Source of the DNA: an uncultured Syntrophobacterales bacterium
GTDB taxonomy: Bacteria; Desulfobacterota; Syntrophia; Syntrophales; UBA5619
Direction of reading: 5' to 3'
Assembly: GCA_903928915.1 (NCBI GenBank)
Contig: CAIYSL010000068.1
Coordinates: 145,005 to 209,004, forward strand
Length of the DNA: 64,000 nucleotides
The notes under the pieces were generated by a model. The model worked only from the letters and a program-made list of their open reading frames with translations. It was not told the DNA's origin and did not search any database. Shown one piece after another: positions 1 to 64,000 of the stretch (positions within the stretch are counted from its first letter, which is position 1; every line of letters begins with the position of its first letter). Made by a program: the position numbers and the translations under genes.

Positions 1-634
1 CTTCACGCTGGTGGACATCCTGTTCGGAGGAACGGGCAGGGACTCCTACAAGGTAGAAGGACGGGAGTTTACGGCCATCGAAAACAATCTGATCAAGCGG
101 GTTGTCCTGAGTGCCATGGGGGACATCGAGAAGGCATGGAAATCCGTTATCGAGCTGAAGGTGTCGTATCAGCGGGCGGAGGTGAATCCCCAGTTCGTCC
201 AGATCGTCCCCCCCACCGATATCGTCGTCGTGATCAATTTTGAAGTCGAAGTGGAATACACCACGGGCATTCTGTCGATCTGCATACCCTACGCGATGCT
301 GGAGCCGGTGCGGGAAAAACTGCACGCCGGATTCCAGAGCGAACAGATGGAGGTGGACCGGACCTGGATGAACCGCTTCCGCAAGGGGCTGATGCAGGCC
401 AAGGTCAATCTGGTCGTCGAGTTGGGAAGCGCGGAGATCAGCGGCAGCGACGTCGTCCAGCTGAAAAAGGGGGACGTGATCCCTCTGGAGCAGTACGCGC
501 GGGAGCCCCTGGCCATTTATGTGGAAGGGATCAGGAAATTCACCGGCTGTGCCGGGGTGTACCGCGGGAATCGCGCGATCCAGGTGGTGGGGATCACGAC
601 AGGAAAAGAGGGTGACGAATATGGAGCAGAATGA
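1..634 (+). CDS. fliM: flagellar motor switch protein FliM, 5'-truncated by the window edge
   Basis: The reading frame is open from base 2, so the true start lies before the window; about 210 C-terminal residues are seen. They contain the end of the CheC-like middle domain (a GREFTAIE motif near the left edge) and a C-terminal SpoA domain with the GDVIPL signature typical of FliM/FliN. FliM sits in the cytoplasmic C-ring, binds phosphorylated CheY and sets rotation direction. The gene overlaps fliN by 14 bases, and the order fliM-fliN-fliO-fliP-fliQ-fliR supports the call. Confidence 0.96.
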   Translation, partial: FTLVDILFGGTGRDSYKVEGREFTAIENNLIKRVVLSAMGDIEKAWKSVIELKVSYQRAEVNPQFVQIVPPTDIVVVINFEVEVEYTTGILSICIPYAMLEPVREKLHAGFQSEQMEVDRTWMNRFRKGLMQAKVNLVVELGSAEISGSDVVQLKKGDVIPLEQYAREPLAIYVEGIRKFTGCAGVYRGNRAIQVVGITTGKEGDEYGAE

Positions 635-1082
635 GATCGATGAATTGCTGAAGGGGACCAACCTCGAGGACCCGCCGGCCGCCGATGCGGGGGATGCGAA
701 TGCGGCCCTCGGCTGGGATGACGTGGCGCAGGAGCTGCGGGAATCCCAGAAGGGCGCCCCGCAGGTGGCGGTCAGCGCAGTCAATTTCCCGGAACTGCAG
801 CAGCGGGACAGCGGCAAGGGGGCGCTGGCGCTGGACTTCATCCTCGACATCCCGCTCACGCTGAACGTGGAACTGGGGAGGAGTCAGCTGTTGATCAATG
901 AGCTCCTCCAACTGGGGCAGGGTTCCGTTATCGAGCTCACCAAGCTGGCGGGAGAGCCGATGGATGTCTTCGTGAATCAGCGGCTGATCGCCCGGGGCGA
1001 GGTGGTCGTCGTCAACGAGAAATTCGGGGTCCGGTTGACCGATATCGTCTCCCCGTCGGAGCGGGTGGAAAAGCTGCGCTGA
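621..1082 (+). CDS. fliN: flagellar motor switch protein FliN
   Basis: This 153-residue protein has a short acidic N-terminus starting MEQNEIDELL, an Ala/Asp-rich linker, and a C-terminal SpoA domain from about residue 75 to the end (LNVELGRSQ, GSVIELTKLAGEPMDVFVN). The ATG at 621 lies inside the end of fliM, giving a 14-base overlap and probable translational coupling. An in-frame extension upstream to 519 exists but runs through fliM and gives non-FliN sequence, so it was rejected. FliN forms the lower C-ring with FliM and docks the export ATPase complex. Confidence 0.96.
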   Translation: MEQNEIDELLKGTNLEDPPAADAGDANAALGWDDVAQELRESQKGAPQVAVSAVNFPELQQRDSGKGALALDFILDIPLTLNVELGRSQLLINELLQLGQGSVIELTKLAGEPMDVFVNQRLIARGEVVVVNEKFGVRLTDIVSPSERVEKLR

Positions 1083-1157
1083 CCGGCAGAAGCGGATTCT
1101 TTTAAGGAACGACGGCTCGCCGCAGGGTGCTGCGGGGAGCTTCAATGCGAGCTACCC

Positions 1158-1559
1158 ATGAATGAAATCAGTTTTTTCCCTTCGTTTCTCAAGCTGATCT
1201 TTGCCCTGGCGATTGTGCTGGGGCTGATGGTCGCTGCGGTGTACCTGTTCAGGAAGTTCATGAATCCTTCCTCCGTCGGCCACCGGGACGGCTCCCTGAT
1301 CCAGGTCGTCTCCTCACGGTACATCGGCCCCAAAGCCAGCATCCTGCTGCTCGACGTTCTCGGGAAGGGGATCGTGGTGGGGCTGTCGAGCGGTCAGATG
1401 ACGCTCTTGGCGGCAATCGACGATCGGGAAGCGTTGGCACAGGTACAAACGCTCCGGCAGAATGCCCCCCCCGCTCCCGTCCTGTCGGATGTCCTGAAGC
1501 GGTACACCGAAAAGTTCGGCATCCTGCCCGGCGCGCAGAAAGGCGGACCGCGACGATGA
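1158..1559 (+). CDS. fliO: flagellar biosynthetic protein FliO
   Basis: A 133-residue protein with one N-terminal membrane segment (about residues 9-31, rich in Leu, Ile, Val and Ala), followed by a cytoplasmic domain with the FliO pattern of a basic stretch (RKFMNP) and a beta-rich region ([35 protein letters not shown]). FliO assists assembly of the FliP export-gate ring. It overlaps fliP by four bases (ATGA), and the position between fliN and fliP is the usual one. Confidence 0.92.
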
Positions 1560-2335
1560 TGACCCGTTCGGAAAGAATCGCCTGCCTGCGCGTGGTGATC
1601 GGCTTGGCGCTTGCGGCACCCCTGGTCTGCGTCATCCCCGAGGCCCAGGCGGCGGCGCCTTCCTTCCCCAACATCACGCTGAGTATCGGCGGCGGCGGGG
1701 GGGGCGACAAAGTGTCCGTAGCCATGCAGCTGCTGTTCGCCCTGACGGTGCTGTCGCTGGCTCCTGCGATTCTGCTGATGCTGACCTCGTTTACGCGGAT
1801 CGTCATCGTCCTCTCCCTGCTGCGCCACGCCATCGGTACGCAGCAGATGCCTCCCAACCAGATCATCATCGGGTTGGCCCTGTTCCTGACGGTGTTCATC
1901 ATGACCCCGGTCTGGCAGACGATCAACCGGGATGCGCTTACCCCCTACTATGAAGATCAGATCAGCGGGGAAGAGGCCATGAGCCTGGCCGCCGCGCCGA
2001 TCAAGGCGTTCATGCTGAAGCAGACGCGGGAGAAGGACCTTGCCCTGTTCGTGAGGATCGCCAAGGAAAAACGTCCGGAGAAGGCGGAGGAGATCCCGCT
2101 GACCGTCGTGATACCCGCCTTTGTGATCAGCGAGTTGAAGACCGCTTTTCAGATCGGGTTTTTGCTGTACATGCCGTTTTTCATCATCGACATCGTCGTA
2201 TCGAGCATCCTGCTGTCGATGGGCATGATGATGCTCCCGCCGGTCATGATGAGCCTCCCGTTCAAACTGCTGCTGTTCGTACTGGTTGACGGATGGAATC
2301 TGATCGTCGGATCCCTGGTCCAGAGTTTTCACTGA
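1556..2335 (+). CDS. fliP: flagellar export-gate protein FliP
   Basis: A 259-residue protein with a cleavable-looking N-terminal signal (charged start, hydrophobic run ending at AQA near residue 32), as is usual for FliP. It then has membrane segments around residues 60-80 ([20 protein letters not shown]), 100-125 and near 190-250. The FliP/SctR family signature regions are visible ([14 protein letters not shown], and [20 protein letters not shown] near the C-terminus). FliP forms the core of the type III export gate with FliQ and FliR. The start overlaps fliO by four bases. Confidence 0.97.
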
Positions 2336-2412
2336 ACCATCACCACCCCTCTCCCGGAGCGGCAGCGGATCCCTGCCCCGGGCGAGGTTTTTCCCGAAAG
2401 GAGTAAACGGGG

Positions 2413-2682
2413 ATGACAGCGGATTTCATCGTCGGAATCATGGCCGAAACCATCAAGGTCACCCTGCTGATATCCGCACCGGCCCTGCTGGTCGGGCTGG
2501 TGATCGGTGTGGTGGTGAGTCTGTTTCAGGCCATCACCCAGATTCAGGAGATGACGCTGGTGTTCGTGCCGAAGATCGTGGGGGTAATGATCACCGTAGT
2601 CATCTTCCTGCCGTGGATGATCAATCTTCTCGTGTCGTTCACCCACAACCTGTTCGCCAACATCCCCCTGTACATCCGGTAG
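2413..2682 (+). CDS. fliQ: flagellar export-gate protein FliQ
   Basis: An 89-residue protein, the usual family length, with two long hydrophobic helices (about residues 14-38 and 50-78) separated by the conserved SLFQAITQIQEMTL segment that marks FliQ/SctS. It is a small subunit of the export gate around FliP-FliR. A Shine-Dalgarno-like AAAGGAG lies upstream of the ATG. The 77-base gap from fliP carries a CCCCGGGC...CCCG inverted element that is echoed before fliR. Confidence 0.96.
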   Translation: MTADFIVGIMAETIKVTLLISAPALLVGLVIGVVVSLFQAITQIQEMTLVFVPKIVGVMITVVIFLPWMINLLVSFTHNLFANIPLYIR

Positions 2683-2798
2683 CGGTACCGCTGCGGCCCC
2701 GGGCGGGCTTTTCCCGGGTGCGGGGCGATGCGCGGCGCCTGTGCGGGTGCGGAGATTCTCCCGGAGGTCGAAAGCCGGCGGCGCCGGCCGAATGAACG

Positions 2799-3578
2799 AT
2801 GAATGTGCTCGGTATCACCCCTGAACAGGTACAGCTGTTTCTCTTCACGCTTCTTCGGGTGAGCGCTGTCCTGACAACCATGCCGATCGTGGGGAACACC
2901 ATCGTGCCGGCGCAGGTCAAAGGCGGACTCACACTGCTGATGACGATCGCGATCTTTCCCTTTGTGCAACACGATCTCACCTCCGTCGTGTACGATTTTC
3001 TGCCGCTGCTGCTGCGGATGGCGGCGGAGGTGTTTATCGGTATCGTGATCGGATTCACGGCCCGGTTCGTTTTCGCCGGCATCCAGTTTGCCGGGGACAT
3101 GATCGGATTCCAGATGGGGTTCTCGATCGCCAGTGTGTTCGATCCACTGACGAGCCAGCAGGTGTCGATCGTATCCGAATTCCAATTCATGCTGGTAATG
3201 ATCGTCTTTCTGTTCGTCGACGCCCATCATATCTTCCTTACCGCGCTGGTCGACAGCTTCCGGATCGTGCGTCTCCAGGACTTTCAGCCCGCGCAGGAAT
3301 TTTTCCGCGGTCTGGTGCTGCTGTCCGGGAATGTGTTCGTGATCGCGATCAAGATCAGCGCTCCGATCGTGGCGGTGCTGCTGTTCGTCAACGTGGGGCT
3401 GGGGGTCATCGCCCGCACGGTCCCCCAGATCAACGTGTTCATCATCGGGATTCCCCTGCAGATCGCCGTCGGGCTGATCTTCCTCGGGGTGACAGCTCCG
3501 ATTTTTGTGAAGGTGGTTGTCCTGCTGCTGCAGAAGCTGGCGGGCGATATCCATGGGTTACTGCGGATCGTGCACTAG
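2799..3578 (+). CDS. fliR: flagellar export-gate protein FliR
   Basis: A 259-residue polytopic membrane protein with about six hydrophobic segments and the family-typical start (QVQLFLFTLLRVSAVLTTMPI). Conserved FliR/SctT regions include the FAGIQFAGDMIGFQMGFSIASVFDP block near residues 90-112. FliR contributes to the inner-membrane export gate and interacts with FlhB. It follows fliQ after 116 bases and precedes flhB by 47 bases. Confidence 0.96.
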   Translation: MNVLGITPEQVQLFLFTLLRVSAVLTTMPIVGNTIVPAQVKGGLTLLMTIAIFPFVQHDLTSVVYDFLPLLLRMAAEVFIGIVIGFTARFVFAGIQFAGDMIGFQMGFSIASVFDPLTSQQVSIVSEFQFMLVMIVFLFVDAHHIFLTALVDSFRIVRLQDFQPAQEFFRGLVLLSGNVFVIAIKISAPIVAVLLFVNVGLGVIARTVPQINVFIIGIPLQIAVGLIFLGVTAPIFVKVVVLLLQKLAGDIHGLLRIVH

Positions 3579-3625
3579 GGAAGCGCCATTGCCGGAGCGA
3601 CTCGGCGGCAGAGGGGTAAGCCTCG

Positions 3626-4693
3626 ATGGCTGAAACAGACAACAAGACCGAACAAGCAACCCCCAAGCGCACGCAGGACGCGCGGAAGAAAGGGCAGGTC
3701 GCCAAGAGCCGCGAGGTACCTTCGGCGCTGATCATGATTGCCTGCCTCACCTATTTCTATTTCGGGACCGGAGAAATCGTCGGCCGGCTGATGGATATGA
3801 TGAAGGGCTCCCTCGCGGACCTCCATCGCAGCGAACTGGACGCCGATTCGATTCAATTGCTCGTGATGACGCTCCTGCTCAAGACCATGGCGATCGTCCT
3901 GCCGCTGCTGTTGACGCTGATGGCGGCCGGGGTGGTGGCGAATGTGATGCAGGTGGGCCTGCTGTTTTCCGCCGAGCCACTACAGCCCAAACTGTCGAAG
4001 ATCAGTCCATTCAGCGGCTTGAAGAACCTGTTTTCCCTCAAGTCGGTTGCCGAGCTGCTGAAGAGCCTGGCCAAGATATCCCTGGTCGGCGTCATCGCCT
4101 ATCTGACGATTCACGGTGAAGCGTACGAAATCCTTCCCCTGATGGAACAGAACCCCTGGGAGATCATGACGTACATCGGCCGTGTCTCCTTCAAGATCCT
4201 CTTCACCACCTGCTGGGTGCTGGTCGTGCTCGGACTCATGGATTATCTGTACCAGCACTGGGAGCACGGCCGCAGCCTGCGCATGACCAAGCAGGAACTG
4301 CGGGACGAGTTCAAGGATACGGAGGGCGATCCGCTGATCAAGTCAAGAATCAGACGCCTCCAGCGGGAAATGGCCATGCGGAGGATGATGGCCAAGGTAC
4401 CGACGGCCGACGTGGTGATCACCAACCCGACCCATTTTGCCGTGGCGCTTCGGTACGATCAAGAGCGGATGGCCGCCCCGGTCGTCGTCGCCAAGGGGGT
4501 GGACCTCGTGGCCCAGCGGATCAAGGAGATCGCCAAGAAAAACGGGGTTGCCGTCGTGGAGAACAAGCCGCTGGCACAGGTATTGTATAGAATGGTCGAT
4601 ATAATGGAGGCGATACCGGACAACCTCTACCAGGCCGTTGCCGAAGTCCTGGCCTATGTGTACCGGTTGAAGAGCAACCAGCCATTTCACTAG
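3626..4693 (+). CDS. flhB: flagellar export switch protein FlhB
   Basis: A 355-residue protein beginning with the typical charged tail (DKTEQATPKRTQDARKKGQV), then four membrane segments and a cytoplasmic domain. The autocleavage motif NPTH is at residues 267-270 (VVITNPTHFAVAL). FlhB switches export specificity from rod/hook to filament proteins after self-cleavage between Asn and Pro. The last 70 residues resemble the frameshifted paralogue at 15409-15700, which may be able to stand in for the cleaved C-terminal domain. Confidence 0.97.
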   Translation: MAETDNKTEQATPKRTQDARKKGQVAKSREVPSALIMIACLTYFYFGTGEIVGRLMDMMKGSLADLHRSELDADSIQLLVMTLLLKTMAIVLPLLLTLMAAGVVANVMQVGLLFSAEPLQPKLSKISPFSGLKNLFSLKSVAELLKSLAKISLVGVIAYLTIHGEAYEILPLMEQNPWEIMTYIGRVSFKILFTTCWVLVVLGLMDYLYQHWEHGRSLRMTKQELRDEFKDTEGDPLIKSRIRRLQREMAMRRMMAKVPTADVVITNPTHFAVALRYDQERMAAPVVVAKGVDLVAQRIKEIAKKNGVAVVENKPLAQVLYRMVDIMEAIPDNLYQAVAEVLAYVYRLKSNQPFH

Positions 4694-4708
4694 AGGAGAA
4701 CAGCAGCG

Positions 4709-6775
4709 ATGGGACAGGGACCGCAAGCCGCGCAAGGAGGGCTATTCCGCAACAGCAGCGCCATGATGGCCCTCGGCGTGATCGGCATTCTGCTGGTGAT
4801 GATGATCCCCCTGCCGCCCTTTATCCTGGACATCCTCCTGTCCTTCAGCATCGCCCTGTCGATCATCATCATGCTGATGTCCATGTACATTCTCAAACCG
4901 CTGGATTTTTCCGCTTTTCCCTCGGTTCTGCTGATCGTTACACTCATGCGCCTGTCGCTGAACGTGGCCTCGACGCGGCTCATCCTCCTCCACGGAAGCG
5001 AGGGCACCGGGGCTGCCGGCCAGGTGATCAAGGCCTTCGGCACCTTCGTGGTCGGCGGCAACTACGTCGTCGGCCTGATCGTGTTTGCCGTTCTGGTCCT
5101 GATAAATTTCGTGGTCATCACGAAAGGTTCTACCCGGGTCGCGGAGGTGTCGGCCCGCTTTACCCTGGATGCGATGCCGGGCAAACAGATGAGTATCGAC
5201 GCCGACTTGAATGCCGGTCTGATCAGCGACAAGGAGGCGCGGCTCAGGCGAAGCGAGATCGAACGCGAGGCCAACTTTTACGGCGCGATGGACGGCGCCA
5301 GCAAGTTCGTGCGCGGCGATGCCGTCGCCGGCATCATCATCGTGCTCGTCAACATCATCGGGGGGCTGATCATCGGCGTCGTCCAGCAGGGGATGGAGGT
5401 CACCCAGGCGGCAAAGACGTATATCCTTCTGACGGTGGGTGACGGCTTGGTGACGCAGGTACCGGCGCTGATCGTTTCGACTGCCGCCGGCATGCTGGTT
5501 ACGCGGACCACGTCGACGGCCGATTTGGGCCAGGATGTGCAGAAGCAGATCTTCACGCAGCCGCGCGCCATCGCGACTGCGTCGGCGCTCCTGTTCGTCT
5601 TTGCACTCATCCCCGGCATGCCGAAGGTATCCTTCGTCCTCGTCTCCGCGCTCATCGGGGTGCTGGCCTACAATGTGTTCCAGCGGACAAAGGTCAAGAC
5701 GGAAGAGGTGGAAGAACTCCCGGCCGCGCCGGTGGCGGAGACGGAGGAGAACTTGACCCCCCTGGATAAGATGGGGCTGGAGGTCGGGTACGGGTTGATA
5801 TCGCTCGTCGATGTCCAGCAGGGCGGGGAGCTGCTCCAGCGGATCAAGACGCTGCGCAAGCAGTTGGCTGCCGAGATGGGCTTTATCATTCCCTCGGTCC
5901 ATATCCGGGACAATCTGCAATTGAAACCCAACCGCTATGCCGTGTATCTGAAGGGGGTGGAAATCGCCTCGGGCGAGCTGATGATGGGGCATTACCTGGC
6001 CATCACCCATGATGACCAGGGGGGGAAGGTCATGGGGGTGAAAACCACCGAACCGGCCTTCGGATTACCGGCCGTTTGGGTTCCCGAGGCGCAAAAGGAG
6101 GATGCCCAGGCCAAGGGGTATGTCGTCGTCGATCCGGCAACGGTCATCACCACGCATCTGACGGAAGTGATCAAGGCCCAGGCCGATGAACTGCTGGGGC
6201 GGCAGGAGGTCCAGGCCCTGGTGGATAATCTGGCGCTGCATTACCCGAAGGTCGTCGAGGAACTGGTCCCGAAGGCGGTTTCGATCAGCATCCTGCAGCG
6301 TGTGTTGCAGCGTCTGCTCAGGGAACGGGTTTCGATCCGCGATCTGCTTGCGGTCCTGGAGACCCTGGCCGACTATGTGTCGATAACCCGGAATGTCGAT
6401 ATTCTGACGGGCTATGTCCGTCAGGCCCTCTCGCGGACCATCACCCGGCAGTATCAGGACCAGGAGGGGAACGTAAACGTCGTCATGCTGTCACCGAACA
6501 TCGAGGATACGATCAGTCAGTCGATTCAGCACACGGAACTCGAATCGTTCGTCTCTCCCGACCCGAACATGGTCAAGAAGCTGATCGGCAGCCTGCAGAG
6601 GCTGATCGCCAATTTTGAAGCGACCGGACTCAGCCCGGTGATCCTCTGTTCCCCGCTGGTGCGGTGCCACCTGCGGAAGATTCTGGAGAAATTCATCCCC
6701 AACGTGGTGGTCCTGGCGCACAACGAGATCACCCGGGACGTGAACATCAAATCATTCGGGGTCGTGGAGTTGTAA
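4709..6775 (+). CDS. flhA: flagellar export protein FlhA
   Basis: A 688-residue protein of normal family length. The N-terminal half has about eight membrane helices and the FHIPEP-family signature (LINFVVITKGSTRVAEVSARF, about residues 131-151). The C-terminal half is the soluble FlhA-C domain that binds chaperone-substrate complexes. FlhA forms the nonameric ring of the export gate and couples proton flow to export. The gene starts 15 bases after flhB and ends one base before flhF, so the genes are co-transcribed. Confidence 0.97.
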   Translation: MGQGPQAAQGGLFRNSSAMMALGVIGILLVMMIPLPPFILDILLSFSIALSIIIMLMSMYILKPLDFSAFPSVLLIVTLMRLSLNVASTRLILLHGSEGTGAAGQVIKAFGTFVVGGNYVVGLIVFAVLVLINFVVITKGSTRVAEVSARFTLDAMPGKQMSIDADLNAGLISDKEARLRRSEIEREANFYGAMDGASKFVRGDAVAGIIIVLVNIIGGLIIGVVQQGMEVTQAAKTYILLTVGDGLVTQVPALIVSTAAGMLVTRTTSTADLGQDVQKQIFTQPRAIATASALLFVFALIPGMPKVSFVLVSALIGVLAYNVFQRTKVKTEEVEELPAAPVAETEENLTPLDKMGLEVGYGLISLVDVQQGGELLQRIKTLRKQLAAEMGFIIPSVHIRDNLQLKPNRYAVYLKGVEIASGELMMGHYLAITHDDQGGKVMGVKTTEPAFGLPAVWVPEAQKEDAQAKGYVVVDPATVITTHLTEVIKAQADELLGRQEVQALVDNLALHYPKVVEELVPKAVSISILQRVLQRLLRERVSIRDLLAVLETLADYVSITRNVDILTGYVRQALSRTITRQYQDQEGNVNVVMLSPNIEDTISQSIQHTELESFVSPDPNMVKKLIGSLQRLIANFEATGLSPVILCSPLVRCHLRKILEKFIPNVVVLAHNEITRDVNIKSFGVVEL

Positions 6776-6776
6776 G

Positions 6777-7928
6777 ATGCAGGTAAAACGATACGAAGTG
6801 GCGACCATCCGAGAGGCATCGGCGATGATCAAGCACGATCTGGGTCCGGAAGCCGTCATCCTCTCCACCAAGAGAATCCAGGACGGGAAGGGGACCCGGG
6901 TCGAGGTGCTCGCCGGCAGGGACGACGGCCGGGCCGGCGGTTCGGCGGGCCGCCCGCCCGCGGAGCCGCCGGCGGCGGAGCCGGCAGGGGAGACGGGAAT
7001 CGGCGAGTTGACGCGGGAGATCGTTTCGCTGAAGGCAATGCTCCGGGAGATGAACGAAGCGGGGCGCAGCCGTGGCGAATGGGGCGAGTTCAGGGAGATG
7101 CTGGAGTCGCTGTTCGACATGTTCGGACTGCGCAAAGGCACCGATTCCCAGCACCCGCTGAATCAGGTGTACCGGCACTTGACGGCCTGCGGCATCTCGA
7201 AGGATCGGGCAGCGAATCTCGTTGCGGCCCTGCGGCGGGAGGGGGCGAAGGAGATCACCTCCTGTGAAGCGGGGCTGGCGAGGATCGAACAATGCATCTC
7301 GCAGCGGCTCGCCGCCTATACGCAGGCGGACAAGGGGAGGCGGATAAAGGCGTTCTTCGGACCGACCGGCGTCGGAAAGACGACCACCATCGCCAAACTC
7401 GCCTCTCTGTACGCTCTGGAGAAAAAGGTCGCGGTGGGGCTGGTCACGGTCGACACGTACCGGATTGCCGCGGTCGAGCAATTGAAGACCTATGCGCGCA
7501 TCATCGGGGTTCCCCTGGAGGTCGCGTCGGATAACGCGGGGCTGAAGAAGTCGCTGCAGCGTCTGGCGGCAAAGGATGTGATCTTCATCGACACCCCGGG
7601 GAAGAATTGTCGCGACGAGCGGTACCTCCAGGGCCTCAGGGAGTGTTTTGACCTCGACCTGCCGTTCGAGGCGAACCTGCTGCTCAGCCTGACGGCGAGC
7701 GAGGAGAGCCTGAAGGAGCTCGGGAAGCGGTTCGGCGCGCTTGCGTACGATCGGATCATCCTGACGAAGGTCGATGAGTGCCCCCGGGCAGGGGTTGTGT
7801 ACAACGTCATCGACCAGCTGGCAAAGCCGGTTTCCTACATGACCAACGGGCAGAACGTTCCGTTCGACATCGAGACGGCGTCGCCGGCGACGATGGCGCG
7901 GCTGATCGTGAGGAACGCGGTGCATTGA
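6777..7928 (+). CDS. flhF: flagellar GTPase FlhF
   Basis: A 383-residue SRP-type GTPase. The N-terminal B domain (MQVKRYEVATIREASAMIKHDLGPEA) is typical and is followed by an Ala/Gly/Pro-rich linker (about residues 50-75). The G domain has a P-loop GPTGVGKTTTIAKLA near residue 198, a VDTYRIAAVEQL motif and a DTPGK motif. The usual TKxD element is present (ILTKVDE). FlhF sets the site and number of flagella, usually polar, and works with FlhG encoded next. Only one base separates it from flhA. Confidence 0.96.
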   Translation: MQVKRYEVATIREASAMIKHDLGPEAVILSTKRIQDGKGTRVEVLAGRDDGRAGGSAGRPPAEPPAAEPAGETGIGELTREIVSLKAMLREMNEAGRSRGEWGEFREMLESLFDMFGLRKGTDSQHPLNQVYRHLTACGISKDRAANLVAALRREGAKEITSCEAGLARIEQCISQRLAAYTQADKGRRIKAFFGPTGVGKTTTIAKLASLYALEKKVAVGLVTVDTYRIAAVEQLKTYARIIGVPLEVASDNAGLKKSLQRLAAKDVIFIDTPGKNCRDERYLQGLRECFDLDLPFEANLLLSLTASEESLKELGKRFGALAYDRIILTKVDECPRAGVVYNVIDQLAKPVSYMTNGQNVPFDIETASPATMARLIVRNAVH

Positions 7929-7945
7929 ACGGGAAACGGGCAACG

Positions 7946-7976
7946 CGCTCCCCCGCAGGGGGGAGCGGCGGTTTTT
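7946..7976 (+). terminator. terminator-like hairpin between flhF and flhG
   Basis: A perfect 9-bp GC-rich stem (7946-7954 pairing with 7959-7967) with a GCAG loop is followed, after four bases, by five T residues. This resembles a rho-independent terminator inside the flhF-flhG gap of 130 bases. It could lower transcription of flhG and fliA relative to flhF; no new promoter was recognised after it. Confidence 0.55.
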
Positions 7977-8058
7977 CATCAGCGGGCTTGCGGTTCCTTC
8001 CGGCAGGGGGGATGGACGGGGAGCAGGGACAATCAGACCGGGTAGTGGGGGAGAGCAA

Positions 8059-8976
8059 TTGGATCAAGCTGTTGTGCTCAGGGCGATGACAAAGGGTGAA
8101 ACGCAATCGGCGTCGGCCGGAGAGGGCAGGGCGCTTCCGACCCCCGGGGAGGGGAAGAAGAGCCAAAATACGGTGCGCGTCATTTCCGTCACCAGCGGCA
8201 AGGGCGGTGTCGGCAAGACCAACATCACGATCAACCTGGCCTATCTGTTGAGCAAGATGAACAAGAAGATCCTGGTCGTGGATGCGGATATGGGGCTGGC
8301 CAACATCGATGTTGCCCTGGGGCTGACGCCCAAGGTAAATCTCTTCCACGTGCTCGACGGCAGGAAGAGCATGCAGGAGGCCATGATCGAGGGGCCGGGC
8401 GGGATCATGATCCTTCCCTCCGCCTCGGGGATCCAGGAGATGAGCGATCTTTCCAAGGGCCAAAAATTGACGCTGCTGGATGAATTGCGGAGCCTCAGCC
8501 GGGAGATGGATTTCCTGCTGATCGATACCGCGGCTGGCATCGCGGGCAATGTCATGTATTTCAACATGGCGGCCCAGGAGATCATCGTCGTGGCCTCATC
8601 GGAGCCGACCTCGTTGACGGACGCATACGCCATCATCAAGGTCCTCCATCAGAAGCACGCCAAGAACCGGTTTCGACTCATCGTGAATATGGCGCGGGAT
8701 CCGCAGGAGGGAAAAGAGGTATACCAGCGGCTCAATCAGGCCACGGACCGCTTTCTCAATCTGCATATCGAATATTTCGGGTACATCCTCCGTGACGAGC
8801 GATTGCCCGAGGCCGTGAAGCAGCAGAAGGCGTTCACTGCCCTGTATCCCCACTCCCCGGCGAGCAAATGCCTGGCCTCGCTGGCCGAGAAGCTGTGCCA
8901 CGAACAACCGGTGGGAGGGGATCCCGGAGGAATAGGGCTTTTCTGGGAGAGGATCATAGAGAAGAATTGTGGATAA
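8059..8976 (+). CDS. flhG: MinD-like ATPase FlhG (FleN/YlxH)
   Basis: A 305-residue ParA/MinD ATPase. The deviant Walker A motif is clear (VTSGKGGVGKTN, near residue 47), followed by VVDADMGLANIDV and the DTAAGI motif. A TTG start at 8059 is preferred because a G-rich Shine-Dalgarno (GTGGGGGAGAG) precedes it; an ATG at 8086 is the alternative. FlhG counteracts FlhF and, in polar flagellates, limits flagellar number, often by acting on the master activator. The end overlaps fliA by eight bases. Confidence 0.95.
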   Translation: MDQAVVLRAMTKGETQSASAGEGRALPTPGEGKKSQNTVRVISVTSGKGGVGKTNITINLAYLLSKMNKKILVVDADMGLANIDVALGLTPKVNLFHVLDGRKSMQEAMIEGPGGIMILPSASGIQEMSDLSKGQKLTLLDELRSLSREMDFLLIDTAAGIAGNVMYFNMAAQEIIVVASSEPTSLTDAYAIIKVLHQKHAKNRFRLIVNMARDPQEGKEVYQRLNQATDRFLNLHIEYFGYILRDERLPEAVKQQKAFTALYPHSPASKCLASLAEKLCHEQPVGGDPGGIGLFWERIIEKNCG

Positions 8977-9685
8977 GAAGCAGCGCGATGAACTTGTCTT
9001 GCAGTATGCGCCCCTTGTCAAGAGCGTGGTGGGAAGGGTTACGGCGAAGCTTCCCCTGAACGCCATGGATAAGGAGGAGATGGTCAATGTCGGCATAATC
9101 GGCCTGATGTCGGCCATCGACAAGTTCGACAAGCAGCGAAACGTCAAGTTCGAGACCTACGCCTGTTTTCGGATCCGCGGGGCGGTGCTGGATGAGTTGC
9201 GCGCCCGGGACTGGGTGCCCCGGTCGACGCGGGACAAGGACAGCAAACTGGAGAAGACCTTCTCGGCCTTGAAGAAGACGCTCGGCCGTCCACCCCGGGA
9301 GGAGGAGGCGGCGAAGTATCTGGGCATCTCCCTCGAGGAGTACTATAAACTGCTCGACAAGGCGCAGGGCATATCGCTCATCAGCAGCGAGGACCTCCCC
9401 CCGGACTACCTGGATAATTGCCGGCAGACTTCGGTACTGGAGCTGATGGAGCACGGCAATCCGCTCAATCTGCTCAGCTCCGAGGAGTTGAGGCGCCAGT
9501 TGAGACAAGGGATCGATGAACTGCCTCCGAAGGAGCGGCTGGTGTTGTCCCTGTACTACTATGACGAGCTGACGATGAAAGAGATCGGCGGGGTGATGGA
9601 ATTGACCGAATCCCGGGTGTGCCAGCTTCATTCCCAGGCGATCATCCGGCTACGGACACGCATCAAGCAGCGGGAAAACGGGTAG
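8969..9685 (+). CDS. fliA: flagellar sigma factor FliA (sigma-28)
   Basis: A 238-residue sigma factor starting at GTG within the end of flhG. Region 2 is visible as GLMSAIDKFD followed by FETYACFRIRGAVLDELRARDWVPRS, the pattern that separates FliA/WhiG from other sigma-70 relatives. Region 4 (LSLYYYDELTMKEIGGVMELTESRVCQLHS) is at the C-terminus. It should recognise the TAAA-N16-GCCGATAA promoters described at 13322, 20437, 51199, 52653, 56944 and 58297 and be held by FlgM (20499-20816). Confidence 0.97.
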   Translation: MDKKQRDELVLQYAPLVKSVVGRVTAKLPLNAMDKEEMVNVGIIGLMSAIDKFDKQRNVKFETYACFRIRGAVLDELRARDWVPRSTRDKDSKLEKTFSALKKTLGRPPREEEAAKYLGISLEEYYKLLDKAQGISLISSEDLPPDYLDNCRQTSVLELMEHGNPLNLLSSEELRRQLRQGIDELPPKERLVLSLYYYDELTMKEIGGVMELTESRVCQLHSQAIIRLRTRIKQRENG

Positions 9686-9704
9686 GGGGGGATAAGGAGA
9701 CAGG

Positions 9705-10904
9705 ATGAACGAAACGAACGGCGCAAAGAAGACAAAGGAAAAGGGCGCAATGAAATTTCTCGTGGTGGACGACATGATCAACATGCGCCGCACCATTCGC
9801 AACATGCTGCGACAGTTGGGATATGAACGGATCACCGAATGCGAGGACGGCGTCAGCGCCTGGAACAAGCTGTGCATCGATCGACCCGACATCGCCATCG
9901 TGGATTGGAACATGCCGAATATGAACGGGATCACGCTCCTGAAAAAGACGCGGCAGGAAGACCGTCTTGCCGACATCCCCTTCATCATGGTGACGGCAGA
10001 GGTGGCCGAGGAGACGATCGCCGAGGCGGCGGAGACGGACGTCGACGCCTACATCATCAAGCCCTTCGTTGCCAAGACCCTGGAGGAGAAGATCGACCTG
10101 GTCCTGGAACGGAGGTCGAATCCGTCCCCGCTCGACACCCATCTCCGGCTCGCTTCGATCTACGCCCACGCCGGCCAGTTCAACAAGGCCACGAGCGAAT
10201 TGAAGACCGCCCTGATCGTGCAACCCAACAGCCCCCGCGTGTATACCGCCTTCGGCGATCTGTATCAGCAGCGGGGCATGCTGGACGACGCCGAGAAGGC
10301 GTACAAGAAGGCCCTGATCATCGAGCCGAAATACATGAAAGCCCATGACAGCCTGGCGGCGGTCCTGATAAAGAAAGGGGACGAGAAGAAGATCATCGCC
10401 GCTCTGAAGGAGGCGGTTGCCGTCAGCCCCAAGAATGCGGCCCGTCAGGTCAGGCTCGGCAAGGCGCTCCTGGGGAGCGACATGGCGGGAGAGGCGCGGA
10501 AGGCGTTCAAATACGCGGTGAGCTCCGAGCCGCAGAATACCGCGGCGCAGCTGGAGATTGCGGAAATCTTCCTTGCCCAGAACATGGACCATGAGGCGGC
10601 CGAATTGTTCGCGGCGGTTTCCCAGGTCAACCCCGAGGATGTGCATGTCTACAACCGCCTCGGTATCGCCTACCGGAAGCAGGGGAAATTTCAGGAAGCG
10701 ATTGCCGAGTACACCAAGGCCCTGCGGGTCGACCCGCAGGATGAGCATCTCCACTACAACCTGGGGCGGGCGTATCTGGAGGCGGGGCGGGTCGCCGACG
10801 CGAAGGCCCAGTTCCGGAAGGCCCTGGAGCTGAACCCCGAGTTCCCGGAGGTGTTGGAGATCCTGCGGGAGATCGAAGCGAAGCAGGCCGGCGGAGCGGG
10901 TTGA
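9705..10904 (+). CDS. CheY-like receiver fused to tetratricopeptide repeats
   Basis: This 399-residue protein has an N-terminal receiver domain with an intact phosphorylation site: Asp22 and Asp23 (VVDD), Asp67 (VDWNMPN), Thr97 (VTAE) and Lys119 (IIKPF). From about residue 140 to 390 it consists of TPR units (for example the AYKKALIIEPKYMKAHDSLA and AEYTKALRVDPQDEHLHYNL repeats). There is no output DNA-binding or enzymatic domain, so phosphorylation probably changes protein-protein contacts. It starts after an AAGGAG site, 20 bases from fliA, and lies upstream of two kinase-like genes that may act on it. Its target is unknown; the flagellar switch or export apparatus are options. Confidence 0.85.
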   Translation: MNETNGAKKTKEKGAMKFLVVDDMINMRRTIRNMLRQLGYERITECEDGVSAWNKLCIDRPDIAIVDWNMPNMNGITLLKKTRQEDRLADIPFIMVTAEVAEETIAEAAETDVDAYIIKPFVAKTLEEKIDLVLERRSNPSPLDTHLRLASIYAHAGQFNKATSELKTALIVQPNSPRVYTAFGDLYQQRGMLDDAEKAYKKALIIEPKYMKAHDSLAAVLIKKGDEKKIIAALKEAVAVSPKNAARQVRLGKALLGSDMAGEARKAFKYAVSSEPQNTAAQLEIAEIFLAQNMDHEAAELFAAVSQVNPEDVHVYNRLGIAYRKQGKFQEAIAEYTKALRVDPQDEHLHYNLGRAYLEAGRVADAKAQFRKALELNPEFPEVLEILREIEAKQAGGAG

Positions 10905-10936
10905 TGAGATGGTGACCTCCGTGGTGAATCAAGGCG

Positions 10937-11512
10937 ATGGCCAGAAAAGCTAAACTCGACATCCTCGAGATCCATGCCGAGGAGCGGCCGGCGGACCCGG
11001 AGCCGGTCCCGCCCCCGGAGAGCGAGCCGGAGAGTCCGCAGCCGCCGCCGAGGTCCCGACTGCATAAGAAGCTGGTGGTGCTATCTGCGCTCGCGATCAT
11101 CGGGTGCTCGATCCTGGGCGGCGGCGCGTATTTCTGGCTGCGAACGGGGAATCAGGCCGCCGTGGTGCCGGCGGAGAAGCGGAGTTCCCCGGCAGTCCTT
11201 GCCGCGGTGCGGCAACATGTGGTAACCTTCGACGATTTTGTCATCGATTACCGGGACCGGGGGGATACGGTCCGGATTGCGGTTTTTGCTCTTGCCGTGG
11301 AACTGAGCGAATCGGTAACGACGCAGGCCGTCGAGAATCTGCCGGGACTGCGGGGCGAAATCTATGCCCTGTCGAAGAAAAGGTCCGTCGACTCGCTGCG
11401 CTCTTCCGCCGAGCGGGGGGCGTTGAAGAATGAAATCGCGGCGGAGCTGGAAAAACGGTTAGGAGCGGGGAGCGTGAAGGCGGTATTATTTACCACGTTT
11501 TACATCCTATGA
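10937..11512 (+). CDS. fliL: FliL-like flagellar basal-body-associated membrane protein
   Basis: A 191-residue protein with a charged, Pro/Glu-rich cytoplasmic N-terminus, one membrane helix (about residues 41-63, VVLSALAIIGCSILGGGAYFW) and a periplasmic domain. The domain ends in the FliL-like pattern of helix plus beta strand (LKNEIAAELEKRL then VKAVLFTTFYIL). FliL proteins associate with the stator and support torque under load. Similarity is recognised from pattern rather than high identity, so a diverged paralogue is possible. It overlaps the next gene by four bases. Confidence 0.72.
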   Translation: MARKAKLDILEIHAEERPADPEPVPPPESEPESPQPPPRSRLHKKLVVLSALAIIGCSILGGGAYFWLRTGNQAAVVPAEKRSSPAVLAAVRQHVVTFDDFVIDYRDRGDTVRIAVFALAVELSESVTTQAVENLPGLRGEIYALSKKRSVDSLRSSAERGALKNEIAAELEKRLGAGSVKAVLFTTFYIL

Positions 11513-12384
11513 GCGCGGGGAAAGCACCGGCCGCCGCTCCGGCAAGGCTCGCCCGGAAGGGCAGCATGCGGGGGCGCGCGCTGGGAAACCGACGGGGAGC
11601 ATGTCCGAACGGCGTCGCCGGCGAGCCGGAGCAGATCGCCTCCCTCCAGAGGCTGCTGGAACGGAAGACCACGCTCGTCCGGATGATGGTCCATGATATG
11701 AAGGGACCCCTCAGCAGCATCATGGCAAACCTCGATCTGCTCGAGAAGAGCCGTCTGCGGGCCCAGGAGCGCGAGTGCGTGGAAACGGCCCTGATGGGAT
11801 GCCAGGACCTCTTCCATATGGTTCAGAACCTCCTCGAAATCGGTAAGATGGAGCAGGGGCAGGTGGAGCTTAACCTGAGTATCGTGGATCCCGAACAGCT
11901 CTTCCGGGAGGTCGTAAAGAAGATGGCGCGCCTGTCCGAGCAAAAGGGGATCCGGCTTAGAATCGAGTGCCGCAGCGACGTGCGCTCGCTGCCGGTGGAT
12001 GCACACCTGCTGGAACGGATCATCCACAACCTGGTCCTCAACGCCCTGGCTTATTCAAAACCGGAGGGAGAAGTGGTCCTCTCCACGCTGGACGGGGCAG
12101 GGGAGGGGAAGATCAGGCTGGCCGTGTCCGACACGGGGATCGGTATTCCTCCCGAGTACCAGGAGGCGATTTTCGACCTGTACGCCCAGGGGGAATCCTG
12201 GCAGGGGATGAAGAACCGGGGGATTCGAGCGCCGGGGAGCGTCGGCCTCGGCCTCGCATTCTGTCGGCTGGCGACGGAACAGCACGGGGGAAAGATTTGG
12301 GTGCAGAGCACGCCGGGCAAGGGGAGCACCTTTTTCGTGGAATTGCCGACCGATCTGACGCCCTACGGCAGCGGTCTGATGTGA
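11509..12384 (+). CDS. cytoplasmic sensor histidine kinase
   Basis: A 291-residue kinase with no membrane segment and no sensor domain beyond about 50 basic N-terminal residues. The H box is MVHDMKGPLSS with His62 as the phosphoacceptor. The ATP-binding core has an N box (IIHNLVLNALAYS), a G1 box (DTGIGIP) and a G2 box (GLGLAFC), all intact. The ATGA overlap with the FliL-like gene places it in the flagellar operon. It is a candidate kinase for the CheY-TPR protein upstream or for an off-window sigma-54 activator such as FlrC. Confidence 0.88.
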   Translation: MSAGKAPAAAPARLARKGSMRGRALGNRRGACPNGVAGEPEQIASLQRLLERKTTLVRMMVHDMKGPLSSIMANLDLLEKSRLRAQERECVETALMGCQDLFHMVQNLLEIGKMEQGQVELNLSIVDPEQLFREVVKKMARLSEQKGIRLRIECRSDVRSLPVDAHLLERIIHNLVLNALAYSKPEGEVVLSTLDGAGEGKIRLAVSDTGIGIPPEYQEAIFDLYAQGESWQGMKNRGIRAPGSVGLGLAFCRLATEQHGGKIWVQSTPGKGSTFFVELPTDLTPYGSGLM

Positions 12385-12424
12385 AGCGGGCGGGGCATAC
12401 GGGCCGGAACGCACAGGGGGATGC

Positions 12425-13231
12425 ATGAAACCGAGAGCAGCGGAACAGCGCGAGAAGCTTCTCAGAAAAATCGCGACAGGGTTCGATGCAACGTTGATCA
12501 CGGAACTTTTCCCGGGGATCATCCATAACCTCGCCAATCCGCTCAACGGAATCATGGGGCGTGCAACGCTGATGCAACGCCGGACGGCTGACCATGTGAA
12601 GAAGATGCAGGAATTCTACCCCGAGCTGTCCACCGACATGGCGGCGGGTTTGAAGAAGATCGTTCAGGACGCCGATTCCATCGTCCGGGAGGCGGATCGG
12701 TTCTTTTCCCTGTTTCGGGATCTCACCGAGAAATTTTCCGCCATCGCCCCGCGGGAGGAGGAGAGGATAAACCTTTCCCAACTGATCGCGGGAGAGATGC
12801 GCTTCGCCGATTTCTACCTCGATTTCAAACACGAGGTTGACAAGACGATCGACCTTGAGGAGCAATTACCAGAGATAACGGGGGTGTATGCCATCTACTC
12901 GCTGTGCCTCTCGGGCCTCCTGCGCAGGGCGATGCGGGTCATGCGGGCGTCACCGACGAGGTCCTTTTCGATCGCCACGCGACACGATGAGCGCCATGTC
13001 ATCGTCGAGATCGGGGATACGGGTGAATCCGCCGTCGACGCGGGCCAGGGGAGGGAGGGCGTTCTGCCGCCGAATGACACTGCCGGCGGGGATGACGCCG
13101 ACCAGGAGCTGCACGATATCATCGCCCTGCTGGAGGAGTGCGGGGGGAGGGTGCGCCGCACGCGCGAGGGGGATTGGAACAGGATGACGGTGCAGATTCC
13201 CCGCGCGGCCAAGCGGGCGAGCGAACAATAG
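12425..13231 (+). CDS. degenerate histidine-kinase-like protein
   Basis: A 268-residue protein with a recognisable dimerisation/H-box helix (GIIHNLANPLNGIMGRATLM, His34) but no clear N box and only a remnant of the G1 box (VEIGDTGES near residue 200). ATP binding therefore looks weak or lost. It could be a phosphotransfer protein, a phosphatase or a partner that heterodimerises with the kinase at 11509, 40 bases upstream. It ends the first operon; the next gene has its own sigma-28-like promoter. Confidence 0.65.
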   Translation: MKPRAAEQREKLLRKIATGFDATLITELFPGIIHNLANPLNGIMGRATLMQRRTADHVKKMQEFYPELSTDMAAGLKKIVQDADSIVREADRFFSLFRDLTEKFSAIAPREEERINLSQLIAGEMRFADFYLDFKHEVDKTIDLEEQLPEITGVYAIYSLCLSGLLRRAMRVMRASPTRSFSIATRHDERHVIVEIGDTGESAVDAGQGREGVLPPNDTAGGDDADQELHDIIALLEECGGRVRRTREGDWNRMTVQIPRAAKRASEQ

Positions 13232-13321
13232 TCGCACCCGCGGATGATTGCCGGGCTCCCGTCCGGAGAGCGGGAGCGGCGATTTCGGACCGGGAGATGG
13301 GGTTGCGGTCCCGGCGGCGAA

Positions 13322-13349
13322 TAAAGATTCTTCCCCGGGATGACGATAT
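13322..13349 (+). promoter_or_regulatory. sigma-28-type promoter upstream of the fliK-like operon
   Basis: TAAA at 13322-13325 is followed by a 16-base spacer and GACGATAT at 13342-13349, one of the set of TAAA-N16-GCCGATAA-like sites in this window. It lies 66 bases before the ATG at 13416 in the 184-base gap after the kinase pair. The -10 has two mismatches to the best copy upstream of fliC. Confidence 0.6.
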
Positions 13350-13415
13350 CTGTATCGGTGGGGTCTGTGCGATTCTCCACAGGAAAGGCAATCCTGCCGG
13401 AAAGGGGGACGAACC

Positions 13416-13733
13416 ATGTTGCGCAGCGTGGATGTCCAACAGCTCTTTCTGCAATCGACCGCCGTCGAAAAGGTTCAGCAGCTCCAGCACCAGCATCCGG
13501 AGATGCAACAGAAGTACCTCGCCATGCAGCTGACCGAGGAGCGAAGACTGTCGCAGGAGCAGGTCGCCCATGCCGAAGAGACCGAACGGGTGATGCTGAG
13601 GGACAGGGAAGAACGACGCCGGCGGAGACAGGCGGAGGCGGAGCAGCACCCTCCGCAAGAGTCGGGCAGCAGGGAAGAGGCCGCCGGCGCGGACCCGGAC
13701 GAGCAGGGCGAGCACATCGACATTCGGGTATGA
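13416..13733 (+). CDS. small coiled-coil hypothetical protein of the flagellar cluster
   Basis: A 105-residue hydrophilic protein, rich in Gln, Glu and Arg, predicted to form a long alpha-helical coiled coil from about residue 15 to 75 and ending in a disordered acidic tail. The last residues GEHIDIRV resemble the end of the 82-residue protein at 61319 (GMIVDVWA). No enzyme motif is seen. An A/G-rich site (AAAGGGGGA) precedes the ATG. Its place under a sigma-28-like site and before a FliK-like gene points to a late flagellar role, which remains unknown. Confidence 0.7.
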   Translation: MLRSVDVQQLFLQSTAVEKVQQLQHQHPEMQQKYLAMQLTEERRLSQEQVAHAEETERVMLRDREERRRRRQAEAEQHPPQESGSREEAAGADPDEQGEHIDIRV

Positions 13734-13737
13734 AGGA

Positions 13738-14205
13738 ATGACCCCCCAAACGCTATTCTACATACAGCTCGGCATCGATGCCCTGATGTGCTGCCTGATC
13801 CTGTATTTTCTGTGGCGCGTCGGAAAAATGACCGCCGTCCAAGGGCCCCGACACGAAGCGGACCGGCGGGAATTGCAGCGTCTGATCGCGGAATCGCAAC
13901 AGTCCGCCCAGCAATTCCTCGACGCCCTGGCGGAAGGCCGTAAATCACTGAAAGAACTTACCTATACCCTTGAAGAGCGGGAGGCCCGTCTCCAGAGCGC
14001 GGCGCTGCGCGCGGAAGCTCTCACGCAGCGCCTCGAACCGAAACCGGACGGGGGCAAACCTGTCCCCTTCGTCGATCGGGAGCAGGTGCTACGGATGGCG
14101 GGCGAAGGCGCCCCGCTGCAGGAGATCGGCCGGGAGACCGGGCTGACAGAGGGGGAGGTGCAATTGATCATCGATTTGGCCCGTTCGCGGGATAAGAACC
14201 GTTGA
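13738..14205 (+). CDS. DUF2802-like membrane-anchored protein
   Basis: A 155-residue protein with one N-terminal membrane helix (about residues 6-27), a coiled-coil segment (about 38-90), and a C-terminal helix-turn-helix-like motif (REQVLRMAGEGAPLQEIGRETGLTEGEVQLIIDLAR). This arrangement matches the DUF2802 family found in flagellar operons, which resembles SwrB of Bacillus in layout. The gene starts five bases after the previous stop and overlaps the fliK-like gene by four bases. Family assignment is from pattern only. Confidence 0.72.
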   Translation: MTPQTLFYIQLGIDALMCCLILYFLWRVGKMTAVQGPRHEADRRELQRLIAESQQSAQQFLDALAEGRKSLKELTYTLEEREARLQSAALRAEALTQRLEPKPDGGKPVPFVDREQVLRMAGEGAPLQEIGRETGLTEGEVQLIIDLARSRDKNR

Positions 14206-15362
14206 TATCCTCGCCCCTTTCCGCTCCCGGTCCGCTCGCGAAATCCCAAGCCCCCTCGCTGGTCTGCGGCGAGACGGCGGGACCGTCCCTGCTGAGCCTC
14301 GGGGAAGAGCTGGACGTGGCCGTTGTCCAACGGAATTCCGCCGATCAATACGTGGTGGCGTGCAAGGGCCGGATGATCCTGGCCGATTCGGCCACCCCGC
14401 TGAAGCCCGGCGATACGCTGCGGGTGCGCGTCGACCAGAACCACCCCCAGCTTGTGCTCAGGGTTGTGAGCGACGATGCCGTCAGCAGGGAAATCCTGAC
14501 GGAGAACCTCCGGCTGTTCCGTGCCAACCAGGCGGAGCTCCCCGACAATCTCGCGAGAACCGAAACCCTCCTCCTGCAGGCCCTGGGACACCCGCGGCTT
14601 CCCCCGCCCCTGCGGCAGCATATCCGGGCCGTCCTGCGGCTGCTCCAGGCGCTCCGGTATTCCGGAGGGGCCGCACAGGATGGAAGCTACCTGCGCGGTT
14701 ATCCCGCCGACCTGGGCCTGCTGATGGAAAGCGGCCTGAAAAAGAGCCTGCCGGCAAAAGGGGAGCGGGCCGCAGGGGACGGCCGTGTCCCGGGGGGGGT
14801 GAAGGAGCTGCTGCTGGGCCTGCCCGGGAGGATGGCCGGGGCGCTGGGGGATGCCTCTCTGCCGGAGGAACTCCGGCATACCCTGCAGGAGACGCTCTCC
14901 ACCGCCGAGAAGACCGCAAAGGCGATCGAAACGCAGCAGGCGGTGAATGTGATGCTGCAGGAGGCGGAACGCGCGTTTATGCTGCAGATCCCCTTGCTGT
15001 TTCCGAACGGTATGAAGCCGGTCGATATCCTCATCCGGGAGGAGCAACGGGCCGACTCGTCGTCGAATGGCCGCCGCTCCTTCAGCGTCGAGCTGTTCTT
15101 CGAACTGGATGCCCTGGGGCCCGTCCTCGTTGAGCTGCACCTGAACGACAGGGCCGTGCGGTGTGTGTCTACGTGCCAGGAGACCGCGGCGCGCGAGTTT
15201 GTCTCGTCACACCTGGCGGAGCTGCGGGAACAGCTGTCCGCGGCGGGATACCGGGTTGAACGGCTGGCGTGCCACCTGGCAGAGGACCTGCGGACCCAAC
15301 GGGCCGCGCGGAAGAATAATTCTCTTTTATATTCAGCAGAGTGCATAAATATTTTCGCCTGA
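14202..15362 (+). CDS. fliK: FliK-like flagellar hook-length control protein
   Basis: A 386-residue protein whose last 110 residues fit the FliK C-terminal domain (FSVELFFELDALGPVLVELHLND then LREQLSAAGYRVERLACHL). The N-terminal part is Leu/Ala/Gln-rich and variable, as in FliK. A TTG start at 14202 overlaps the preceding stop. FliK acts as a secreted ruler that triggers FlhB switching when the hook reaches its length. The next gene encodes an FlhB C-terminal paralogue, which supports this role. No other fliK is seen in the window. Confidence 0.75.
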   Translation: MISSPLSAPGPLAKSQAPSLVCGETAGPSLLSLGEELDVAVVQRNSADQYVVACKGRMILADSATPLKPGDTLRVRVDQNHPQLVLRVVSDDAVSREILTENLRLFRANQAELPDNLARTETLLLQALGHPRLPPPLRQHIRAVLRLLQALRYSGGAAQDGSYLRGYPADLGLLMESGLKKSLPAKGERAAGDGRVPGGVKELLLGLPGRMAGALGDASLPEELRHTLQETLSTAEKTAKAIETQQAVNVMLQEAERAFMLQIPLLFPNGMKPVDILIREEQRADSSSNGRRSFSVELFFELDALGPVLVELHLNDRAVRCVSTCQETAAREFVSSHLAELREQLSAAGYRVERLACHLAEDLRTQRAARKNNSLLYSAECINIFA

Positions 15363-15408
15363 GGCCGGGTATGGGCCGCCTCCGGTGCCGACCCCGGGAG
15401 AGGGTGCG

Positions 15409-15700
15409 ATGAACAGGGACGCAGGGCAAAGACTGGCGGCCGTGCTGAAGTACGACGCCAAGAAAGACCGGGCGCCGCAGCTGGCTGCCAAGGGGGCGGG
15501 GGACGATTGCGGAAAAGATCATCGAGCTCGCCCTGCGGCACGGGATCCCCATCAGAAAAGATCCGGCCCTGGTACAGGTGTTGAGCCGGCTGGAAATCGA
15601 CGAGACGATTCCCCAGGAACTGTACCAGGCCGTCGCCGAAGTCCTTGCCTTCGTGTACCGGATGAACGAACAGCGGCGGCAGGCATCTTCTTCCAGGTAA
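15409..15700 (+). pseudogene. FlhB C-terminal-like protein (FhlB/FlhX type), disrupted by a +1 frameshift
   Basis: From ATG 15409 the frame gives MNRDAGQRLAAVLKYDAKKD and then, from about 15503, continues only in the next frame (TIAEKIIELALRHGIPIRKD to VAEVLAFVYRMNEQ, stop at 15698-15700). Removing one G from one of the two G5 runs at 15492-15502 restores a 96-residue protein. It is clearly related to the last 70 residues of FlhB here (compare VAEVLAYVYRLK). Such stand-alone FlhB C-terminal proteins can replace the cleaved FlhB domain in Helicobacter (FlhX). The break may be real, a sequencing error in a homopolymer, or a slippage site. Confidence 0.8.
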
Positions 15701-15816
15701 GGAAATTTTTTCCTTCCGTTTTGCTCCCCCTGCCGCGTCTCCTCCGCGTGCTTCGTTAGATTGTAACCATACGATATTGATGTATAAATTTATTTCTCCC
15801 CGGACTTGCGGGGCAG

Positions 15817-15832
15817 TGGCACAGCCATTGCT
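15817..15832 (+). promoter_or_regulatory. sigma-54 promoter for the flgF rod/ring operon
   Basis: TGGCAC at 15817-15822, a 5-base spacer, and TTGCT from 15828 match the -24/-12 consensus of RpoN promoters. Initiation would be near 15843, 20 bases before the flgF ATG. The preceding 100 bases are AT-rich for this genome. No activator gene was recognised in the window. Confidence 0.85.
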
Positions 15833-15862
15833 TACTAGGGGGTAAACGGAAGGGAGTGCGCT

Positions 15863-16582
15863 ATGGAAAACATCATGCAGGCGGTTGTCGAACAGTGGCA
15901 CCAACGGCTCGATCAGCTGGACAACACGACGCATAATCTGGCGAACTCAGGCTCGGCAGGGTACAAATCCTTCCGGCTCCATTTCAACAAGTCCCTCGAG
16001 GCTGCTGCGGCGTCCGGTCAGCAGGGTACCGCGGGTCCCCTCGTTGCTACTGATTTCGACCGGGGACCGTTGCAGACCACGGGCAACCCCCTGGATGCGG
16101 CCATCGAAGGGGAGGGATTCTTTGCCGTTCAGACGGCCTCCGGGGTGGCCTACACGCGCCGGGGCAGTTTCAACGTGAGCAGAAACGGGGAGCTGGTCAC
16201 CGACACCGGGGAGAACATCCTCAACAGGGCGGGCGGGAAGATCAGCGTCTCCGGCGGCAGGGCCGAGATTACCGGCGAAGGGGACATCCTGGTGGACGGC
16301 CGGAAGGTCGATACGCTGAAGGTGGTCACCTTCAAGGATAGGACCAAGCTGGTGCGCCTGCCGGGGTGCCTGTTCCAGGACCCGGGCACGGCGGGCCCGG
16401 CGGAGGAGAAAAAACCGGAGATTCATGCCGAGCATCTGGAGGGATCGAACGTCAACGTAGTCATCGAAATGACGCAGTTGATCAATATGCAGCGCATGGT
16501 CGAGTTCTACCAGAAGAACATGCAGGCGATCAGCGAGCTGGACAAAGTGTCGAACAATCGCGTCGGCAGGCTGTACAGTTAG
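15863..16582 (+). CDS. flgF: flagellar basal-body rod protein FlgF
   Basis: A 239-residue rod-type protein. The N-terminal rod motif is present but diverged (LDQLDNTTHNLANSGSAGYKS), and the C-terminal helix carries the family pattern (EGSNVNVVIEMTQLINMQRMVEFYQKNMQAISELD). It lies directly before flgG, which has a canonical N-terminus, so this gene is FlgF rather than FlgG. It forms part of the proximal rod. The strong sigma-54 site upstream makes it the first gene of flgF-flgG-flgA-flgH-flgI-flgJ. Confidence 0.92.
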   Translation: MENIMQAVVEQWHQRLDQLDNTTHNLANSGSAGYKSFRLHFNKSLEAAAASGQQGTAGPLVATDFDRGPLQTTGNPLDAAIEGEGFFAVQTASGVAYTRRGSFNVSRNGELVTDTGENILNRAGGKISVSGGRAEITGEGDILVDGRKVDTLKVVTFKDRTKLVRLPGCLFQDPGTAGPAEEKKPEIHAEHLEGSNVNVVIEMTQLINMQRMVEFYQKNMQAISELDKVSNNRVGRLYS

Positions 16583-16615
16583 CGGTTATTCAGGAATCAG
16601 GAAGGAGATTCGCAT

Positions 16616-17398
16616 ATGATAAGAGCGTTATGGACCGCGGCCACCGGGATGGCAACGCAGCAGATGAACCTGGACGTGATATCCAACAACCTCGCCAACA
16701 TAAACACCACCGGGTTCAAGAAGGCCCGGGCGGAATTCCAGGACCTCCTGTATCAGGAAACCAAGAAGGCGGGCAGTGAGACCGCATCGGGAAGCCAGAT
16801 CCCCGTAGGCGTCGAGGTGGGCATGGGGGCCAAGATCACGGCCACGAAAAAGATGTTCAGCCAGGGGGATTTCAAGACCACCGACAGCCCCTACGACATC
16901 GTCGTCGAGGGGGACGGTTTCTTTCAGCTCGATAATAACGGTACGAACGCCTACAGCCGCTCGGGCAGCTTTACCACGAATCGGGAAGGCTACCTGTGCA
17001 ATCCCGAAGGGTTGAAGCTTGTTCCGAACGTCACGATACCGATCGAGACGTCCAATTTCCAGGTCCTGCCCGACGGATCATGGCAGGCGCGGGACAAGAA
17101 TTCCGCGGTCCTGGCGAGCGGCCGGATAGAGCTGGCACGGTTCGTGAATCCCGCAGGGCTCAAGAGTCTCGGGCGAAACCTGTACGGGGTGAGCGACAGT
17201 TCCGGAACGGCGGTGACGGGAAACCCCGGCGACACCGGATACGGCACCCTGACGCAGAACGCCGTCGAGATGTCCAATGTGAACGTCGTCGATGAGATGG
17301 TCCAGATGATCATGGGACAGCGGGCTTACGAAATCAACACCAAGGCCATCCAGACCGCTGATTCGATCCTGTCGCTTGTCGCGAACTTGAAGAGGTAG
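16616..17398 (+). CDS. flgG: flagellar distal rod protein FlgG
   Basis: A 260-residue protein, the normal FlgG length. The N-terminus has the canonical rod motif (MIRALWTAATGMATQQMNLDVISNNLANINTTGFK within the first 36 residues) and the C-terminus ends with NVNVVDEMVQMIMGQRAYEINTKAIQTADSIL. FlgG builds the distal rod that passes through the P and L rings. The start is preceded by GGAAGGAGA. flgA follows after two bases. Confidence 0.97.
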   Translation: MIRALWTAATGMATQQMNLDVISNNLANINTTGFKKARAEFQDLLYQETKKAGSETASGSQIPVGVEVGMGAKITATKKMFSQGDFKTTDSPYDIVVEGDGFFQLDNNGTNAYSRSGSFTTNREGYLCNPEGLKLVPNVTIPIETSNFQVLPDGSWQARDKNSAVLASGRIELARFVNPAGLKSLGRNLYGVSDSSGTAVTGNPGDTGYGTLTQNAVEMSNVNVVDEMVQMIMGQRAYEINTKAIQTADSILSLVANLKR

Positions 17399-17400
17399 CC

Positions 17401-18126
17401 ATGAATCGCCGCATCCGCATCGTCCTTGGGTTGTTGTCCTTTTTCCTGGGCTGGGGGCTGTGGGGGGCCGCGTCCGACGGTTCGGCCGCCGTCCTGAAGG
17501 AGGGGATGATCAAGAAGATCGTCGCCGAGCACATCCAGCGCCATATGCCCTGGGACCCCGAGAACGTGCGCCTCACCTTTGTCGGCGGGGGCAGCGATAT
17601 CGCCGTTCCCGCGCCGGAGTACACCATCGATACCCAGGCGCGCCCCAACGAGCCCTACATCGGGGATTCCTTCGTCACGCTGAAGCTGTACCGCGGCGGC
17701 GTGTTTCTGCTGGAGCGCCCCGTTCACGTGAAGATAGAGGTCGCCTTCGACGTATTGGTAAGCTCCCGGGCGCTGCCCGTGGGCGCCGTGATCGGCCCCG
17801 ACGATGTGCGGGTCATAAAGCGCTGGCTCACCCGCGAACCGCAGCGGACCATCGCCTCTCCGGAGGAGGCGCTGGAAAAGCGGGTCGTCAGCGCGATCCG
17901 CCCCAACCACGAGATCACCCGCACCATGCTCAGGGATGTCCCGCTGGTGAAGAAGGGGGGGATGGTGAAGATGGTCCTGAACAACGGGGCCATCACCATC
18001 ACAACCCTCGGACAGATCCAGGAAGACGGGGGCATGGGCTCTTCCGTGCGGGTCAAGAACATGGGTTCCCAACGGGTCGTCTATGCCCGCGTGATCGGCG
18101 AATCCCTCGTACAGGTAGATTTTTAG
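17401..18126 (+). CDS. flgA: P-ring assembly chaperone FlgA
   Basis: A 241-residue periplasmic protein with a signal peptide (basic start, hydrophobic core about residues 8-24). The SAF-type domain is seen as GAVIGPDDVRVIKRWL and the FlgA C-terminal domain as VKKGGMVKMVLNNGAITITT and GSSVRVKNMGSQRVVYARVI. FlgA helps FlgI form the P ring. Its position between flgG and flgH is common in bacteria with outer membranes. Confidence 0.95.
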   Translation: MNRRIRIVLGLLSFFLGWGLWGAASDGSAAVLKEGMIKKIVAEHIQRHMPWDPENVRLTFVGGGSDIAVPAPEYTIDTQARPNEPYIGDSFVTLKLYRGGVFLLERPVHVKIEVAFDVLVSSRALPVGAVIGPDDVRVIKRWLTREPQRTIASPEEALEKRVVSAIRPNHEITRTMLRDVPLVKKGGMVKMVLNNGAITITTLGQIQEDGGMGSSVRVKNMGSQRVVYARVIGESLVQVDF

Positions 18127-18135
18127 GCAGGTGCC

Positions 18136-18846
18136 ATGATGAAACAGGGTCAGACAGGGGGCAGGAGGTACAACGGGGGGGCATGGCTGTTGGCACTGCT
18201 CCTCTGCGGGTGTTCCGCCGGGATGGCGGAGCTGAAGACGCGGCCGACGATCAGCGAGGAGCCGATGCCGGCAGCGGCGCCGGCCCCCGGTTCGATATGG
18301 GCGGGGGAAAACACCCATAACCTGCTGTACGGCGACCGCAAGGCCCGGTACGTGAACGACATCGTCACGATCATCGTCAGCGAGCAGGCATCGGGAGGCA
18401 ACAAGGCCACCACGAACACCAGCCGGGACACGACGACCGGGGCGGAAATCACGGCGCTGATGGGGGTGGACAAGTCGATCACCAACAACAACGCGAACAT
18501 GGGGGGGAAGATCGAACTGGGCGGGTCGTCGACGAACGCCCTGAAGGGGACGGGAGACACGACCCGCGGGGGCAACCTCGTCGCCCGCCTGACGGCGCGG
18601 ATCACCCGGGTGATGAGCAACGGGAATCTCGTGATCGAGGGGCGGCGTCAGGTCACGGTCAATTCCGAGGACCAGTTCATCTTCATGAGCGGCATCATCC
18701 GGCCCGAGGACATAACATCGGATAACTACGTTTATTCTCAATACATAGCCGATGCACGGATCATCTACACGGGCGATGGGGTGATCAACGACAAGATGCG
18801 GCCCGGGTGGCTGACCCGGGTGGTTGACTGGGTATGGCCGTTCTGA
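18136..18846 (+). CDS. flgH: flagellar L-ring lipoprotein FlgH
   Basis: A 236-residue protein with a lipoprotein signal ([12 protein letters not shown], the likely lipidated Cys near residue 25). The mature region shows FlgH features: a short repetitive N-terminus, [25 protein letters not shown], and the C-terminal VRPEDI-like block ([25 protein letters not shown]). FlgH forms the outer-membrane L ring, which shows that the organism has an outer membrane. The gene lies between flgA and flgI. Confidence 0.95.
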
Positions 18847-18863
18847 TTGCTGGGGAGAAGGCG

Positions 18864-20048
18864 ATGAAAACACAGGCGATGCGGCGAATGTTCACCCTGA
18901 CGATTCTGGCCGTCGCGGCCGTTGCGGCGGGTATGGGTGCCGCCGAGGCGCAGGCAGCGCGCATCAAGGATATCGCATCGATCAGCGGGGTTCGTGACAA
19001 TTACCTGCTCGGATACGGCATGGTTGTCGGCCTGGCCGGGACGGGTGACGACGTGAAAAACGGGTTCACCAAGGAGTCCCTGGCCAACCTGCTGAGCCGG
19101 CAGGGGTTGTCGATGCGGGACAAGGACATCAAGGCGGATAACGTTGCCGCCGTCATGGTTACGGCCAATCTCCCCCCCTTCGCGAAGATCGGCGCCAAGA
19201 TCGATATCACCGTCTCATCGGTCGGCAATGCCAAGAGCCTGCAGGGGGGGACCCTGCTGATGACCCCCCTGCGGGGGGCGGACGGGCAGGTCTACGCCGT
19301 TGCCCAGGGGGCGGTCGTACTGGGCGGCTTCTCGGCGGGGGGGCAGTCCGGCTCCGTGACGAAGAATCACCCCAGCGTCGGCCGGATCCCCAACGGAGCG
19401 GCGGTGGAGAGGGAGTTGCAGCAGGATTTCGCCCAGAAACGGGCGCTGACCGTCAATCTCTACCGGGATGACTTCACCACGGCCCGGAAACTGGAGGCGG
19501 TCATCAACGCCGGCGTCAAGGATGTCCAGGCGCAACAGGTGGATTCCTGCTCCGTCAACGTGCGGATCATCGCTCCCCAGCCGGGAAGGGTCATGGAGAT
19601 CGTTTCGCTCATCGAGAACCTGGACCTGCCCGTCGATGCACCCGCAGTGGTGGTGATGAACGAGAAGACCGGCACGGTCGTCATGGGCGAGAGCGTCCGG
19701 ATTTCGACGGTCGCCGTCGCCCATGGGAGCCTGACCATTCAGATCAAGGAGACCGCCAACGTCTCGCAGCCGCTTCCCTTTGCCCCCCAGCCGCCGCAGG
19801 GAACTCCTCCGGTCAAGGCAAAGGGCGGGACCATCGTCGCCCCCGGAGGCCAGACGGTGGTCACGACGGATACGAACGTGGGCGCCCAGGAAGAGAAGAG
19901 CCAGCTGGTGATCGTTCCCCATGGGGTGACGATCCAGGATCTCGTCAAGGCGCTGAACGCCATCGGGGTGACCCCCCGGGATCTGATCACGATCATGCAG
20001 ACGATCAAGGAGGCAGGGGCCCTCCAGGCGTCGTTGAAGATCATCTGA
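18864..20048 (+). CDS. flgI: flagellar P-ring protein FlgI
   Basis: A protein of 394 residues from the preferred ATG at 18864, which has a GGGGAGAAGG site upstream; an in-frame ATG at 18834 overlaps flgH and adds ten residues. A signal peptide ends near AEAQAA. FlgI hallmarks follow: RIKDIASISGVRDNYLLGYG, VGLAGTGDD, and the C-terminal GVTPRDLITIMQTIKEAGAL. FlgI forms the peptidoglycan-associated P ring with help from FlgA. Confidence 0.96.
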   Translation: MKTQAMRRMFTLTILAVAAVAAGMGAAEAQAARIKDIASISGVRDNYLLGYGMVVGLAGTGDDVKNGFTKESLANLLSRQGLSMRDKDIKADNVAAVMVTANLPPFAKIGAKIDITVSSVGNAKSLQGGTLLMTPLRGADGQVYAVAQGAVVLGGFSAGGQSGSVTKNHPSVGRIPNGAAVERELQQDFAQKRALTVNLYRDDFTTARKLEAVINAGVKDVQAQQVDSCSVNVRIIAPQPGRVMEIVSLIENLDLPVDAPAVVVMNEKTGTVVMGESVRISTVAVAHGSLTIQIKETANVSQPLPFAPQPPQGTPPVKAKGGTIVAPGGQTVVTTDTNVGAQEEKSQLVIVPHGVTIQDLVKALNAIGVTPRDLITIMQTIKEAGALQASLKII

Positions 20049-20091
20049 CGACCCAGGCCCGGTTGGGTGGGCGGCCGATTCGAGGAACGGG

Positions 20092-20400
20092 ATGGAACTC
20101 TCGGGTATCGGAAAAGGGGAACAGGCGCAGGGAGCGACGAAATCGTCGCAGACCCCCGCGGACGACGCACGGCGGGATGCGAAGCTGCGGAAGGCCTGCC
20201 AGGACTTCGAGGCGCTGTTTTTGTTCAAACTTTTTAAAGAGATGCGGCAGACTGTCCCCCGCTCGGGGTTGCTGCCCTCAGCGCCGGGAAGGGAGACCTT
20301 TCAGATGATGTTCGATCAACGGGTCGCGGAGGAGCTGTCGAGTCGGGGTGAGGGAATCGGGCTGCAGAAGATGCTGTGCGAACAGCTCCGCCGCCGGTAG
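20092..20400 (+). CDS. flgJ: FlgJ-type rod-binding protein without the muramidase domain
   Basis: A 102-residue protein with the FlgJ N-terminal domain (LRKACQDFEALFLFKLFKEMRQTVP, then ETFQMMFDQRVAEELSSRGEGIGLQKML). The peptidoglycan-hydrolysing half found in enterobacterial FlgJ is missing. A separate SLT-type lytic transglycosylase gene at 60502 in the same cluster probably supplies this activity. The gene is the last of the sigma-54 operon and stops 36 bases before the flgM promoter. Confidence 0.9.
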   Translation: MELSGIGKGEQAQGATKSSQTPADDARRDAKLRKACQDFEALFLFKLFKEMRQTVPRSGLLPSAPGRETFQMMFDQRVAEELSSRGEGIGLQKMLCEQLRRR

Positions 20401-20436
20401 GTGCGGCGACGGGACGGCATCTGCGTCTGAAGCCGC

Positions 20437-20464
20437 TAAAGTTTCATTTCCAACATGCCGATAC
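20437..20464 (+). promoter_or_regulatory. sigma-28 promoter for flgM-flgN-flgK-flgL-csrA-fliW
   Basis: TAAAGTTT starts at 20437 and GCCGATAC lies at 20457-20464, with 16 bases between TAAA and GCCG. The -35 is identical to the enterobacterial sigma-28 consensus and the -10 differs in one base. It is 35 bases upstream of the flgM start, giving the anti-sigma gene a feedback loop on its own partner. Confidence 0.88.
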
Positions 20465-20498
20465 GTGTGGTAAGATCACTGCAAAGGAGAATTGTGAC

Positions 20499-20816
20499 AT
20501 GTCAGTATCGCGAATCCAAGACGGAAACGCCCGGACGATTCAACAGACATACCTGCGCAACGAGCAGGTACGGGCGGACTCGGAACGGCAAGCGAACGAC
20601 GGGGCGGTTTCTTCTTCTCCTTCCGAGCGAGTCGATCTTTCCACCACGGCCAAGGACATCCAGCAACTGAAAGATGCACTGTCCAAGCTTCCCGATGTCC
20701 GGGAAGAGAAGATCCAGGAAGTGCGGAAGAAGCTGGAGGACGGCACCTATAACGTCAGTGCCGATCAGATTGCCGGAAAAATGGTGGGAGAATCGATCCT
20801 CGATTTGCTTGTCTGA
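20499..20816 (+). CDS. flgM: anti-sigma-28 factor FlgM
   Basis: A 105-residue hydrophilic protein. The C-terminal half matches the FlgM sigma-binding region (SERVDLSTTAKDIQQLKDAL, then VREEKIQEVRKKLEDGTYNV and IAGKMVGESIL). The start at 20499 is chosen because of the AAAGGAGAA site just before it and because the upstream extension runs through the promoter. FlgM holds FliA until the hook is complete and is then exported. Confidence 0.95.
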   Translation: MSVSRIQDGNARTIQQTYLRNEQVRADSERQANDGAVSSSPSERVDLSTTAKDIQQLKDALSKLPDVREEKIQEVRKKLEDGTYNVSADQIAGKMVGESILDLLV

Positions 20817-20953
20817 GCCACGGATCACCTCCCGGAATTTGTCGATCAAGCGGTACGTTCTTCTCCCGTGTAATCCGGTGAAGCGGGTTGCCGGCGGGAA
20901 GGACGCGCCCACGGTGCAGCGGGGGGGCCACCCGGCCTCCCGGGGAGGTGCGT

Positions 20954-21505
20954 ATGGCGTCCCAGTCAATTCCCACAGGCCACGATTTCAGCGGCGAACG
21001 GCAGGTCCAGCCGCTTATCGAATCGTTGCTGGGCGTGTTGAAGACCGAAATCGATCTCCAGAAGGAGCTCCAGCGCTCCCTCGAGGAGGAACGGCGCGCC
21101 CTGAAACACCCTGACACGAATCAGCTTTCCCAGAGCAATCAGAAGAAAGAGGGCATACTGCTCAAGGCGATGATGCTGGACGAAGTCATCGCCGACATGG
21201 TGCGGCAGATCTCCCGGACGGCAAACATCGCAGCACCGCAGGTCACCCTGTCCGACCTTTCGGCCTATGCGGCCCCTCCCCTGCAGGCGGAACTGCAGCA
21301 CTGTAGAAAATTGCTTGCTTCGCTGGTGATGAACAACCGGGAGCTGAACGAGAGCAACCGAGACCTGCTGGCGATGCTGCTGCGCCTGGTGAACAATTCG
21401 ATGCGGGTCATCACGAACCTGATGTCCGCCGATTCCGACTATGTCGGTTCGGGGCAGCGGATTTCTCCCCGGATGACGGGAGCCGTTGTGTGCATGAAAG
21501 GATAG
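20954..21505 (+). CDS. flgN: FlgN-family export chaperone
   Basis: A 183-residue, mostly helical protein with the FlgN pattern of long amphipathic helices (LIESLLGVLKTEIDLQKELQRSL, then NQKKEGILLKAMMLDE and LLASLVMNNRELNESNRDLLAMLLRLV). The ATG at 20954 is preceded by GGGGAGG; an upstream in-frame extension has atypical composition. FlgN carries FlgK and FlgL to the export gate; both genes follow directly. The gap of 137 bases from flgM holds no recognisable promoter. Confidence 0.88.
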   Translation: MASQSIPTGHDFSGERQVQPLIESLLGVLKTEIDLQKELQRSLEEERRALKHPDTNQLSQSNQKKEGILLKAMMLDEVIADMVRQISRTANIAAPQVTLSDLSAYAAPPLQAELQHCRKLLASLVMNNRELNESNRDLLAMLLRLVNNSMRVITNLMSADSDYVGSGQRISPRMTGAVVCMKG

Positions 21506-21509
21506 GAAG

Positions 21510-22883
21510 ATGGGGGTCAATGCCACTCTGAATGCGGCGCGACTGGGGTTGGCTGTCAGCCAGTTTGCGATCGACGTGACCGCGTCGAATGTGACGAACG
21601 TCAACACCCCCGGCTACGTGCGGCAACGCCCCGAGTTCGAGGCGACCGGCGTCGTCGACGTGGGAGCAAAGAGTTTCCAGGTCGGCGTCGATGTCCCGAT
21701 GGTCAAACGGGTATTCGACCGATACCTGGAGTTTCAGATTGCCGAAGGCCAGATGGAGCAGGGGTACGGCGCAACGATGCAGGACTACCTGCAGCGGGTT
21801 GAGGGGCTGTTCAACGAGACGAACGGGGGGGGCGTCAGCGAACTGCTCGGCGCCTTCTGGTCTGCCTGGCAGAATCTCAGCACGAACCCGCAGGGCGGGG
21901 CCGAGCGCACCGTGGTCCTGGCGGCGGCGCAGGATCTCGCCAACCGTTTTCGCGAATTCAGCAACGATCTGACCTCGATCAGAATGGATGCCCGCGACAA
22001 GATCAGGACGATGGTGGCGGATATCAACAGCGATGCGCGAAAAATTGCCGAGCTGAACGATGCGATCATGGCCGAGGGAGGGGAAAACGGGAACGCCAAC
22101 CTGCTCCTCAACGAGCGGTCGACTCTCCTGATGTCGCTGGCGGAGAAGATCGGGATCAACTACATCGAGGACAGCAACGGCGGTATCGCCATCTACCTGG
22201 CGAGCGGCAGCTCCCTGGTTGCGGGGGGGAACGCCCGCCAGTTGGAGATGGTCGTCGACGATATCCGGATCGCCGGTACGACGGAATCGCTCACCGCGGG
22301 CATTACCACGGGGAAGCTGGGGGCGATGCTCGAGGTACGGGATCGCGTCGTGGCGGGGTATCTGGATTCCCTCAACACGCTTGCCGCAGGGATCGTCGGG
22401 GCGGTGAACGACCGGCATGCCGCCGGGTATACGGCCGGAGGCGAAGTGGGGGGCAATTTCTTCGTCCCGGTCGGGGCCCTGGACACCGCTGCCCGGAACA
22501 TGTCCGTGAGCGCCGACATCGTCGCCGATCCCAATCGGATTGCCGCGTCAACGACGGTGGACGGCAACGGCGACAACGCACGGGAGATCGGCGCCATCTC
22601 CGATCTCTCCATCAACTGGGGCACATCGATAACGACTGCCAACGGGTATTACGGCGCCCTGTCTGCCCGGGTGGGACAGGACGTGAAGAACGCGATCAGC
22701 CGGAAGGAACACCGGGATATCATCATGAACCAGCTTGAGGAAAAATGGGAGTCGGTCTCCGGTGTTTCCGTCGACGAGGAGATGATGAACCTGATCAAGT
22801 ACCAGATGGGGTACAACGCTGCGGGACGGCTGGTGACCGTGGCCGACGAACTGATGGAAACGCTCATTAACCTGGGCAAGTAG
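21510..22883 (+). CDS. flgK: flagellar hook-filament junction protein FlgK (HAP1)
   Basis: A 457-residue protein. The N-terminus has the axial-protein motif (LNAARLGLAVSQFAIDVTASNVTNVNTPGYVRQRPEF) and the C-terminus the matching helix (VSGVSVDEEMMNLIKYQMGYNAAGRLVTVADELMETLINL). FlgK forms the first junction ring above the hook. It starts four bases after flgN and ends 15 bases before flgL. The length is within the normal range. Confidence 0.96.
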   Translation: MGVNATLNAARLGLAVSQFAIDVTASNVTNVNTPGYVRQRPEFEATGVVDVGAKSFQVGVDVPMVKRVFDRYLEFQIAEGQMEQGYGATMQDYLQRVEGLFNETNGGGVSELLGAFWSAWQNLSTNPQGGAERTVVLAAAQDLANRFREFSNDLTSIRMDARDKIRTMVADINSDARKIAELNDAIMAEGGENGNANLLLNERSTLLMSLAEKIGINYIEDSNGGIAIYLASGSSLVAGGNARQLEMVVDDIRIAGTTESLTAGITTGKLGAMLEVRDRVVAGYLDSLNTLAAGIVGAVNDRHAAGYTAGGEVGGNFFVPVGALDTAARNMSVSADIVADPNRIAASTTVDGNGDNAREIGAISDLSINWGTSITTANGYYGALSARVGQDVKNAISRKEHRDIIMNQLEEKWESVSGVSVDEEMMNLIKYQMGYNAAGRLVTVADELMETLINLGK

Positions 22884-22898
22884 CGGGGGAAACCGGTC

Positions 22899-24707
22899 AT
22901 GTCGATGCGTGTCACCGAGGGCATGAAGTTCAAGAGCAGCCTGTATAATCTGAACACCCTGCAGTCCGCCAGCAAGACGATCATGGATCAGATGAGCAGC
23001 CAGAAGAAGGTCAATCGGCCCTCCGACGATCCGACGGGTGTGGGCAAGATCCTCGACATCCGGCACGTTCAACAGATGAACGAACAGTACCGGCGGAATA
23101 TCGACGGCGCCGATTCCTGGCTGATGATGACGGAAGCCAAGCTTACGGACCTGAACGATCTGCTGGTGAACGCCCGGGAACTCGCCATCGCGCAGGCGAC
23201 CGCGACCGCGACGGCGGAAACCCGGCGCGTTGCGGCCGCCAGTGTGGATCAACTGGCCGAACAGATGTTCAGCCTCGCCAATTCTCGGTACCGGGACCGC
23301 TATATCTTCGCCGGTTCGCGGAGCGATCAGCCGCCCTTTTCCCGGGACGGTTTTCTGGGGGGGGGTGTCGATCTGGCGATGACCATGGCCTCCGGTGCGA
23401 ACAACGGGTTCGGCGGAACCGCCTCGACGGTGATTCGTTCGTTGCGGGTGACAAACGTGAAGGTCGGCGACACGATCACCCTGGAGGGGACTGTGTACAC
23501 GGCCATCGAAAGCGGCGCCGCCCCCGCGGTGGGGCAGTTCAACGTCGGCGCCACGGATGCGCAGACGGCGGACGGCCTGCGGACGGCCGTAGCGGCGGCG
23601 CAGCCCGGCGTCTACACCCTCGGCGGCGCCGGAACCGACACCATCGCGATCACCAAGAACCATCAGGTATCCGCCCAGGGGTGGGCGGATACCGCGCTTA
23701 CCCCCGTCGGGGATGCGGGCGGGGATTTGGTGATCCAGGTGGGGAGCCAGGGGACGATCACGATCGCGGATGGGGCCATCGGAGCCGCAACAACCCTTGA
23801 ACAGTTGCGCGACCTGATCAATGCCAGCCCCGACAACGCAGGACCGCGGGCCGTTACCGCGGCGATCGTCGATGACGGCAGCGGGGTCAATCCGTACCAT
23901 TTGACGATTACGGCGGACAACGGGGGGCCCGAGTACCGGGTTTCCCTACCGGGCAATCCGACGAACCTCCTGTTCAGTTCGCTCAATACCGCCGAAGTGA
24001 CCTCCCTCAGCACGAATAATCGCGCCCATTTTTCTTCCTTTGCCGGGGCGGCGAACCGAACCTCCGTGCTGAAGATCCTGAGCGGGGGGACGCTGGCGGA
24101 TGCGACCTATGCGGTCTCCCAAGACGGGGGCAGGACCTGGTCTGCGGAGATGACCGATTTGGATGCAGGGGTTGTGGAGATCGGCGACGGGGTGACGATG
24201 ACGTTCAGCGCCGGGGTGTTTTCGGCGAACGACATCTTCACGGTGCGGGCGTCGACGCCGGGGTATTACGACGGCGACGGCCAGGAGCTGGCCACCGATA
24301 TCGGGGAGGGTTCGCCGTTTGCATACAGTATCTCCGGGGAGGCGGTATTCACCGACCGCGGGGAGGTGGAAACGGATGTGTTCGAGGTGATGACCGACCT
24401 GAAGAAGGCCCTGGAGACGAACGATGTGGAGAGCATCCGGGAGCAGATCGATAAGCTGAAGGATGCCAACGACCAAGTGCAGCTCGGCATCACCACCTCC
24501 GGCGTCCGGATGGACCGGATGGAGGTCGCCCGGAACTTCCAGTCCGAGTACGATCAACGGGCGGCCGACATGCTGTCGAAGATCGAGGACGCGGACATGA
24601 CGAAGCTGGTGACGGATATGGCGACGACGCAGCTGGCGCTGCAGTCGTCGTACCTGGTGACGTCGAAGCTGACTCAGGAGACGTCGATACTCAATTTTCT
24701 CAAATAG
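22899..24707 (+). CDS. flgL: flagellar hook-filament junction protein FlgL (HAP3), enlarged
   Basis: A 602-residue protein, about twice the size of enterobacterial FlgL. The N-terminal flagellin-like helix (VTEGMKFKSSLYNLNTLQSASKTIMDQMSSQKKVNRPSDDPTG within the first 46 residues) and the C-terminal helix (MTKLVTDMATTQLALQSSYLVTSKLTQETSILNFL) are intact. The extra length is a Gly/Thr/Asp-rich beta domain from about residue 150 to 480. FlgL forms the second junction ring. It is followed closely by csrA. Confidence 0.94.
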   Translation: MSMRVTEGMKFKSSLYNLNTLQSASKTIMDQMSSQKKVNRPSDDPTGVGKILDIRHVQQMNEQYRRNIDGADSWLMMTEAKLTDLNDLLVNARELAIAQATATATAETRRVAAASVDQLAEQMFSLANSRYRDRYIFAGSRSDQPPFSRDGFLGGGVDLAMTMASGANNGFGGTASTVIRSLRVTNVKVGDTITLEGTVYTAIESGAAPAVGQFNVGATDAQTADGLRTAVAAAQPGVYTLGGAGTDTIAITKNHQVSAQGWADTALTPVGDAGGDLVIQVGSQGTITIADGAIGAATTLEQLRDLINASPDNAGPRAVTAAIVDDGSGVNPYHLTITADNGGPEYRVSLPGNPTNLLFSSLNTAEVTSLSTNNRAHFSSFAGAANRTSVLKILSGGTLADATYAVSQDGGRTWSAEMTDLDAGVVEIGDGVTMTFSAGVFSANDIFTVRASTPGYYDGDGQELATDIGEGSPFAYSISGEAVFTDRGEVETDVFEVMTDLKKALETNDVESIREQIDKLKDANDQVQLGITTSGVRMDRMEVARNFQSEYDQRAADMLSKIEDADMTKLVTDMATTQLALQSSYLVTSKLTQETSILNFLK

Positions 24708-24719
24708 AGGAGAGCAACG

Positions 24720-24968
24720 ATGCTGATCCTGACACGGAAGTTGGGAGAATCGATTCAGATCGGCGATGACATCCGGGTTACCTTGCTGGATATCAAGGGC
24801 AAGCAGATTCGAATCGGGATCGAGGCGCCGCGGGAAGTGATGGTTCATCGGGAAGAGGTCTACCGGATGATCCAGGAGCAGAATCTGCAGGCTGCGCACT
24901 TTGCGCTGGCCGTTGCGGAGACGGAGAATCTGGCGGGCGTCTGGGACAGATTGAGCGGGAATCAGTGA
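24720..24968 (+). CDS. csrA: carbon storage regulator CsrA
   Basis: An 82-residue CsrA with the conserved [18 protein letters not shown] start, the [18 protein letters not shown] core, and a longer C-terminal tail than the 61-residue E. coli protein, as is common in non-gamma-proteobacteria. CsrA binds ANGGA motifs in mRNA and blocks translation. It is coupled to fliW and preceded by GAGGAGAG. The fliC leader (51308-51373) carries two plausible binding motifs. Confidence 0.97.
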
Positions 24969-24978
24969 GGCGAACGGT

Positions 24979-25449
24979 ATGAAGTTCCAAACGAAGCGCT
25001 TCGGCGCTATCGACGTGGATGAAACCCGGGTGATCAGGATGAAAGGGGGTATCTTAGGGTTCGAGCATCTGCTGACCTATACCCTCCTGATCCAGGACCC
25101 GCACAATCCGTTGTGGTGGCTGCAGTCTCTGGAGGACGACGGCCTCGCCTTCGTCGTGACGGATCCGCTGGTCATCCGGGCAGACTATCGTCCGGAGATC
25201 CCCAGGGCGGCCCTGGCCTTTCTGGATATCATGCAGGAGGGAGCGCTGTCCCTGCTGGCCATCGTGACGATCCGCTCCCAACCCTTTCGGGTGACGGCAA
25301 ACCTGAGGGCGCCGCTGGTCATCAATGCGGAAACCCGTGTCGGGGGGCAGGTCGTTCTCGATGACGAAACGTACCAGGTCCGTCAGGAGATCATCCCGCC
25401 CACCGCAGCGGAACGGGGGCTGGCCGCGGTATGCGTTGCCGGCCCGTAG
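24979..25449 (+). CDS. fliW: flagellar assembly factor FliW
   Basis: A 156-residue protein with FliW features: FGAIDVDETRVIRMKGGILGFEHL at the start, then LWWLQSLEDDGLAFVVTDPL and NLRAPLVINAETRVGGQVVL. FliW binds either flagellin or CsrA; when flagellin is scarce it releases CsrA inhibition by a partner switch. The gene lies ten bases after csrA, the standard pairing. It is the last gene of the sigma-28 operon. Confidence 0.95.
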   Translation: MKFQTKRFGAIDVDETRVIRMKGGILGFEHLLTYTLLIQDPHNPLWWLQSLEDDGLAFVVTDPLVIRADYRPEIPRAALAFLDIMQEGALSLLAIVTIRSQPFRVTANLRAPLVINAETRVGGQVVLDDETYQVRQEIIPPTAAERGLAAVCVAGP

Positions 25450-25484
25450 CCGGCTCTCCGCCCCGTTTTTCTTCCCTGCCGGGG

Positions 25485-25521
25485 CAGCGGTTTTCCCCTG
25501 CGGGGAACTGCCGCTGCTTTT
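25485..25521 (+). terminator. putative terminator hairpin after fliW
   Basis: CAGCGG (25485-25490) can pair with CCGCTG (25511-25516), and the inner CCCC with GGGG, with an internal mismatch in between; a short CTTTT follows. The 239-base gap between fliW and the convergent gene at 25689 holds no gene. It also has a perfect 8-bp stem with a TTAG loop at 25569-25588, which may serve the opposite strand. Confidence 0.45.
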
Positions 25522-25568
25522 CGCGCTGCAACGCCTGCGCGTAGTCTTTCAGTTGGATCGGGATGACC

Positions 25569-25588
25569 GCGGACCGTTAGCGGTCCGC
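25569..25588. repeat. perfect inverted repeat in the fliW convergent gap
   Basis: GCGGACCG at 25569-25576 pairs exactly with CGGTCCGC at 25581-25588 across a TTAG loop. It lies between the convergent genes fliW and the minus-strand gene ending at 25689. No T run flanks it on either strand, so it is at most a processing or weak termination hairpin. Confidence 0.5.
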
Positions 25589-25688
25589 AGAGGCGGGAGA
25601 TGCGTGGAGATCCATCCGCGGGCGGCGAACCGTTCAAAGAACGGCGCCGGCCGCTTCGTATCTGCGGGCGTACTCAACGACCGATTTC

Positions 25689-26141
25689 TCAGACGTAATC
25701 GCCCCGGTTGAATTTTATGACCTCCACCGTCGAGGCGACAAGGGTGCGGTTGAGGATATCTTTCAGTTTATCCCCCTCGGGCAATGATTCCAGCGTCGGG
25801 ATGAGTTCCGTCGCTTTCGCCTCCATCTGCCGGAGCAGCGGATAGGCCTCCTTGAGCGAAGCCCGCGGATCGGCCATTTTCCGCTCGTACGCCTCCATGA
25901 GGTGCAGAAACTTGTCGATGCTCTCCACCGTCTGCGCGCGGTCCACCCCGGACGGAACGGTCAGGTTCAGGCCGGAGAGGCCCTGCAGAGGCGCCAGTGC
26001 GTTGGCTGACACCGCTTGTCCGCCCTGCGGGGTCATCGCCTTTTCCAGCAATTCGTCAAATCCGCCGACAGCGGACTTGCCCTGTTGGTGCTTTCTTGGC
26101 GGTTGGACGATGCCTGCTGTGTCCTGGGTGTAGATCTTCAT
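25689..26141 (-). CDS. hypothetical flagellar-cluster protein
   Basis: A 150-residue protein of unknown function. The first 60 residues are polar and likely disordered (MKIYTQDTAGIVQPPRKHQ), the rest is helical (VESIDKFLHLMEAYERKMADP, LREMEAKATELIPTLESL-like segments, ending in VEVIKFNRGDYV). No signal peptide or membrane helix is present. It is the only minus-strand gene between fliW and the HDOD gene, and has a good sigma-54 site 85 bases upstream, which indicates a flagellar-class role. GGAAGAAAGGAA precedes the ATG as a ribosome binding site on the minus strand. Confidence 0.75.
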   Translation of the reverse strand: MKIYTQDTAGIVQPPRKHQQGKSAVGGFDELLEKAMTPQGGQAVSANALAPLQGLSGLNLTVPSGVDRAQTVESIDKFLHLMEAYERKMADPRASLKEAYPLLRQMEAKATELIPTLESLPEGDKLKDILNRTLVASTVEVIKFNRGDYV

Positions 26142-26225
26142 GGCCGGTTCCTTTCTTCCCCCTGTTCTGGTGGTGTTGACACCGAGGACCGATGCTTCAT
26201 CGTGCGGCCCCTATGCACTGCCTGA

Positions 26226-26242
26226 AAGCAATCACTATGCCA
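26226..26242 (-). promoter_or_regulatory. sigma-54 promoter for the minus-strand gene at 25689
   Basis: Read on the minus strand the site is TGGCAT, a 5-base spacer (AGTGA), and TTGCTT. It matches the site at 15817 in 10 of the 12 fixed positions or better and lies about 85 bases upstream of the start at 26141. Initiation would be near 26217. Confidence 0.72.
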
Positions 26243-26480
26243 TGTCCGATTTTCCGTCCCCTATCCTGAGCGGCGATACACGCTCCCGCAAGGAAGGGCG
26301 TTGCCGGACAGGCTTTATTTATATAACATACAGATAATATTATTAAAATATGAAAAGAGTTCTTCGGCGGCTGAAAGCCGGTCCGCTGACGGCAGGGATT
26401 ATGCGGCCCTGACCCCGTTGGTGGCCGGAATAATTTTCCGTTTTCGCGGAAAAAACCTCCCGCCGTTCAGGGGGGAGCCG

Positions 26481-26508
26481 TCCTGCGGGGCTATGCCCCC
26501 CCGCAGGA
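26481..26508 (+). repeat. stable hairpin in the leader of the HDOD gene
   Basis: TCCTGCGGGG (26481-26490) pairs perfectly with CCCCGCAGGA (26499-26508) around an 8-base loop. The 438-base gap 26142-26579 also has an unusually AT-rich tract near 26315-26360 that may hold a promoter for the HDOD gene. After the hairpin, an A-rich stretch follows rather than T-rich, so it is not a terminator for + strand transcription; on the minus strand it would be preceded, not followed, by the T-rich stretch. Confidence 0.45.
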
Positions 26509-26579
26509 TCGGTGAGAAAAATAGAATAAAAAAACGGTCGTCCGCTGAAATCGGCACGAGAAATGCGAAGAATACGTGC

Positions 26580-27797
26580 ATGATGGCTATCCACTTGTCG
26601 ATAATCGCACTGACCGTTATCGTGATTGCCATAATCTGGTATGCGCTCTCCCGGGATCAGGGTCTCGACAGGAATCAGAAGACCGGCTCTGCCGCCGTCA
26701 AGGAGCTCAGGGCGAGCGGCCCGTCGTGCCGGGAACAGCGTCCTCCGGAAGGCGTCGCCAACCCCGGCGACAGCCCACCCCTCCGTGCCGCTCCTGTCCC
26801 GGACGGCGGCGAGGAAAATCCCCATGATTCCCAGGCCTATCTCAGGGATGGGATAGCCCTGATTTTTGCGGACCCGCCCCTTCCGGCTGAACAGGGGGGA
26901 GCGCTGCTCAAGATTGAGGGAGTTCGCGACGATGTCCGTCAGCACGTGCTGTCCCACATCGCCTCGTTGAAGAATGTCGATTACGTGCACCGGCTGCAGC
27001 GGATGATGGGTGATCCCAAGACGAGCATGAAGGATCTTTCCGTAATGATCACCAGTAACCCCCTCCTGTCCGCCAAGATTCTCCAGGTTGCCAACTCCGC
27101 CTATTACGGCATGGAGCAAAAGCTCAATTCCATCAGTCACGCCATCATGATCATCGGGATGGTGAATATCAAGGCGATCATCTACCACGAAGGGGTCCTC
27201 CAGGTACTGAACGAACAAAATTTCCGCAACAATCCGACGATGCAGACCGTCTGGCAGCACGCCAATTATGCGTCTATCTGCTCATCGTACCTGCAGTATC
27301 TGTTCGGCGACCTCAACATGGGTACCCTGTTTACCCTGGGGCTGCTCCACGACATCGGCAAATTCATCCTGATGAAGCTGCCGCCCCTTTCCGCAGGCGA
27401 CGGCGAACCGCCGCCCGTCTACTCCTCCGACTGGACACTCGCGGAGGAGGAGCGGATTTACGGTATCAATCATGCCCTCGTGGGCCAGCTGGCGGTGCGA
27501 CACTGGGGACTTTCCCCGCTGATTGTGCAGACGATCGCCCTGCATCATGCCCCCCCATCGCTCAGTGCCGATGCCGTGGGCGTGGACCGGGAAGTGCAGT
27601 CCTACCTGCTGGTGCTGTTTCTTGCCGATCAGGCAGCCCGCCTTTTTGCCGGCGGCGGTGCCGCAGTCCGGGTGGACCGGCTGCATCCCTCCTACCACGC
27701 CTTGATAGACCGGCATACCCTGTCTCAGCTGATCGCGGATAAATCCCTGATCGGGCAGCTCCGCGAGGCCGAGGCGATTACCAGCGTTTACGCATAG
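26580..27797 (+). CDS. HDOD-domain signalling protein with N-terminal membrane anchor
   Basis: From ATG 26580 the protein has 405 residues. A membrane helix is at about residues 3-22 (IHLSIIALTVIVIAIIWYAL), then a Pro-rich linker, and from about residue 120 an HDOD domain (VHRLQRMMGDPKTSMKDLSVMI, LLSAKILQVANSAYYG, and LLHDIGKFILMKL). HDOD proteins are signalling proteins related to HD-GYP but without the GYP motif, often linked to motility and c-di-GMP pathways. The frame stays open to 26301, but the upstream part crosses an AT-rich tract and a hairpin, so the later start is preferred. No neighbour overlaps. Confidence 0.8.
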   Translation: MMAIHLSIIALTVIVIAIIWYALSRDQGLDRNQKTGSAAVKELRASGPSCREQRPPEGVANPGDSPPLRAAPVPDGGEENPHDSQAYLRDGIALIFADPPLPAEQGGALLKIEGVRDDVRQHVLSHIASLKNVDYVHRLQRMMGDPKTSMKDLSVMITSNPLLSAKILQVANSAYYGMEQKLNSISHAIMIIGMVNIKAIIYHEGVLQVLNEQNFRNNPTMQTVWQHANYASICSSYLQYLFGDLNMGTLFTLGLLHDIGKFILMKLPPLSAGDGEPPPVYSSDWTLAEEERIYGINHALVGQLAVRHWGLSPLIVQTIALHHAPPSLSADAVGVDREVQSYLLVLFLADQAARLFAGGGAAVRVDRLHPSYHALIDRHTLSQLIADKSLIGQLREAEAITSVYA

Positions 27798-27913
27798 GAT
27801 TGATCCGTTCCGCCGCTGTCTCGCCCCGATCTTCCCTTTCCTCCGGCGCATATCTGGTGCACCCTCCTGCCGGAGCATGATCGGTACCGCGTGCCGTCCC
27901 TGAAGCGCAGGGG

Positions 27914-27930
27914 TGGTATGCATATTGCTT
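27914..27930 (+). promoter_or_regulatory. sigma-54-type promoter of the sugar island
   Basis: TGGTAT (27914-27919), a 5-base spacer and TTGCTT (27925-27930) keep the invariant GG and GC with ten bases between them. The -24 box departs from TGGCAC in two positions, but the -12 element equals those at 15817 and 26242. Initiation would be near 27940, about 80 bases before the first island gene. AAAGTT direct repeats lie at the expected start site. Confidence 0.65.
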
Positions 27931-27934
27931 ATTC

Positions 27935-27959
27935 AAAGTTAATCTGAAAGTTCACTTTT
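27935..27959 (+). promoter_or_regulatory. candidate operator: AAAGTT direct repeats with inverted ACTTTT
   Basis: AAAGTT occurs at 27935-27940 and 27947-27952, spaced 12 bases start to start, and ACTTTT follows at 27954-27959, giving a small dyad with the second copy (AAAGT-TC-ACTTT). The elements straddle the start site predicted from the sigma-54-type promoter. The first gene carries a MerR-type DNA-binding domain, so autoregulation here is conceivable; this is inference. Confidence 0.3.
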
Positions 27960-28021
27960 CCCTTCAGCAGAGGGTATTCGCTCGTTGCCGGGTGTCCGCG
28001 ACACAGAGAGTCGGAAACGAT

Positions 28022-29392
28022 ATGGGTGAGAGAATGGAACTACGAATCAACGAGATCAGCCAGAAATTGCAGGTGCCCAAGTCGACCATCAGATTCTGGG
28101 AGGCGCAGTTTGCGGAGCTGATACGGCCGCACATGACCAAGGGGGGACAGAGACGGTATTCCGTTAAGGATGTGGAGTACCTGCGGATGATTAAGGATCA
28201 CGTGCACCAGCACAATCGGAGCATTCAGGAGACGAAGCGTATCCTCCGGCAGGGAAAGACGGGCGACGGGGCCATCGACTGGAGCCAGCAGACCATCCTG
28301 CTGACCGGGGGAACGGGCTCATTTGGCAAGCATTTCTGTGAGGTGATGATCCGGAAATACCACCCGAAGGCGGTGCGGGTGTACAGCCGTGATGAATTGA
28401 AACAGCACGAGATGCGTCAAAAGTATGGCGAAGAATCCCTGCGGTATTTCATCGGCGATATCCGCGATGCCGACCGTCTGCGCAGGTCGATGGAGGGGGC
28501 AGATATCGTGGTACATGCCGCTGCCCTCAAGCAGGTTCCCGCCTGCGAATACAACCCCCTCGAGGCGGTGAAGACCAACATCCACGGCGCCCAGAACGTG
28601 ATCGATGCGGCGATCGACACGGGTGTCAAGAAGGTAATCGCCCTCAGCACGGACAAAGCGGTCAATCCCGTCAATCTCTATGGCGCTACCAAACTGTGCG
28701 CAGAAAAGATCTTCATTCAGGGAAATTCCTACCGCGGGGGGCGGGGGACCCGTTTCAGCTGCGTACGGTACGGGAACGTCATCGGCAGTCGGGGAAGCGT
28801 CATTCCGCTGTTCAAGGACCAGAAGAAGACCGGCAGGGTCACCATTACCGACATGCATATGACCCGGTTCTGGCTGACCCTCGATCAGGCCGTCGACCTG
28901 GTCGTCAATGCCCTCGAGCACATGCAGGGGGGGGAGATATTCGTCCCCAAGATTCCCAGCATGAAGATTGTCGATCTGGCCAAGGCGATCGCCCCGGAAT
29001 GCGAGATCGAAGTCATCGGCATCCGGCCGGGGGAGAAACTCCACGAGGTGCTGTTTACCGAGGAGGACGGAAGAAACGCCCTGCTGTACAACGGGATGTT
29101 CGTGATCATGCCGAGCTACAGCTGGTGGGAGCGGGAGAACTACAAGACCGGCCGCCGCCTGTCCGGGAATTACACCTACGCCAGCAACACCAACGATGAA
29201 TGGTTGAGCGTCGAAGACCTGAGACGGATCATCGCGGACGGTTCGCCCGGGGCGAGCGATCCGGCGTCTCTGCTGGCTGCCACCATTCACCGGCTGAACG
29301 AACGGGTGATCATCAGCATGCTCGACTCGGAGGAGGTCATCCCGGAGCCCGGGGAGCGGTCCCTCGGCAGGGCCGGGGGTGCCGACCGGTGA
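28022..29392 (+). CDS. pseB: MerR-type HTH domain fused to UDP-GlcNAc 4,6-dehydratase (PseB/FlaA1 type)
   Basis: A 456-residue two-part protein. Residues 6-75 form a MerR-like winged helix (INEISQKLQVPKSTIRFWEAQF, then GGQRRYSVKDVEYLRMIKDH). From residue 88 it is an inverting dehydratase of the PseB family: nucleotide-binding TGGTGSFG at 95-102, AALKQVPACEYNP, and the catalytic STDKAVNPVNLYGATK with Asp211, Lys212 and Tyr220. PseB performs the first step of pseudaminic acid synthesis on UDP-GlcNAc. Start options are GTG 27992, ATG 28022 and ATG 28034; all keep the HTH. No stop or start separates the two domains, and the fusion is not part of the standard family. Confidence 0.88.
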   Translation: MGERMELRINEISQKLQVPKSTIRFWEAQFAELIRPHMTKGGQRRYSVKDVEYLRMIKDHVHQHNRSIQETKRILRQGKTGDGAIDWSQQTILLTGGTGSFGKHFCEVMIRKYHPKAVRVYSRDELKQHEMRQKYGEESLRYFIGDIRDADRLRRSMEGADIVVHAAALKQVPACEYNPLEAVKTNIHGAQNVIDAAIDTGVKKVIALSTDKAVNPVNLYGATKLCAEKIFIQGNSYRGGRGTRFSCVRYGNVIGSRGSVIPLFKDQKKTGRVTITDMHMTRFWLTLDQAVDLVVNALEHMQGGEIFVPKIPSMKIVDLAKAIAPECEIEVIGIRPGEKLHEVLFTEEDGRNALLYNGMFVIMPSYSWWERENYKTGRRLSGNYTYASNTNDEWLSVEDLRRIIADGSPGASDPASLLAATIHRLNERVIISMLDSEEVIPEPGERSLGRAGGADR

Positions 29393-29422
29393 CGATCCTC
29401 GCGGGATGAAGGGCAGAGCTCG

Positions 29423-30616
29423 ATGAACGACGCTGTTGAACAGGAGACCGTGACCGCACGGCATTCCGCCGCCGACCGCGCCTGCATACCCTACGGCAGG
29501 CAGACGATCGAGGAGGATGATATCCGCGCCGTGGACGAGGTACTGCGCTCGGACTGGCTGACGACGGGGCCCCGGATAGCGGAATTTGAAGCGGCCGTTT
29601 CCCGGTTCGTGGGGGCGACCTGCGGGGTCGCGGTCAACAGCGGCACGGCCGGCCTGCACAGCGCCATGAACGCCCTCGGCATCGGGCCGGGCGACGAAGT
29701 GATCGTGCCGCCGCTCACCTTCGCGGCGACCGCCAATTCCGTTGTCTACACGGGAGCCCGGCCGGTATTCGCGGATGTGGAGCCCGACACCCTGCTGATC
29801 GACCCTGCCCGGGCGGAAGCGAAGATCACCCCGAGAACCCGGGCCATCATCGGCGTGGACTATGCCGGACACCCCTGCGATTGGGATGCCCTGCGGGATA
29901 TTGCAGCCCGTCGCCGCCTCGCCCTGGTCGCCGACGCCTGTCATGCGCTGGGGGCAAAATACCGGGGAAGACCGGTCGGCGCCCTTGCCGACCTCACGGT
30001 GTTCAGCTTTCATCCGGTCAAGCACATCACTACCGGGGAGGGGGGCATGGTCGTCACCGAAGACCCGGCCCTGGCGGCGAGCATGCGTACATTCCGCAAC
30101 CATGGGATGACCGCCGATCATCGGCAGCGGAACGACCAGGGGTCCTGGTATTACGAGATCCGTTCCCTCGGATACAACTATCGCATCACCGACTTCCAGT
30201 GCGCCCTGGGCATCAGCCAGTTGCGCAGACTGCCGGCGTGGCTCGCGCGCCGCCGGGAGCTTGCCGCAAGCTACGCCGCGGCCCTGGCCGATGTCCCCTG
30301 GCTGCGGCCCCTGTCCCTGCGGCCGGAGGTGGTGCACGCCTACCATCTGTATGTCGTCGAACTCACCCCCGCCGCCCGCCCCCTGAGCCGCGCGCAGCTG
30401 TTTGGCCTGCTGCGGGACGCCGGGATCGGCGTCAATGTCCATTACATCCCAGTGCACCTCCACCCCTTCTATCGGGAGCGGTTCGGCACCGGCCCTGGTC
30501 TCTGTCCGGTGGCGGAGGCGGCCTACGAGCGGATCCTCAGCCTCCCGCTGTACGCCGGTATGAAGGACTCCGAGCAGGGGGCGGTGATCGCGGCCCTGAA
30601 GGGGGCGCGGCGATGA
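29423..30616 (+). CDS. pseC: DegT/DnrJ/EryC1-type aminotransferase (PseC-like)
   Basis: A 397-residue PLP-dependent sugar aminotransferase. It has the family N-terminus (IPYGRQTIEEDDIRAVDEVL), the phosphate-binding region (VNSGTAGLHSAMNALGIGPGDEVI), a DACHALGA motif, and the PLP lysine in FSFHPVKHITTGEGG. After PseB the expected job is amination at C4 of the UDP-4-keto-L-altrosamine-type intermediate. A GNAT acetyltransferase for the next step is encoded at 43999. The gene overlaps the following reductase by four bases. Confidence 0.9.
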   Translation: MNDAVEQETVTARHSAADRACIPYGRQTIEEDDIRAVDEVLRSDWLTTGPRIAEFEAAVSRFVGATCGVAVNSGTAGLHSAMNALGIGPGDEVIVPPLTFAATANSVVYTGARPVFADVEPDTLLIDPARAEAKITPRTRAIIGVDYAGHPCDWDALRDIAARRRLALVADACHALGAKYRGRPVGALADLTVFSFHPVKHITTGEGGMVVTEDPALAASMRTFRNHGMTADHRQRNDQGSWYYEIRSLGYNYRITDFQCALGISQLRRLPAWLARRRELAASYAAALADVPWLRPLSLRPEVVHAYHLYVVELTPAARPLSRAQLFGLLRDAGIGVNVHYIPVHLHPFYRERFGTGPGLCPVAEAAYERILSLPLYAGMKDSEQGAVIAALKGARR

Positions 30617-31494
30617 ATATGGGGTTGGGGACGGCGCAGTTCGGGCTCGCGTACGGCATATCCAACCGGGACGGACAGACGCCGGAGACAGAAGCGCGGG
30701 GCATCCTTTCCGGCGCTGCGACCCGGGGATTCACGCTGATCGATACGGCGGCACAGTACGGGACGAGCGAGGCGGTCATCGGACGGTGCCTTCCCGCCGG
30801 GCATCGGTTCCGCATCGTCACGAAGACCCCCACCTACGAAAAGGCGGCGCTGGACGACGGGGACGCCCTCCGTCTGGATGCCCAGTTCCGCGCCTCGCTC
30901 CGGTACCTGGGGCAGCGCACCCTGTACGGGCTGATGATCCACCATGCCGAGGATCTGCTGGCCGAGAACGGCGTTGTGCTCTGGCGGGCAATGCAGAATC
31001 TCAAGGCCGCGGGGGGCGTGGAGAAGATCGGCGTGTCGCTGTATACGCCCGAGCAGCTCGATGCGGTCGTCGCCTCGTTCCCCGTCGATCTGGTTCAGGT
31101 GCCGGTCAACGTCCTGGATCAGCGCCTGGTCCGCAGCGGCCGTCTGAAGCGGCTCAAGCAGGCGGGGGTGGAGGTGCACGCACGGTCGATCTTTCTGCAG
31201 GGGCTGCTGCTGATGGATCCGGGCGCCCTTGCCGGGCCCCTTGCCCGCGCGCGGGAGGTACTGACGCGGTATCGCGGGCTGGCGCGGGACCGGGGCCTGA
31301 CGCCGCTCGAAGCGGCCCTGGCCTACGTGAACGGCGTCGGGGAAATCGACGCGGTAATCGTCGGCGTGAACAATGCCCGGCAGCTGGATGAGCTGTGCGC
31401 GGCCGGTCGTCGAGACCGGGGCGCGACACCGCTCGATTTTGCGGAGTTTGCCGTGGACGACGAGCGGATCATCGATCCGCGCCGGTGGCAGTGA
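30613..31494 (+). CDS. aldo/keto reductase family protein
   Basis: A 293-residue protein of aldo/keto reductase type. The catalytic tetrad is recognisable: Asp and Tyr in LIDTAAQYGTSE, Lys in IVTKTP, and His in LMIHHAEDLL. The start ATG overlaps the stop of pseC (ATGA). No such reductase is needed in the classical pseudaminic acid route, so it may reduce a keto sugar to a variant nonulosonate or remodel a precursor. Similar genes accompany SpsF-like cytidylyltransferases in other surface-sugar clusters. Confidence 0.85.
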   Translation: MNMGLGTAQFGLAYGISNRDGQTPETEARGILSGAATRGFTLIDTAAQYGTSEAVIGRCLPAGHRFRIVTKTPTYEKAALDDGDALRLDAQFRASLRYLGQRTLYGLMIHHAEDLLAENGVVLWRAMQNLKAAGGVEKIGVSLYTPEQLDAVVASFPVDLVQVPVNVLDQRLVRSGRLKRLKQAGVEVHARSIFLQGLLLMDPGALAGPLARAREVLTRYRGLARDRGLTPLEAALAYVNGVGEIDAVIVGVNNARQLDELCAAGRRDRGATPLDFAEFAVDDERIIDPRRWQ

Positions 31495-31518
31495 CCTTCA
31501 GGCGAACAGGAGGATGGT

Positions 31519-33609
31519 GTGACGATGATACTGGCGATCCTGCAGGCGCGCGTCTCTTCCACGAGACTCGCCGGTAAGGTGTTGAAACCCCTCCAGGGCA
31601 AGCCGATGCTCCAGCATCAGATCGAGCGGGTCCTCCGTTCGCGCAGGATCGACCGGCTCGTCGTGGCGACCAGCGCGGATAGGTCCGATGACGGTCTCGA
31701 AGCGCTGTGCGGGGCGATCAGCCTGCCCTGCCATCGGGGCGATCTGGACGATGTGCTCGACCGTACCTACCAGGCCGCGCTGCCCTTCAACCCGCAGCAC
31801 ATCGTGCGGTTGACCGGCGATTGTCCGCTCCTGGACCCGGCGGTCGTGGACCGGGTGATCGAATTCTACCTGGAGGGTAACTACGATTACGCCACGAACA
31901 GTCTGGAGGAGACCTTTCCCGACGGGCTCGATGTGGAGGTCTTCTCTTTTTCCGCCCTGCGGAGGGCATGGGCGACCGCACGGCTCCCCTCGGAACGGGA
32001 GCATGTCACCCCCTTCATCCGCAACCATCCCGAGTTGTTTCGTATCGGCAGTCTCCGCAACGATCGGGATCTCTCCGTCCACCGCTGGACCGTCGACGAG
32101 CCCCGTGACTTCGATTTCGTATCGCTGATCTACCGGGAATTGTATCCCGGGAAGCACGATTTCGCGACCGCGGATATCCTGGCGTATCTCGAGCGGAATC
32201 CCGAGGCCATGGCGATCAATCGGGGGATCGGAAGGAACGAAGGGTACGCAAAGTCTCTGGCGGAGGACCGGAGGGCAACCGCGGTGCGCAGCCGGAACAT
32301 CGAAAAATCCTTCGCCATGCAGCAGCATGCCAAGGAGCGCATACCCGGGCTGAGTCAGCTCCTGTCCAAGCGGCCCGACCTGTTTTCCTACGGCCTCTGG
32401 CCGGGGTATTTCAGCGCCGCACGGGGGGCCGAGGTCTGGGACCTGGACGGCAACCGGTACGTAGATATGAGCATTGGCGGCGTGGGGGCCAATGTCCTGG
32501 GGTATGCGGACCCCGACGTGGATTCCGCGGTGAAGGAGGCGATAGACCGGGGAACCAGCTGTTCGCTGAACTGCCCCGAGGAGGTGGAGCTGGCGGACCT
32601 GCTGTGCGAATTACACCCCTGGGCCCGGAAGGTCCGCTTTGCCCGCACCGGCGGTGAATCGATGTCCGTGGCCGTGCGCATCGCCCGGGCCTGCACCGGC
32701 CGGGACAAGGTTGCCTTCTGCGGGTATCACGGCTGGCACGACTGGTACCTGGCGGCGAACCTGGGAACGCAAAACGCCCTGGGGGAGCATCTGATTTCCG
32801 GGCTGGACCCGGCTGGCGTCCCCCTGGGGCTTGCCGGCACATCCCTTCCCTTCCGGTACAACCGCAGCGACGAACTCGCCGCGATACTCTGCGACAACCC
32901 CGGGGAGATCGCGGCGGTCGTCATGGAGCCGATCCGCAATCAGCAGCCGGAGCCGGGGTTTTTCGCCACCGTCAGAAAACTGGCGCAGGAGCATGGCGCC
33001 GTGCTGATCGTCGACGAAATATCCGCGGGGTTTCGGCTGAACAGCGGCGGGGCGCACCTTTCCCTGGGGCTGGAGCCGGATGTTGCGGTCTTTTCGAAGG
33101 CCCTGGGCAACGGATATCCCATCGCCGCCGTCATCGGCAAGGCCGAGGTGATGGACGCCGCGCAGAAGACCTTCATCAGCTCCACGGCCTGGACCGAACG
33201 GGTAGGGCCGGTCGCGGCGATTGCGACGATCCGCAAACACCGCCGGTGCAACGTTGCCGACCATCTCGTGCGGATCGGCCAGCTCGTGCAGGAGTGCTGG
33301 CGAGCCGCGTCGCAAACCCATGGCCTGCCGATCTCCCTGGGCGGCATTCCGCCGCTCGGCTCTTTTGCCTTTACGGGAGACAATGCGCTCCTCCTGAAGA
33401 CGCTGTTCATCCAGGGGATGCTGGAGCGGGGGTTTCTGGCGACCACAGGGTTCTATGCCATGTATGCCCACCGGGAGGCCCATGTCCGGGCCTATGCGGC
33501 CGCGGCCGACGCGGCATTCGGCTCGATACGCGCCGCCCTCGAGACGGGGAGGCCCGAGGAGTGCCTGCGGGGAGAGCAGGCGGTGGCCGGGTTCAAGAGG
33601 CTGAACTGA
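31519..33609 (+). CDS. SpsF-like cytidylyltransferase fused to class III aminotransferase (GSA-aminomutase-like)
   Basis: A 696-residue bifunctional protein. Residues 1-240 form a nucleotidyltransferase of the SpsF/CMP-sugar type (ILAILQARVSSTRLAGKVL, RLTGDCPLLDP). Residues about 275-690 form a fold-type I class III aminotransferase resembling glutamate-1-semialdehyde aminomutase (RFARTGGESMSVAVRIARA, CGYHGWHDWY, LIVDEISAGFR, and the PLP Lys in VFSKALGNGYP). The N-terminal half may activate the nonulosonate, the job of PseF. The aminotransferase adds a step not in the classical pathway. GTG 31519 follows an AGGAGG site. It touches pseG. Confidence 0.85.
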   Translation: MTMILAILQARVSSTRLAGKVLKPLQGKPMLQHQIERVLRSRRIDRLVVATSADRSDDGLEALCGAISLPCHRGDLDDVLDRTYQAALPFNPQHIVRLTGDCPLLDPAVVDRVIEFYLEGNYDYATNSLEETFPDGLDVEVFSFSALRRAWATARLPSEREHVTPFIRNHPELFRIGSLRNDRDLSVHRWTVDEPRDFDFVSLIYRELYPGKHDFATADILAYLERNPEAMAINRGIGRNEGYAKSLAEDRRATAVRSRNIEKSFAMQQHAKERIPGLSQLLSKRPDLFSYGLWPGYFSAARGAEVWDLDGNRYVDMSIGGVGANVLGYADPDVDSAVKEAIDRGTSCSLNCPEEVELADLLCELHPWARKVRFARTGGESMSVAVRIARACTGRDKVAFCGYHGWHDWYLAANLGTQNALGEHLISGLDPAGVPLGLAGTSLPFRYNRSDELAAILCDNPGEIAAVVMEPIRNQQPEPGFFATVRKLAQEHGAVLIVDEISAGFRLNSGGAHLSLGLEPDVAVFSKALGNGYPIAAVIGKAEVMDAAQKTFISSTAWTERVGPVAAIATIRKHRRCNVADHLVRIGQLVQECWRAASQTHGLPISLGGIPPLGSFAFTGDNALLLKTLFIQGMLERGFLATTGFYAMYAHREAHVRAYAAAADAAFGSIRAALETGRPEECLRGEQAVAGFKRLN

Positions 33610-34640
33610 TGAACCTGCTCATCCGTGCGGACGCCTCGACCCGGATGGGGTCGGGGCATGTCATGCGCTGCCTGGCCCTGGCGCAGGCGTGCCGGGGGCA
33701 GGGGGGGCGGGTGCGGTTTGCCTGCGCCGAAATCCCCCCGGCGCTGGAGGCGCGGCTGCGGAGCGAGGGGATGGACCCGACGGCGGTGCCTCCTCCGGCC
33801 GCCGGTCCCGGCGATATGGCGCGGACGGCGGCACTCGCCCGGGAAATGGACGCGGAATGGGTGGTGCTGGACGGATATCAGTTCGGACCGGACTCCCAGG
33901 AGGCGATGAAAGGGGCGGGGTTCAAGCTGCTGAGCATCGACGATTACGGCCACGCGCGCAGGTATGTGTCCGACCTGGTGCTGAACCAGAATATCTGCGC
34001 CGCGCCGGGGCTGTACCAGGAGCGGGCGCCCGAAACGCACCTGCTGTTGGGGACGCGGTACGTCTTGCTGAGGCGGGAGTTCTGGCCGTGGCGGGGGGGC
34101 CGCAGGAGGGTCGCACCGGAGGCGCGGACCGTCCTGGTGACGATGGGCGGGAGCGACCCCGGCAACGTCACGCTGGGCGTCATCGACGCCTTGACCGCTC
34201 TGAACAACGCGCGGCTCGACGTCAGAATCGTCGTGGGCCACGGAAACCCCCACCTGGCCGTTCTGGAAGAGGCCGTCACGGCCGCCCCCTGCCCGATGCG
34301 CCTCCTGAAGGACGTGGAAGATATGGCCGGGGTCATGGCCGGGGCTGACATCGCCGTATCGTCCGGGGGAAGCACCTCCTGGGAACTCCTGCTCATGGGT
34401 CTGCCGGGCGTCCTGTTGGCGTTGGCCGCCAACCAGGATCCGATCGCCGCCGGCCTGGAACAGGCAGGGGCGGCGCTGACCTGCCGGGCGCCTGCACCGG
34501 GCGACGGTTCACTGCGCATCGCCCTGGAAGGGCTGATCGGCGACCCGCAGAAGCGTCAAACAATTGTCGAGCGGGGATACGACCTGGTGGACGGGTACGG
34601 CGCGGCGAGGGTCCTGTCTGCCATGGCCATGTCGTGCTGA
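33609..34640 (+). CDS. pseG: UDP-sugar hydrolase PseG-like
   Basis: A 343-residue protein with a GT-B-like fold typical of PseG. The N-terminal motif LLIRADASTRMGSGHVMRCLALAQ holds the conserved GxGHxxR glycine/histidine loop, and VLVTMGGSDPGNVT and VSSGGSTSWELLLMGLP mark the nucleotide-binding half. PseG removes UDP from the acetylated bis-amino sugar before condensation with phosphoenolpyruvate. The start overlaps the preceding stop (TGATG). Confidence 0.9.
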   Translation: MNLLIRADASTRMGSGHVMRCLALAQACRGQGGRVRFACAEIPPALEARLRSEGMDPTAVPPPAAGPGDMARTAALAREMDAEWVVLDGYQFGPDSQEAMKGAGFKLLSIDDYGHARRYVSDLVLNQNICAAPGLYQERAPETHLLLGTRYVLLRREFWPWRGGRRRVAPEARTVLVTMGGSDPGNVTLGVIDALTALNNARLDVRIVVGHGNPHLAVLEEAVTAAPCPMRLLKDVEDMAGVMAGADIAVSSGGSTSWELLLMGLPGVLLALAANQDPIAAGLEQAGAALTCRAPAPGDGSLRIALEGLIGDPQKRQTIVERGYDLVDGYGAARVLSAMAMSC

Positions 34641-34750
34641 ATGACAGGCGCCGCGGCATTGCCGGAGCGCACGGTGGCAGGTGCCGGGGCTGCGCCGCGG
34701 TGCGGATAAAAAGTTGAATAATATATCATATGTACGACATAAGAGGGGAT

Positions 34751-35455
34751 ATGTCCGCTGACGCAACGGGAAGCAACAGGGATTACTGGAAGAATTTTTG
34801 GAACACCCATGCCGCCACCGACCGCATGTACGGCCGGGATACCTGGTCGTTCCGGGAATTCTATCTGCTGATCACTGATGTGGTTATGGCACTGGATTTG
34901 AATAAGGATGACGTTCTCCTGGACGCCGGCGGCGGCACGGGCGCCATGGCAATCGCGCTTGCGCCGTTCGTAAAGCGGATAACCCTGTTCGACTTCGGCG
35001 ACGACATAGTGGCCAAGGCCCGTGAAGAAACGAGTTTTTTCAGGAACATCGATGTCCTGAGCGATGATGTCCGCGTTTTCGGGTCGCTGGCCGGGGCAGG
35101 GGCGTATTCCAAAGTACTGGTCGGTTCGGTCTTACAGTACCTGGATGATATGGATGAGGTCCGGCAGGTGCTTGCGCAGACCTTTCGCGTGCTCGCTAGC
35201 GGGGGAAGGGCGCTGTACACGCACAACCCGGACCTCGCGAAAAAGGCCGCTCACATCGAGTCCTACGGCCGCCTGTCCTGGGAGAAGGAGAGGGTGGACC
35301 GGGCACTGGAGATGGAAGAGCGCCGCCTGTGGGTCGACAAGGAGGAGTTTTACCGGATCTCCCGCGAGGTCGGGTTTGGCAAATCCGTCGAGTGCGCGAT
35401 CAACGGGAATCTCTGGCAGTCGACCCACATGTTCGACTGGCTGGTGGAAAAATGA
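34751..35455 (+). CDS. class I SAM-dependent methyltransferase
   Basis: A 234-residue methyltransferase. SAM motif I is LLDAGGGTGAMAIAL, followed by an acidic turn (LFDFGDDIV) and a motif-II-like ALL/VLVGSVLQYLDD segment. Methyl acceptor unknown; an O- or N-methyl group on the sugar is plausible given the context. The ATG at 34751 is preferred because GAGGGG precedes it; an ATG at 34730 lacks a site. The 110 bases before it include an AT-rich patch (about 34707-34742) that might be an internal promoter. Confidence 0.82.
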   Translation: MSADATGSNRDYWKNFWNTHAATDRMYGRDTWSFREFYLLITDVVMALDLNKDDVLLDAGGGTGAMAIALAPFVKRITLFDFGDDIVAKAREETSFFRNIDVLSDDVRVFGSLAGAGAYSKVLVGSVLQYLDDMDEVRQVLAQTFRVLASGGRALYTHNPDLAKKAAHIESYGRLSWEKERVDRALEMEERRLWVDKEEFYRISREVGFGKSVECAINGNLWQSTHMFDWLVEK

Positions 35456-35467
35456 CGGAGCAGTCGC

Positions 35468-35959
35468 ATGACCGAGCGGAAACCGGCGGGCACGGATGAA
35501 GCCCGGATGACGCTGAAGGAATTTCAGGAGCTGTTCAGTTCGCTGACGAATTTTCGCGCGAATCGGTTTCATCCCCTCGTGTGGATAAACGGTGAACCGG
35601 AGATCGGCGAAAATGTCTATGTGGGCGGGATGTCGGAGATCAACGCCAAGGGGGCCCGGGTGGTGATCAAGGAGAACTGCGACATCGCCTCGTTCGTGGC
35701 GATCAATTGCGCCGACTCGCACCGCAAATGTCTCGGAATGTCGCCGCGGATCGACGCGCAGGATATCCTCATCGAGGAAAACGTGTTCATCGGCTCCCAT
35801 TGCCTGGTCAAAGGGGGAGCCCATATCGGCCACCATTCGGTGGTGGCGGCGGGAACGATCGTGGATGCCGGGGCGATCCCGCCCTACTCGCTCGTGTACG
35901 GCAATCCCATGAAGGTCAAGAAGGGATACTATCTGTCGCGAATGCCGGGCAGCCGCTAA
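35468..35959 (+). CDS. hexapeptide-repeat acyltransferase
   Basis: A 163-residue left-handed beta-helix protein. Hexapeptide-like turns run through the middle (IGENVYVGGMSEINAKG, VVIKENCDIASFVAINCA, ILIEENVFIGSHCLVKGGAHIGHHSVVAAGTIV) and the C-terminus has the typical IPPYSLVYGNPMKVKKGY ending of sugar O- or N-acetyltransferases. It lies 12 bases after the methyltransferase. It could acylate an amino or hydroxyl group of the sugar. Confidence 0.85.
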   Translation: MTERKPAGTDEARMTLKEFQELFSSLTNFRANRFHPLVWINGEPEIGENVYVGGMSEINAKGARVVIKENCDIASFVAINCADSHRKCLGMSPRIDAQDILIEENVFIGSHCLVKGGAHIGHHSVVAAGTIVDAGAIPPYSLVYGNPMKVKKGYYLSRMPGSR

Positions 35960-35998
35960 GCGGCCGGCACCGCAAACCGCAGGGCGTGAGGAGTTTCG

Positions 35999-37306
35999 AT
36001 GGTTCAGAACGACATTGTGCTGGTGTATCCGATTCCGACGCTCGACTCGCCGGTCAACCTGGTGCCCCTGTCGATTCTGTTCCCGGGCGCGCTGTTCGAG
36101 CGGCAGGGGATGAGGGTGGCGTATTTCGACGAACGGTATGATTCCGAAGAACTGCTCGCCCAACTGATCCGGGAATCGCGGGAGATCGGCGTCAGCGCCT
36201 TCACGGGACCGCAGGCGGGCCGTGCGGCCGACATCCTGATCAAGGCCAAGCAGATCAACCCGTCGATCATCACCGGCGTGGGAGGGCATCACGCCCGGAT
36301 CCTGCCCGAGCAGGTGCTGGCGGAGCCCTTCGTGGACAAGGTGTGGACCGAGCCGTCGTACGGCGAGGATCTGTTCCCCTATAACGAACGCACCAAGAAA
36401 TTTTTCGCCCGCTCCGACATGCAGTACTTCGCCTCCCGCGGCTGCCCGCACACCTGCTCCTTCTGCTGCCTCAGCTCCCCGTGGCAGCCGAAGGCAATAG
36501 GGGATCTGGAGCGGGAACTGACGATCATCCACGGGGATGTCGGGTTTCACGAGATCTCCTTTTCCGATCCGAATATTGCCTTCGGGAGGAGCGAGCGCGA
36601 GCGGCTCGAACGGATCCGGGGGATCGGACGCATCATGCGGAAGCTGAAGGTGCGCTGGGACGGCAACATGCGCTCTCCCTATCTCTCCCCGGCCATGGTG
36701 GAGGCGTTGGCCGAATCCAACTGCTATTCCCTGGAGATCGGCTGCGAGTCGGGGAACGACCAGTTCTTGCGGAAGGTGATCAGGAAGGGGCACGGCGTGG
36801 AGGCGATCAGGAAGGCGGCCCGTGCGGTCAAGGGCTCCGGCATCTCGGTGATGTACAGCTTCATCGCCCATATGCCGCGGGAAACGAAGGCCATGCTGAT
36901 GGATACCTTCGACCTGATCGACTGGATTGTGGGTGTCGACCGGGATGCGCGGGTGTCAATCTTCACCTATGCCCCCTTTCCCGGGAGCAGGATGTACCGC
37001 GACGCCGTGGAGGGGGCGGCGGGCTATCCCCCCTTCGTCCCGCCGACGACGATGAAAGGGTGGGCCTCCCTGCCGTTCATGAAGAGCCCGCTGTACTGGA
37101 TTGCCGGTCTCTGCTTCCGGAAGGACAACACCCGGAAGAATTTTCGCGGCGACGACTGGAAGCTGATCGAGCCGTATTTGGCGCTCGCGGAGAAGAAGTG
37201 GAAAGAACGCGATTTTGACGACTTTCCCATCCGGGACGTGGAGGCGCTCATCCTCCGGCAGATGGTGAAGAACAACACGATACGAAGCGCCGGTCGAGCG
37301 GCGTGA
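35999..37306 (+). CDS. radical SAM enzyme with B12-binding-like N-terminal domain (first of three)
   Basis: A 435-residue protein. The N-terminal 120 residues resemble a cobalamin-binding Rossmann domain (DIVLVYPIPTLDSPV, GVGGHHARILPEQ) although the DxHxxG cobalamin motif is not visible. The radical SAM cluster motif is Cys149-xxx-Cys153-xx-Cys156 (RGCPHTCSFC). The SAM-binding region follows (FHEISFSDPNIAFG, SLEIGCESGND). The reaction is unknown; related enzymes C-methylate or rearrange unactivated carbons. It lies 39 bases after the acyltransferase and 16 before the WbqC-like gene. Confidence 0.85.
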   Translation: MVQNDIVLVYPIPTLDSPVNLVPLSILFPGALFERQGMRVAYFDERYDSEELLAQLIRESREIGVSAFTGPQAGRAADILIKAKQINPSIITGVGGHHARILPEQVLAEPFVDKVWTEPSYGEDLFPYNERTKKFFARSDMQYFASRGCPHTCSFCCLSSPWQPKAIGDLERELTIIHGDVGFHEISFSDPNIAFGRSERERLERIRGIGRIMRKLKVRWDGNMRSPYLSPAMVEALAESNCYSLEIGCESGNDQFLRKVIRKGHGVEAIRKAARAVKGSGISVMYSFIAHMPRETKAMLMDTFDLIDWIVGVDRDARVSIFTYAPFPGSRMYRDAVEGAAGYPPFVPPTTMKGWASLPFMKSPLYWIAGLCFRKDNTRKNFRGDDWKLIEPYLALAEKKWKERDFDDFPIRDVEALILRQMVKNNTIRSAGRAA

Positions 37307-37322
37307 GCGACGAAAGGGGGCA

Positions 37323-38093
37323 GTGATGATTCTCACATCCCACCAGCCGGTATACCTTCCCTGGCTGGGGCTGTTCCACAAGATAGCCCTGGCCGATGCC
37401 TATTGCTTTTTCGACATCGCCCAGTTCCTGCTGAAGGACTGGAACAACCGGAATCAGATCAAGACGGCCAACGGCGCCCTGTGGCTGACGGTTCCGGTGT
37501 ACAAGAAGGGGTACGTGGACAAGCAGATCAAGGATATCGAAATCGACAACGAGTATGACTGGCGGAAGAAGCACTGGAACACCCTCATGCTGTACTACAA
37601 AAAGACGCCCTATTTCAGCCAGTATGCCGATTTCTTCGCGGATACCTATAAACGGGACTGGCAATACCTGGTCGATCTGAACGAACACATGCTGCGGTAC
37701 TTTCTTCAGGTGCTGGGGATCGAGGTCCGCATCTTCAAGGCCTCGGATTACCGCTTCGAGGGGAGAAAGTCCGACCAGGTGCTCGACATGTGCAAGAAGC
37801 TGCACGCCGATTGTTTCATCTTCGGCGCCCAGGGGAGAAATTACGCGGTGCCGGAGGACTTTGCCCAGAACGCAATCGCGATCCATTTCCAGGACTACGT
37901 CCATCCCACCTACAACCAGCGCTGGGGCGATTTCGTCCCCTATCTCTCGGTCATCGACCTGCTGTTCAACGAAGGGGCGGCCCGGGCGCGCGATATCATC
38001 ATGATGAATAACATCGGCAAAGCCGAGCTGGGGCAGCTCTGCGCCGAGCCAGGCGCGGGAGTACAGGCGGCAGGGGTATCCCATGCGAACTGA
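37323..38093 (+). CDS. WbqC-like family protein
   Basis: A 256-residue protein with the family start (MILTSHQPVYLPWLGLFHKIALAD), a YCFFDIAQFLLKDWNNRNQIKT block, and a conserved central WLTVPVYKKGY. WbqC-like proteins accompany surface polysaccharide and nonulosonate gene clusters; their chemistry is not established. Translation may begin at ATG 37323 or 37326. It overlaps the next gene by 11 bases, so the two are translationally coupled. Confidence 0.88.
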   Translation: MMILTSHQPVYLPWLGLFHKIALADAYCFFDIAQFLLKDWNNRNQIKTANGALWLTVPVYKKGYVDKQIKDIEIDNEYDWRKKHWNTLMLYYKKTPYFSQYADFFADTYKRDWQYLVDLNEHMLRYFLQVLGIEVRIFKASDYRFEGRKSDQVLDMCKKLHADCFIFGAQGRNYAVPEDFAQNAIAIHFQDYVHPTYNQRWGDFVPYLSVIDLLFNEGAARARDIIMMNNIGKAELGQLCAEPGAGVQAAGVSHAN

Positions 38094-39765
38094 ACCGAAT
38101 GTGCTGTTCGTCAACCTACCCACCGTTCCCTTCGACGAGATGGTCAAAGGCCTCCGGGAGGAGCAGTACGTTTCCCAGGTGCTGGCGCTGCCGATGGGGA
38201 TCCTGTACCTTTCGGCATACCTCCGGCAGCACAACCCCGTGCGGGGCGAAATCGGCATCCTGGATTACATCCTCGCCATGGAGGGACTGTCCGCGTACCG
38301 GAGCGTCGAAGAGTTCATCCGCGACATCGCCGTCAAGTCGGTGCACTTCCGGCCGGACATCCTGGCCTTCTCGCTGATCTTTTCCACGTCGCATACGGTG
38401 TTCGCCATCACCCTCGGCATCCTGAAATCCCTCTGGCCCGATGCCTGTGTCGTCGTGGGGGGGACGCACGCCACCGCGGCCGCCCTCCCGATCCTGCAGA
38501 ACGATCAGGTCGACTACGTGATCCGGGGAGAGGGGGAGATCGCCTTCTCCGATTTCGTGACCGGGTATGCACGGGGGGAGCGCATCGCGATCAAAGGGGT
38601 ATACTCCCGGCACGATGCCCCCGCGGCGGGAGTGCTGGAAACGACCGATGCCCCCGCCGACCTCGACCTCCTCCCCTACCCGGACTGGCAGCTCGTGGAC
38701 ATGCCGGCCTATTCGGTGAAAAAGGGGAGCCAGCGGGAGTTCGGCGATCGGGAACCGCGCAAGGTCGGTACGATCGTCACGACCAGGGGATGTCCGAACA
38801 AATGCACCTTCTGCGCCGCCCACCTCGTTCACGGCAGGAAGGTGCGGTACCGGTCGGTGGCGAACGTCGTGGACGAGGTGCGGGAGCTCCATCGAACCTT
38901 CGGGATAACCTTGTTCATCCCCGAGGACGACATGTTCACCGTCCCCAAGAAGCGGTTCATCGCCCTGATGAAGGCCCTCCGGGACCTGAACATCCCCGGG
39001 TTCGAGATGCAGAATCAGGACGGCCTTTCCGTCAACACCCTGGACAACGACGTCATCGACGCGATGCTGGGCGCGGGGGTCCGCCTGTTCAATCTCGCCG
39101 TGGAGTCCGGGTCCGAGGACGTGCAGACCCGCCTGATCAAGAAGAACGTCCGGCTGCACCGCGTCCGGGAGATCATCGACTACATCCGGTCCCGGAACAG
39201 CGAGGCGATCGTCCGGTGCTATTTCATCCTGGGGTTCTTCGGCGAGACGAAACAGCAGATGCGGACGACGATCGACTTTGCCAAGGGGACCGGGGCGGAC
39301 TGGTGCCTGTTCAGCATCGCCACCCCGCTGATCGGCACGGAGATGCATCGCCAGATGCTCGCGGCGGGGCTGATCGAGGACAACATCGATTACTGGGTGC
39401 GGGCGTCCTTCGGCCAGCGCTGCTTCGATACCCCCGAGATCTCGGCGGCGGAGCTGACCGAACTTTCCTATGGGGCGAACCTCGAGGTGAATTTCTTCGG
39501 CAACGTCAACATGGCGAACGGGAATTACTCCAAGGCCCTGGGGATCTTCAGCGATATCGTCCGGCTGTACCCCTTCCACATCGTCGCGTGGTACTGCATC
39601 ATGGAATGCCACGCCGGGCTGCGGGATCGGCAAAAGGCAGCGGAGGTCCGGCGGAAACTGGATGAGCTCGTCCGCAGGGATGCGCGCTCGGCGGAGATGT
39701 TTCGGAAATACGGCCGTCTGATGCCCAGCATCGCCCGGTCGGAGCGGGAGGTATCGGCAGCGTGA
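38083..39765 (+). CDS. radical SAM enzyme with B12-binding-like domain and C-terminal helical repeats (second of three)
   Basis: A 560-residue protein. The N-terminal third is a cobalamin-binding-like fold (VVVGGTHATAAALPIL, VIRGEGEIAFSDFV). The cluster motif is Cys237-xxx-Cys241-xx-Cys244 (TTRGCPNKCTFC). After the radical SAM barrel a helical tail (residues about 470-540) has a TPR-like unit (NYSKALGIFSDIVRLYPFHIVAWY). It may act on the sugar or its carrier. It overlaps pseI by four bases. Confidence 0.85.
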   Translation: MRTEPNVLFVNLPTVPFDEMVKGLREEQYVSQVLALPMGILYLSAYLRQHNPVRGEIGILDYILAMEGLSAYRSVEEFIRDIAVKSVHFRPDILAFSLIFSTSHTVFAITLGILKSLWPDACVVVGGTHATAAALPILQNDQVDYVIRGEGEIAFSDFVTGYARGERIAIKGVYSRHDAPAAGVLETTDAPADLDLLPYPDWQLVDMPAYSVKKGSQREFGDREPRKVGTIVTTRGCPNKCTFCAAHLVHGRKVRYRSVANVVDEVRELHRTFGITLFIPEDDMFTVPKKRFIALMKALRDLNIPGFEMQNQDGLSVNTLDNDVIDAMLGAGVRLFNLAVESGSEDVQTRLIKKNVRLHRVREIIDYIRSRNSEAIVRCYFILGFFGETKQQMRTTIDFAKGTGADWCLFSIATPLIGTEMHRQMLAAGLIEDNIDYWVRASFGQRCFDTPEISAAELTELSYGANLEVNFFGNVNMANGNYSKALGIFSDIVRLYPFHIVAWYCIMECHAGLRDRQKAAEVRRKLDELVRRDARSAEMFRKYGRLMPSIARSEREVSAA

Positions 39766-40841
39766 AATTCGAAATCGCACAGAGACCGATCGGGGGGGAC
39801 GCCCCCGTCTTCATCGTCGCCGAGCTCTCCTGCAACCATCAGCAGGACTTCTCCCTGGCGGTGAAGACGATCCGGGCGATGAAGGAGGCCGGGGCCGATG
39901 CGGTAAAGCTCTCGACCGACTGGAACGACGGCGGGATAACCATCGATTGCGACAACCGGTACTTCCGTATCGGCGAGGGGACGATCTGGGACGGGAAGAC
40001 CCTGTTCGAGCTGTACGAGGAGGCCTTTACCCCCTGGGAATGGCAACCGAAGCTGAAGTCCCTGATCGAGGAGCTCGGGATGGTCTGTTTTTCCACCGCC
40101 ACCGACACCACGGCCGTCGACTTCCTGGAGGGTATCGACATCCCCTGTTATAAGATCGCCTCCTTCGAGATCAATGATCTGCCGTTGATCGAGTACGCGG
40201 CTGCGAAGGGAAAGCCGATGATCATTTCCACCGGCGTGGCGACACTGTCCGATATCGAAGCGGCGGTGCACGCCTGCCGGAAGGCGGGCAACCACCGCAT
40301 CGCGCTGCTCAAGGCGACCTCGGCCTATCCGACCCCCTTCCGGGAGATCAACCTGCGGACCATCCCCCACCTGCGGAGCCTGTGCGGCACCGTCGTGGGG
40401 CTGTCCGACCACAGCCTGGGCACGTCGGTGGCGGTCGCGGCGGTCGCCCTGGGGGCGAAGGTGGTGGAGAAGCATTTCATCCTGGAGAGGGCGCTGGGGG
40501 GGCCCGACGCCGCCTTTTCGATGGAGCCCCAGGAGTTCCGCCAGATGGTGCAATCGATCCGGGAGGTGGAGCAGGCCCTGGGCGCGGTGTCCTACGAGAT
40601 ACCGGAAGGGGTCCGCAGGAATCGGAGGTTCATGAAATCCCTGTTTGCCATCCGGGACATCGCGGCGGGGGAGGAATTCACCGGGGAAAACATCCGTTCT
40701 ATCCGGCCCGGGGATGGACTTCCGCCCGGATTTTTTCCCACGCTGGTGGGGAAGAAGGCGAACCGCCCCATCCGCAGGGGGACCCCCTTGACGTGGGAAC
40801 TCCTCCTGGGGGCGTCAACGCCAGAAAGGTGCGAAGGTTGA
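39762..40841 (+). CDS. pseI: nonulosonic acid synthase, pseudaminic-acid type (PseI/NeuB)
   Basis: A 359-residue NeuB-family protein. The TIM-barrel part has VAELSCNHQQDFSLAVKTI, DAVKLSTDWND, IASFEINDLPLI, and GLSDHSLGTSVAVAAVALGAKVVEKHFIL. A C-terminal SAF antifreeze-like domain follows (SLFAIRDIAAGEEFTGENIRSIRPGDGL). It condenses phosphoenolpyruvate with the 6-carbon sugar to give the 9-carbon acid. PseB, PseC and PseG in the same operon favour pseudaminic over legionaminic acid, though the exact sugar is inferred. GTG start; overlaps the previous gene. Confidence 0.9.
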   Translation: MKFEIAQRPIGGDAPVFIVAELSCNHQQDFSLAVKTIRAMKEAGADAVKLSTDWNDGGITIDCDNRYFRIGEGTIWDGKTLFELYEEAFTPWEWQPKLKSLIEELGMVCFSTATDTTAVDFLEGIDIPCYKIASFEINDLPLIEYAAAKGKPMIISTGVATLSDIEAAVHACRKAGNHRIALLKATSAYPTPFREINLRTIPHLRSLCGTVVGLSDHSLGTSVAVAAVALGAKVVEKHFILERALGGPDAAFSMEPQEFRQMVQSIREVEQALGAVSYEIPEGVRRNRRFMKSLFAIRDIAAGEEFTGENIRSIRPGDGLPPGFFPTLVGKKANRPIRRGTPLTWELLLGASTPERCEG

Positions 40842-40911
40842 TGCGGGCGCATCGTTTTCTCCGGCACGCCCATCGGGAGGTGCCGACGATGACAGGCACA
40901 AGACGATCCCT

Positions 40912-42228
40912 ATGACGCGACACGCACCGCTTCGACATTCCGGACTCGTGGAGCGCAATTACCTGCGCAACCGGACTATCGTGTCTTCCGATATCGGCCC
41001 GCTGCTGGAGGATGTCGCCGCGACGGCCGGGCATGAACTCGTGGTCCACCGGTACCCGAGCGGGTCGGATATCGGCACCTGGATCGTCCCCCCCCGGTGG
41101 GATGTGAAAGAGGCCTGGCTGAAAGGGCCCGACGGCGCTCTCATCGCCTCGTACGCGGACCATCCGCTGTTCTCGATACCCTACACGCAGCCCTTTAGCG
41201 GCAGGGTCGATCACGAAACGCTGAAACGGCACGTCCTGCTTCACCCCACGCAGGACGACGCCTTCTTCTACGAGCACCGGTTCGCCTACGACTATCGCAA
41301 GCGCTTGACGGACTGGGCGATCACCCTGCCGCGCACCCTGTTCAACCGGCTCAGGGCGGGCGAGTATACGGTGCATCTCGACTACGACATCGCGGACGGG
41401 GAGATGCTCGTCGGGGAGCTCTGCCTTCCCGGCGCGACCGGGGAGTGTATCGCGCTGTTGACCGACTACTGCCATCCGGGACAGGTGAACGATTCCTTTA
41501 CCGGGATTCTGGCCATGCTGGACGTGTTCGAACGGCTGAAGGTAATGGAAAACCGGCGGTATACGTACCGGCTGTTCTTCTTTCCCGAGACGATCGGCTC
41601 CTGCGTGCTGCTCCACGCCCGCCCCGACTATGCGGCAGACACCCGTCTGGCCATCTTCAGCGAATTCGTCGGCTGGGGGCGAAACTGGAAGGTCCTTGCC
41701 GGCGGGGACGCAAACGGCCTGAGCGGGAAGCTCGGCCGTCAGATCGCGCTCGCGTACCGGGATGTGCGGTGCGACGGCCTGGCGGACGGGTTCGGCAATG
41801 ATGAGGCCGTGTTCGACTTCGCGGGGATACCGTCCCTGTCCGTGCAGATGAGCGAATGCGACGAATACCACAGCTCGCTCGATCGGCCGGAGCTGATCGA
41901 ACCGGCAAATGTCGAGCGGGCCGCCGACATCGTCTTTAGCCTCTGCCGGATGATGGAGGAGAACCGGGTGCTCCGCCTCGGTCAGCGCGTCCCCGTGTAC
42001 TTGACGCGGTACGGCCTCTATTCCGATTCCGTGTACCAGTCCGCGGATTTCGAGAAGAACCGGACGATTCTGTACGGACTGCGCGACGGCCGTTCGCTGC
42101 TGGACATCGCCGCGGCGGCCGGTATCGAATTCGCGTACGTGCGAAGCTTCGCAGCGACGCTCGCGGAGCGGGGATTGCTGGAAACCCCGCTCCCGGACGA
42201 CGACAGGAGGAAATGCCATGGAAATTGA
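40912..42228 (+). CDS. DUF4910/aminopeptidase-like metallo-hydrolase
   Basis: A 438-residue protein resembling the DUF4910 group of M28-like aminopeptidase-fold proteins that recur in surface-sugar clusters. Probable metal ligands lie in TDYCHPGQVNDSFTG, FFPETIGS and SECDEYHSSLD. A C-terminal segment from about residue 370 looks like a winged helix (LLDIAAAAGIEFAYVRSFAATLAERGLL). It might remove an acyl or aminoacyl group from a sugar amine. It overlaps the next gene by 11 bases. Confidence 0.78.
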   Translation: MTRHAPLRHSGLVERNYLRNRTIVSSDIGPLLEDVAATAGHELVVHRYPSGSDIGTWIVPPRWDVKEAWLKGPDGALIASYADHPLFSIPYTQPFSGRVDHETLKRHVLLHPTQDDAFFYEHRFAYDYRKRLTDWAITLPRTLFNRLRAGEYTVHLDYDIADGEMLVGELCLPGATGECIALLTDYCHPGQVNDSFTGILAMLDVFERLKVMENRRYTYRLFFFPETIGSCVLLHARPDYAADTRLAIFSEFVGWGRNWKVLAGGDANGLSGKLGRQIALAYRDVRCDGLADGFGNDEAVFDFAGIPSLSVQMSECDEYHSSLDRPELIEPANVERAADIVFSLCRMMEENRVLRLGQRVPVYLTRYGLYSDSVYQSADFEKNRTILYGLRDGRSLLDIAAAAGIEFAYVRSFAATLAERGLLETPLPDDDRRKCHGN

Positions 42229-43147
42229 CGAACAGGCCGGTTTCGTCGGGGGAACGGTCGTATCCCGGTCGTCGCTCGAGGAGGTACGGAAGTTCTACAA
42301 TACGGTCGGGGCGGATTGGGGGAACCGGTACCAGGCCCCCGACGAGAAGGCACCCGATCCCGCGGTCCTGCGGCTTCGCGTCGTGATCAAACTGATCGAG
42401 CGGTACGGGTGCGACAACATCTTCGATGCCGGCTGCGGGGACGCGCCGGTCGTTGCGGAGCTGCTGCGCCGGGGCAAGACGGTCCGCGGGGTCGATTTCT
42501 CCGAGGTGCTGGTGAACCGCGGCAAATCGCTTCTCGAAAAGCAGGGGTTTGACCCCCGCCTGTGCGAAGTCGGGGATGTAACGAACCTTGCCGAACCGGA
42601 CGGCGCCCATGACACCGTCCTGTGCCTCGGCGTCCTGCCGCACATCGACCGTATGGACCGGGCAGTCGGGGAGCTGGTGCGCATCACCCGACCGGGGGGG
42701 ATCCTGATCCTGTCGTTTCGCAACGACCTGTTCGACCTGTTCACCTTCAACCGCTTCACGGTGGAATTCTTCGCCGACCGGCTTCTGCCGGCAGTTCCCT
42801 TCACCCCGGAGGAGCGGGATCGCGCCCTACGCGGGATCGCCGGCCTGCTGGCCTTTCCCGACCGGCCCGGGGAGAGCCCCGACAGCCCCCATCGGGAATT
42901 CTATCGGCTGACCCGGATCAACCACAACCCCCTGACTATCGCCGCGGATCTCGAGCCATTCGGCATGACGCACCTGGTGAACGGCTACTACAAGTTTCAT
43001 CCCCTCCCGCCGCTCCTCCAGGAGCAATTCCCCAATTTTTCCGAGATCGGCGCACGGATGGATGAAACCCTGAGTTTTTCCTGGCTGGGGATGTTCATGT
43101 GCTCGACGTTCATCGCGGTATTCCGGAAGAACGGAGGCTGCCGATGA
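42218..43147 (+). CDS. class I SAM-dependent methyltransferase, second in the island
   Basis: A 309-residue methyltransferase with motif I (NIFDAGCGDAPVVAELL), an acidic motif after it (GVDFSEVLV), and a LCLGVLPHIDR motif-IV-like segment. It is longer than the enzyme at 34751 and not closely similar to it. The substrate is unknown. It overlaps genes on both sides (11 bases and four bases), so it is firmly in the operon. Confidence 0.85.
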   Translation: MEIDEQAGFVGGTVVSRSSLEEVRKFYNTVGADWGNRYQAPDEKAPDPAVLRLRVVIKLIERYGCDNIFDAGCGDAPVVAELLRRGKTVRGVDFSEVLVNRGKSLLEKQGFDPRLCEVGDVTNLAEPDGAHDTVLCLGVLPHIDRMDRAVGELVRITRPGGILILSFRNDLFDLFTFNRFTVEFFADRLLPAVPFTPEERDRALRGIAGLLAFPDRPGESPDSPHREFYRLTRINHNPLTIAADLEPFGMTHLVNGYYKFHPLPPLLQEQFPNFSEIGARMDETLSFSWLGMFMCSTFIAVFRKNGGCR

Positions 43148-43899
43148 GCGGGGGAGACCGGGCCGCGCCCCGCGGAAGGGGCGCGCGGCGCCCAGCGGGG
43201 GAGGGGCGCAGAGGCGGGGGGGACACCGTCCTGATCGTGGCGGCCCATCCCGACGACGAGGTCCTCGGGTGCGGCGGGACCGTGGCCCGGCTGGCAGCGG
43301 AGGGCCACGATCCGTACATCGCGATCCTCGGCGAGGGGGTCACCTCGCGGTACGCGAAGCGCCGGCAGGCGGACCGGGCGATGGTCGAGGCCCTGCGGCA
43401 GCAATGCCGTGCGGCGGCAAGCACGATCGGGGCGCGGGACCTGTTCCTGTACGATCTGCCCGACAACCGGTTCGATACGCTCCCGCTGCTCGAGGTGGTG
43501 AAGATCGTGGAAGCCCTGATCGCCCGGCTGCGGCCGCGGGTCCTATATACGCACCACCCCGGCGACCTGAACGTGGATCATTGCGTCACCTTCCGTGCCG
43601 CCTTGACCGCCGCCCGGCCCGTTCCGGGCTGCGCGGTCCGGGAACTGTACACCTTCGAAACCCCGTCGTCGACGGAGTGGTCGTTTGGGGGAGGGCAACG
43701 GTTCAACCCCACGGTATTCGTCGATATCGGCGCTACGTTGCCGGCAAAGCTCGCCGCCCTTGCGCTGTATGACGGCGAGGTGCGCCCCTTTCCCCACCCG
43801 CGGTCGAACGACGCGGTAACGGCGATCGCCCGCCGCTGGGGGAGCGTAGCAGGGGTCCACGCGGCGGAGGTGTTCGAACTGATCCGGAAGGTGTGCTGA
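43144..43899 (+). CDS. PIG-L family deacetylase
   Basis: A 251-residue protein. After a basic, Gly/Arg-rich N-terminus the PIG-L/LmbE zinc motif appears (IVAAHPDDEVLGCGG) with a second metal/substrate motif (YTHHPGDLNVDHC). Such enzymes remove N-acetyl groups from GlcNAc derivatives. Here it could expose an amine for later acylation or methylation by neighbouring enzymes. ATG 43144 overlaps the upstream stop (ATGA). Confidence 0.9.
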   Translation: MSGGDRAAPRGRGARRPAGEGRRGGGDTVLIVAAHPDDEVLGCGGTVARLAAEGHDPYIAILGEGVTSRYAKRRQADRAMVEALRQQCRAAASTIGARDLFLYDLPDNRFDTLPLLEVVKIVEALIARLRPRVLYTHHPGDLNVDHCVTFRAALTAARPVPGCAVRELYTFETPSSTEWSFGGGQRFNPTVFVDIGATLPAKLAALALYDGEVRPFPHPRSNDAVTAIARRWGSVAGVHAAEVFELIRKVC

Positions 43900-43998
43900 G
43901 ATGCCGGCGGGGACGAGAGACAGGCGCCGCGGAGGGGATGGCGATGGCATCGGCAACGGGCCGAATGCCCCGCGAACGAGGGAAGGCAGGTGAGGGGA

Positions 43999-44622
43999 AT
44001 GGCGGATCAGGAACGGGGGAGCCGGCAACTCATCGAGGGTGCGCGGATTCATCTGCGGGCCGTTGTCCCGGCCGATGTGACCGACCGGTATTGCCGGTGG
44101 ATGAATGATCCGGAAGTGGTGCAATTCTTGGAATCGCGCTTCCAACCGTCGTCGCGGGAAACCATCCTGGCCTATGTGAAAAAGATGGGCGACGCCGCCG
44201 ATTACCTGTTCCTGGCGATCTGCCTGAACGAGGGGGGAGTCCATATCGGGAATATCAAGATCGGTCCGATCGACTGGATTCACCGGTTTGCCGATGTTTC
44301 GCTCCTGATCGGAGAAAGGGACTGGTGGGGGAGGGGGCTGGGAGCGGAGGCGATCGGGCTGGTCGTCGGGTATGCGTTCGAAACCCTGAACCTCCACAAG
44401 CTGACCGCCTGTGCCTACCGGGACAACGTCGGTTCGCTCAGCGCCTTCGCAAAGGCCGGTTTCACGGAAGAGGGGGTTCGGCGGGAGCAGCGGTACTCCG
44501 CGGGGCGATACATCGACGACATCCTGCTCGGCTTGGTCAACGGCGGCGATGCCGGGGCCGCGCCTCAGGGCGGGCAGCGGCGCGAAAAACGGCCGGGGCC
44601 GCGCAGGACGAAGAAGGGATGA
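43999..44622 (+). CDS. GNAT-family N-acetyltransferase (candidate PseH)
   Basis: A 207-residue acetyltransferase of the RimJ/RimL-like GNAT type. Acetyl-CoA binding is indicated by LIGERDWWGRGLGAEAIGLVVGYAF and the following KLTACAYRDNVGSLSAFAKAGF. It fits the PseH step, N-acetylation of the 4-amino group, which is otherwise unassigned here. GTG 43990 is an alternative start; ATG 43999 has a GGTGAGGGGA site. The last 30 residues are basic and Gly-rich. Confidence 0.8.
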   Translation: MADQERGSRQLIEGARIHLRAVVPADVTDRYCRWMNDPEVVQFLESRFQPSSRETILAYVKKMGDAADYLFLAICLNEGGVHIGNIKIGPIDWIHRFADVSLLIGERDWWGRGLGAEAIGLVVGYAFETLNLHKLTACAYRDNVGSLSAFAKAGFTEEGVRREQRYSAGRYIDDILLGLVNGGDAGAAPQGGQRREKRPGPRRTKKG

Positions 44623-44634
44623 GGGGCGAAAACG

Positions 44635-47118
44635 GTGCGTAAGTGGGAGACGCAGGATCGGAACGGCGGGCAGACTGCGCAGCGGCAAGCGGGCATCAGC
44701 GCCTGCATCATCTACCGGGGTGACGAGCGCCGGCTGCTCCGGAGCATGGCCGAACTGCGCGATCGCTTTGCCGAGACGATCGTGACGAATGCCTCCGGGT
44801 CGGGCCTCCCCGCCGGCCTCGTGACCGATGCGCGGTGCAGATGCGTCGAGCCTTCCGCTGCGTTCCCGGACGACGCCGTCGCTTGCGGGATCGCAGAGGC
44901 GCGGGAGGAGTGGGTGTTGATCGTCGAAGCGGGCGAGTCGGTTTCCGCCGCGGGATGCGAACGCCTCAAGGAGTTGTGCCGCGCCGGCGCCGCCGATGCG
45001 TACCGGCTCCTCTTTCCCGCGGGGATCGAGGCCGGAGCGCTCGGGGCGTACGCCTGGATGGGCGCCTGGGCGGCAGATGCGCCCCCCCGGGTCGATGCGG
45101 CGGGATATGTGCCTTCCGTGGGCATACGGCTATTTCGGAAAGAGGCGGTCAAAGCGGTTCGCTCCCTTCCCGCGGGAGGACTTCAGGTCGACGTTTGCGC
45201 CTCGGCGCGGGTCTTGACCCGGTGCGACATCGGGCTGCAAGGCGATGGCGGCGCAGATGAAATCTCCGCGTCCGTCGGGGGGGAGGAGGGGCGCCGGAGA
45301 AGGGAGCGGGAGGCCTTCCTGCAAGGCACCGCCCCGCCGGACCGGCTTCCCGAATCCGGCGAGATCGTCGGTCCCGGCGAGATCGGCTATCCGCTGATTT
45401 CGGAAGAGGACCTGCCGTCGCTCGAGGCCGGCCTTGCGCGGGGGTTCGGGCGCGTCGAGATACTGAAATGGGCGATCCATAACGTGATCGAAACGGGGGA
45501 ATACCGGAAGGCCGTTTCTCTCGCGCAACAGGCGATCGACCGCCTGCCGCCGAGCCGCGAGTTGTTCGAGATCTGGCACCTCAAAGGAATCGCCCTCTTC
45601 CACCAACTGGACCTAGCGGGCGCCGCGCAGGCGATGCGCAGGGCGCTGGAGCTCAATGGGACGGATTTCAACACCCTTTCCGATCTGGTACGGGTGCACA
45701 TCGTTTCCGGGGATTTGTCCCGGGCGCGGGAGGTGCTGGACTCAGCGATCGCCCATCACGGCCGCATGCCGGCAAACGAATACATCAGGCAAGCGCTCGA
45801 CAGGCGGTCGGAGCGGCCGGTGACCGTCTCCCTGCTCTTGTTGTGTCGCGACGAGGAACGGTACGTCGCTCGGGCGCTACGGTCGGTTCGCTCGCTCGTC
45901 GACGAGATCGTAGCCGTCGATACGGGATCGCAGGACCGGACACGGGACATCCTGCGGGAATACGGCGCACGCGTGGTTCCGTTCCCCTGGACCGACGACT
46001 TTGCCGCGGCGCGGAATCACGGCCTCGCCCAGGTCAGCTGCGATTACGTCTTCTGGATGGATGCGGACGAATTCCTCGCCGACAAGGACCGGCTGTCGTT
46101 CCTGGTGTTCAAGAATCTCCTGCCCCGGAGCGCTGCGGTCGGCGTCGTCTTCGACGTGCGTACACTCGACGGGGACTACGGGATCGACGCCTGGGGGATC
46201 CCGCCCCGGATGATCGGAAAGCGGGTCGCGCTGTTTCCCCATTCGCCGCCGGTACGGTTTCAGGGGCGCGTCTTCGAGAGCGTCGATTCGGCGCTCCAGA
46301 CCCTGCGCATCCCTCTGCTGTTCGCCGAAAGCATCGCCATCCGGCACCACCACGATGACGAGGCTGCACGGCGGATCCGCAAGATCGGGGCAATGAGCGG
46401 AAGTGCGGGGGATTTGACCGCAGAGGGGTTGCTCGCGGGGGTGCTCTTCTGGATGGAGGGGGGCGATCTCGAGCGGGCTGGGGAATGGTTCGAGCGCGCC
46501 CTCGGGGCGGCAGCCGGAGAGGACAGGCACCTGCCGACGATCTGCAAGCTGTTTGATGAATGCCGGCAGAAGGGGCTCATGCGCACCAACCCCCGGATAT
46601 TCGGGAAGCTTCTGTCCACCTACGGCACTTCCTATCGGGTGGTCACTCTTCTGGCCGACCATCTGTACGGGCTCGGTGAGTACGACGGGGCTGCAATCCT
46701 GCTCCGGCGGTTGGCGGCGGGAGCGGGCGGCGGGTTCGCCGACCGGCCGGAGACCGATGCCCTCCGGGATAACCGCGTGAAGCTGGCCGCGGCGAGTCTG
46801 GAGCGGGGAGACATTGCGACCTGCGATGCCATGATCGCGCTGCTGGGAGCGGACCGGGAGGGGTCCGACGCGGTTCGCGCGGTGTCGTTCTCCCGGGCGA
46901 TCAGGACGCGGGACCTCGACGAGGCGCTCGCCCTTCTGGATGCATGGGTCCGGGAACGAAACATGCCGATCCGGGGCACCATCAACGATTTCACCGACCT
47001 GCTTCGCGTCATCGCCGAATGTGCGGAGGTCATCGCCCGGTACGGTTCGCTCGACGCCGCCCGGATCCTGAACCGATCCGCGCACTACTTCGCCGGAACG
47101 ATCGCCCAGGTGAGCTGA
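44635..47118 (+). CDS. large TPR protein with a family-2 glycosyltransferase domain
   Basis: An 827-residue protein. Residues about 18-200 look like a decayed glycosyltransferase-2 fold without catalytic acidic motifs (ACIIYRGDERRLLRSMAEL). TPR-like repeats fill about 270-385. Residues about 395-600 are an intact glycosyltransferase-2 domain (VSLLLLCRDEERYVARALRSV, VAVDTGSQDRT, and the DxD-type FWMDADEFL). Helical repeats continue to the end. It may transfer sugars to flagellin or extend the glycan. GTG start; the Maf gene follows directly. Confidence 0.82.
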   Translation: MRKWETQDRNGGQTAQRQAGISACIIYRGDERRLLRSMAELRDRFAETIVTNASGSGLPAGLVTDARCRCVEPSAAFPDDAVACGIAEAREEWVLIVEAGESVSAAGCERLKELCRAGAADAYRLLFPAGIEAGALGAYAWMGAWAADAPPRVDAAGYVPSVGIRLFRKEAVKAVRSLPAGGLQVDVCASARVLTRCDIGLQGDGGADEISASVGGEEGRRRREREAFLQGTAPPDRLPESGEIVGPGEIGYPLISEEDLPSLEAGLARGFGRVEILKWAIHNVIETGEYRKAVSLAQQAIDRLPPSRELFEIWHLKGIALFHQLDLAGAAQAMRRALELNGTDFNTLSDLVRVHIVSGDLSRAREVLDSAIAHHGRMPANEYIRQALDRRSERPVTVSLLLLCRDEERYVARALRSVRSLVDEIVAVDTGSQDRTRDILREYGARVVPFPWTDDFAAARNHGLAQVSCDYVFWMDADEFLADKDRLSFLVFKNLLPRSAAVGVVFDVRTLDGDYGIDAWGIPPRMIGKRVALFPHSPPVRFQGRVFESVDSALQTLRIPLLFAESIAIRHHHDDEAARRIRKIGAMSGSAGDLTAEGLLAGVLFWMEGGDLERAGEWFERALGAAAGEDRHLPTICKLFDECRQKGLMRTNPRIFGKLLSTYGTSYRVVTLLADHLYGLGEYDGAAILLRRLAAGAGGGFADRPETDALRDNRVKLAAASLERGDIATCDAMIALLGADREGSDAVRAVSFSRAIRTRDLDEALALLDAWVRERNMPIRGTINDFTDLLRVIAECAEVIARYGSLDAARILNRSAHYFAGTIAQVS

Positions 47119-49044
47119 ATGATACAGGGAGAGACCATGCGATCATCGGTGTTCGAAAAGAACATGCAGGCCCTGGAGACTCGATATCCCGAGCTTTTCC
47201 GGCAGGTCTGCACAACGGGCGCTGCAGGTCCGGCGACCATCGTCCGCACTGGGGCCGCGGATGCCGCAGTGAATCTCCTCTCTCCGGATGATCGGGGGGG
47301 CTGCCTCTGGTATGACAACGAGGACCCGCTGGGCTACTGCCGCCGGTATATTCGTTCCCTCGACCTCGGGTACGCCCCGGTCGTCATTTTTTTGGGTTTC
47401 GGCCTCGGGTACCAGGTCCAGAGTGCCCTGCAGGATTTTTCGCAGCAGCTTTGCATCCAGCATATCGTCATCATAGAAAAGGATCTCACCGTCTTTCGCG
47501 CCGCATTGCAGTACCACGATTTCAGCCGGATCATCACGCATCCGGCAATCCATCTGTTCGTCGGCTGTTCGGCCAGCGAGCTGTTCTTCGCGCTCCGGAC
47601 CCATTTCGTGAACCACCCGTCGGTGCTGGAGTATGCGCGGAATCTGAAATTCATCGCCCTGCCGGCCCTACACCGGTTCGAGCCCTCCTATTACGGCGAG
47701 GCATATCGGTGCGTAAAGGACGCCACGCTCCACATTCTCCAGCACATGGGAAACGATCCCTACGACGCCCTCCTCGGGATCCGCCAGACGGTCGCAAACC
47801 TCCGCCCGCTGATCGAAGACCCGGGGATTGCCGCCTTCCGCGGCTGCTTCCGGGCAAAGCCCGGCATCGTGATCGGCGCCGGTCCCTCGCTGAACAAGAA
47901 TATCCACCTGCTCAGGGAGGCGGCCGACAAGGCGGTCCTGATCGCGGTGGACGCGGCCCTGAAGCCGCTGCTGAACGCCGGAGTTCGGCCCCATCTGGTC
48001 ACGAATATCGAACGGACCGCCGGCGTGAACGCCTTCTTCTTGAACCTGGGTCGACAGGAGGAGATCTTCTTCGTCTTCTCCCCCGTAGCGGCCCCCGGGA
48101 CGTACGCCGCCTTCGACGGGCCGAAGATCATCGCCCACCGGTACGAGAAGCTGATGCAGTGGCTCGCCCTACCCAAAGGAGCGCTCACCGGCGGCCCGCT
48201 CGTCTGCAACTTTGCCTTCGATATGGCTCAGTACCTGGGGTGCGATCCGATCATCCTGGTCGGACAGGATCTGTCGTTCACCCCCAGCGGGGCGACGCAC
48301 GCCAGCGGCAACGTGTTCGGACAGATCGACGAGTACAAGAGAGATACCCGGGAGGTCGAAGGCAACTATCAGGAACGGCTTCTGACAACGCCATCCTTCG
48401 AGGAGGGCAGAAAATCGCTGGAAGTTCAGGTGCGGCACTATCCGGGTGTCTGCATCAATGCCACCGAAGGCGGCGCCAGGATCAACGGGTGCCGCTTCGT
48501 GAGCCTGAGGCGGTCGATCGACGCCTATTGCCGGGTCGGGGTCGACGCCGTGAGTATCCTGAAACGGATCTGGACTGCCGAGAAGTCGTGTCAGCAGGAC
48601 GTATCCGGCGAGCTGAGGCGAGCAGGTGCGCTCATCGATCAATCGCTTGCCGAGATGGACGCGGCGCTGGACGATTGCCGGAGGGGGCTGGATATGATCG
48701 ACGCCTTTCTGCGCAGCAATCCTCTCACCTCGGGCGACGGACCCGACCCGAATGTGGCGGCGGCGATCCGCGCGCTCACCGGAGAACTGAATGAGATACG
48801 CGGACGGGTGATCGCCCTCCCCTCGTTTGCGGTGTTCGAGATGGTCATCCAGGGCTACCACTTCGACCTCGAGATGCGCCGCAACATGGCCCATGAGCAG
48901 TTTCGCCGGCGGGAGTTCGCCGAGTCGAAGTCCTTTCTGCTGCTGAAGGAATGGTTCGCCACGGTCGGCCAGCTCATCCTGTCGACACGGTTTGCCATCG
49001 AACGGGCACGGTCGGCCGCAATGGCGGAGGCGGGGTGCGCATGA
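47119..49044 (+). CDS. maf: motility accessory factor (Maf) flagellin glycosyltransferase
   Basis: A 641-residue Maf protein. The central DUF115-type domain is clear: PGIVIGAGPSLNKNIHLL, VDAALKPLLNAGVRPHLVTNIE, then GGPLVCNFAFDMAQYLGCDPIILVGQDLSF. The N-terminal part (VVIFLGFGLGYQVQSAL) and a helical C-terminal domain match the family. Maf enzymes attach pseudaminic or legionaminic acid to Ser/Thr of flagellin. The start may be ATG 47119 or 47137. It is the best evidence that the island serves flagellin, whose gene lies 2.3 kb downstream. Confidence 0.92.
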   Translation: MIQGETMRSSVFEKNMQALETRYPELFRQVCTTGAAGPATIVRTGAADAAVNLLSPDDRGGCLWYDNEDPLGYCRRYIRSLDLGYAPVVIFLGFGLGYQVQSALQDFSQQLCIQHIVIIEKDLTVFRAALQYHDFSRIITHPAIHLFVGCSASELFFALRTHFVNHPSVLEYARNLKFIALPALHRFEPSYYGEAYRCVKDATLHILQHMGNDPYDALLGIRQTVANLRPLIEDPGIAAFRGCFRAKPGIVIGAGPSLNKNIHLLREAADKAVLIAVDAALKPLLNAGVRPHLVTNIERTAGVNAFFLNLGRQEEIFFVFSPVAAPGTYAAFDGPKIIAHRYEKLMQWLALPKGALTGGPLVCNFAFDMAQYLGCDPIILVGQDLSFTPSGATHASGNVFGQIDEYKRDTREVEGNYQERLLTTPSFEEGRKSLEVQVRHYPGVCINATEGGARINGCRFVSLRRSIDAYCRVGVDAVSILKRIWTAEKSCQQDVSGELRRAGALIDQSLAEMDAALDDCRRGLDMIDAFLRSNPLTSGDGPDPNVAAAIRALTGELNEIRGRVIALPSFAVFEMVIQGYHFDLEMRRNMAHEQFRRREFAESKSFLLLKEWFATVGQLILSTRFAIERARSAAMAEAGCA

Positions 49045-49079
49045 CGCAGGTTGCCGGACCATCTCAGGAAGGAGGGCGT

Positions 49080-50081
49080 ATGCAGCACATTGGGCGCGAA
49101 GAGTCCGGGGCGGCGGTTCTGCCGGTGAGACCGGAGGATATCTCCGTCTTCACCGCCTACTTATCGCTTCTCGCCGGGCAGGGCGAGCAGGAGAAATGTC
49201 GACGGCTGCTGGGGCCGCTGTTGGACGTAGTCCGCGCACTCGCCCCTGGGGAGCGCCAGGCGATTCCTTTCCTGGCGGCAGTGTTCCGGCTCGCTGCCGA
49301 AAACAGCATCAGGACCGGAGAGGTGTCGGCGGCCGCCGACCTGTACCGCGAGGGAATCGAGCTGTTTCCCCGTGCCGGCGAGCTGCGTCTCGGGTATGGC
49401 GAATGTCTGATCCGTCTCTGCCGGTTTGCCGCCGCGGAATCGGTGCTGCACGAGCTGGCCGAAGGGAGCGCGGACCCCTCCGCGGAGCTGGAATGTCCGG
49501 GCCTCACAACTTATCGGAAGGATACGGCCCTGGGAGAACTCCGGCAGAGCCAGGGCTGTCAGGAGGCGGCGCAGGACTTCTTTGCCTCCGCACTCGCGGA
49601 CAACCCGGCGTGGATTCCGGCCCACATCGGCATGATCGAGACGGAGATCCTGAAGGGAAACGTGGGCGGGGCGGAACAGTATCTGGCGGCGGTCCTCGAA
49701 CGGCTGGGACCGGACCCGGCCCTCCTCCTCGCCGCGGCGGAGAGCGCGCTGATAGCCGCGGACTTCGCGAAGGCAGAGGATTGGGCCGTGCGGCTGCAGG
49801 GGGAGCTGCTGGGAGACGACCGCTTCGAGTACCTTCTGTTCAAGATCGATTTCTTCCGGGGAGACCGGGGGGCGCTGACAAGGGCACCGTACCTGTTGCG
49901 GGGGGAAACGGTGGAGACGGAGGCGGCGCGTGTCTGGCTCCATCGCCTGAACGGGGGGGCGCATGCGGCAGACCCCCGGAGGATACCCGAGGAACTCTGG
50001 CGGGATGAGTACGCCACCCTGGACGCGGCGTGGAGCGGGACGGCCTCCTCAGGCAGGCCGATTGATACGAGGGAGAGATGA
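49080..50081 (+). CDS. tetratricopeptide-repeat protein
   Basis: A 333-residue protein made mostly of helical TPR-like repeats (ADLYREGIELFPRAGELRLGYG, FFASALADNPAWIPAHIGMI, and AEQYLAAVLERLGPDPALLL). No enzymatic motif is seen. The ATG at 49080 follows a strong AGGAAGGAGGG site; ATG 49041, which overlaps the Maf stop, is the alternative. It overlaps the radical SAM gene by four bases. It could organise the modification enzymes or recognise flagellin. Confidence 0.75.
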   Translation: MQHIGREESGAAVLPVRPEDISVFTAYLSLLAGQGEQEKCRRLLGPLLDVVRALAPGERQAIPFLAAVFRLAAENSIRTGEVSAAADLYREGIELFPRAGELRLGYGECLIRLCRFAAAESVLHELAEGSADPSAELECPGLTTYRKDTALGELRQSQGCQEAAQDFFASALADNPAWIPAHIGMIETEILKGNVGGAEQYLAAVLERLGPDPALLLAAAESALIAADFAKAEDWAVRLQGELLGDDRFEYLLFKIDFFRGDRGALTRAPYLLRGETVETEAARVWLHRLNGGAHAADPRRIPEELWRDEYATLDAAWSGTASSGRPIDTRER

Positions 50082-51067
50082 AGATAGACGAGTGCGGATT
50101 TCCGTCCGCGTCGGAACAGGTGTGCAGGCTGATTCTTACCGAAGACTGCAATGCAACCTGCCCCCACTGCTTCAATGCCAACATGCGCGTGGGCAACCAC
50201 ATGTCGATGGAGACCTTCCGCCGGGCCCTTGCGCTGGTCAGCGCCCCGGCGATCAAGCTGATGGGGGGGGAGCCGACGCTCCATCCAGACCTGCCCGAGA
50301 TATTTTCCGCCTGTCACACCGTCGTTTCCCAGGTGCGGCTGTTCACCAACGGCCTGCAGCAGGAGGTGCTCGCCGGCCTCGACTGGCGGCCGGGCGACAC
50401 GGTCACCTACAATTTCTTCGTGGCGAACAAGACGCTGACCAACCAGAATTATCTCTGGCAGCGGGATATCAGCCGCACCTTCCACGTTGTCGTCAATACC
50501 CAGACCGATTTTTCACGGCTGTACCGGAAATTGCGGGCGCTCGCCGGCGTCCTCCGGAAACAGCCGGAAGGGGTGCGGGCCCGTTCGGGGCTGGCAGTAA
50601 GCCTGGACACCCAGGAAAACATCTTCCTTCACAGACAGGAGTTGCAGAGGATCCTGTACGATGTGGTGCGCAGAGCGAAGCTCTGGGGGTTCCGGAACGT
50701 CACCCGCGACCACAACATCCCGGTCTGTTTCTGGACCGAGGAAGGGATGCGGACCTACTTGGACCGTCACCTCAGCCACAACGCCACCACCGCCTGCATG
50801 TCGCCCGCCTGCGCGAGCTGGATCGGGATCGACGGAACCGTGCGGCACTGCAATCAGTTCCCGATCCAATGCGGTAGAATCACGGCGGAAACCAGCCGCG
50901 CCGACCTGGCCTCCTTCTATCTGCGGGGGCGGGCCGCCAAACGGGAACTTCTGGCCGCCGACGGCGAATGCCAGCACTGCCGCCATCTGGAGCGATGTCT
51001 GGGCGGATGCTTCAAGGCCTACCACCTGGACAACCAGGTCAGCCTCCACCGGTTGAAGTGCGCCTGA
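50078..51067 (+). CDS. radical SAM protein with C-terminal auxiliary-cluster cysteines (third of three)
   Basis: A 329-residue radical SAM enzyme with the cluster motif Cys24-xxx-Cys28-xx-Cys31 (CNATCPHC) and a KLMGGEPTLHPD SAM motif. The C-terminus carries further cysteines in a SPASM/Twitch-like arrangement (CMSPAC, HCNQFPIQC, CQHCRHLERCLGGC). SPASM enzymes often modify peptides or proteins, so direct modification of flagellin is possible. It is the last gene of the island; 317 bases separate it from fliC. Confidence 0.85.
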   Translation: MKIDECGFPSASEQVCRLILTEDCNATCPHCFNANMRVGNHMSMETFRRALALVSAPAIKLMGGEPTLHPDLPEIFSACHTVVSQVRLFTNGLQQEVLAGLDWRPGDTVTYNFFVANKTLTNQNYLWQRDISRTFHVVVNTQTDFSRLYRKLRALAGVLRKQPEGVRARSGLAVSLDTQENIFLHRQELQRILYDVVRRAKLWGFRNVTRDHNIPVCFWTEEGMRTYLDRHLSHNATTACMSPACASWIGIDGTVRHCNQFPIQCGRITAETSRADLASFYLRGRAAKRELLAADGECQHCRHLERCLGGCFKAYHLDNQVSLHRLKCA

Positions 51068-51068
51068 C

Positions 51069-51115
51069 GACTCCCGGAGCCGAATCCTCTTGACCGGACA
51101 CAAGGTCCGGGAGTC
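51069..51115 (+). repeat. overlapping alternative hairpins after the island
   Basis: GACTCCCGGA (51069-51078) pairs perfectly with TCCGGGAGTC (51106-51115). The same right arm can instead pair with CCGGAC (51094-51099) through GTCCGG (51105-51110). The two structures exclude each other. No T run follows, so this is not a standard intrinsic terminator. It may be a processing or rho-related element separating the island from fliC. Confidence 0.4.
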
Positions 51116-51198
51116 CACCCGGGAACGGGGGGGCCTGCCACGGCGCTTCCCGTTTCTCCCTCGGGAACCACATTCCGCTTTCCCCTCCGAAAAGAAAT

Positions 51199-51226
51199 TA
51201 AAGCAAACCCCCCTGCCTGCCGATAA
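51199..51226 (+). promoter_or_regulatory. sigma-28 promoter for fliC
   Basis: TAAA at 51199-51202, a 16-base spacer and a perfect GCCGATAA at 51219-51226. It is the best sigma-28 match in the window. Start of transcription near 51233 would give a leader of about 150 bases before fliC, unusually long and holding the CsrA-type motifs. Confidence 0.92.
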
Positions 51227-51307
51227 TGTGTTCAAAGGCCGGAACGATCCAATACGCGGGGGAAGGAGGGGATGAGCAAAACGGGCCGCACCGGGGATCA
51301 CGGGCCG

Positions 51308-51373
51308 GCGGGCAGGGAAGCCCGCATGCTGTTCGCCGAATGACCGGCGACACTCACACACAAAATCAAGGAG
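51308..51373 (+). promoter_or_regulatory. candidate CsrA binding region in the fliC leader
   Basis: Site one is a hairpin with stem GCGGGC/GCCCGC (51308-51313 and 51320-51325) and a six-base loop AGGGAA, the ANGGAN form preferred by CsrA. Site two is AAGGAG at 51368-51373, which is also the fliC ribosome binding site. They are about 54 bases apart. The same pairing of an upstream hairpin site with one on the ribosome binding site is known for Bacillus subtilis hag. Confidence 0.6.
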
Positions 51374-51384
51374 GATGACATACC

Positions 51385-52491
51385 ATGGGATTAAGAATTC
51401 AGAACAACATCGCGGCAATGAACGCTCATCGGAACCTGACGATCGCGGACGGCGGGATGAGCAAATCACTGGAAAGACTCTCTTCGGGTTACCGGATCAA
51501 CAAGGCGTCGGATGACGCGGCGGGCCTGGCCGTTTCTTCGGGAATGCGGGCCGACATCGCCAGCTATAAGGTGGCGTCGCGGAACACCTCCGAAGCCATC
51601 GCCCTGCTGCAGGTGGCCGAAGGCGCCTACGACCAGATCAGCAATATCCTGACCCGGTTGAAGGAACTGACGACCCAGGGCACCTCGGCGAACGCCTCGG
51701 GAAACACGGCCGACATCAGCAACGAAGTCACGGCCCTCAAGGCCGAACTCGACCGGATCGCCAACGCCACGGAGTACAGCGGCCAGACCGTTCTGCGCGG
51801 CTATGGCTCCGCGGTGCAGGCCTATGGCGCCGGCATCGACTCCACTGCCGAGCGGGATGCGATGGGTCTGACGAGCATCTCGGCAAGCGGCGTGACCGAC
51901 AACGTCACCTACACGATCACCGCCACCTCCTTGAACGTGATCACGGTTACCAACGGCACTACGAGTGCTACCGAGTCCAAGACGCTCACCGGCGACGGCG
52001 CCCAGACGATCAATTTCCAGTCCATGGGGATCACCCTGAACATGGGGTCGCTCTTCGTCAGGACGGCGGTCGCCCTGAACGGCCAGACCCTGGTGTTCAC
52101 CGTGGCCGGCGGGAATTTCGTCACCGGCATCAAGAATGACGCGAACCACTACATTAACGTCGGGATCGACAAGGTCTCCTCGGCGGATCTGTCCCTCACG
52201 GGCGTGACCGGGACGGTGTTGGCCGACCTCGACACGATCAACACCGCCATCGAGACGCTGGCAGGCAGCCGCGCCGAGATCGGCGCCGCCATGAACCGCC
52301 TCGGGTACGCCGCGGCGAACCTGGCCTCGTCGATCGAGAACGTGCAGGCGGCCGAGTCGGTCATCCGCGACGTGGATATGGCGGCGGAAATGACCACCTT
52401 CACCAAGAACCAGATCCTGCTCCAGGCGGGTACGGCCATGCTGGCTCAGGCGAATATGGCTCCGCAGGGCGTCCTGTCGCTCCTCAAATAA
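51385..52491 (+). CDS. fliC: flagellin FliC
   Basis: A 368-residue flagellin. The N-terminal D0/D1 helices are canonical (LRIQNNIAAMNAHRNLTIAD, LERLSSGYRINKASDDAAG) and so is the C-terminus (ASSIENVQAAESVIRDVDMA, then FTKNQILLQAGTAMLAQAN). The variable middle, about residues 145-265, is small and rich in Ser and Thr, which suits O-glycosylation by the Maf enzyme encoded upstream. A GGAGGATGACATACC spacer places the ribosome binding site under possible CsrA control. It is the only flagellin gene in the window. Confidence 0.98.
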   Translation: MGLRIQNNIAAMNAHRNLTIADGGMSKSLERLSSGYRINKASDDAAGLAVSSGMRADIASYKVASRNTSEAIALLQVAEGAYDQISNILTRLKELTTQGTSANASGNTADISNEVTALKAELDRIANATEYSGQTVLRGYGSAVQAYGAGIDSTAERDAMGLTSISASGVTDNVTYTITATSLNVITVTNGTTSATESKTLTGDGAQTINFQSMGITLNMGSLFVRTAVALNGQTLVFTVAGGNFVTGIKNDANHYINVGIDKVSSADLSLTGVTGTVLADLDTINTAIETLAGSRAEIGAAMNRLGYAAANLASSIENVQAAESVIRDVDMAAEMTTFTKNQILLQAGTAMLAQANMAPQGVLSLLK

Positions 52492-52523
52492 CCCCTCCCC
52501 GGCCCGAGGCCGGAGAGCAACCG

Positions 52524-52562
52524 AACCCCCGTTCCCGGATCCCCGGGAACGGGGGTTTTTTT
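52524..52562 (+). terminator. intrinsic terminator of fliC
   Basis: A perfect 15-bp stem (52524-52538 with 52543-52557) and a four-base loop ATCC, running into seven T residues (52556-52562). It lies 33 bases after the fliC stop and isolates fliC as a single-gene transcript. Confidence 0.95.
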
Positions 52563-52652
52563 ACCCGCGGTCCGGCCCGAACGGCAGGATCCGCGGCGGT
52601 TGGACGGGTTGGCCGACATTTTGCTCATCCTACTGGCAGACGGGCTGATTGC

Positions 52653-52680
52653 TCAAGTTCCGGGTATTTTTTTCCGATAG
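52653..52680 (+). promoter_or_regulatory. sigma-28-type promoter for fliD
   Basis: TCAA at 52653-52656, a 16-base spacer and TCCGATAG at 52673-52680. It differs from the fliC site in one base of the -35 core and two of the -10. It lies 58 bases before the fliD ATG at 52739, which also argues against the earlier in-frame TTG at 52649. Confidence 0.72.
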
Positions 52681-52738
52681 GGAATATGAGCCGCGGAATT
52701 TTTTGCCGGGCCGTGTCGATCGATGGGGCGGAGGAGAG

Positions 52739-55700
52739 ATGGCGACAAGCACGAATCAGGTCTCCGGACTGTCCAGCGGGTTTGACTGGCGGACGATGGT
52801 GGATCAGTTGATGGCGGTCGAGCACCGCCGGGTCGACCTCGTCACCTCGCGGAAGACGGCCTCGGAAAAGAAGCTCGCCGAGTGGCAGTCCTTCAACACC
52901 AAGCTCCTGGCGCTGAAAACGGCTGCGGGCACGTTGAAGGATGCCGTCGATTTCGGGCTGTTCAAGTCGACCATGACCAGCGACAGCGCCACGGTCGAGG
53001 CGGCCGATCTGCTGTCCGTCGCCACCTCGACGTCCGCCTCGATCGGCTCGTACACGCTGACCGTTGACTCCCTCGCCGCCGCGCAGAAGGTATCATCCGG
53101 CTCCTTTGCCGATCTGACCACTGCGCTCGGCGCCGGGTATGCAGGCGATATGCTGATCAACGGCACCGTGGTCACCGTTGCGGCGACGGACACCCTCGCC
53201 AGCGTGCGGGACAAGATCAACAACGCCAACTCGGGCGGCACTCCCACGGGGGTGACCGCCAGCACTGTCAGCTACGGCGCGGGCGACTACCGGCTGATCC
53301 TCACCAGCGACGCGACCGGAAGCAGCGGCATCGGCCTGCTCAACGGCGGGGCGTCGGACATCCTCAATGCCTTCGGGTTCACCGATACCGGCCGGACCGC
53401 GAAGAACCATCTCGCCGGCGGGGACCGGACGGACCGGTTTACGAGCACCAGCATGTCGATCAAGTCGCTGCTCGCTCTGACGACCGCCCAGACCTCGGCG
53501 GGAGGGGAGATCGTCATCAACGGCCAGGCCGTCGGCGCGATAGATCTCAACACGGACACCCTGAGTACCCTGCAGACCAAGCTTGGCGCCGCCGGACTGA
53601 GCGCTTCGATAACGACGGAGACGGAGAACAACCAGACCTACTACCGGCTGATGGTGTCCGGGGCCGCAAACACCTATACCGATAAGAGCAACATCCTCGA
53701 GACGCTCGGCCTGATTAAGGCCGGCGTATCGGATGTGTCGGGAGTGGCCGGCGACGTCGCCAACACCGCCGGCGGGACGGTCATCACCGCGGCCACGCTG
53801 CTCAAGGACATCGACGGGTACACAGGGTATGCGGCAGGCGATTACATCCACCTCGAGGGAACGGATACGGACTCTGCCCCCGTATCCGACGACACCCTGA
53901 TTCTGTCCGACACAACCACGGTCGGGGATCTCCTGGCCAAGCTGGAGTCGGCGTATGGCGATGTGACCGCCTCCGTCACCGGCGAGGGAAAACTGACGGT
54001 CATCGACAACACCACCGGCGTAAGCCCGCTCGCAGTGACGATCGGTGTGAAGAATGCCGGCGGGACGGACGACGCGACCCTCAAGTTCGATGCAAACGGC
54101 ATCCTGGCCAGTACGACGCGGAAGAGGCAGATCGTGGCCGGGGCCGATGCGTCCGTGACTGTGGACGGCGTAACCGTGACGCGCTCCACCAATTCCATCG
54201 ACGACATCATCGACGGCGTCACCCTCGACCTCCGCAAAGCCGATCCGGCGACTACGGTGACCCTCACGATCGGCAGGGATGTCGATGCGGTCATGGGAAA
54301 GGTCGACGCTTTCGTAGCGAGCTACAACAGCGTCGCCTCCTACATCAAGACCCAGACGACCTATGACGCGACGAAGCAGAAGGGGGGGGGCGTTCTGTTC
54401 GGGGATGCGACGCTCCTGTCCGTGAAATCGCAGCTCACTTCCACGCTGCTCCAGACCGTCTGGGGGGTGTCCGCCGACTACTCCACGCTCGGGCTCGTCG
54501 GGGTCAGCGTGGATAAGGAAGGTCAGCTCTCCGTCGACGGCGACACGCTGCGCGGTTACCTGGCCACCAACTTCAACGACGTGCAGAAGCTGTTCACCGC
54601 CAACGGCGTTACCGATACGAGCACCCTGGAGTACATCGGCCACGGCACCGACACGAGTGAGGATCAGTACACCGTCCATATCGATACTGCCGCCACGCAG
54701 AGCGCTTCGGCCGCGTCGGATAATACGGGCCTGGGCGGAGATGAGACGCTGACCATCACCGCGGGGAGCAGCCAGGCCGCGGTCAGCCTCACCAGTTCGA
54801 TGACGATGGCCCAGATCGTCAACGCGATAAACAGCGAGATGGCGACGGTGCATACGCAGACCCTGGTCGGCGCCGAGCAACTGTACGCCGACGGCCTGCA
54901 GGCCGCGAAGATCACCGCGGAGACGACCTGGAACAGCGTTTACAACAGCACCGGGCAGTCCGCCGGGCTGCTCAACGGAGACGTGATCTCCTTCTCCGGG
55001 ACCTCGCGGACCGGAGCTGCAGTCAGCGGATCGTACGCCGTCTCCGATACGGCAACCGGTACGGTCCAGGGTCTGCTTACCGCCGTTGCGGACGCCTTCG
55101 GCGGGCAGGTTACGGCGGCGATCGATGCCTCGGGACGCATCGTCGTGACCGACAAGACCGCCGGGGGCAGCAGCGTCGCGGTCTCCTTCGACTATGCGGA
55201 TGCCCACGACCTGGATTTCGGGTCGGTCCTGACGACAAACCCCGCCGGACAAAAAGGGCGCTACGCCATGGACATCTCGGCGTCGGCCGACGCGGGGAAC
55301 CATCTGGTCCTCACCCATGACAGTTACGGGACAGGCCACAGCTTCACCATTCACCAGCAGAACAACCTGCTGTGGACTGGCGGCGACCAGACCGTCGACA
55401 ACGGCGTCGACGTGGCGGGAACGATCGGCGGGGAGGCGGCCACGGGCGCGGGACAGGTGCTGACGGGAAACGACGGCGAGGCGAACGTCGACGGCCTCGT
55501 GGTGAGATACACGGGAACGGCAACCGGAGACGTGGGAAGCGTTACCCTCACCCTGGGAGTGGCGGAACTGTTCGACCGGACGCTATTCGGGATTACCGAT
55601 ACCTACGATGGCTACGTGGCCTTCAAACAGGAATCACTCCAGGATCAAGTGAGCGATCTCGCCGATCAGATCGAGGAGATGGAGGCGCGTCTCGACCGGC

Positions 55701-55813
55701 AGCAGGAGCAGATGATCAATCGGTTCATCGCCATGGAACTGACGTTGAGCCAGCTGCAAAACCAGAGCAACTGGCTTGCCGGTCAGATCACGGGGCTGTT
55801 CGGCACGACGTAG
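52739..55813 (+). CDS. fliD: filament cap protein FliD (HAP2), very large
   Basis: A 1024-residue FliD, about twice the usual 450-650. The N-terminal FliD region is typical (VSGLSSGFDWRTMVDQLMAVEHRRVD), as is the C-terminal coiled-coil and tail (VSDLADQIEEMEARLDRQQEQMINRFIAMELTLSQLQNQSNWL region). The extra length is Thr/Ser/Gly/Asp-rich beta-type repeats in the middle, about residues 150-900. A GGAGGAGAG site precedes the ATG; a TTG-initiated extension would include the promoter and was rejected. FliD caps the growing filament and folds flagellin. Confidence 0.93.
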   Translation: MATSTNQVSGLSSGFDWRTMVDQLMAVEHRRVDLVTSRKTASEKKLAEWQSFNTKLLALKTAAGTLKDAVDFGLFKSTMTSDSATVEAADLLSVATSTSASIGSYTLTVDSLAAAQKVSSGSFADLTTALGAGYAGDMLINGTVVTVAATDTLASVRDKINNANSGGTPTGVTASTVSYGAGDYRLILTSDATGSSGIGLLNGGASDILNAFGFTDTGRTAKNHLAGGDRTDRFTSTSMSIKSLLALTTAQTSAGGEIVINGQAVGAIDLNTDTLSTLQTKLGAAGLSASITTETENNQTYYRLMVSGAANTYTDKSNILETLGLIKAGVSDVSGVAGDVANTAGGTVITAATLLKDIDGYTGYAAGDYIHLEGTDTDSAPVSDDTLILSDTTTVGDLLAKLESAYGDVTASVTGEGKLTVIDNTTGVSPLAVTIGVKNAGGTDDATLKFDANGILASTTRKRQIVAGADASVTVDGVTVTRSTNSIDDIIDGVTLDLRKADPATTVTLTIGRDVDAVMGKVDAFVASYNSVASYIKTQTTYDATKQKGGGVLFGDATLLSVKSQLTSTLLQTVWGVSADYSTLGLVGVSVDKEGQLSVDGDTLRGYLATNFNDVQKLFTANGVTDTSTLEYIGHGTDTSEDQYTVHIDTAATQSASAASDNTGLGGDETLTITAGSSQAAVSLTSSMTMAQIVNAINSEMATVHTQTLVGAEQLYADGLQAAKITAETTWNSVYNSTGQSAGLLNGDVISFSGTSRTGAAVSGSYAVSDTATGTVQGLLTAVADAFGGQVTAAIDASGRIVVTDKTAGGSSVAVSFDYADAHDLDFGSVLTTNPAGQKGRYAMDISASADAGNHLVLTHDSYGTGHSFTIHQQNNLLWTGGDQTVDNGVDVAGTIGGEAATGAGQVLTGNDGEANVDGLVVRYTGTATGDVGSVTLTLGVAELFDRTLFGITDTYDGYVAFKQESLQDQVSDLADQIEEMEARLDRQQEQMINRFIAMELTLSQLQNQSNWLAGQITGLFGTT

Positions 55814-55947
55814 CCGGCGGCGCGGCGCGGGGGAGCGGAGATGCATCCCGCGCACGGCCGGGGCGAGAAACGGGAAAAGGGACCGGGCCGCCGCGGCGGC
55901 GTGCGGTCGGAAAAGACGGCGAATCAGAGAAAGGGCGGGTGACATTC

Positions 55948-56400
55948 ATGTATCAGAAGGCGGCGACGACCTACAAACAGACGAACCTCTTGACGGCGAA
56001 CCCGGTGAAATTGGTTATCATGTGCTACGACGGAGCGATCGGTTACCTGAAGGATGCGCGGGATTTCTATCGGGGCCGGAATTATGAGGCCAAAGCCAAG
56101 GCGCTGCAACGGGCAGTCGACATCATCCACGAGATGAACATTTCCCTCGACCTGGATAAAGGGGGTGACATCGCGAGGAACCTGCGCTCCCTGTATCTCT
56201 ACATGATACAGATACTGACCGAGGCCGACCTCAAGAAGGATGTCGCCAAATTCGACGACGTCATCCGGATGCTGGAAGAACTGGGTGACGGATGGAAGGA
56301 GATCGCCTGCGCGGCCGTCGTGGAGACCGAGACCGCGGCCTACGCGATACCGGCCCCCGGCATCAGCGCGGCTGCGGCGGTCCAGGCATGGAGCGCATAG
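55948..56400 (+). CDS. fliS: flagellin export chaperone FliS
   Basis: A 150-residue protein with the FliS pattern (MYQKAATTYKQTNLLTANPVKLVIMCYDGAIGYL at the start, then IIHEMNISLDLDKGGDIARNLRSLYLYM). FliS binds the C-terminal helix of flagellin and prevents early polymerisation. The start chosen is ATG 55948, 135 bases after fliD. A short Ala-rich C-terminal tail is present. Confidence 0.95.
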   Translation: MYQKAATTYKQTNLLTANPVKLVIMCYDGAIGYLKDARDFYRGRNYEAKAKALQRAVDIIHEMNISLDLDKGGDIARNLRSLYLYMIQILTEADLKKDVAKFDDVIRMLEELGDGWKEIACAAVVETETAAYAIPAPGISAAAAVQAWSA

Positions 56401-56444
56401 TAGAGCCGACGATGAAGGAGGGCGATCACCGGAGGGATGCCGCG

Positions 56445-56882
56445 ATGAGCCGTCACCGGGAAGAGATATCCGCCATGCTGGCGCGGAAACTGCGGGCCTT
56501 CGAGGAATTCCGGTCGCTTACCGGACAGCTTCGGGCCGCCCTGGAAAGCGATGAGACGGAAACGGTGAGCCGGTGCGTCGAACGGCGCGAAGCGCTGATG
56601 CGGGATGTCGAAGGGCTGGATCGGCGCATCGCGCGCCAGCGACGTTCTGCCCCGGCGGATGAATGCGCGGCTATCAACCGAGTCGTGGAGGAGGCGTCCG
56701 GCGAACTGGGTGAGAAGCTCGAACTGATCGTTGCAGCCGACCGAGACTGCGCCGCTCTGGCGGCGCAGAGACAGGCGGCGTTCAGGAATGAACTTGCGGC
56801 CATCCGCAAGCAACGAGTGGGGCTCCACGGGTATGCCCAACGGGCGCCCGGGACGCCGAAGTTTCTCAACGTGCAGACATGA
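56445..56882 (+). CDS. FliT-like small helical chaperone candidate
   Basis: A 145-residue, charged, alpha-helical protein (AMLARKLRAFEEFRSLTGQLRAAL, CVERREALMRDVEGLDRRIA). The length, helical content and place after fliS suggest a FliT- or FlgN-like chaperone for FliD, but no diagnostic motif is seen. ATG 56445 has a GGAGGG site eight bases before it; ATG 56388, which overlaps the end of fliS, is an alternative. Confidence 0.62.
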   Translation: MSRHREEISAMLARKLRAFEEFRSLTGQLRAALESDETETVSRCVERREALMRDVEGLDRRIARQRRSAPADECAAINRVVEEASGELGEKLELIVAADRDCAALAAQRQAAFRNELAAIRKQRVGLHGYAQRAPGTPKFLNVQT

Positions 56883-56943
56883 ACGGATGAGGTGGTCGGA
56901 CCTTCCCGGCGGTAAGCCGCGGTGCATGCCGTCGCAAGCGGAT

Positions 56944-56970
56944 TCAAGTTTTCCCGGGACATGCCGAATA
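56944..56970 (+). promoter_or_regulatory. sigma-28-type promoter for flaG
   Basis: TCAA at 56944-56947, a 15-base spacer and GCCGAATA at 56963-56970. The spacing is one base shorter than in the other sites and the -10 is imperfect. It lies 54 bases before the flaG GTG. Confidence 0.55.
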
Positions 56971-57023
56971 TAACAGTAAAGGGGCTGGGGGAGGAAAGGG
57001 ACTGCGGGAGGGGGTGAAAAACA

Positions 57024-57380
57024 GTGAACATCAGTGCCGTGGACATGAACAGCTCAGTGACCGGCCAAGCCGCCGGTCAGGCGACGCCGCGGGTACAGGT
57101 CGAGAGCGTCAGCGCACCGCACCAATCGCCGCCGGTCGCGGATTTCGAGACCGCCCGGGAAGATGTGCGGAAGGTTGTCGAGAAGATGCAGGAACAGTTC
57201 GACAGCATGAACGTCTCTCTCCAGTATTCCACGTACGGAGATCATGGCGAAAAGATAGCCATTGCCGTCGTGAACAAAGAAACCGGTGAACTGATCCGGG
57301 AAATTCCCTCGAAGGAGCTCCAGGCGCTGTACGCCAAGATGAGCGAGTTGGCCGGGATGATCTTCAACCGGGAGATTTGA
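57024..57380 (+). CDS. flaG: FlaG family protein
   Basis: A 118-residue protein with a disordered N-terminus and a conserved C-terminal half (LQYSTYGDHGEKIAIAVVNKETGELIREIPSKELQALYAKMSELAGMIFN pattern across residues 68-116). FlaG proteins influence filament length and are usually encoded near fliD. The GTG at 57024 is the most likely start, with a GGGAGGGGG site upstream. Confidence 0.9.
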   Translation: MNISAVDMNSSVTGQAAGQATPRVQVESVSAPHQSPPVADFETAREDVRKVVEKMQEQFDSMNVSLQYSTYGDHGEKIAIAVVNKETGELIREIPSKELQALYAKMSELAGMIFNREI

Positions 57381-57396
57381 AAAGCAACGCGAAGGT

Positions 57397-58164
57397 TCAG
57401 GACGTCTTTCCCGTGTCAACCGGTCTGATCGGTTCGGGAGACAGGTGTTTCTGGATATGCGCCAGGAGGGTTTTCCCCTCCGCAAACTCGGGGTTGATGT
57501 CCAAACCGGAACGGATCGCCTCCTCAGCGGATGTCCATTCCATCCGTTCCACGTGCACGCGGGCCAGATTGTAGAAGATCCCTTCATCCTGCTGGTACAC
57601 GACGAGGGCCTTCTTGTACTCCTGGAGGGCCCGTTCGCTGTCCTTGTTGCGGCGATAGGTAATCCCCTCGGTGTTGTAGAAATCGATCAACGGGGAGATG
57701 ATCTCGTCGTCCTCCCCGATCAGCTCCCTGGCCAGGGCGTGATCGCCGATGCTGATCAGCATCTTGATCTTCTCCAGCTTTTCCTGGAGGGTGGCGAACT
57801 GCTTGGCCCGCATCTCCTCTTCGGTTTCGGTCTCGGCGAGGCTCTGGTTGATCTCTTCTTCCTTGATCAGGATCAGCTGGTTCATGAAATCCAGCGCCGT
57901 ATCTATGTCGTTGTCGCGAAAGGTTACCGGGCCGTACACGTCCCGGAACGTCTTGCTGGTGGCGAGCTGTTCCTGGAATTCGTTGATGATCTTGTTCAGC
58001 TCCTTCTCATCGGTCGGGATCATCCGGGTGACCTTCATTTTTTTCAGGCTTTCGCGAAAACTGATCAGGCAGGAAAAGATATTCCCCTTCTGAAGGTGCC
58101 GCCGGCATTCGTCCAGCCGCTTGAAAATGACGGCCGTATCTTCGCGTCTGATGACCTCTGACAT
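57397..58164 (-). CDS. TPR-containing cytoplasmic protein
   Basis: A 255-residue protein from the preferred start at 58164, where AGGGGAAC precedes the ATG. Residues about 170-240 contain TPR units (FYNTEGITYRRNKDSERALQEYKKALVVYQ, GIFYNLARVHVERMEWTSAEEAI). The N-terminal part is helical and charged (FKRLDECRRHLQKGNIFSCLISFRESL). No enzymatic motif is seen. It points away from flaG and towards the minus strand, divergent from the small-protein operon at 58369. A longer version to 58254 lacks a ribosome binding site. A weak sigma-54-like site (TGTCACG-N4-TTGCA) upstream lacks the second G of the -24 box. Confidence 0.8.
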   Translation of the reverse strand: MSEVIRREDTAVIFKRLDECRRHLQKGNIFSCLISFRESLKKMKVTRMIPTDEKELNKIINEFQEQLATSKTFRDVYGPVTFRDNDIDTALDFMNQLILIKEEEINQSLAETETEEEMRAKQFATLQEKLEKIKMLISIGDHALARELIGEDDEIISPLIDFYNTEGITYRRNKDSERALQEYKKALVVYQQDEGIFYNLARVHVERMEWTSAEEAIRSGLDINPEFAEGKTLLAHIQKHLSPEPIRPVDTGKTS

Positions 58165-58296
58165 AGTTCCCCTGCTTCCTCGCGGGAGTGGCAACGACAT
58201 CCTGTTCCGCTTGGTTACATGCAAACGGCGTGACAAAACTTTATGCAGGACCATTTTTTCTCGCGGGCAGCGGGGATTATTTTTTTCCCCGAGGCC

Positions 58297-58324
58297 TAAA
58301 GTATTCGCGCCGCCCTGCCGATAG
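58297..58324 (+). promoter_or_regulatory. sigma-28 promoter for the small-protein/HD-GYP operon
   Basis: TAAA at 58297-58300, a 16-base spacer, and GCCGATAG at 58317-58324 differ from the fliC site by one base. The first gene starts at 58369. The sequence lies in the divergent gap with the TPR gene. Confidence 0.85.
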
Positions 58325-58368
58325 TGTGTTTAACGGTACGTGTAAGCGGAGTTTGCGGGGAGGATCCA

Positions 58369-58581
58369 GTGACCATTTCATCCTATCAAGTCGACAGCAT
58401 CATAAAGGCGTACAACAAACAAAGCCGCTTGAAGATGAAGCAGTCTATTCCTTTCGGTAATCAGGCTGATAAATACACCGATGTGGTGACGCTGTCGGTC
58501 GGGAGGGCGCCCGACGAGGCAGCGTACAAGGCAATTTCCTACAATCTTCTTGATGTCATCCTGAATGCGAAGGAACGCTGA
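58369..58581 (+). CDS. small hypothetical protein, sigma-28 controlled
   Basis: A 70-residue soluble protein starting at GTG 58369 after a GGGGAGGA site. The C-terminal half is helical (APDEAAYKAISYNLLDVILNAKER), the middle DKYTDVVTLS is reminiscent of the DxVTLS element in small flagellar proteins such as FlgM. Function is unknown. The stop overlaps the next start (TGATG). Confidence 0.78.
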   Translation: MTISSYQVDSIIKAYNKQSRLKMKQSIPFGNQADKYTDVVTLSVGRAPDEAAYKAISYNLLDVILNAKER

Positions 58582-58796
58582 TGCCGGTTTCTGTCAGCGA
58601 TCGTTTGCGGCTACGGGGTTGTGCGGCTGCGGGGTTGCGGGATACCCCGCAGATACCGCGCAAACGCGCACGCCGGCAGGGAAGCGGACGGGTCGGACGT
58701 GCCGGGGTACCAATCGGTGCCGGCGGCACGACAGTCTCGGCAACCGGAAAATTCAGTGGTCTCGCACCGGGGGCGACGGGTACGGAGAGTAAGTGA
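58581..58796 (+). CDS. small basic hypothetical protein
   Basis: A 71-residue Arg/Gly-rich protein (RKRARRQGSGRVGRAGVPIG) without hydrophobic core or known motif. TGATG overlaps on both sides, with the 70-residue gene before and the HD-GYP gene after, suggest that it is translated. Low complexity leaves open that it is only a coupling ORF. Confidence 0.45.
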   Translation: MPVSVSDRLRLRGCAAAGLRDTPQIPRKRARRQGSGRVGRAGVPIGAGGTTVSATGKFSGLAPGATGTESK

Positions 58797-60301
58797 TGGG
58801 GCAAGCGGGAACCGCGGCAGCGATGACCGGGGTTGGGCTGAAGAAGATTCTCGTCGTCGACGACTACATCGCATCGCGGGAGATGATCTCCGAGGCGCTC
58901 GGGCAGAGCGGTTCTTACGAGATTCGCGAAGCGGAAGACGGCTTCAAAGCGTTGCAGCTGTTTCAGCAGGAGCATTTTGATCTCGTGATCAGCGATATCA
59001 TGATGCCCGGCATGAGCGGAATGGAACTGCTGAAGCGCATAGCGGAGATCAACCCCGACACCGCGGTGATCATGATCACCGCGTACCCGGAAACGACGCT
59101 GACCGTTTCGGCGATGAAAAAGGGGGCGGTCGATTTTCTGGCCAAACCGTTCAAGATCGACGACCTCCTGTTCAAGGTCAACATCTATCTGCGCGAAAAA
59201 ACCCTCCTGGCCGCGGAATCGCAGGAGAGCAAGGAATCAGCCGCCACCCTGAAAAACAAGACCCGCGAGCTCTCCCTGCAGGGGTATATCTACGATTCGA
59301 TCGAGAATACCTTCGGCGATAACAAAGACATCTTTGAAAAAATTGCCGATATGGCCATGAACGTCGTGGAAGGGGAGAGCTGCGCGCTGCTGCTGTACGA
59401 CGCCGAGGAAGAGGAATTCCGGCCGCAAATCGTCATGCGGGGCGCTGCGCCGCATGTCCCGCAGAAGGGGGCCGATCAGGCGTGGCTGGGGCCGTGCAGG
59501 CATGTAGTGACGACCAAGGAAGGATTGATCGTGCAGGCGTCGGGGCATCCGCGCAAGGAGCCCTCCCTGATCTGCGCCCCGCTGATGATCAGAGACCATG
59601 TCTTCGGTGTACTGTACATCCAGAAGAACGGCAATCGGGAACCCTTCAGCGAAAAGGACCTGCAGTACATCCTGAGTCTGACGAAGCGGGCCTCGTTGAA
59701 CCTCGAAAACAAGATCCTGTACGAGAGCATCTTCAACAACATTCTGGAAACCTTCAAATCGTTGATCGCCTCCATCCAGGCGCGCGATTTCTATACGGAG
59801 GAGCATTCGCTGCGGGTCACGAAGATGGCCGTGTCCCTTGCCCGCAGCCTGAAGTGCCCCGAGCAGGACATCGAATCGCTCAAGATCGCGGGCACCCTGC
59901 ACGACATCGGCAAGATCGCAATCCCCGACCAGATCCTGCTGAAACCGGCCCATTTATCGTCCCCCGAATACCGGGTGATCCAGGAGCATCCGGTCATCGG
60001 TGAGCGGATTCTGAAGCCGATGCTGCTGTTCGATCGCGAACGGGAGATCATCATTCATCATCACGAGCGCTGGGATGGGACCGGCTATCCGCACGGCCTT
60101 GCCGGGGAAGCCATCCCCTACTTGTCGAGGATCCTGGCTGTCGCGGATTCATACGATGCAATGACGACCGATCGCCCGTACAGCAAGGCAATGCCCGCGC
60201 AGACCGCCTTGGATGAGCTGGCGCGCAACCGGTACAAGCAGTTCGACGGCCGGATCATCGACTGCTTCCTCGACACCCTCCTGTCCCACAAGGAATCCTA
60301 G
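58796..60301 (+). CDS. response regulator with GAF and HD-GYP domains
   Basis: A 501-residue protein. The receiver domain has Asp22, Asp23 (VVDD) and phosphoacceptor Asp67 (ISDIMMPG), and a KPFK motif. A GAF domain spans about residues 170-310 (LICAPLMIRDHVFGVLYIQ). The HD-GYP domain has AGTLHDIGKIAIPD and HHHERWDGTGYPHGLAG. HD-GYP enzymes hydrolyse c-di-GMP, so phosphorylation could lower this messenger once the filament is being built. It is the third gene of the sigma-28 operon; its cognate kinase is not identified. Confidence 0.92.
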   Translation: MGQAGTAAAMTGVGLKKILVVDDYIASREMISEALGQSGSYEIREAEDGFKALQLFQQEHFDLVISDIMMPGMSGMELLKRIAEINPDTAVIMITAYPETTLTVSAMKKGAVDFLAKPFKIDDLLFKVNIYLREKTLLAAESQESKESAATLKNKTRELSLQGYIYDSIENTFGDNKDIFEKIADMAMNVVEGESCALLLYDAEEEEFRPQIVMRGAAPHVPQKGADQAWLGPCRHVVTTKEGLIVQASGHPRKEPSLICAPLMIRDHVFGVLYIQKNGNREPFSEKDLQYILSLTKRASLNLENKILYESIFNNILETFKSLIASIQARDFYTEEHSLRVTKMAVSLARSLKCPEQDIESLKIAGTLHDIGKIAIPDQILLKPAHLSSPEYRVIQEHPVIGERILKPMLLFDREREIIIHHHERWDGTGYPHGLAGEAIPYLSRILAVADSYDAMTTDRPYSKAMPAQTALDELARNRYKQFDGRIIDCFLDTLLSHKES

Positions 60302-60501
60302 CAGAACGGTCTCGTCCGCCGCCTTCGCCGCCGGTGGCATGGATATTGATAGCATCAATGTCCAGGAGCCTCTCGTCGATCGCCTTTGCCCGCTCCGGCC
60401 AGAGGGCATCCAGAGGCGGGCGAAGCGGGGCATTCCGCTAAACAGCAGCAGCTACCGCATGTTGCTGCGGGCAGTTCGCCGGGACAGGAGATATCGGGAC
60501 G

Positions 60502-61269
60502 ATGTCGCTGGGAGCGATACAGGGGATTCCGTTCGCGGGGCCTTCCGCAAGGAAGGAACCGGGTGAACCGCCGGAGAAACCGGTCGGTGTTCTGCGGCCT
60601 TCCCCGTCCTTTATCGCCTCCCTCGCGGATGCAGAAAGCCGAAGGGAGCGACCTACCGAGGGGGGAGATCGCCCCGCGGCACCGTTGAACGAGAGGCTCG
60701 GCCAGTTTCTGCGCGCGCAGCAGACCCAGATGAACATCCGGCTGCTCGACAGTCTCACAGGGCGGGGCGACCGGGGAGAACCCGCAGCCGGTTCGCTCGA
60801 AACCCTGGCGGCAGACTCCCTGCGCCGCACGCTGGTCGAGGAGTTGTCAAAAAATAGGCAAGATGTACAAAAAAATGACGCTCCGGCGTCGCCGCAGGGA
60901 TTGACCCCGATCATCCGCCGGGCGGCGGAGACGTATGGGGTGGACCCCGGCCTCATCCGGGCGGTGATCAAGGCGGAGAGCAACTTCCAGCCGCAGAGCA
61001 CCTCTCCCAAAGGGGCAATGGGGCTGATGCAGCTGATGCCGGAAACGGCCCGGGAAGTGGGGGTGAATGATCCCTACGACCCGTTCGAGAATGTGATGGG
61101 CGGGACGCGGTACCTCAAGCGGCTGCTCGATCGCTACCAGGGCAACATCCCCCGGGCCCTGGCCGCGTACAATTGGGGTGCGGGGAATGTGGAAAAATAT
61201 CCCGACCGGCTGCCGCGGGAAACGCGTGACTACATCCGGCGAGTTACCGAGGAATATCGTTCCGCATGA
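60502..61269 (+). CDS. SLT-type lytic transglycosylase
   Basis: A 255-residue protein. The first 120 residues are Pro/Arg/Glu-rich without an obvious signal peptide, and residues about 135-250 form a Slt70-like domain (VIKAESNFQPQSTSPKGAMGLMQLMPETA with the catalytic Glu in KAESNF, and ALAAYNWGAGNVEKY). It could open peptidoglycan for the rod, replacing the missing muramidase half of FlgJ (20092). Absence of a signal fits export through the flagellar route. The 200 bases before it contain no convincing gene. Confidence 0.88.
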   Translation: MSLGAIQGIPFAGPSARKEPGEPPEKPVGVLRPSPSFIASLADAESRRERPTEGGDRPAAPLNERLGQFLRAQQTQMNIRLLDSLTGRGDRGEPAAGSLETLAADSLRRTLVEELSKNRQDVQKNDAPASPQGLTPIIRRAAETYGVDPGLIRAVIKAESNFQPQSTSPKGAMGLMQLMPETAREVGVNDPYDPFENVMGGTRYLKRLLDRYQGNIPRALAAYNWGAGNVEKYPDRLPRETRDYIRRVTEEYRSA

Positions 61270-61318
61270 CAGGTGAGCGCGGCCCCGGTCCGCGCAGTGA
61301 ATTTCGGTGGAAGGGCAT

Positions 61319-61567
61319 ATGAGCGGTCTGTCCCCTATTGATACCCGTGACGACAAGATGCTGCCGGCGGTCTACCGCCGTTCCGACATCGTCCAGAGGG
61401 CAAACGTCGCCGCGAGGCGGCCATCGCCGGAGCGGCCCGAGGGGAAGAGCCTCGCCGCGACCGACGGTGCAGCCAGCGGCGGATACACACGCAAACCGAG
61501 CAGTTCTGCCGCGACGGTCGGTGCGGGCCCCCCCCGCAAGGGAATGATCGTCGATGTGTGGGCGTGA
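61319..61567 (+). CDS. small hypothetical flagellar-cluster protein
   Basis: An 82-residue polar, likely disordered protein after a GGAAGGG site. The only notable element is its C-terminus GMIVDVWA, which follows the G-x-x-(I/V)-D-(I/V)-x-(V/A) pattern also seen at the end of the 105-residue protein at 13416. No function can be assigned. Confidence 0.55.
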   Translation: MSGLSPIDTRDDKMLPAVYRRSDIVQRANVAARRPSPERPEGKSLAATDGAASGGYTRKPSSSAATVGAGPPRKGMIVDVWA

Positions 61568-61657
61568 TCGCGACACGATCCGGCGCGATTTCCGGCGGAG
61601 GGATCGATTCTGTGCAGTGGCTCACGGGCGAGCCTTTTCCCAGTCCCGGAGGTGGGT

Positions 61658-62677
61658 ATGCTGATGTCACCAGGTGAGGGGTTGCAAAAAATTCCCGTCC
61701 GGAATCTGCAGGTCGGCATGTACGTCATCATGCCGGTTTCCTGGAAGTCGCACCCCTTCCTGATAGGTCGGTTCCGCATCTCCTCCCCCGCGCAGATCCA
61801 GAAGATCAGGGACGCCGGCCTCGAAGAGGTGATGGTCGATCCGGCACGGAGCAGCGTTCCCTGCCTGGCGTCCGCCGTGCCACCGGCGGGGTCCCGCCGG
61901 CCGGAGACGCAGCCGGAAAAGAAAGACGCCGGCGCAGTAGTCGCTACCCTGAAAGATGCCGTCAAGGAGGCCGCAGAGGACCGCACGCTCCCCCGGGAGG
62001 AGAAGGCGAAGGTCGTTTACAGCCGGGCCGTCGAGATGATCGACAGTGTGCTTGAGCAGCCCGATAGGCAGAATATCAAGACATCGAAGGAGGCCATCGC
62101 TGCGGTCGTCGACATGATCCTCGCGGACCGGGATACGTCGCACTACCTCGCCCGGATCACGAGCCACGATTTCTACACCTACACCCACTCCGTCAACGTG
62201 GGGTTCCTGGCGGTGTGCCTGGCAAAGACGATCCTGCAGGATTCGGATAACCACAACATGCACGAGCTCGGAGCGGGGTTCTTCCTCCATGATCTCGGCA
62301 AGGTGCGCATCGGCCCGGAGATAATCAACAAACCCGGACGGCTGTCCGGCGAGGAGATGGCGGAAGTCCGGAAACACCCCGCGATGGGATTCAAGATACT
62401 CAACGAATGCCGGCAGCTGACCGAGGAGTGCCGGACGATCGTCCTGCAGCATCACGAGCGGAACGACGGGTCCGGGTATCCTCACCAGCTGCGCGGTCAG
62501 GAGATCCATATCTACGGCAGGATCTGTTCGATCGCCGATGTCTACGACGCCCTGACGTCGGACCGTCCGTACCGGAAGCGGATGCAGCCCTTCGAGGCCC
62601 TGCGGTTGATGAAGGACGACATGATGCACCACTTCCAGAAGGACCTGTTCGAGAAGTTCGTCCTGATGCTTTCCTGA
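61658..62677 (+). CDS. HD-GYP domain phosphodiesterase with DUF3391-like N-terminus
   Basis: A 339-residue protein. The N-terminus (KIPVRNLQVGMYVIMPVSWKSHPFLI) resembles DUF3391, common before HD-GYP domains. The catalytic domain has HSVNVGFLAVCLAK, LGAGFFLHDLGKVRI and QHHERNDGSGYPHQL, with both HD and GYP motifs intact. ATG 61658 has a CGGAGG site; GTG 61652 overlaps that site. It is a predicted c-di-GMP phosphodiesterase, the second in the window. Confidence 0.9.
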   Translation: MLMSPGEGLQKIPVRNLQVGMYVIMPVSWKSHPFLIGRFRISSPAQIQKIRDAGLEEVMVDPARSSVPCLASAVPPAGSRRPETQPEKKDAGAVVATLKDAVKEAAEDRTLPREEKAKVVYSRAVEMIDSVLEQPDRQNIKTSKEAIAAVVDMILADRDTSHYLARITSHDFYTYTHSVNVGFLAVCLAKTILQDSDNHNMHELGAGFFLHDLGKVRIGPEIINKPGRLSGEEMAEVRKHPAMGFKILNECRQLTEECRTIVLQHHERNDGSGYPHQLRGQEIHIYGRICSIADVYDALTSDRPYRKRMQPFEALRLMKDDMMHHFQKDLFEKFVLMLS

Positions 62678-62760
62678 GGCCTCGGCCGCAAGCGGCCCCT
62701 TCGGAAAAAGCCCGCCTCCGGTCGCCTGCCCGTGTTTTGCCCCGCCCGCCTGTGCCTCGG

Positions 62761-64000
62761 TTACAGCCTCGCGATGACGCCCAACTTGATCGCCTGCAGC
62801 ACGGTCCGTTTGGTCCGTTCGATATTCTTTTCGAAGTAGTGGCTGTTGCGCTGGATGTAGTACCGTATCTCCGGCGGCGCCGTCTGGGCGGTGGCGATCT
62901 CCCGCACGAGGGACTGCAGCTCTTCCTGGGTGCGAAACCTGCGCACGAACAGTTCCCCCCAGTGATTCTGATACAGAAAGTGCAGGTCGTCCATGCTCTT
63001 CTTGTTCGGCGGGCCGTCGAAACTCACGACCACCAACCCTTTGACGATCTGTTCCGGTTCGATGAAGTTGGTGAAGTCGATCGCGGCTACGTCGTGGCTG
63101 CCGAAGGTTTCGTGAATGACCTTGGAGAGGTTGATGATTTCCTGGATCGTCACCGCGGTGGGGTTGTATTCCATCCGCGCCTGGCCGGGTCCGGAGATGC
63201 CGTTCCAGATCAGGTAGGCAAGGCAGGTCACGATGTCGCGGTGGGAGATGATGACGTCGGCCGGATTTGCCGAGTCGCAGATCTGCCATTTGTTCCCGTT
63301 CTTCTTGAAGGTCAGCGCCGGCAGGGTCATGTGGCCGGTCGGCTTGTGGATGACGGGGATCTTGTCGGTCTTGTGCACCACGCAGGAGGCGATCTTGCGG
63401 CCGATGATGGACATGTCGGTGGCCGACAGGGATGACGGCACCGGAGAGTCGTTGATCGATTTGTAGATGTCCAGCAGAAAGCGGAAGATCTTCTCGCCGA
63501 AGGCCACCTGCTCCGAGAAGCTCCAGGTACGGAATTCATTCAGGCGGTAGACGGTGCTGCGCTCGAACCGGTGCATCGTCAGGAGGTCGGCGGCGAGCGC
63601 TTCCTTCAGCCCCTGCCGTTTCGAGAACATCTTGAGGTCGAGACGCAGATAGACGCACTGTCTGATGAACTCGAGCGTCTCCGGCTTGGCGAGCTGATTG
63701 TGCTCGAGGATGGCTTCCACGGTGTACAGACTCGGGTCGGACTGCGCGGGGGTGGCGCTCTTCTGCAGGATCAGCTTGCGAAACCGTGAACAGAGCAGCT
63801 CCTCCGGGGGCCGGTCGATCTGCATCTTGAGCAGCAGCATCTTGATGATCGATTTCAGCGGATAGGTGAACGATTTGTTGAGCTGCCACAGCGCGGCCCC
63901 GAAGTATTCGTCCTGGCTGATCGGTTCGATGTCGCCCAGATCGACAAAATCCTGCCCCTCCGCCTCGTCATGAGCCAAGGTATTGGCGACGTCGCGATAG
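62761..64000 (-). CDS. cyaA: class I adenylate cyclase, C-terminal part; gene continues beyond the window
   Basis: The minus-strand frame is open through the right edge; 412 residues are seen (the last 405 after Leu at 63978 were translated, plus YRDVANT before it). FVDLGDIEPISQDEYFGAALWQLNKSFTYPLKSIIKMLLL resembles the EcCyaA class I region with FGASLW. Class I cyclases make cAMP from ATP. The gene is convergent with the HD-GYP gene, 83 bases away. It is not part of the flagellar transcripts and may mark the end of the cluster. Confidence 0.82.
   Translation of the reverse strand, partial: YRDVANTLAHDEAEGQDFVDLGDIEPISQDEYFGAALWQLNKSFTYPLKSIIKMLLLKMQIDRPPEELLCSRFRKLILQKSATPAQSDPSLYTVEAILEHNQLAKPETLEFIRQCVYLRLDLKMFSKRQGLKEALAADLLTMHRFERSTVYRLNEFRTWSFSEQVAFGEKIFRFLLDIYKSINDSPVPSSLSATDMSIIGRKIASCVVHKTDKIPVIHKPTGHMTLPALTFKKNGNKWQICDSANPADVIISHRDIVTCLAYLIWNGISGPGQARMEYNPTAVTIQEIINLSKVIHETFGSHDVAAIDFTNFIEPEQIVKGLVVVSFDGPPNKKSMDDLHFLYQNHWGELFVRRFRTQEELQSLVREIATAQTAPPEIRYYIQRNSHYFEKNIERTKRTVLQAIKLGVIARL

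Follow-up and report, generated by a model that had tools for sequence, protein, structure and literature searches.

A putative FliW-CsrA flagellin leader with a conserved Shine-Dalgarno-like element near its predicted 5' end in Syntrophales and other flagellated bacteria

Organization of the fliC locus

The DNA stretch analyzed in this work, referred to as the window, comprises 64,000 nt from an uncultured Syntrophobacterales bacterium. It contains the fliC gene for a flagellin of 368 aa (51385..52491, forward strand) and the leader that governs this gene. The sigma-28 promoter of fliC (51199..51226, forward strand), recognized by its sequence and common to nearly all related fliC leaders, consists of the -35 element TAAAG at 51199-51203 and the -10 box GCCGATAA at 51219-51226. 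Transcription is predicted to start near 51233, and the leader, counted from this predicted start, is approximately 150 nt long. TAAA and GCCGATAA are separated by 16 nt, which is typical of the order among the leaders read, whereas the E. coli sigma-28 consensus has a spacing of N15. The initial annotation of this DNA described the promoter as perfect; the promoter itself stands, but the adjective is slightly generous because the spacing exceeds the E. coli consensus by one nucleotide. Another sigma-28-type promoter, TCAAG ... CCGATA, is located at 52652-52678 ahead of fliD.

The csrA gene (24720..24968, forward strand) encodes a protein of 82 aa with a C-terminal extension, in which the RNA-contact residues L4 and R44 are present. 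It adjoins fliW (24979..25449, forward strand; 156 aa), whose product matches the FliW chain of the FliW-CsrA complex 5dmb, in the block flgJ/flgM-flgK-flgL-csrA-fliW, and both genes are single copies genome-wide (4.34 Mb assembly, 141 contigs). The pair had been placed in the same cluster as fliC; the two genes are indeed adjacent in a flagellar block, but a stretch of 26 kb containing many other genes separates this block from fliC, which lies downstream of it. The intervening approximately 25 kb (25450-51067) include genes for radical-SAM and TPR proteins, a Maf-type flagellin glycosyltransferase (47119-49044) and a NeuB/PseI-like synthase (39762-40841; this one assigned by sequence only). 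Their presence suggests that an island for flagellin glycosylation has been inserted into the flagellar cluster.

For comparative analysis, we searched 120 relatives belonging to the organism's genus, family or order. The closest flagellins among named relatives belong to Syntrophales/Syntrophus and other Desulfobacterota, and several of these relatives are represented by the same contigs as the same-order genomes already searched. The comparison covered 28 flagellin leaders of the order and a further 65, free of duplicates, from wider taxa (Desulfobacterota, Scalindua, Nitrospirota, KSB1, Actinomycetota, Bacillota and others); these and the following leader counts ignore shared ancestry, the sequences being related by descent and hence not independent events. 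A scan against 4227 Rfam models gave no family match and two chance-level matches only.

CsrA-type sites and their conservation

The upstream CsrA-type site is a hairpin (51308..51325, forward strand) with a 6-bp stem and the hexaloop AGGGAA (51314-51319), reading exactly GCGGGC-AGGGAA-GCCCGC, the loop of which fits the ANGGAN motif. The predicted minimum-free-energy (MFE) fold of the window includes this hairpin, and among 20,000 dinucleotide shuffles of the window leader a hairpin with an ANGGAN hexaloop and six or more stem pairs appears in 0.09% (p=0.0009). Such a hairpin, with four or more stem pairs, occurs in 23/28 leaders of the order and in 50 of the 65 wider leaders, against 0.7 and 1.4, respectively, expected from shuffles.

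Covariation was assessed at sites anchored on CANGGA[ACT]G only, with the outer pairs counted afterwards, which avoids selection by the stem; the loop A, G, G and A are invariant in the 75 distinct sequences because they were used as the anchor. Exactly one such site is present in 76/93 leaders. Stem pairs 2-6 are formed in 75, 74, 65, 51 and 42 of the 75 sequences, compared to 59, 52, 30, 32 and 28 expected with partners shuffled, and pairs 7-8 show no clear excess over shuffled partners in the same set. Therefore, the stem is approximately 6 bp long, as in the window. Compensatory changes in the stem span several phyla (75 distinct sites, shared ancestry being ignored in the counts). The ANGGAN hexaloop on a 6-bp stem reported by the initial annotation is exact in sequence and present in the MFE fold, and the check it had proposed, conservation and covariation of the hairpin with the loop GGA, bears it out in that the unselected stem pairs covary among the 75 distinct leaders.

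A genome-wide pattern combining the hairpin with CAAGGAG gave 20 matches in 27 genomes, 16 of them at flagellin genes. In the relative G056 (L127, 1501-1580), the fliD gene is preceded by a sigma-28 promoter and, immediately ahead of its Shine-Dalgarno (SD) sequence, by a GGGC-AGGGAAT-GCCC hairpin, and this fliD is a likely candidate for a second CsrA target.

The downstream CsrA-type site (51365..51376, forward strand), assigned by sequence and by covariation in relatives, is an ATC-AAGGAG-GAT mini-hairpin on the SD of fliC, in which AAGGAG at 51368-51373 fits ANGGAN inside a 3-bp ATC/GAT stem. The motif match alone is trivial, because any AAGGAG SD fits ANGGAN. The flanking stem, missing from the initial annotation, is marginal in the window, and the small hairpin is absent from the window's predicted MFE fold; among the relatives, pair 3 of the SD hexaloop hairpin switches between A-T and T-A and is paired in 67/72 cases versus 46 by shuffling. 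The earlier placement of an ANGGAN motif on the ribosome binding site is exact, and the stem around it covaries in relatives. The hairpin and the SD are separated by 48 nt in the window, and the gap between the hairpin loop and the SD is within the reported CsrA bridging range of 10-63 nt (PMC7652899) in 57/73 leaders. Four leaders from KSB1 and similar genomes (L066, L067, L071, L085) have the SD hexaloop only, of the AATC-ATGGAG-GATT type, with no upstream hairpin, and FliW is present in 3/4 of their genomes; they are perhaps a one-site variant.

FliW was found in 70/78 genomes with these flagellins, and the hairpin tracks FliW, being present in 65/70 genomes with FliW versus 4/8 without (Fisher p=0.005), where some of the eight FliW-negative calls may stem from incomplete genomes. 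The four genomes with neither a FliW match nor the hairpin include a gammaproteobacterium and Methyloversatilis. That the hairpin and the GGA motifs are incidental and fliC lies outside CsrA control, as the triviality of the ANGGAN match on the SD would allow, is hardly credible in view of the rarity of the hairpin in leader shuffles, the strong covariation and the FliW co-occurrence. The earlier reading, that the amount of flagellin is under the FliW-CsrA switch, is supported at the sequence level by conservation, covariation and FliW co-occurrence.

A ghost Shine-Dalgarno element upstream of the CsrA-type sites

The initial annotation likened the leader to the two-site design of B. subtilis hag. 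Both sites stand. The description is nevertheless incomplete, as it misses a further conserved element, the third, located upstream of both. This SD-like element, here called the ghost SD (GGAAGGAGGGGA, consensus GAAAGGAGGTGA; 51261..51272, forward strand), coincides with a third ANGGAN of the window leader, at 51263, also missing from the earlier list. The window copy is a weaker one, matching the 10-nt consensus at 9/10 positions. Its AAGGAGG core begins 37 nt past the -10 box, and an ATG located 2 nt past GGAGG is the start of a 23-codon frame (51272-51343), which lacks conservation. Nearly all Syntrophales leaders contain a AAAGGAGGTGA-like sequence 100-160 nt ahead of the start codon, and at least 7 consecutive nucleotides of AAGGAGGTGA are found in 25/28 order leaders versus 1.3 in shuffles.

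The distance from the -10 box to the ghost SD has a median of 29 nt with an interquartile range of 5 in 22 order leaders; the distance from the ghost SD to the ATG is 102-159 nt in the same 22 leaders and 76-220 nt over 46 leaders. Across these 46, leader length correlates with the ghost-to-ATG distance at a rho of 0.94, versus 0.59 for the distance from the -10 box to the ghost. The position of the ghost SD is set by the promoter and not by the gene. In Scalindua, the distance from the -10 box is nearly fixed but longer (50-55 nt). In four Syntrophus-like leaders (L005, L012, L015, L018), a sigma-54-type site, TGGCAY-N5-TYGC, is located 21-24 nt before the ghost SD, as though the element kept to the 5' end regardless of the promoter in use. 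These long fliC leaders have a distal sigma-28 promoter in addition to the proximal sigma-54-type site before the ghost SD, which suggests dual promoters.

The predicted duplex with the 16S rRNA tail has a mean energy of -18.3 kcal/mol for the ghost SD versus -11.3 kcal/mol for the true SD, and the ghost pairs more strongly in 60/60 leaders, in both cases with ghost sites that had been chosen for SD likeness. A G at position -2 of the ghost, which was not selected for, is present in 50/60 sites and lengthens the pairing into the 16S tail TGGATCACCTCCTTTCT. This tail was found in one member of the order and in one Scalindua; the organism's own 16S tail was not found in this genome's assembly. 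The predicted accessibility of the ghost SD, 0.49, does not exceed the leader average of 0.52; in the window it is 0.87.

The strong 16S complementarity within the same leader would suit a ribosome standby or loading site feeding 30S subunits to the true SD once CsrA leaves. This role is improbable: the ghost-to-SD distance varies from approximately 60 to 205 nt and the promoter distance is nearly fixed within the order, a combination that a 5'-end function fits better than feeding. Translation of a leader peptide or mini-ORF from the ghost SD is very improbable. The window ATG does open a frame running through the hairpin, and a mini-ORF ribosome-binding site reportedly shields an mRNA of E. 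coli against RNase E (Lodato et al. 2012, cited in PMC3997798). However, a start codon 4-10 nt past the ghost SD, a property not selected for, is found in 6/60 leaders versus 27% expected (p=0.001), and the frames that do occur span 1-21 codons and lack conservation. This depletion of start codons at usable spacing led us to reject the leader-peptide reading for the family.

Specificity for flagellin genes was assessed in 395 genomes of the phylum with a pattern consisting of a sigma-28 promoter, N14-44 and AAGGAGGTGA, in which a flagellin gene was not required. It gave 20 matches in 18/395 genomes, and the reversed pattern gave none. Among the 19 loci read, 17 precede a flagellin gene, one a Flp-type pilin gene and one nothing recognisable. 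Flagellin loci totalling 0.86 Mb contain 33 copies of the exact 10-mer, one per locus. Hence the ghost SD is nearly flagellin-specific in Desulfobacterota. The possibility that it is common to all sigma-28 genes was rejected, the non-flagellin matches in the order being ordinary SDs (start codon at 3-9 nt) or chance. In a search of 299 Bacillota genomes, two matches were obtained, each before an ORF starting 4 nt later, one of them with ATG; these look like ordinary SDs, and the ghost SD was unseen in most of the Bacillota leaders read. A literature search covering few subscription papers turned up no flagellin leader described as having an SD-like site upstream.

The element could alternatively be a third, 5'-end CsrA site, at which bound CsrA blocks RNase E or assists CsrA loading onto the leader. 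CsrA could bind there, since 45/60 ghost sites fit ANGGA (GGA is present in 52/60), and the 5'-proximal CsrA sites of E. coli flhDC are known to block RNase E (PMC7652899). Against this, many leaders have G in place of the A before GGA, or GGG, with the 16S pairing kept; the conserved UGA downstream and the G upstream are needed for 16S pairing and not for CsrA; and a flanking hexaloop stem is lacking (stem length 0 in nearly all). Moreover, the flagellin leaders L154 and L155 (family f69) and L165 carry the ghost SD without the CsrA hexaloop hairpin, so that the two elements are separable. CsrA protection of the flhDC kind is rather unlikely, and it is the main rival to a 30S subunit clamped at the ghost SD.

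Comparison with known flagellin leaders

The flaA leader of C. jejuni contains two ANGGA stem-loops, with SL2 on the ribosome binding site, analyzed by footprinting and compensatory changes, and FliW antagonism was demonstrated (PMC4894983). The window leader is similar in its two ANGGA loops, the second on the ribosome binding site, the compensatory changes among its relatives, its sigma-28 promoter, its Gram-negative host and the presence of fliW. It differs in its length (approximately 150 nt versus 45 nt for flaA), in the adjacency of csrA and fliW and in the ghost SD, no upstream counterpart of which has been reported for flaA. The earlier emphasis on a Gram-negative species is correct as to the species, but the novelty is weaker, because flaA already has the same two-stem-loop layout. 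B. subtilis hag also has two CsrA sites (BS1 and BS2; Yakhnin 2007 as cited in PMC8523840 and PMC7652899), one of them on the SD, and adjacent csrA and fliW genes; it differs in the phylum and in an intersite distance shorter than here. For G. sulfurreducens, from the same phylum-level group and with csrA and fliW present, a 2026 study deals with CsrA-FliW in biofilm formation and proposes that FliW antagonises CsrA; it leaves FliC's role and direct binding to mRNA open, and a text search of it found no mention of the flagellin leader (PMC13407953).

The features expected of a FliW-CsrA leader, namely ANGGA in a hairpin loop, a stem-loop at the SD site, a CsrA with L4/R44 and fliW in the genome, were all found here. 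By analogy with the characterized systems, CsrA binding, FliW antagonism and flagellin feedback very probably operate at this leader. The CsrA part is a further member of the known FliW-CsrA switch and no surprise; the comparison extends this switch, with covariation, to a broad set of flagellates, among them Desulfobacterota and Planctomycetota, in which it had not previously been elucidated. It also exposes, at the sequence level, a conserved putative ribosome-binding element without a gene, found across the phylum.

A proposed model for silencing and storage of flagellin mRNA

A FliW-CsrA flagellin switch combined with a 5' ghost SD that protects the silenced mRNA is, in our judgment, a probable explanation of the leader as a whole. 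The CsrA dimer would most likely bridge the upstream hexaloop hairpin, serving as a high-affinity anchor, and the SD hexaloop approximately 48 nt away, and in this state would block ribosome entry at fliC. FliW would free the mRNA of CsrA once flagellin is exported and no longer bound to FliW. The ghost SD near the 5' end, itself without a start codon, may hold a 30S subunit that shields the CsrA-silenced, ribosome-free mRNA from decay initiated at the 5' end, mainly by RNase E in the order, and the shielded flagellin mRNA would stay ready for release.

The clamp builds on the start-less nature of the element, its near-maximal 16S complementarity and its location, usually approximately 20-30 nt from the mRNA start. 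We propose that the ghost SD may bind 30S subunits and stabilise the mRNA, to which we assign close to, though short of, an even chance. In C. jejuni, strong CsrA repression in a fliW deletion is accompanied by reduced stability of flaA mRNA (PMC4894983), which is the problem that such a clamp would solve.

A parallel is provided by STAB-SD of B. thuringiensis cry3A, a 5'-end stabiliser (Agaisse and Lereclus 1996, described in PMC4113751). STAB-SD is likewise SD-like, near the 5' end, non-translating and able to pair with the 16S 3' end, but is known from Gram-positive bacteria containing RNase J1, whereas the ghost SD belongs to flagellin mRNAs of Desulfobacterota and Planctomycetota and is coupled to a CsrA leader. 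The location near the 5' end, as predicted from the promoter, and the 16S complementarity agree with this parallel, as does the scarcity of start codons (6/60), although the window ATG at 2-nt spacing leaves doubt. A block of RNase J does not: RNase J is absent from the organism's own genome, and none was above the cut-off in 24/24 Syntrophales genomes tested. RNase J was accordingly rejected as the blocked nuclease for Syntrophales, and the ghost SD is not a strict STAB-SD, working only like one. With RNase J absent, protection, if any, must be directed against a different nuclease, and RNase E is proposed; RNase E/G is present in 44/45 genomes. Protection against RNase E has precedents in the mini-ORF ribosome-binding site and in the flhDC CsrA sites cited above. 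The generalization that a dedicated 5' ribosome clamp, countering an RNase E-type pathway and not RNase J, is a feature of flagellin mRNAs in Desulfobacterota and Scalindua is tentative and somewhat doubtful.

If the clamp is real, one leader would combine two separate, paired functions, silencing of the mRNA and its storage, and protection of the silenced mRNA would explain how large amounts of untranslated flagellin mRNA can be held. It would also represent broadly conserved, natural STAB-SD-like protection outside Gram-positive bacteria. At one locus (L159, genome G247), a sigma-28-like promoter and AAGGAGGTGA, with no start codon, are located approximately 90 nt upstream of a Flp pilin-like gene; this copy, ahead of another abundant filament protein, may have arisen by chance or point to broader use of the element.
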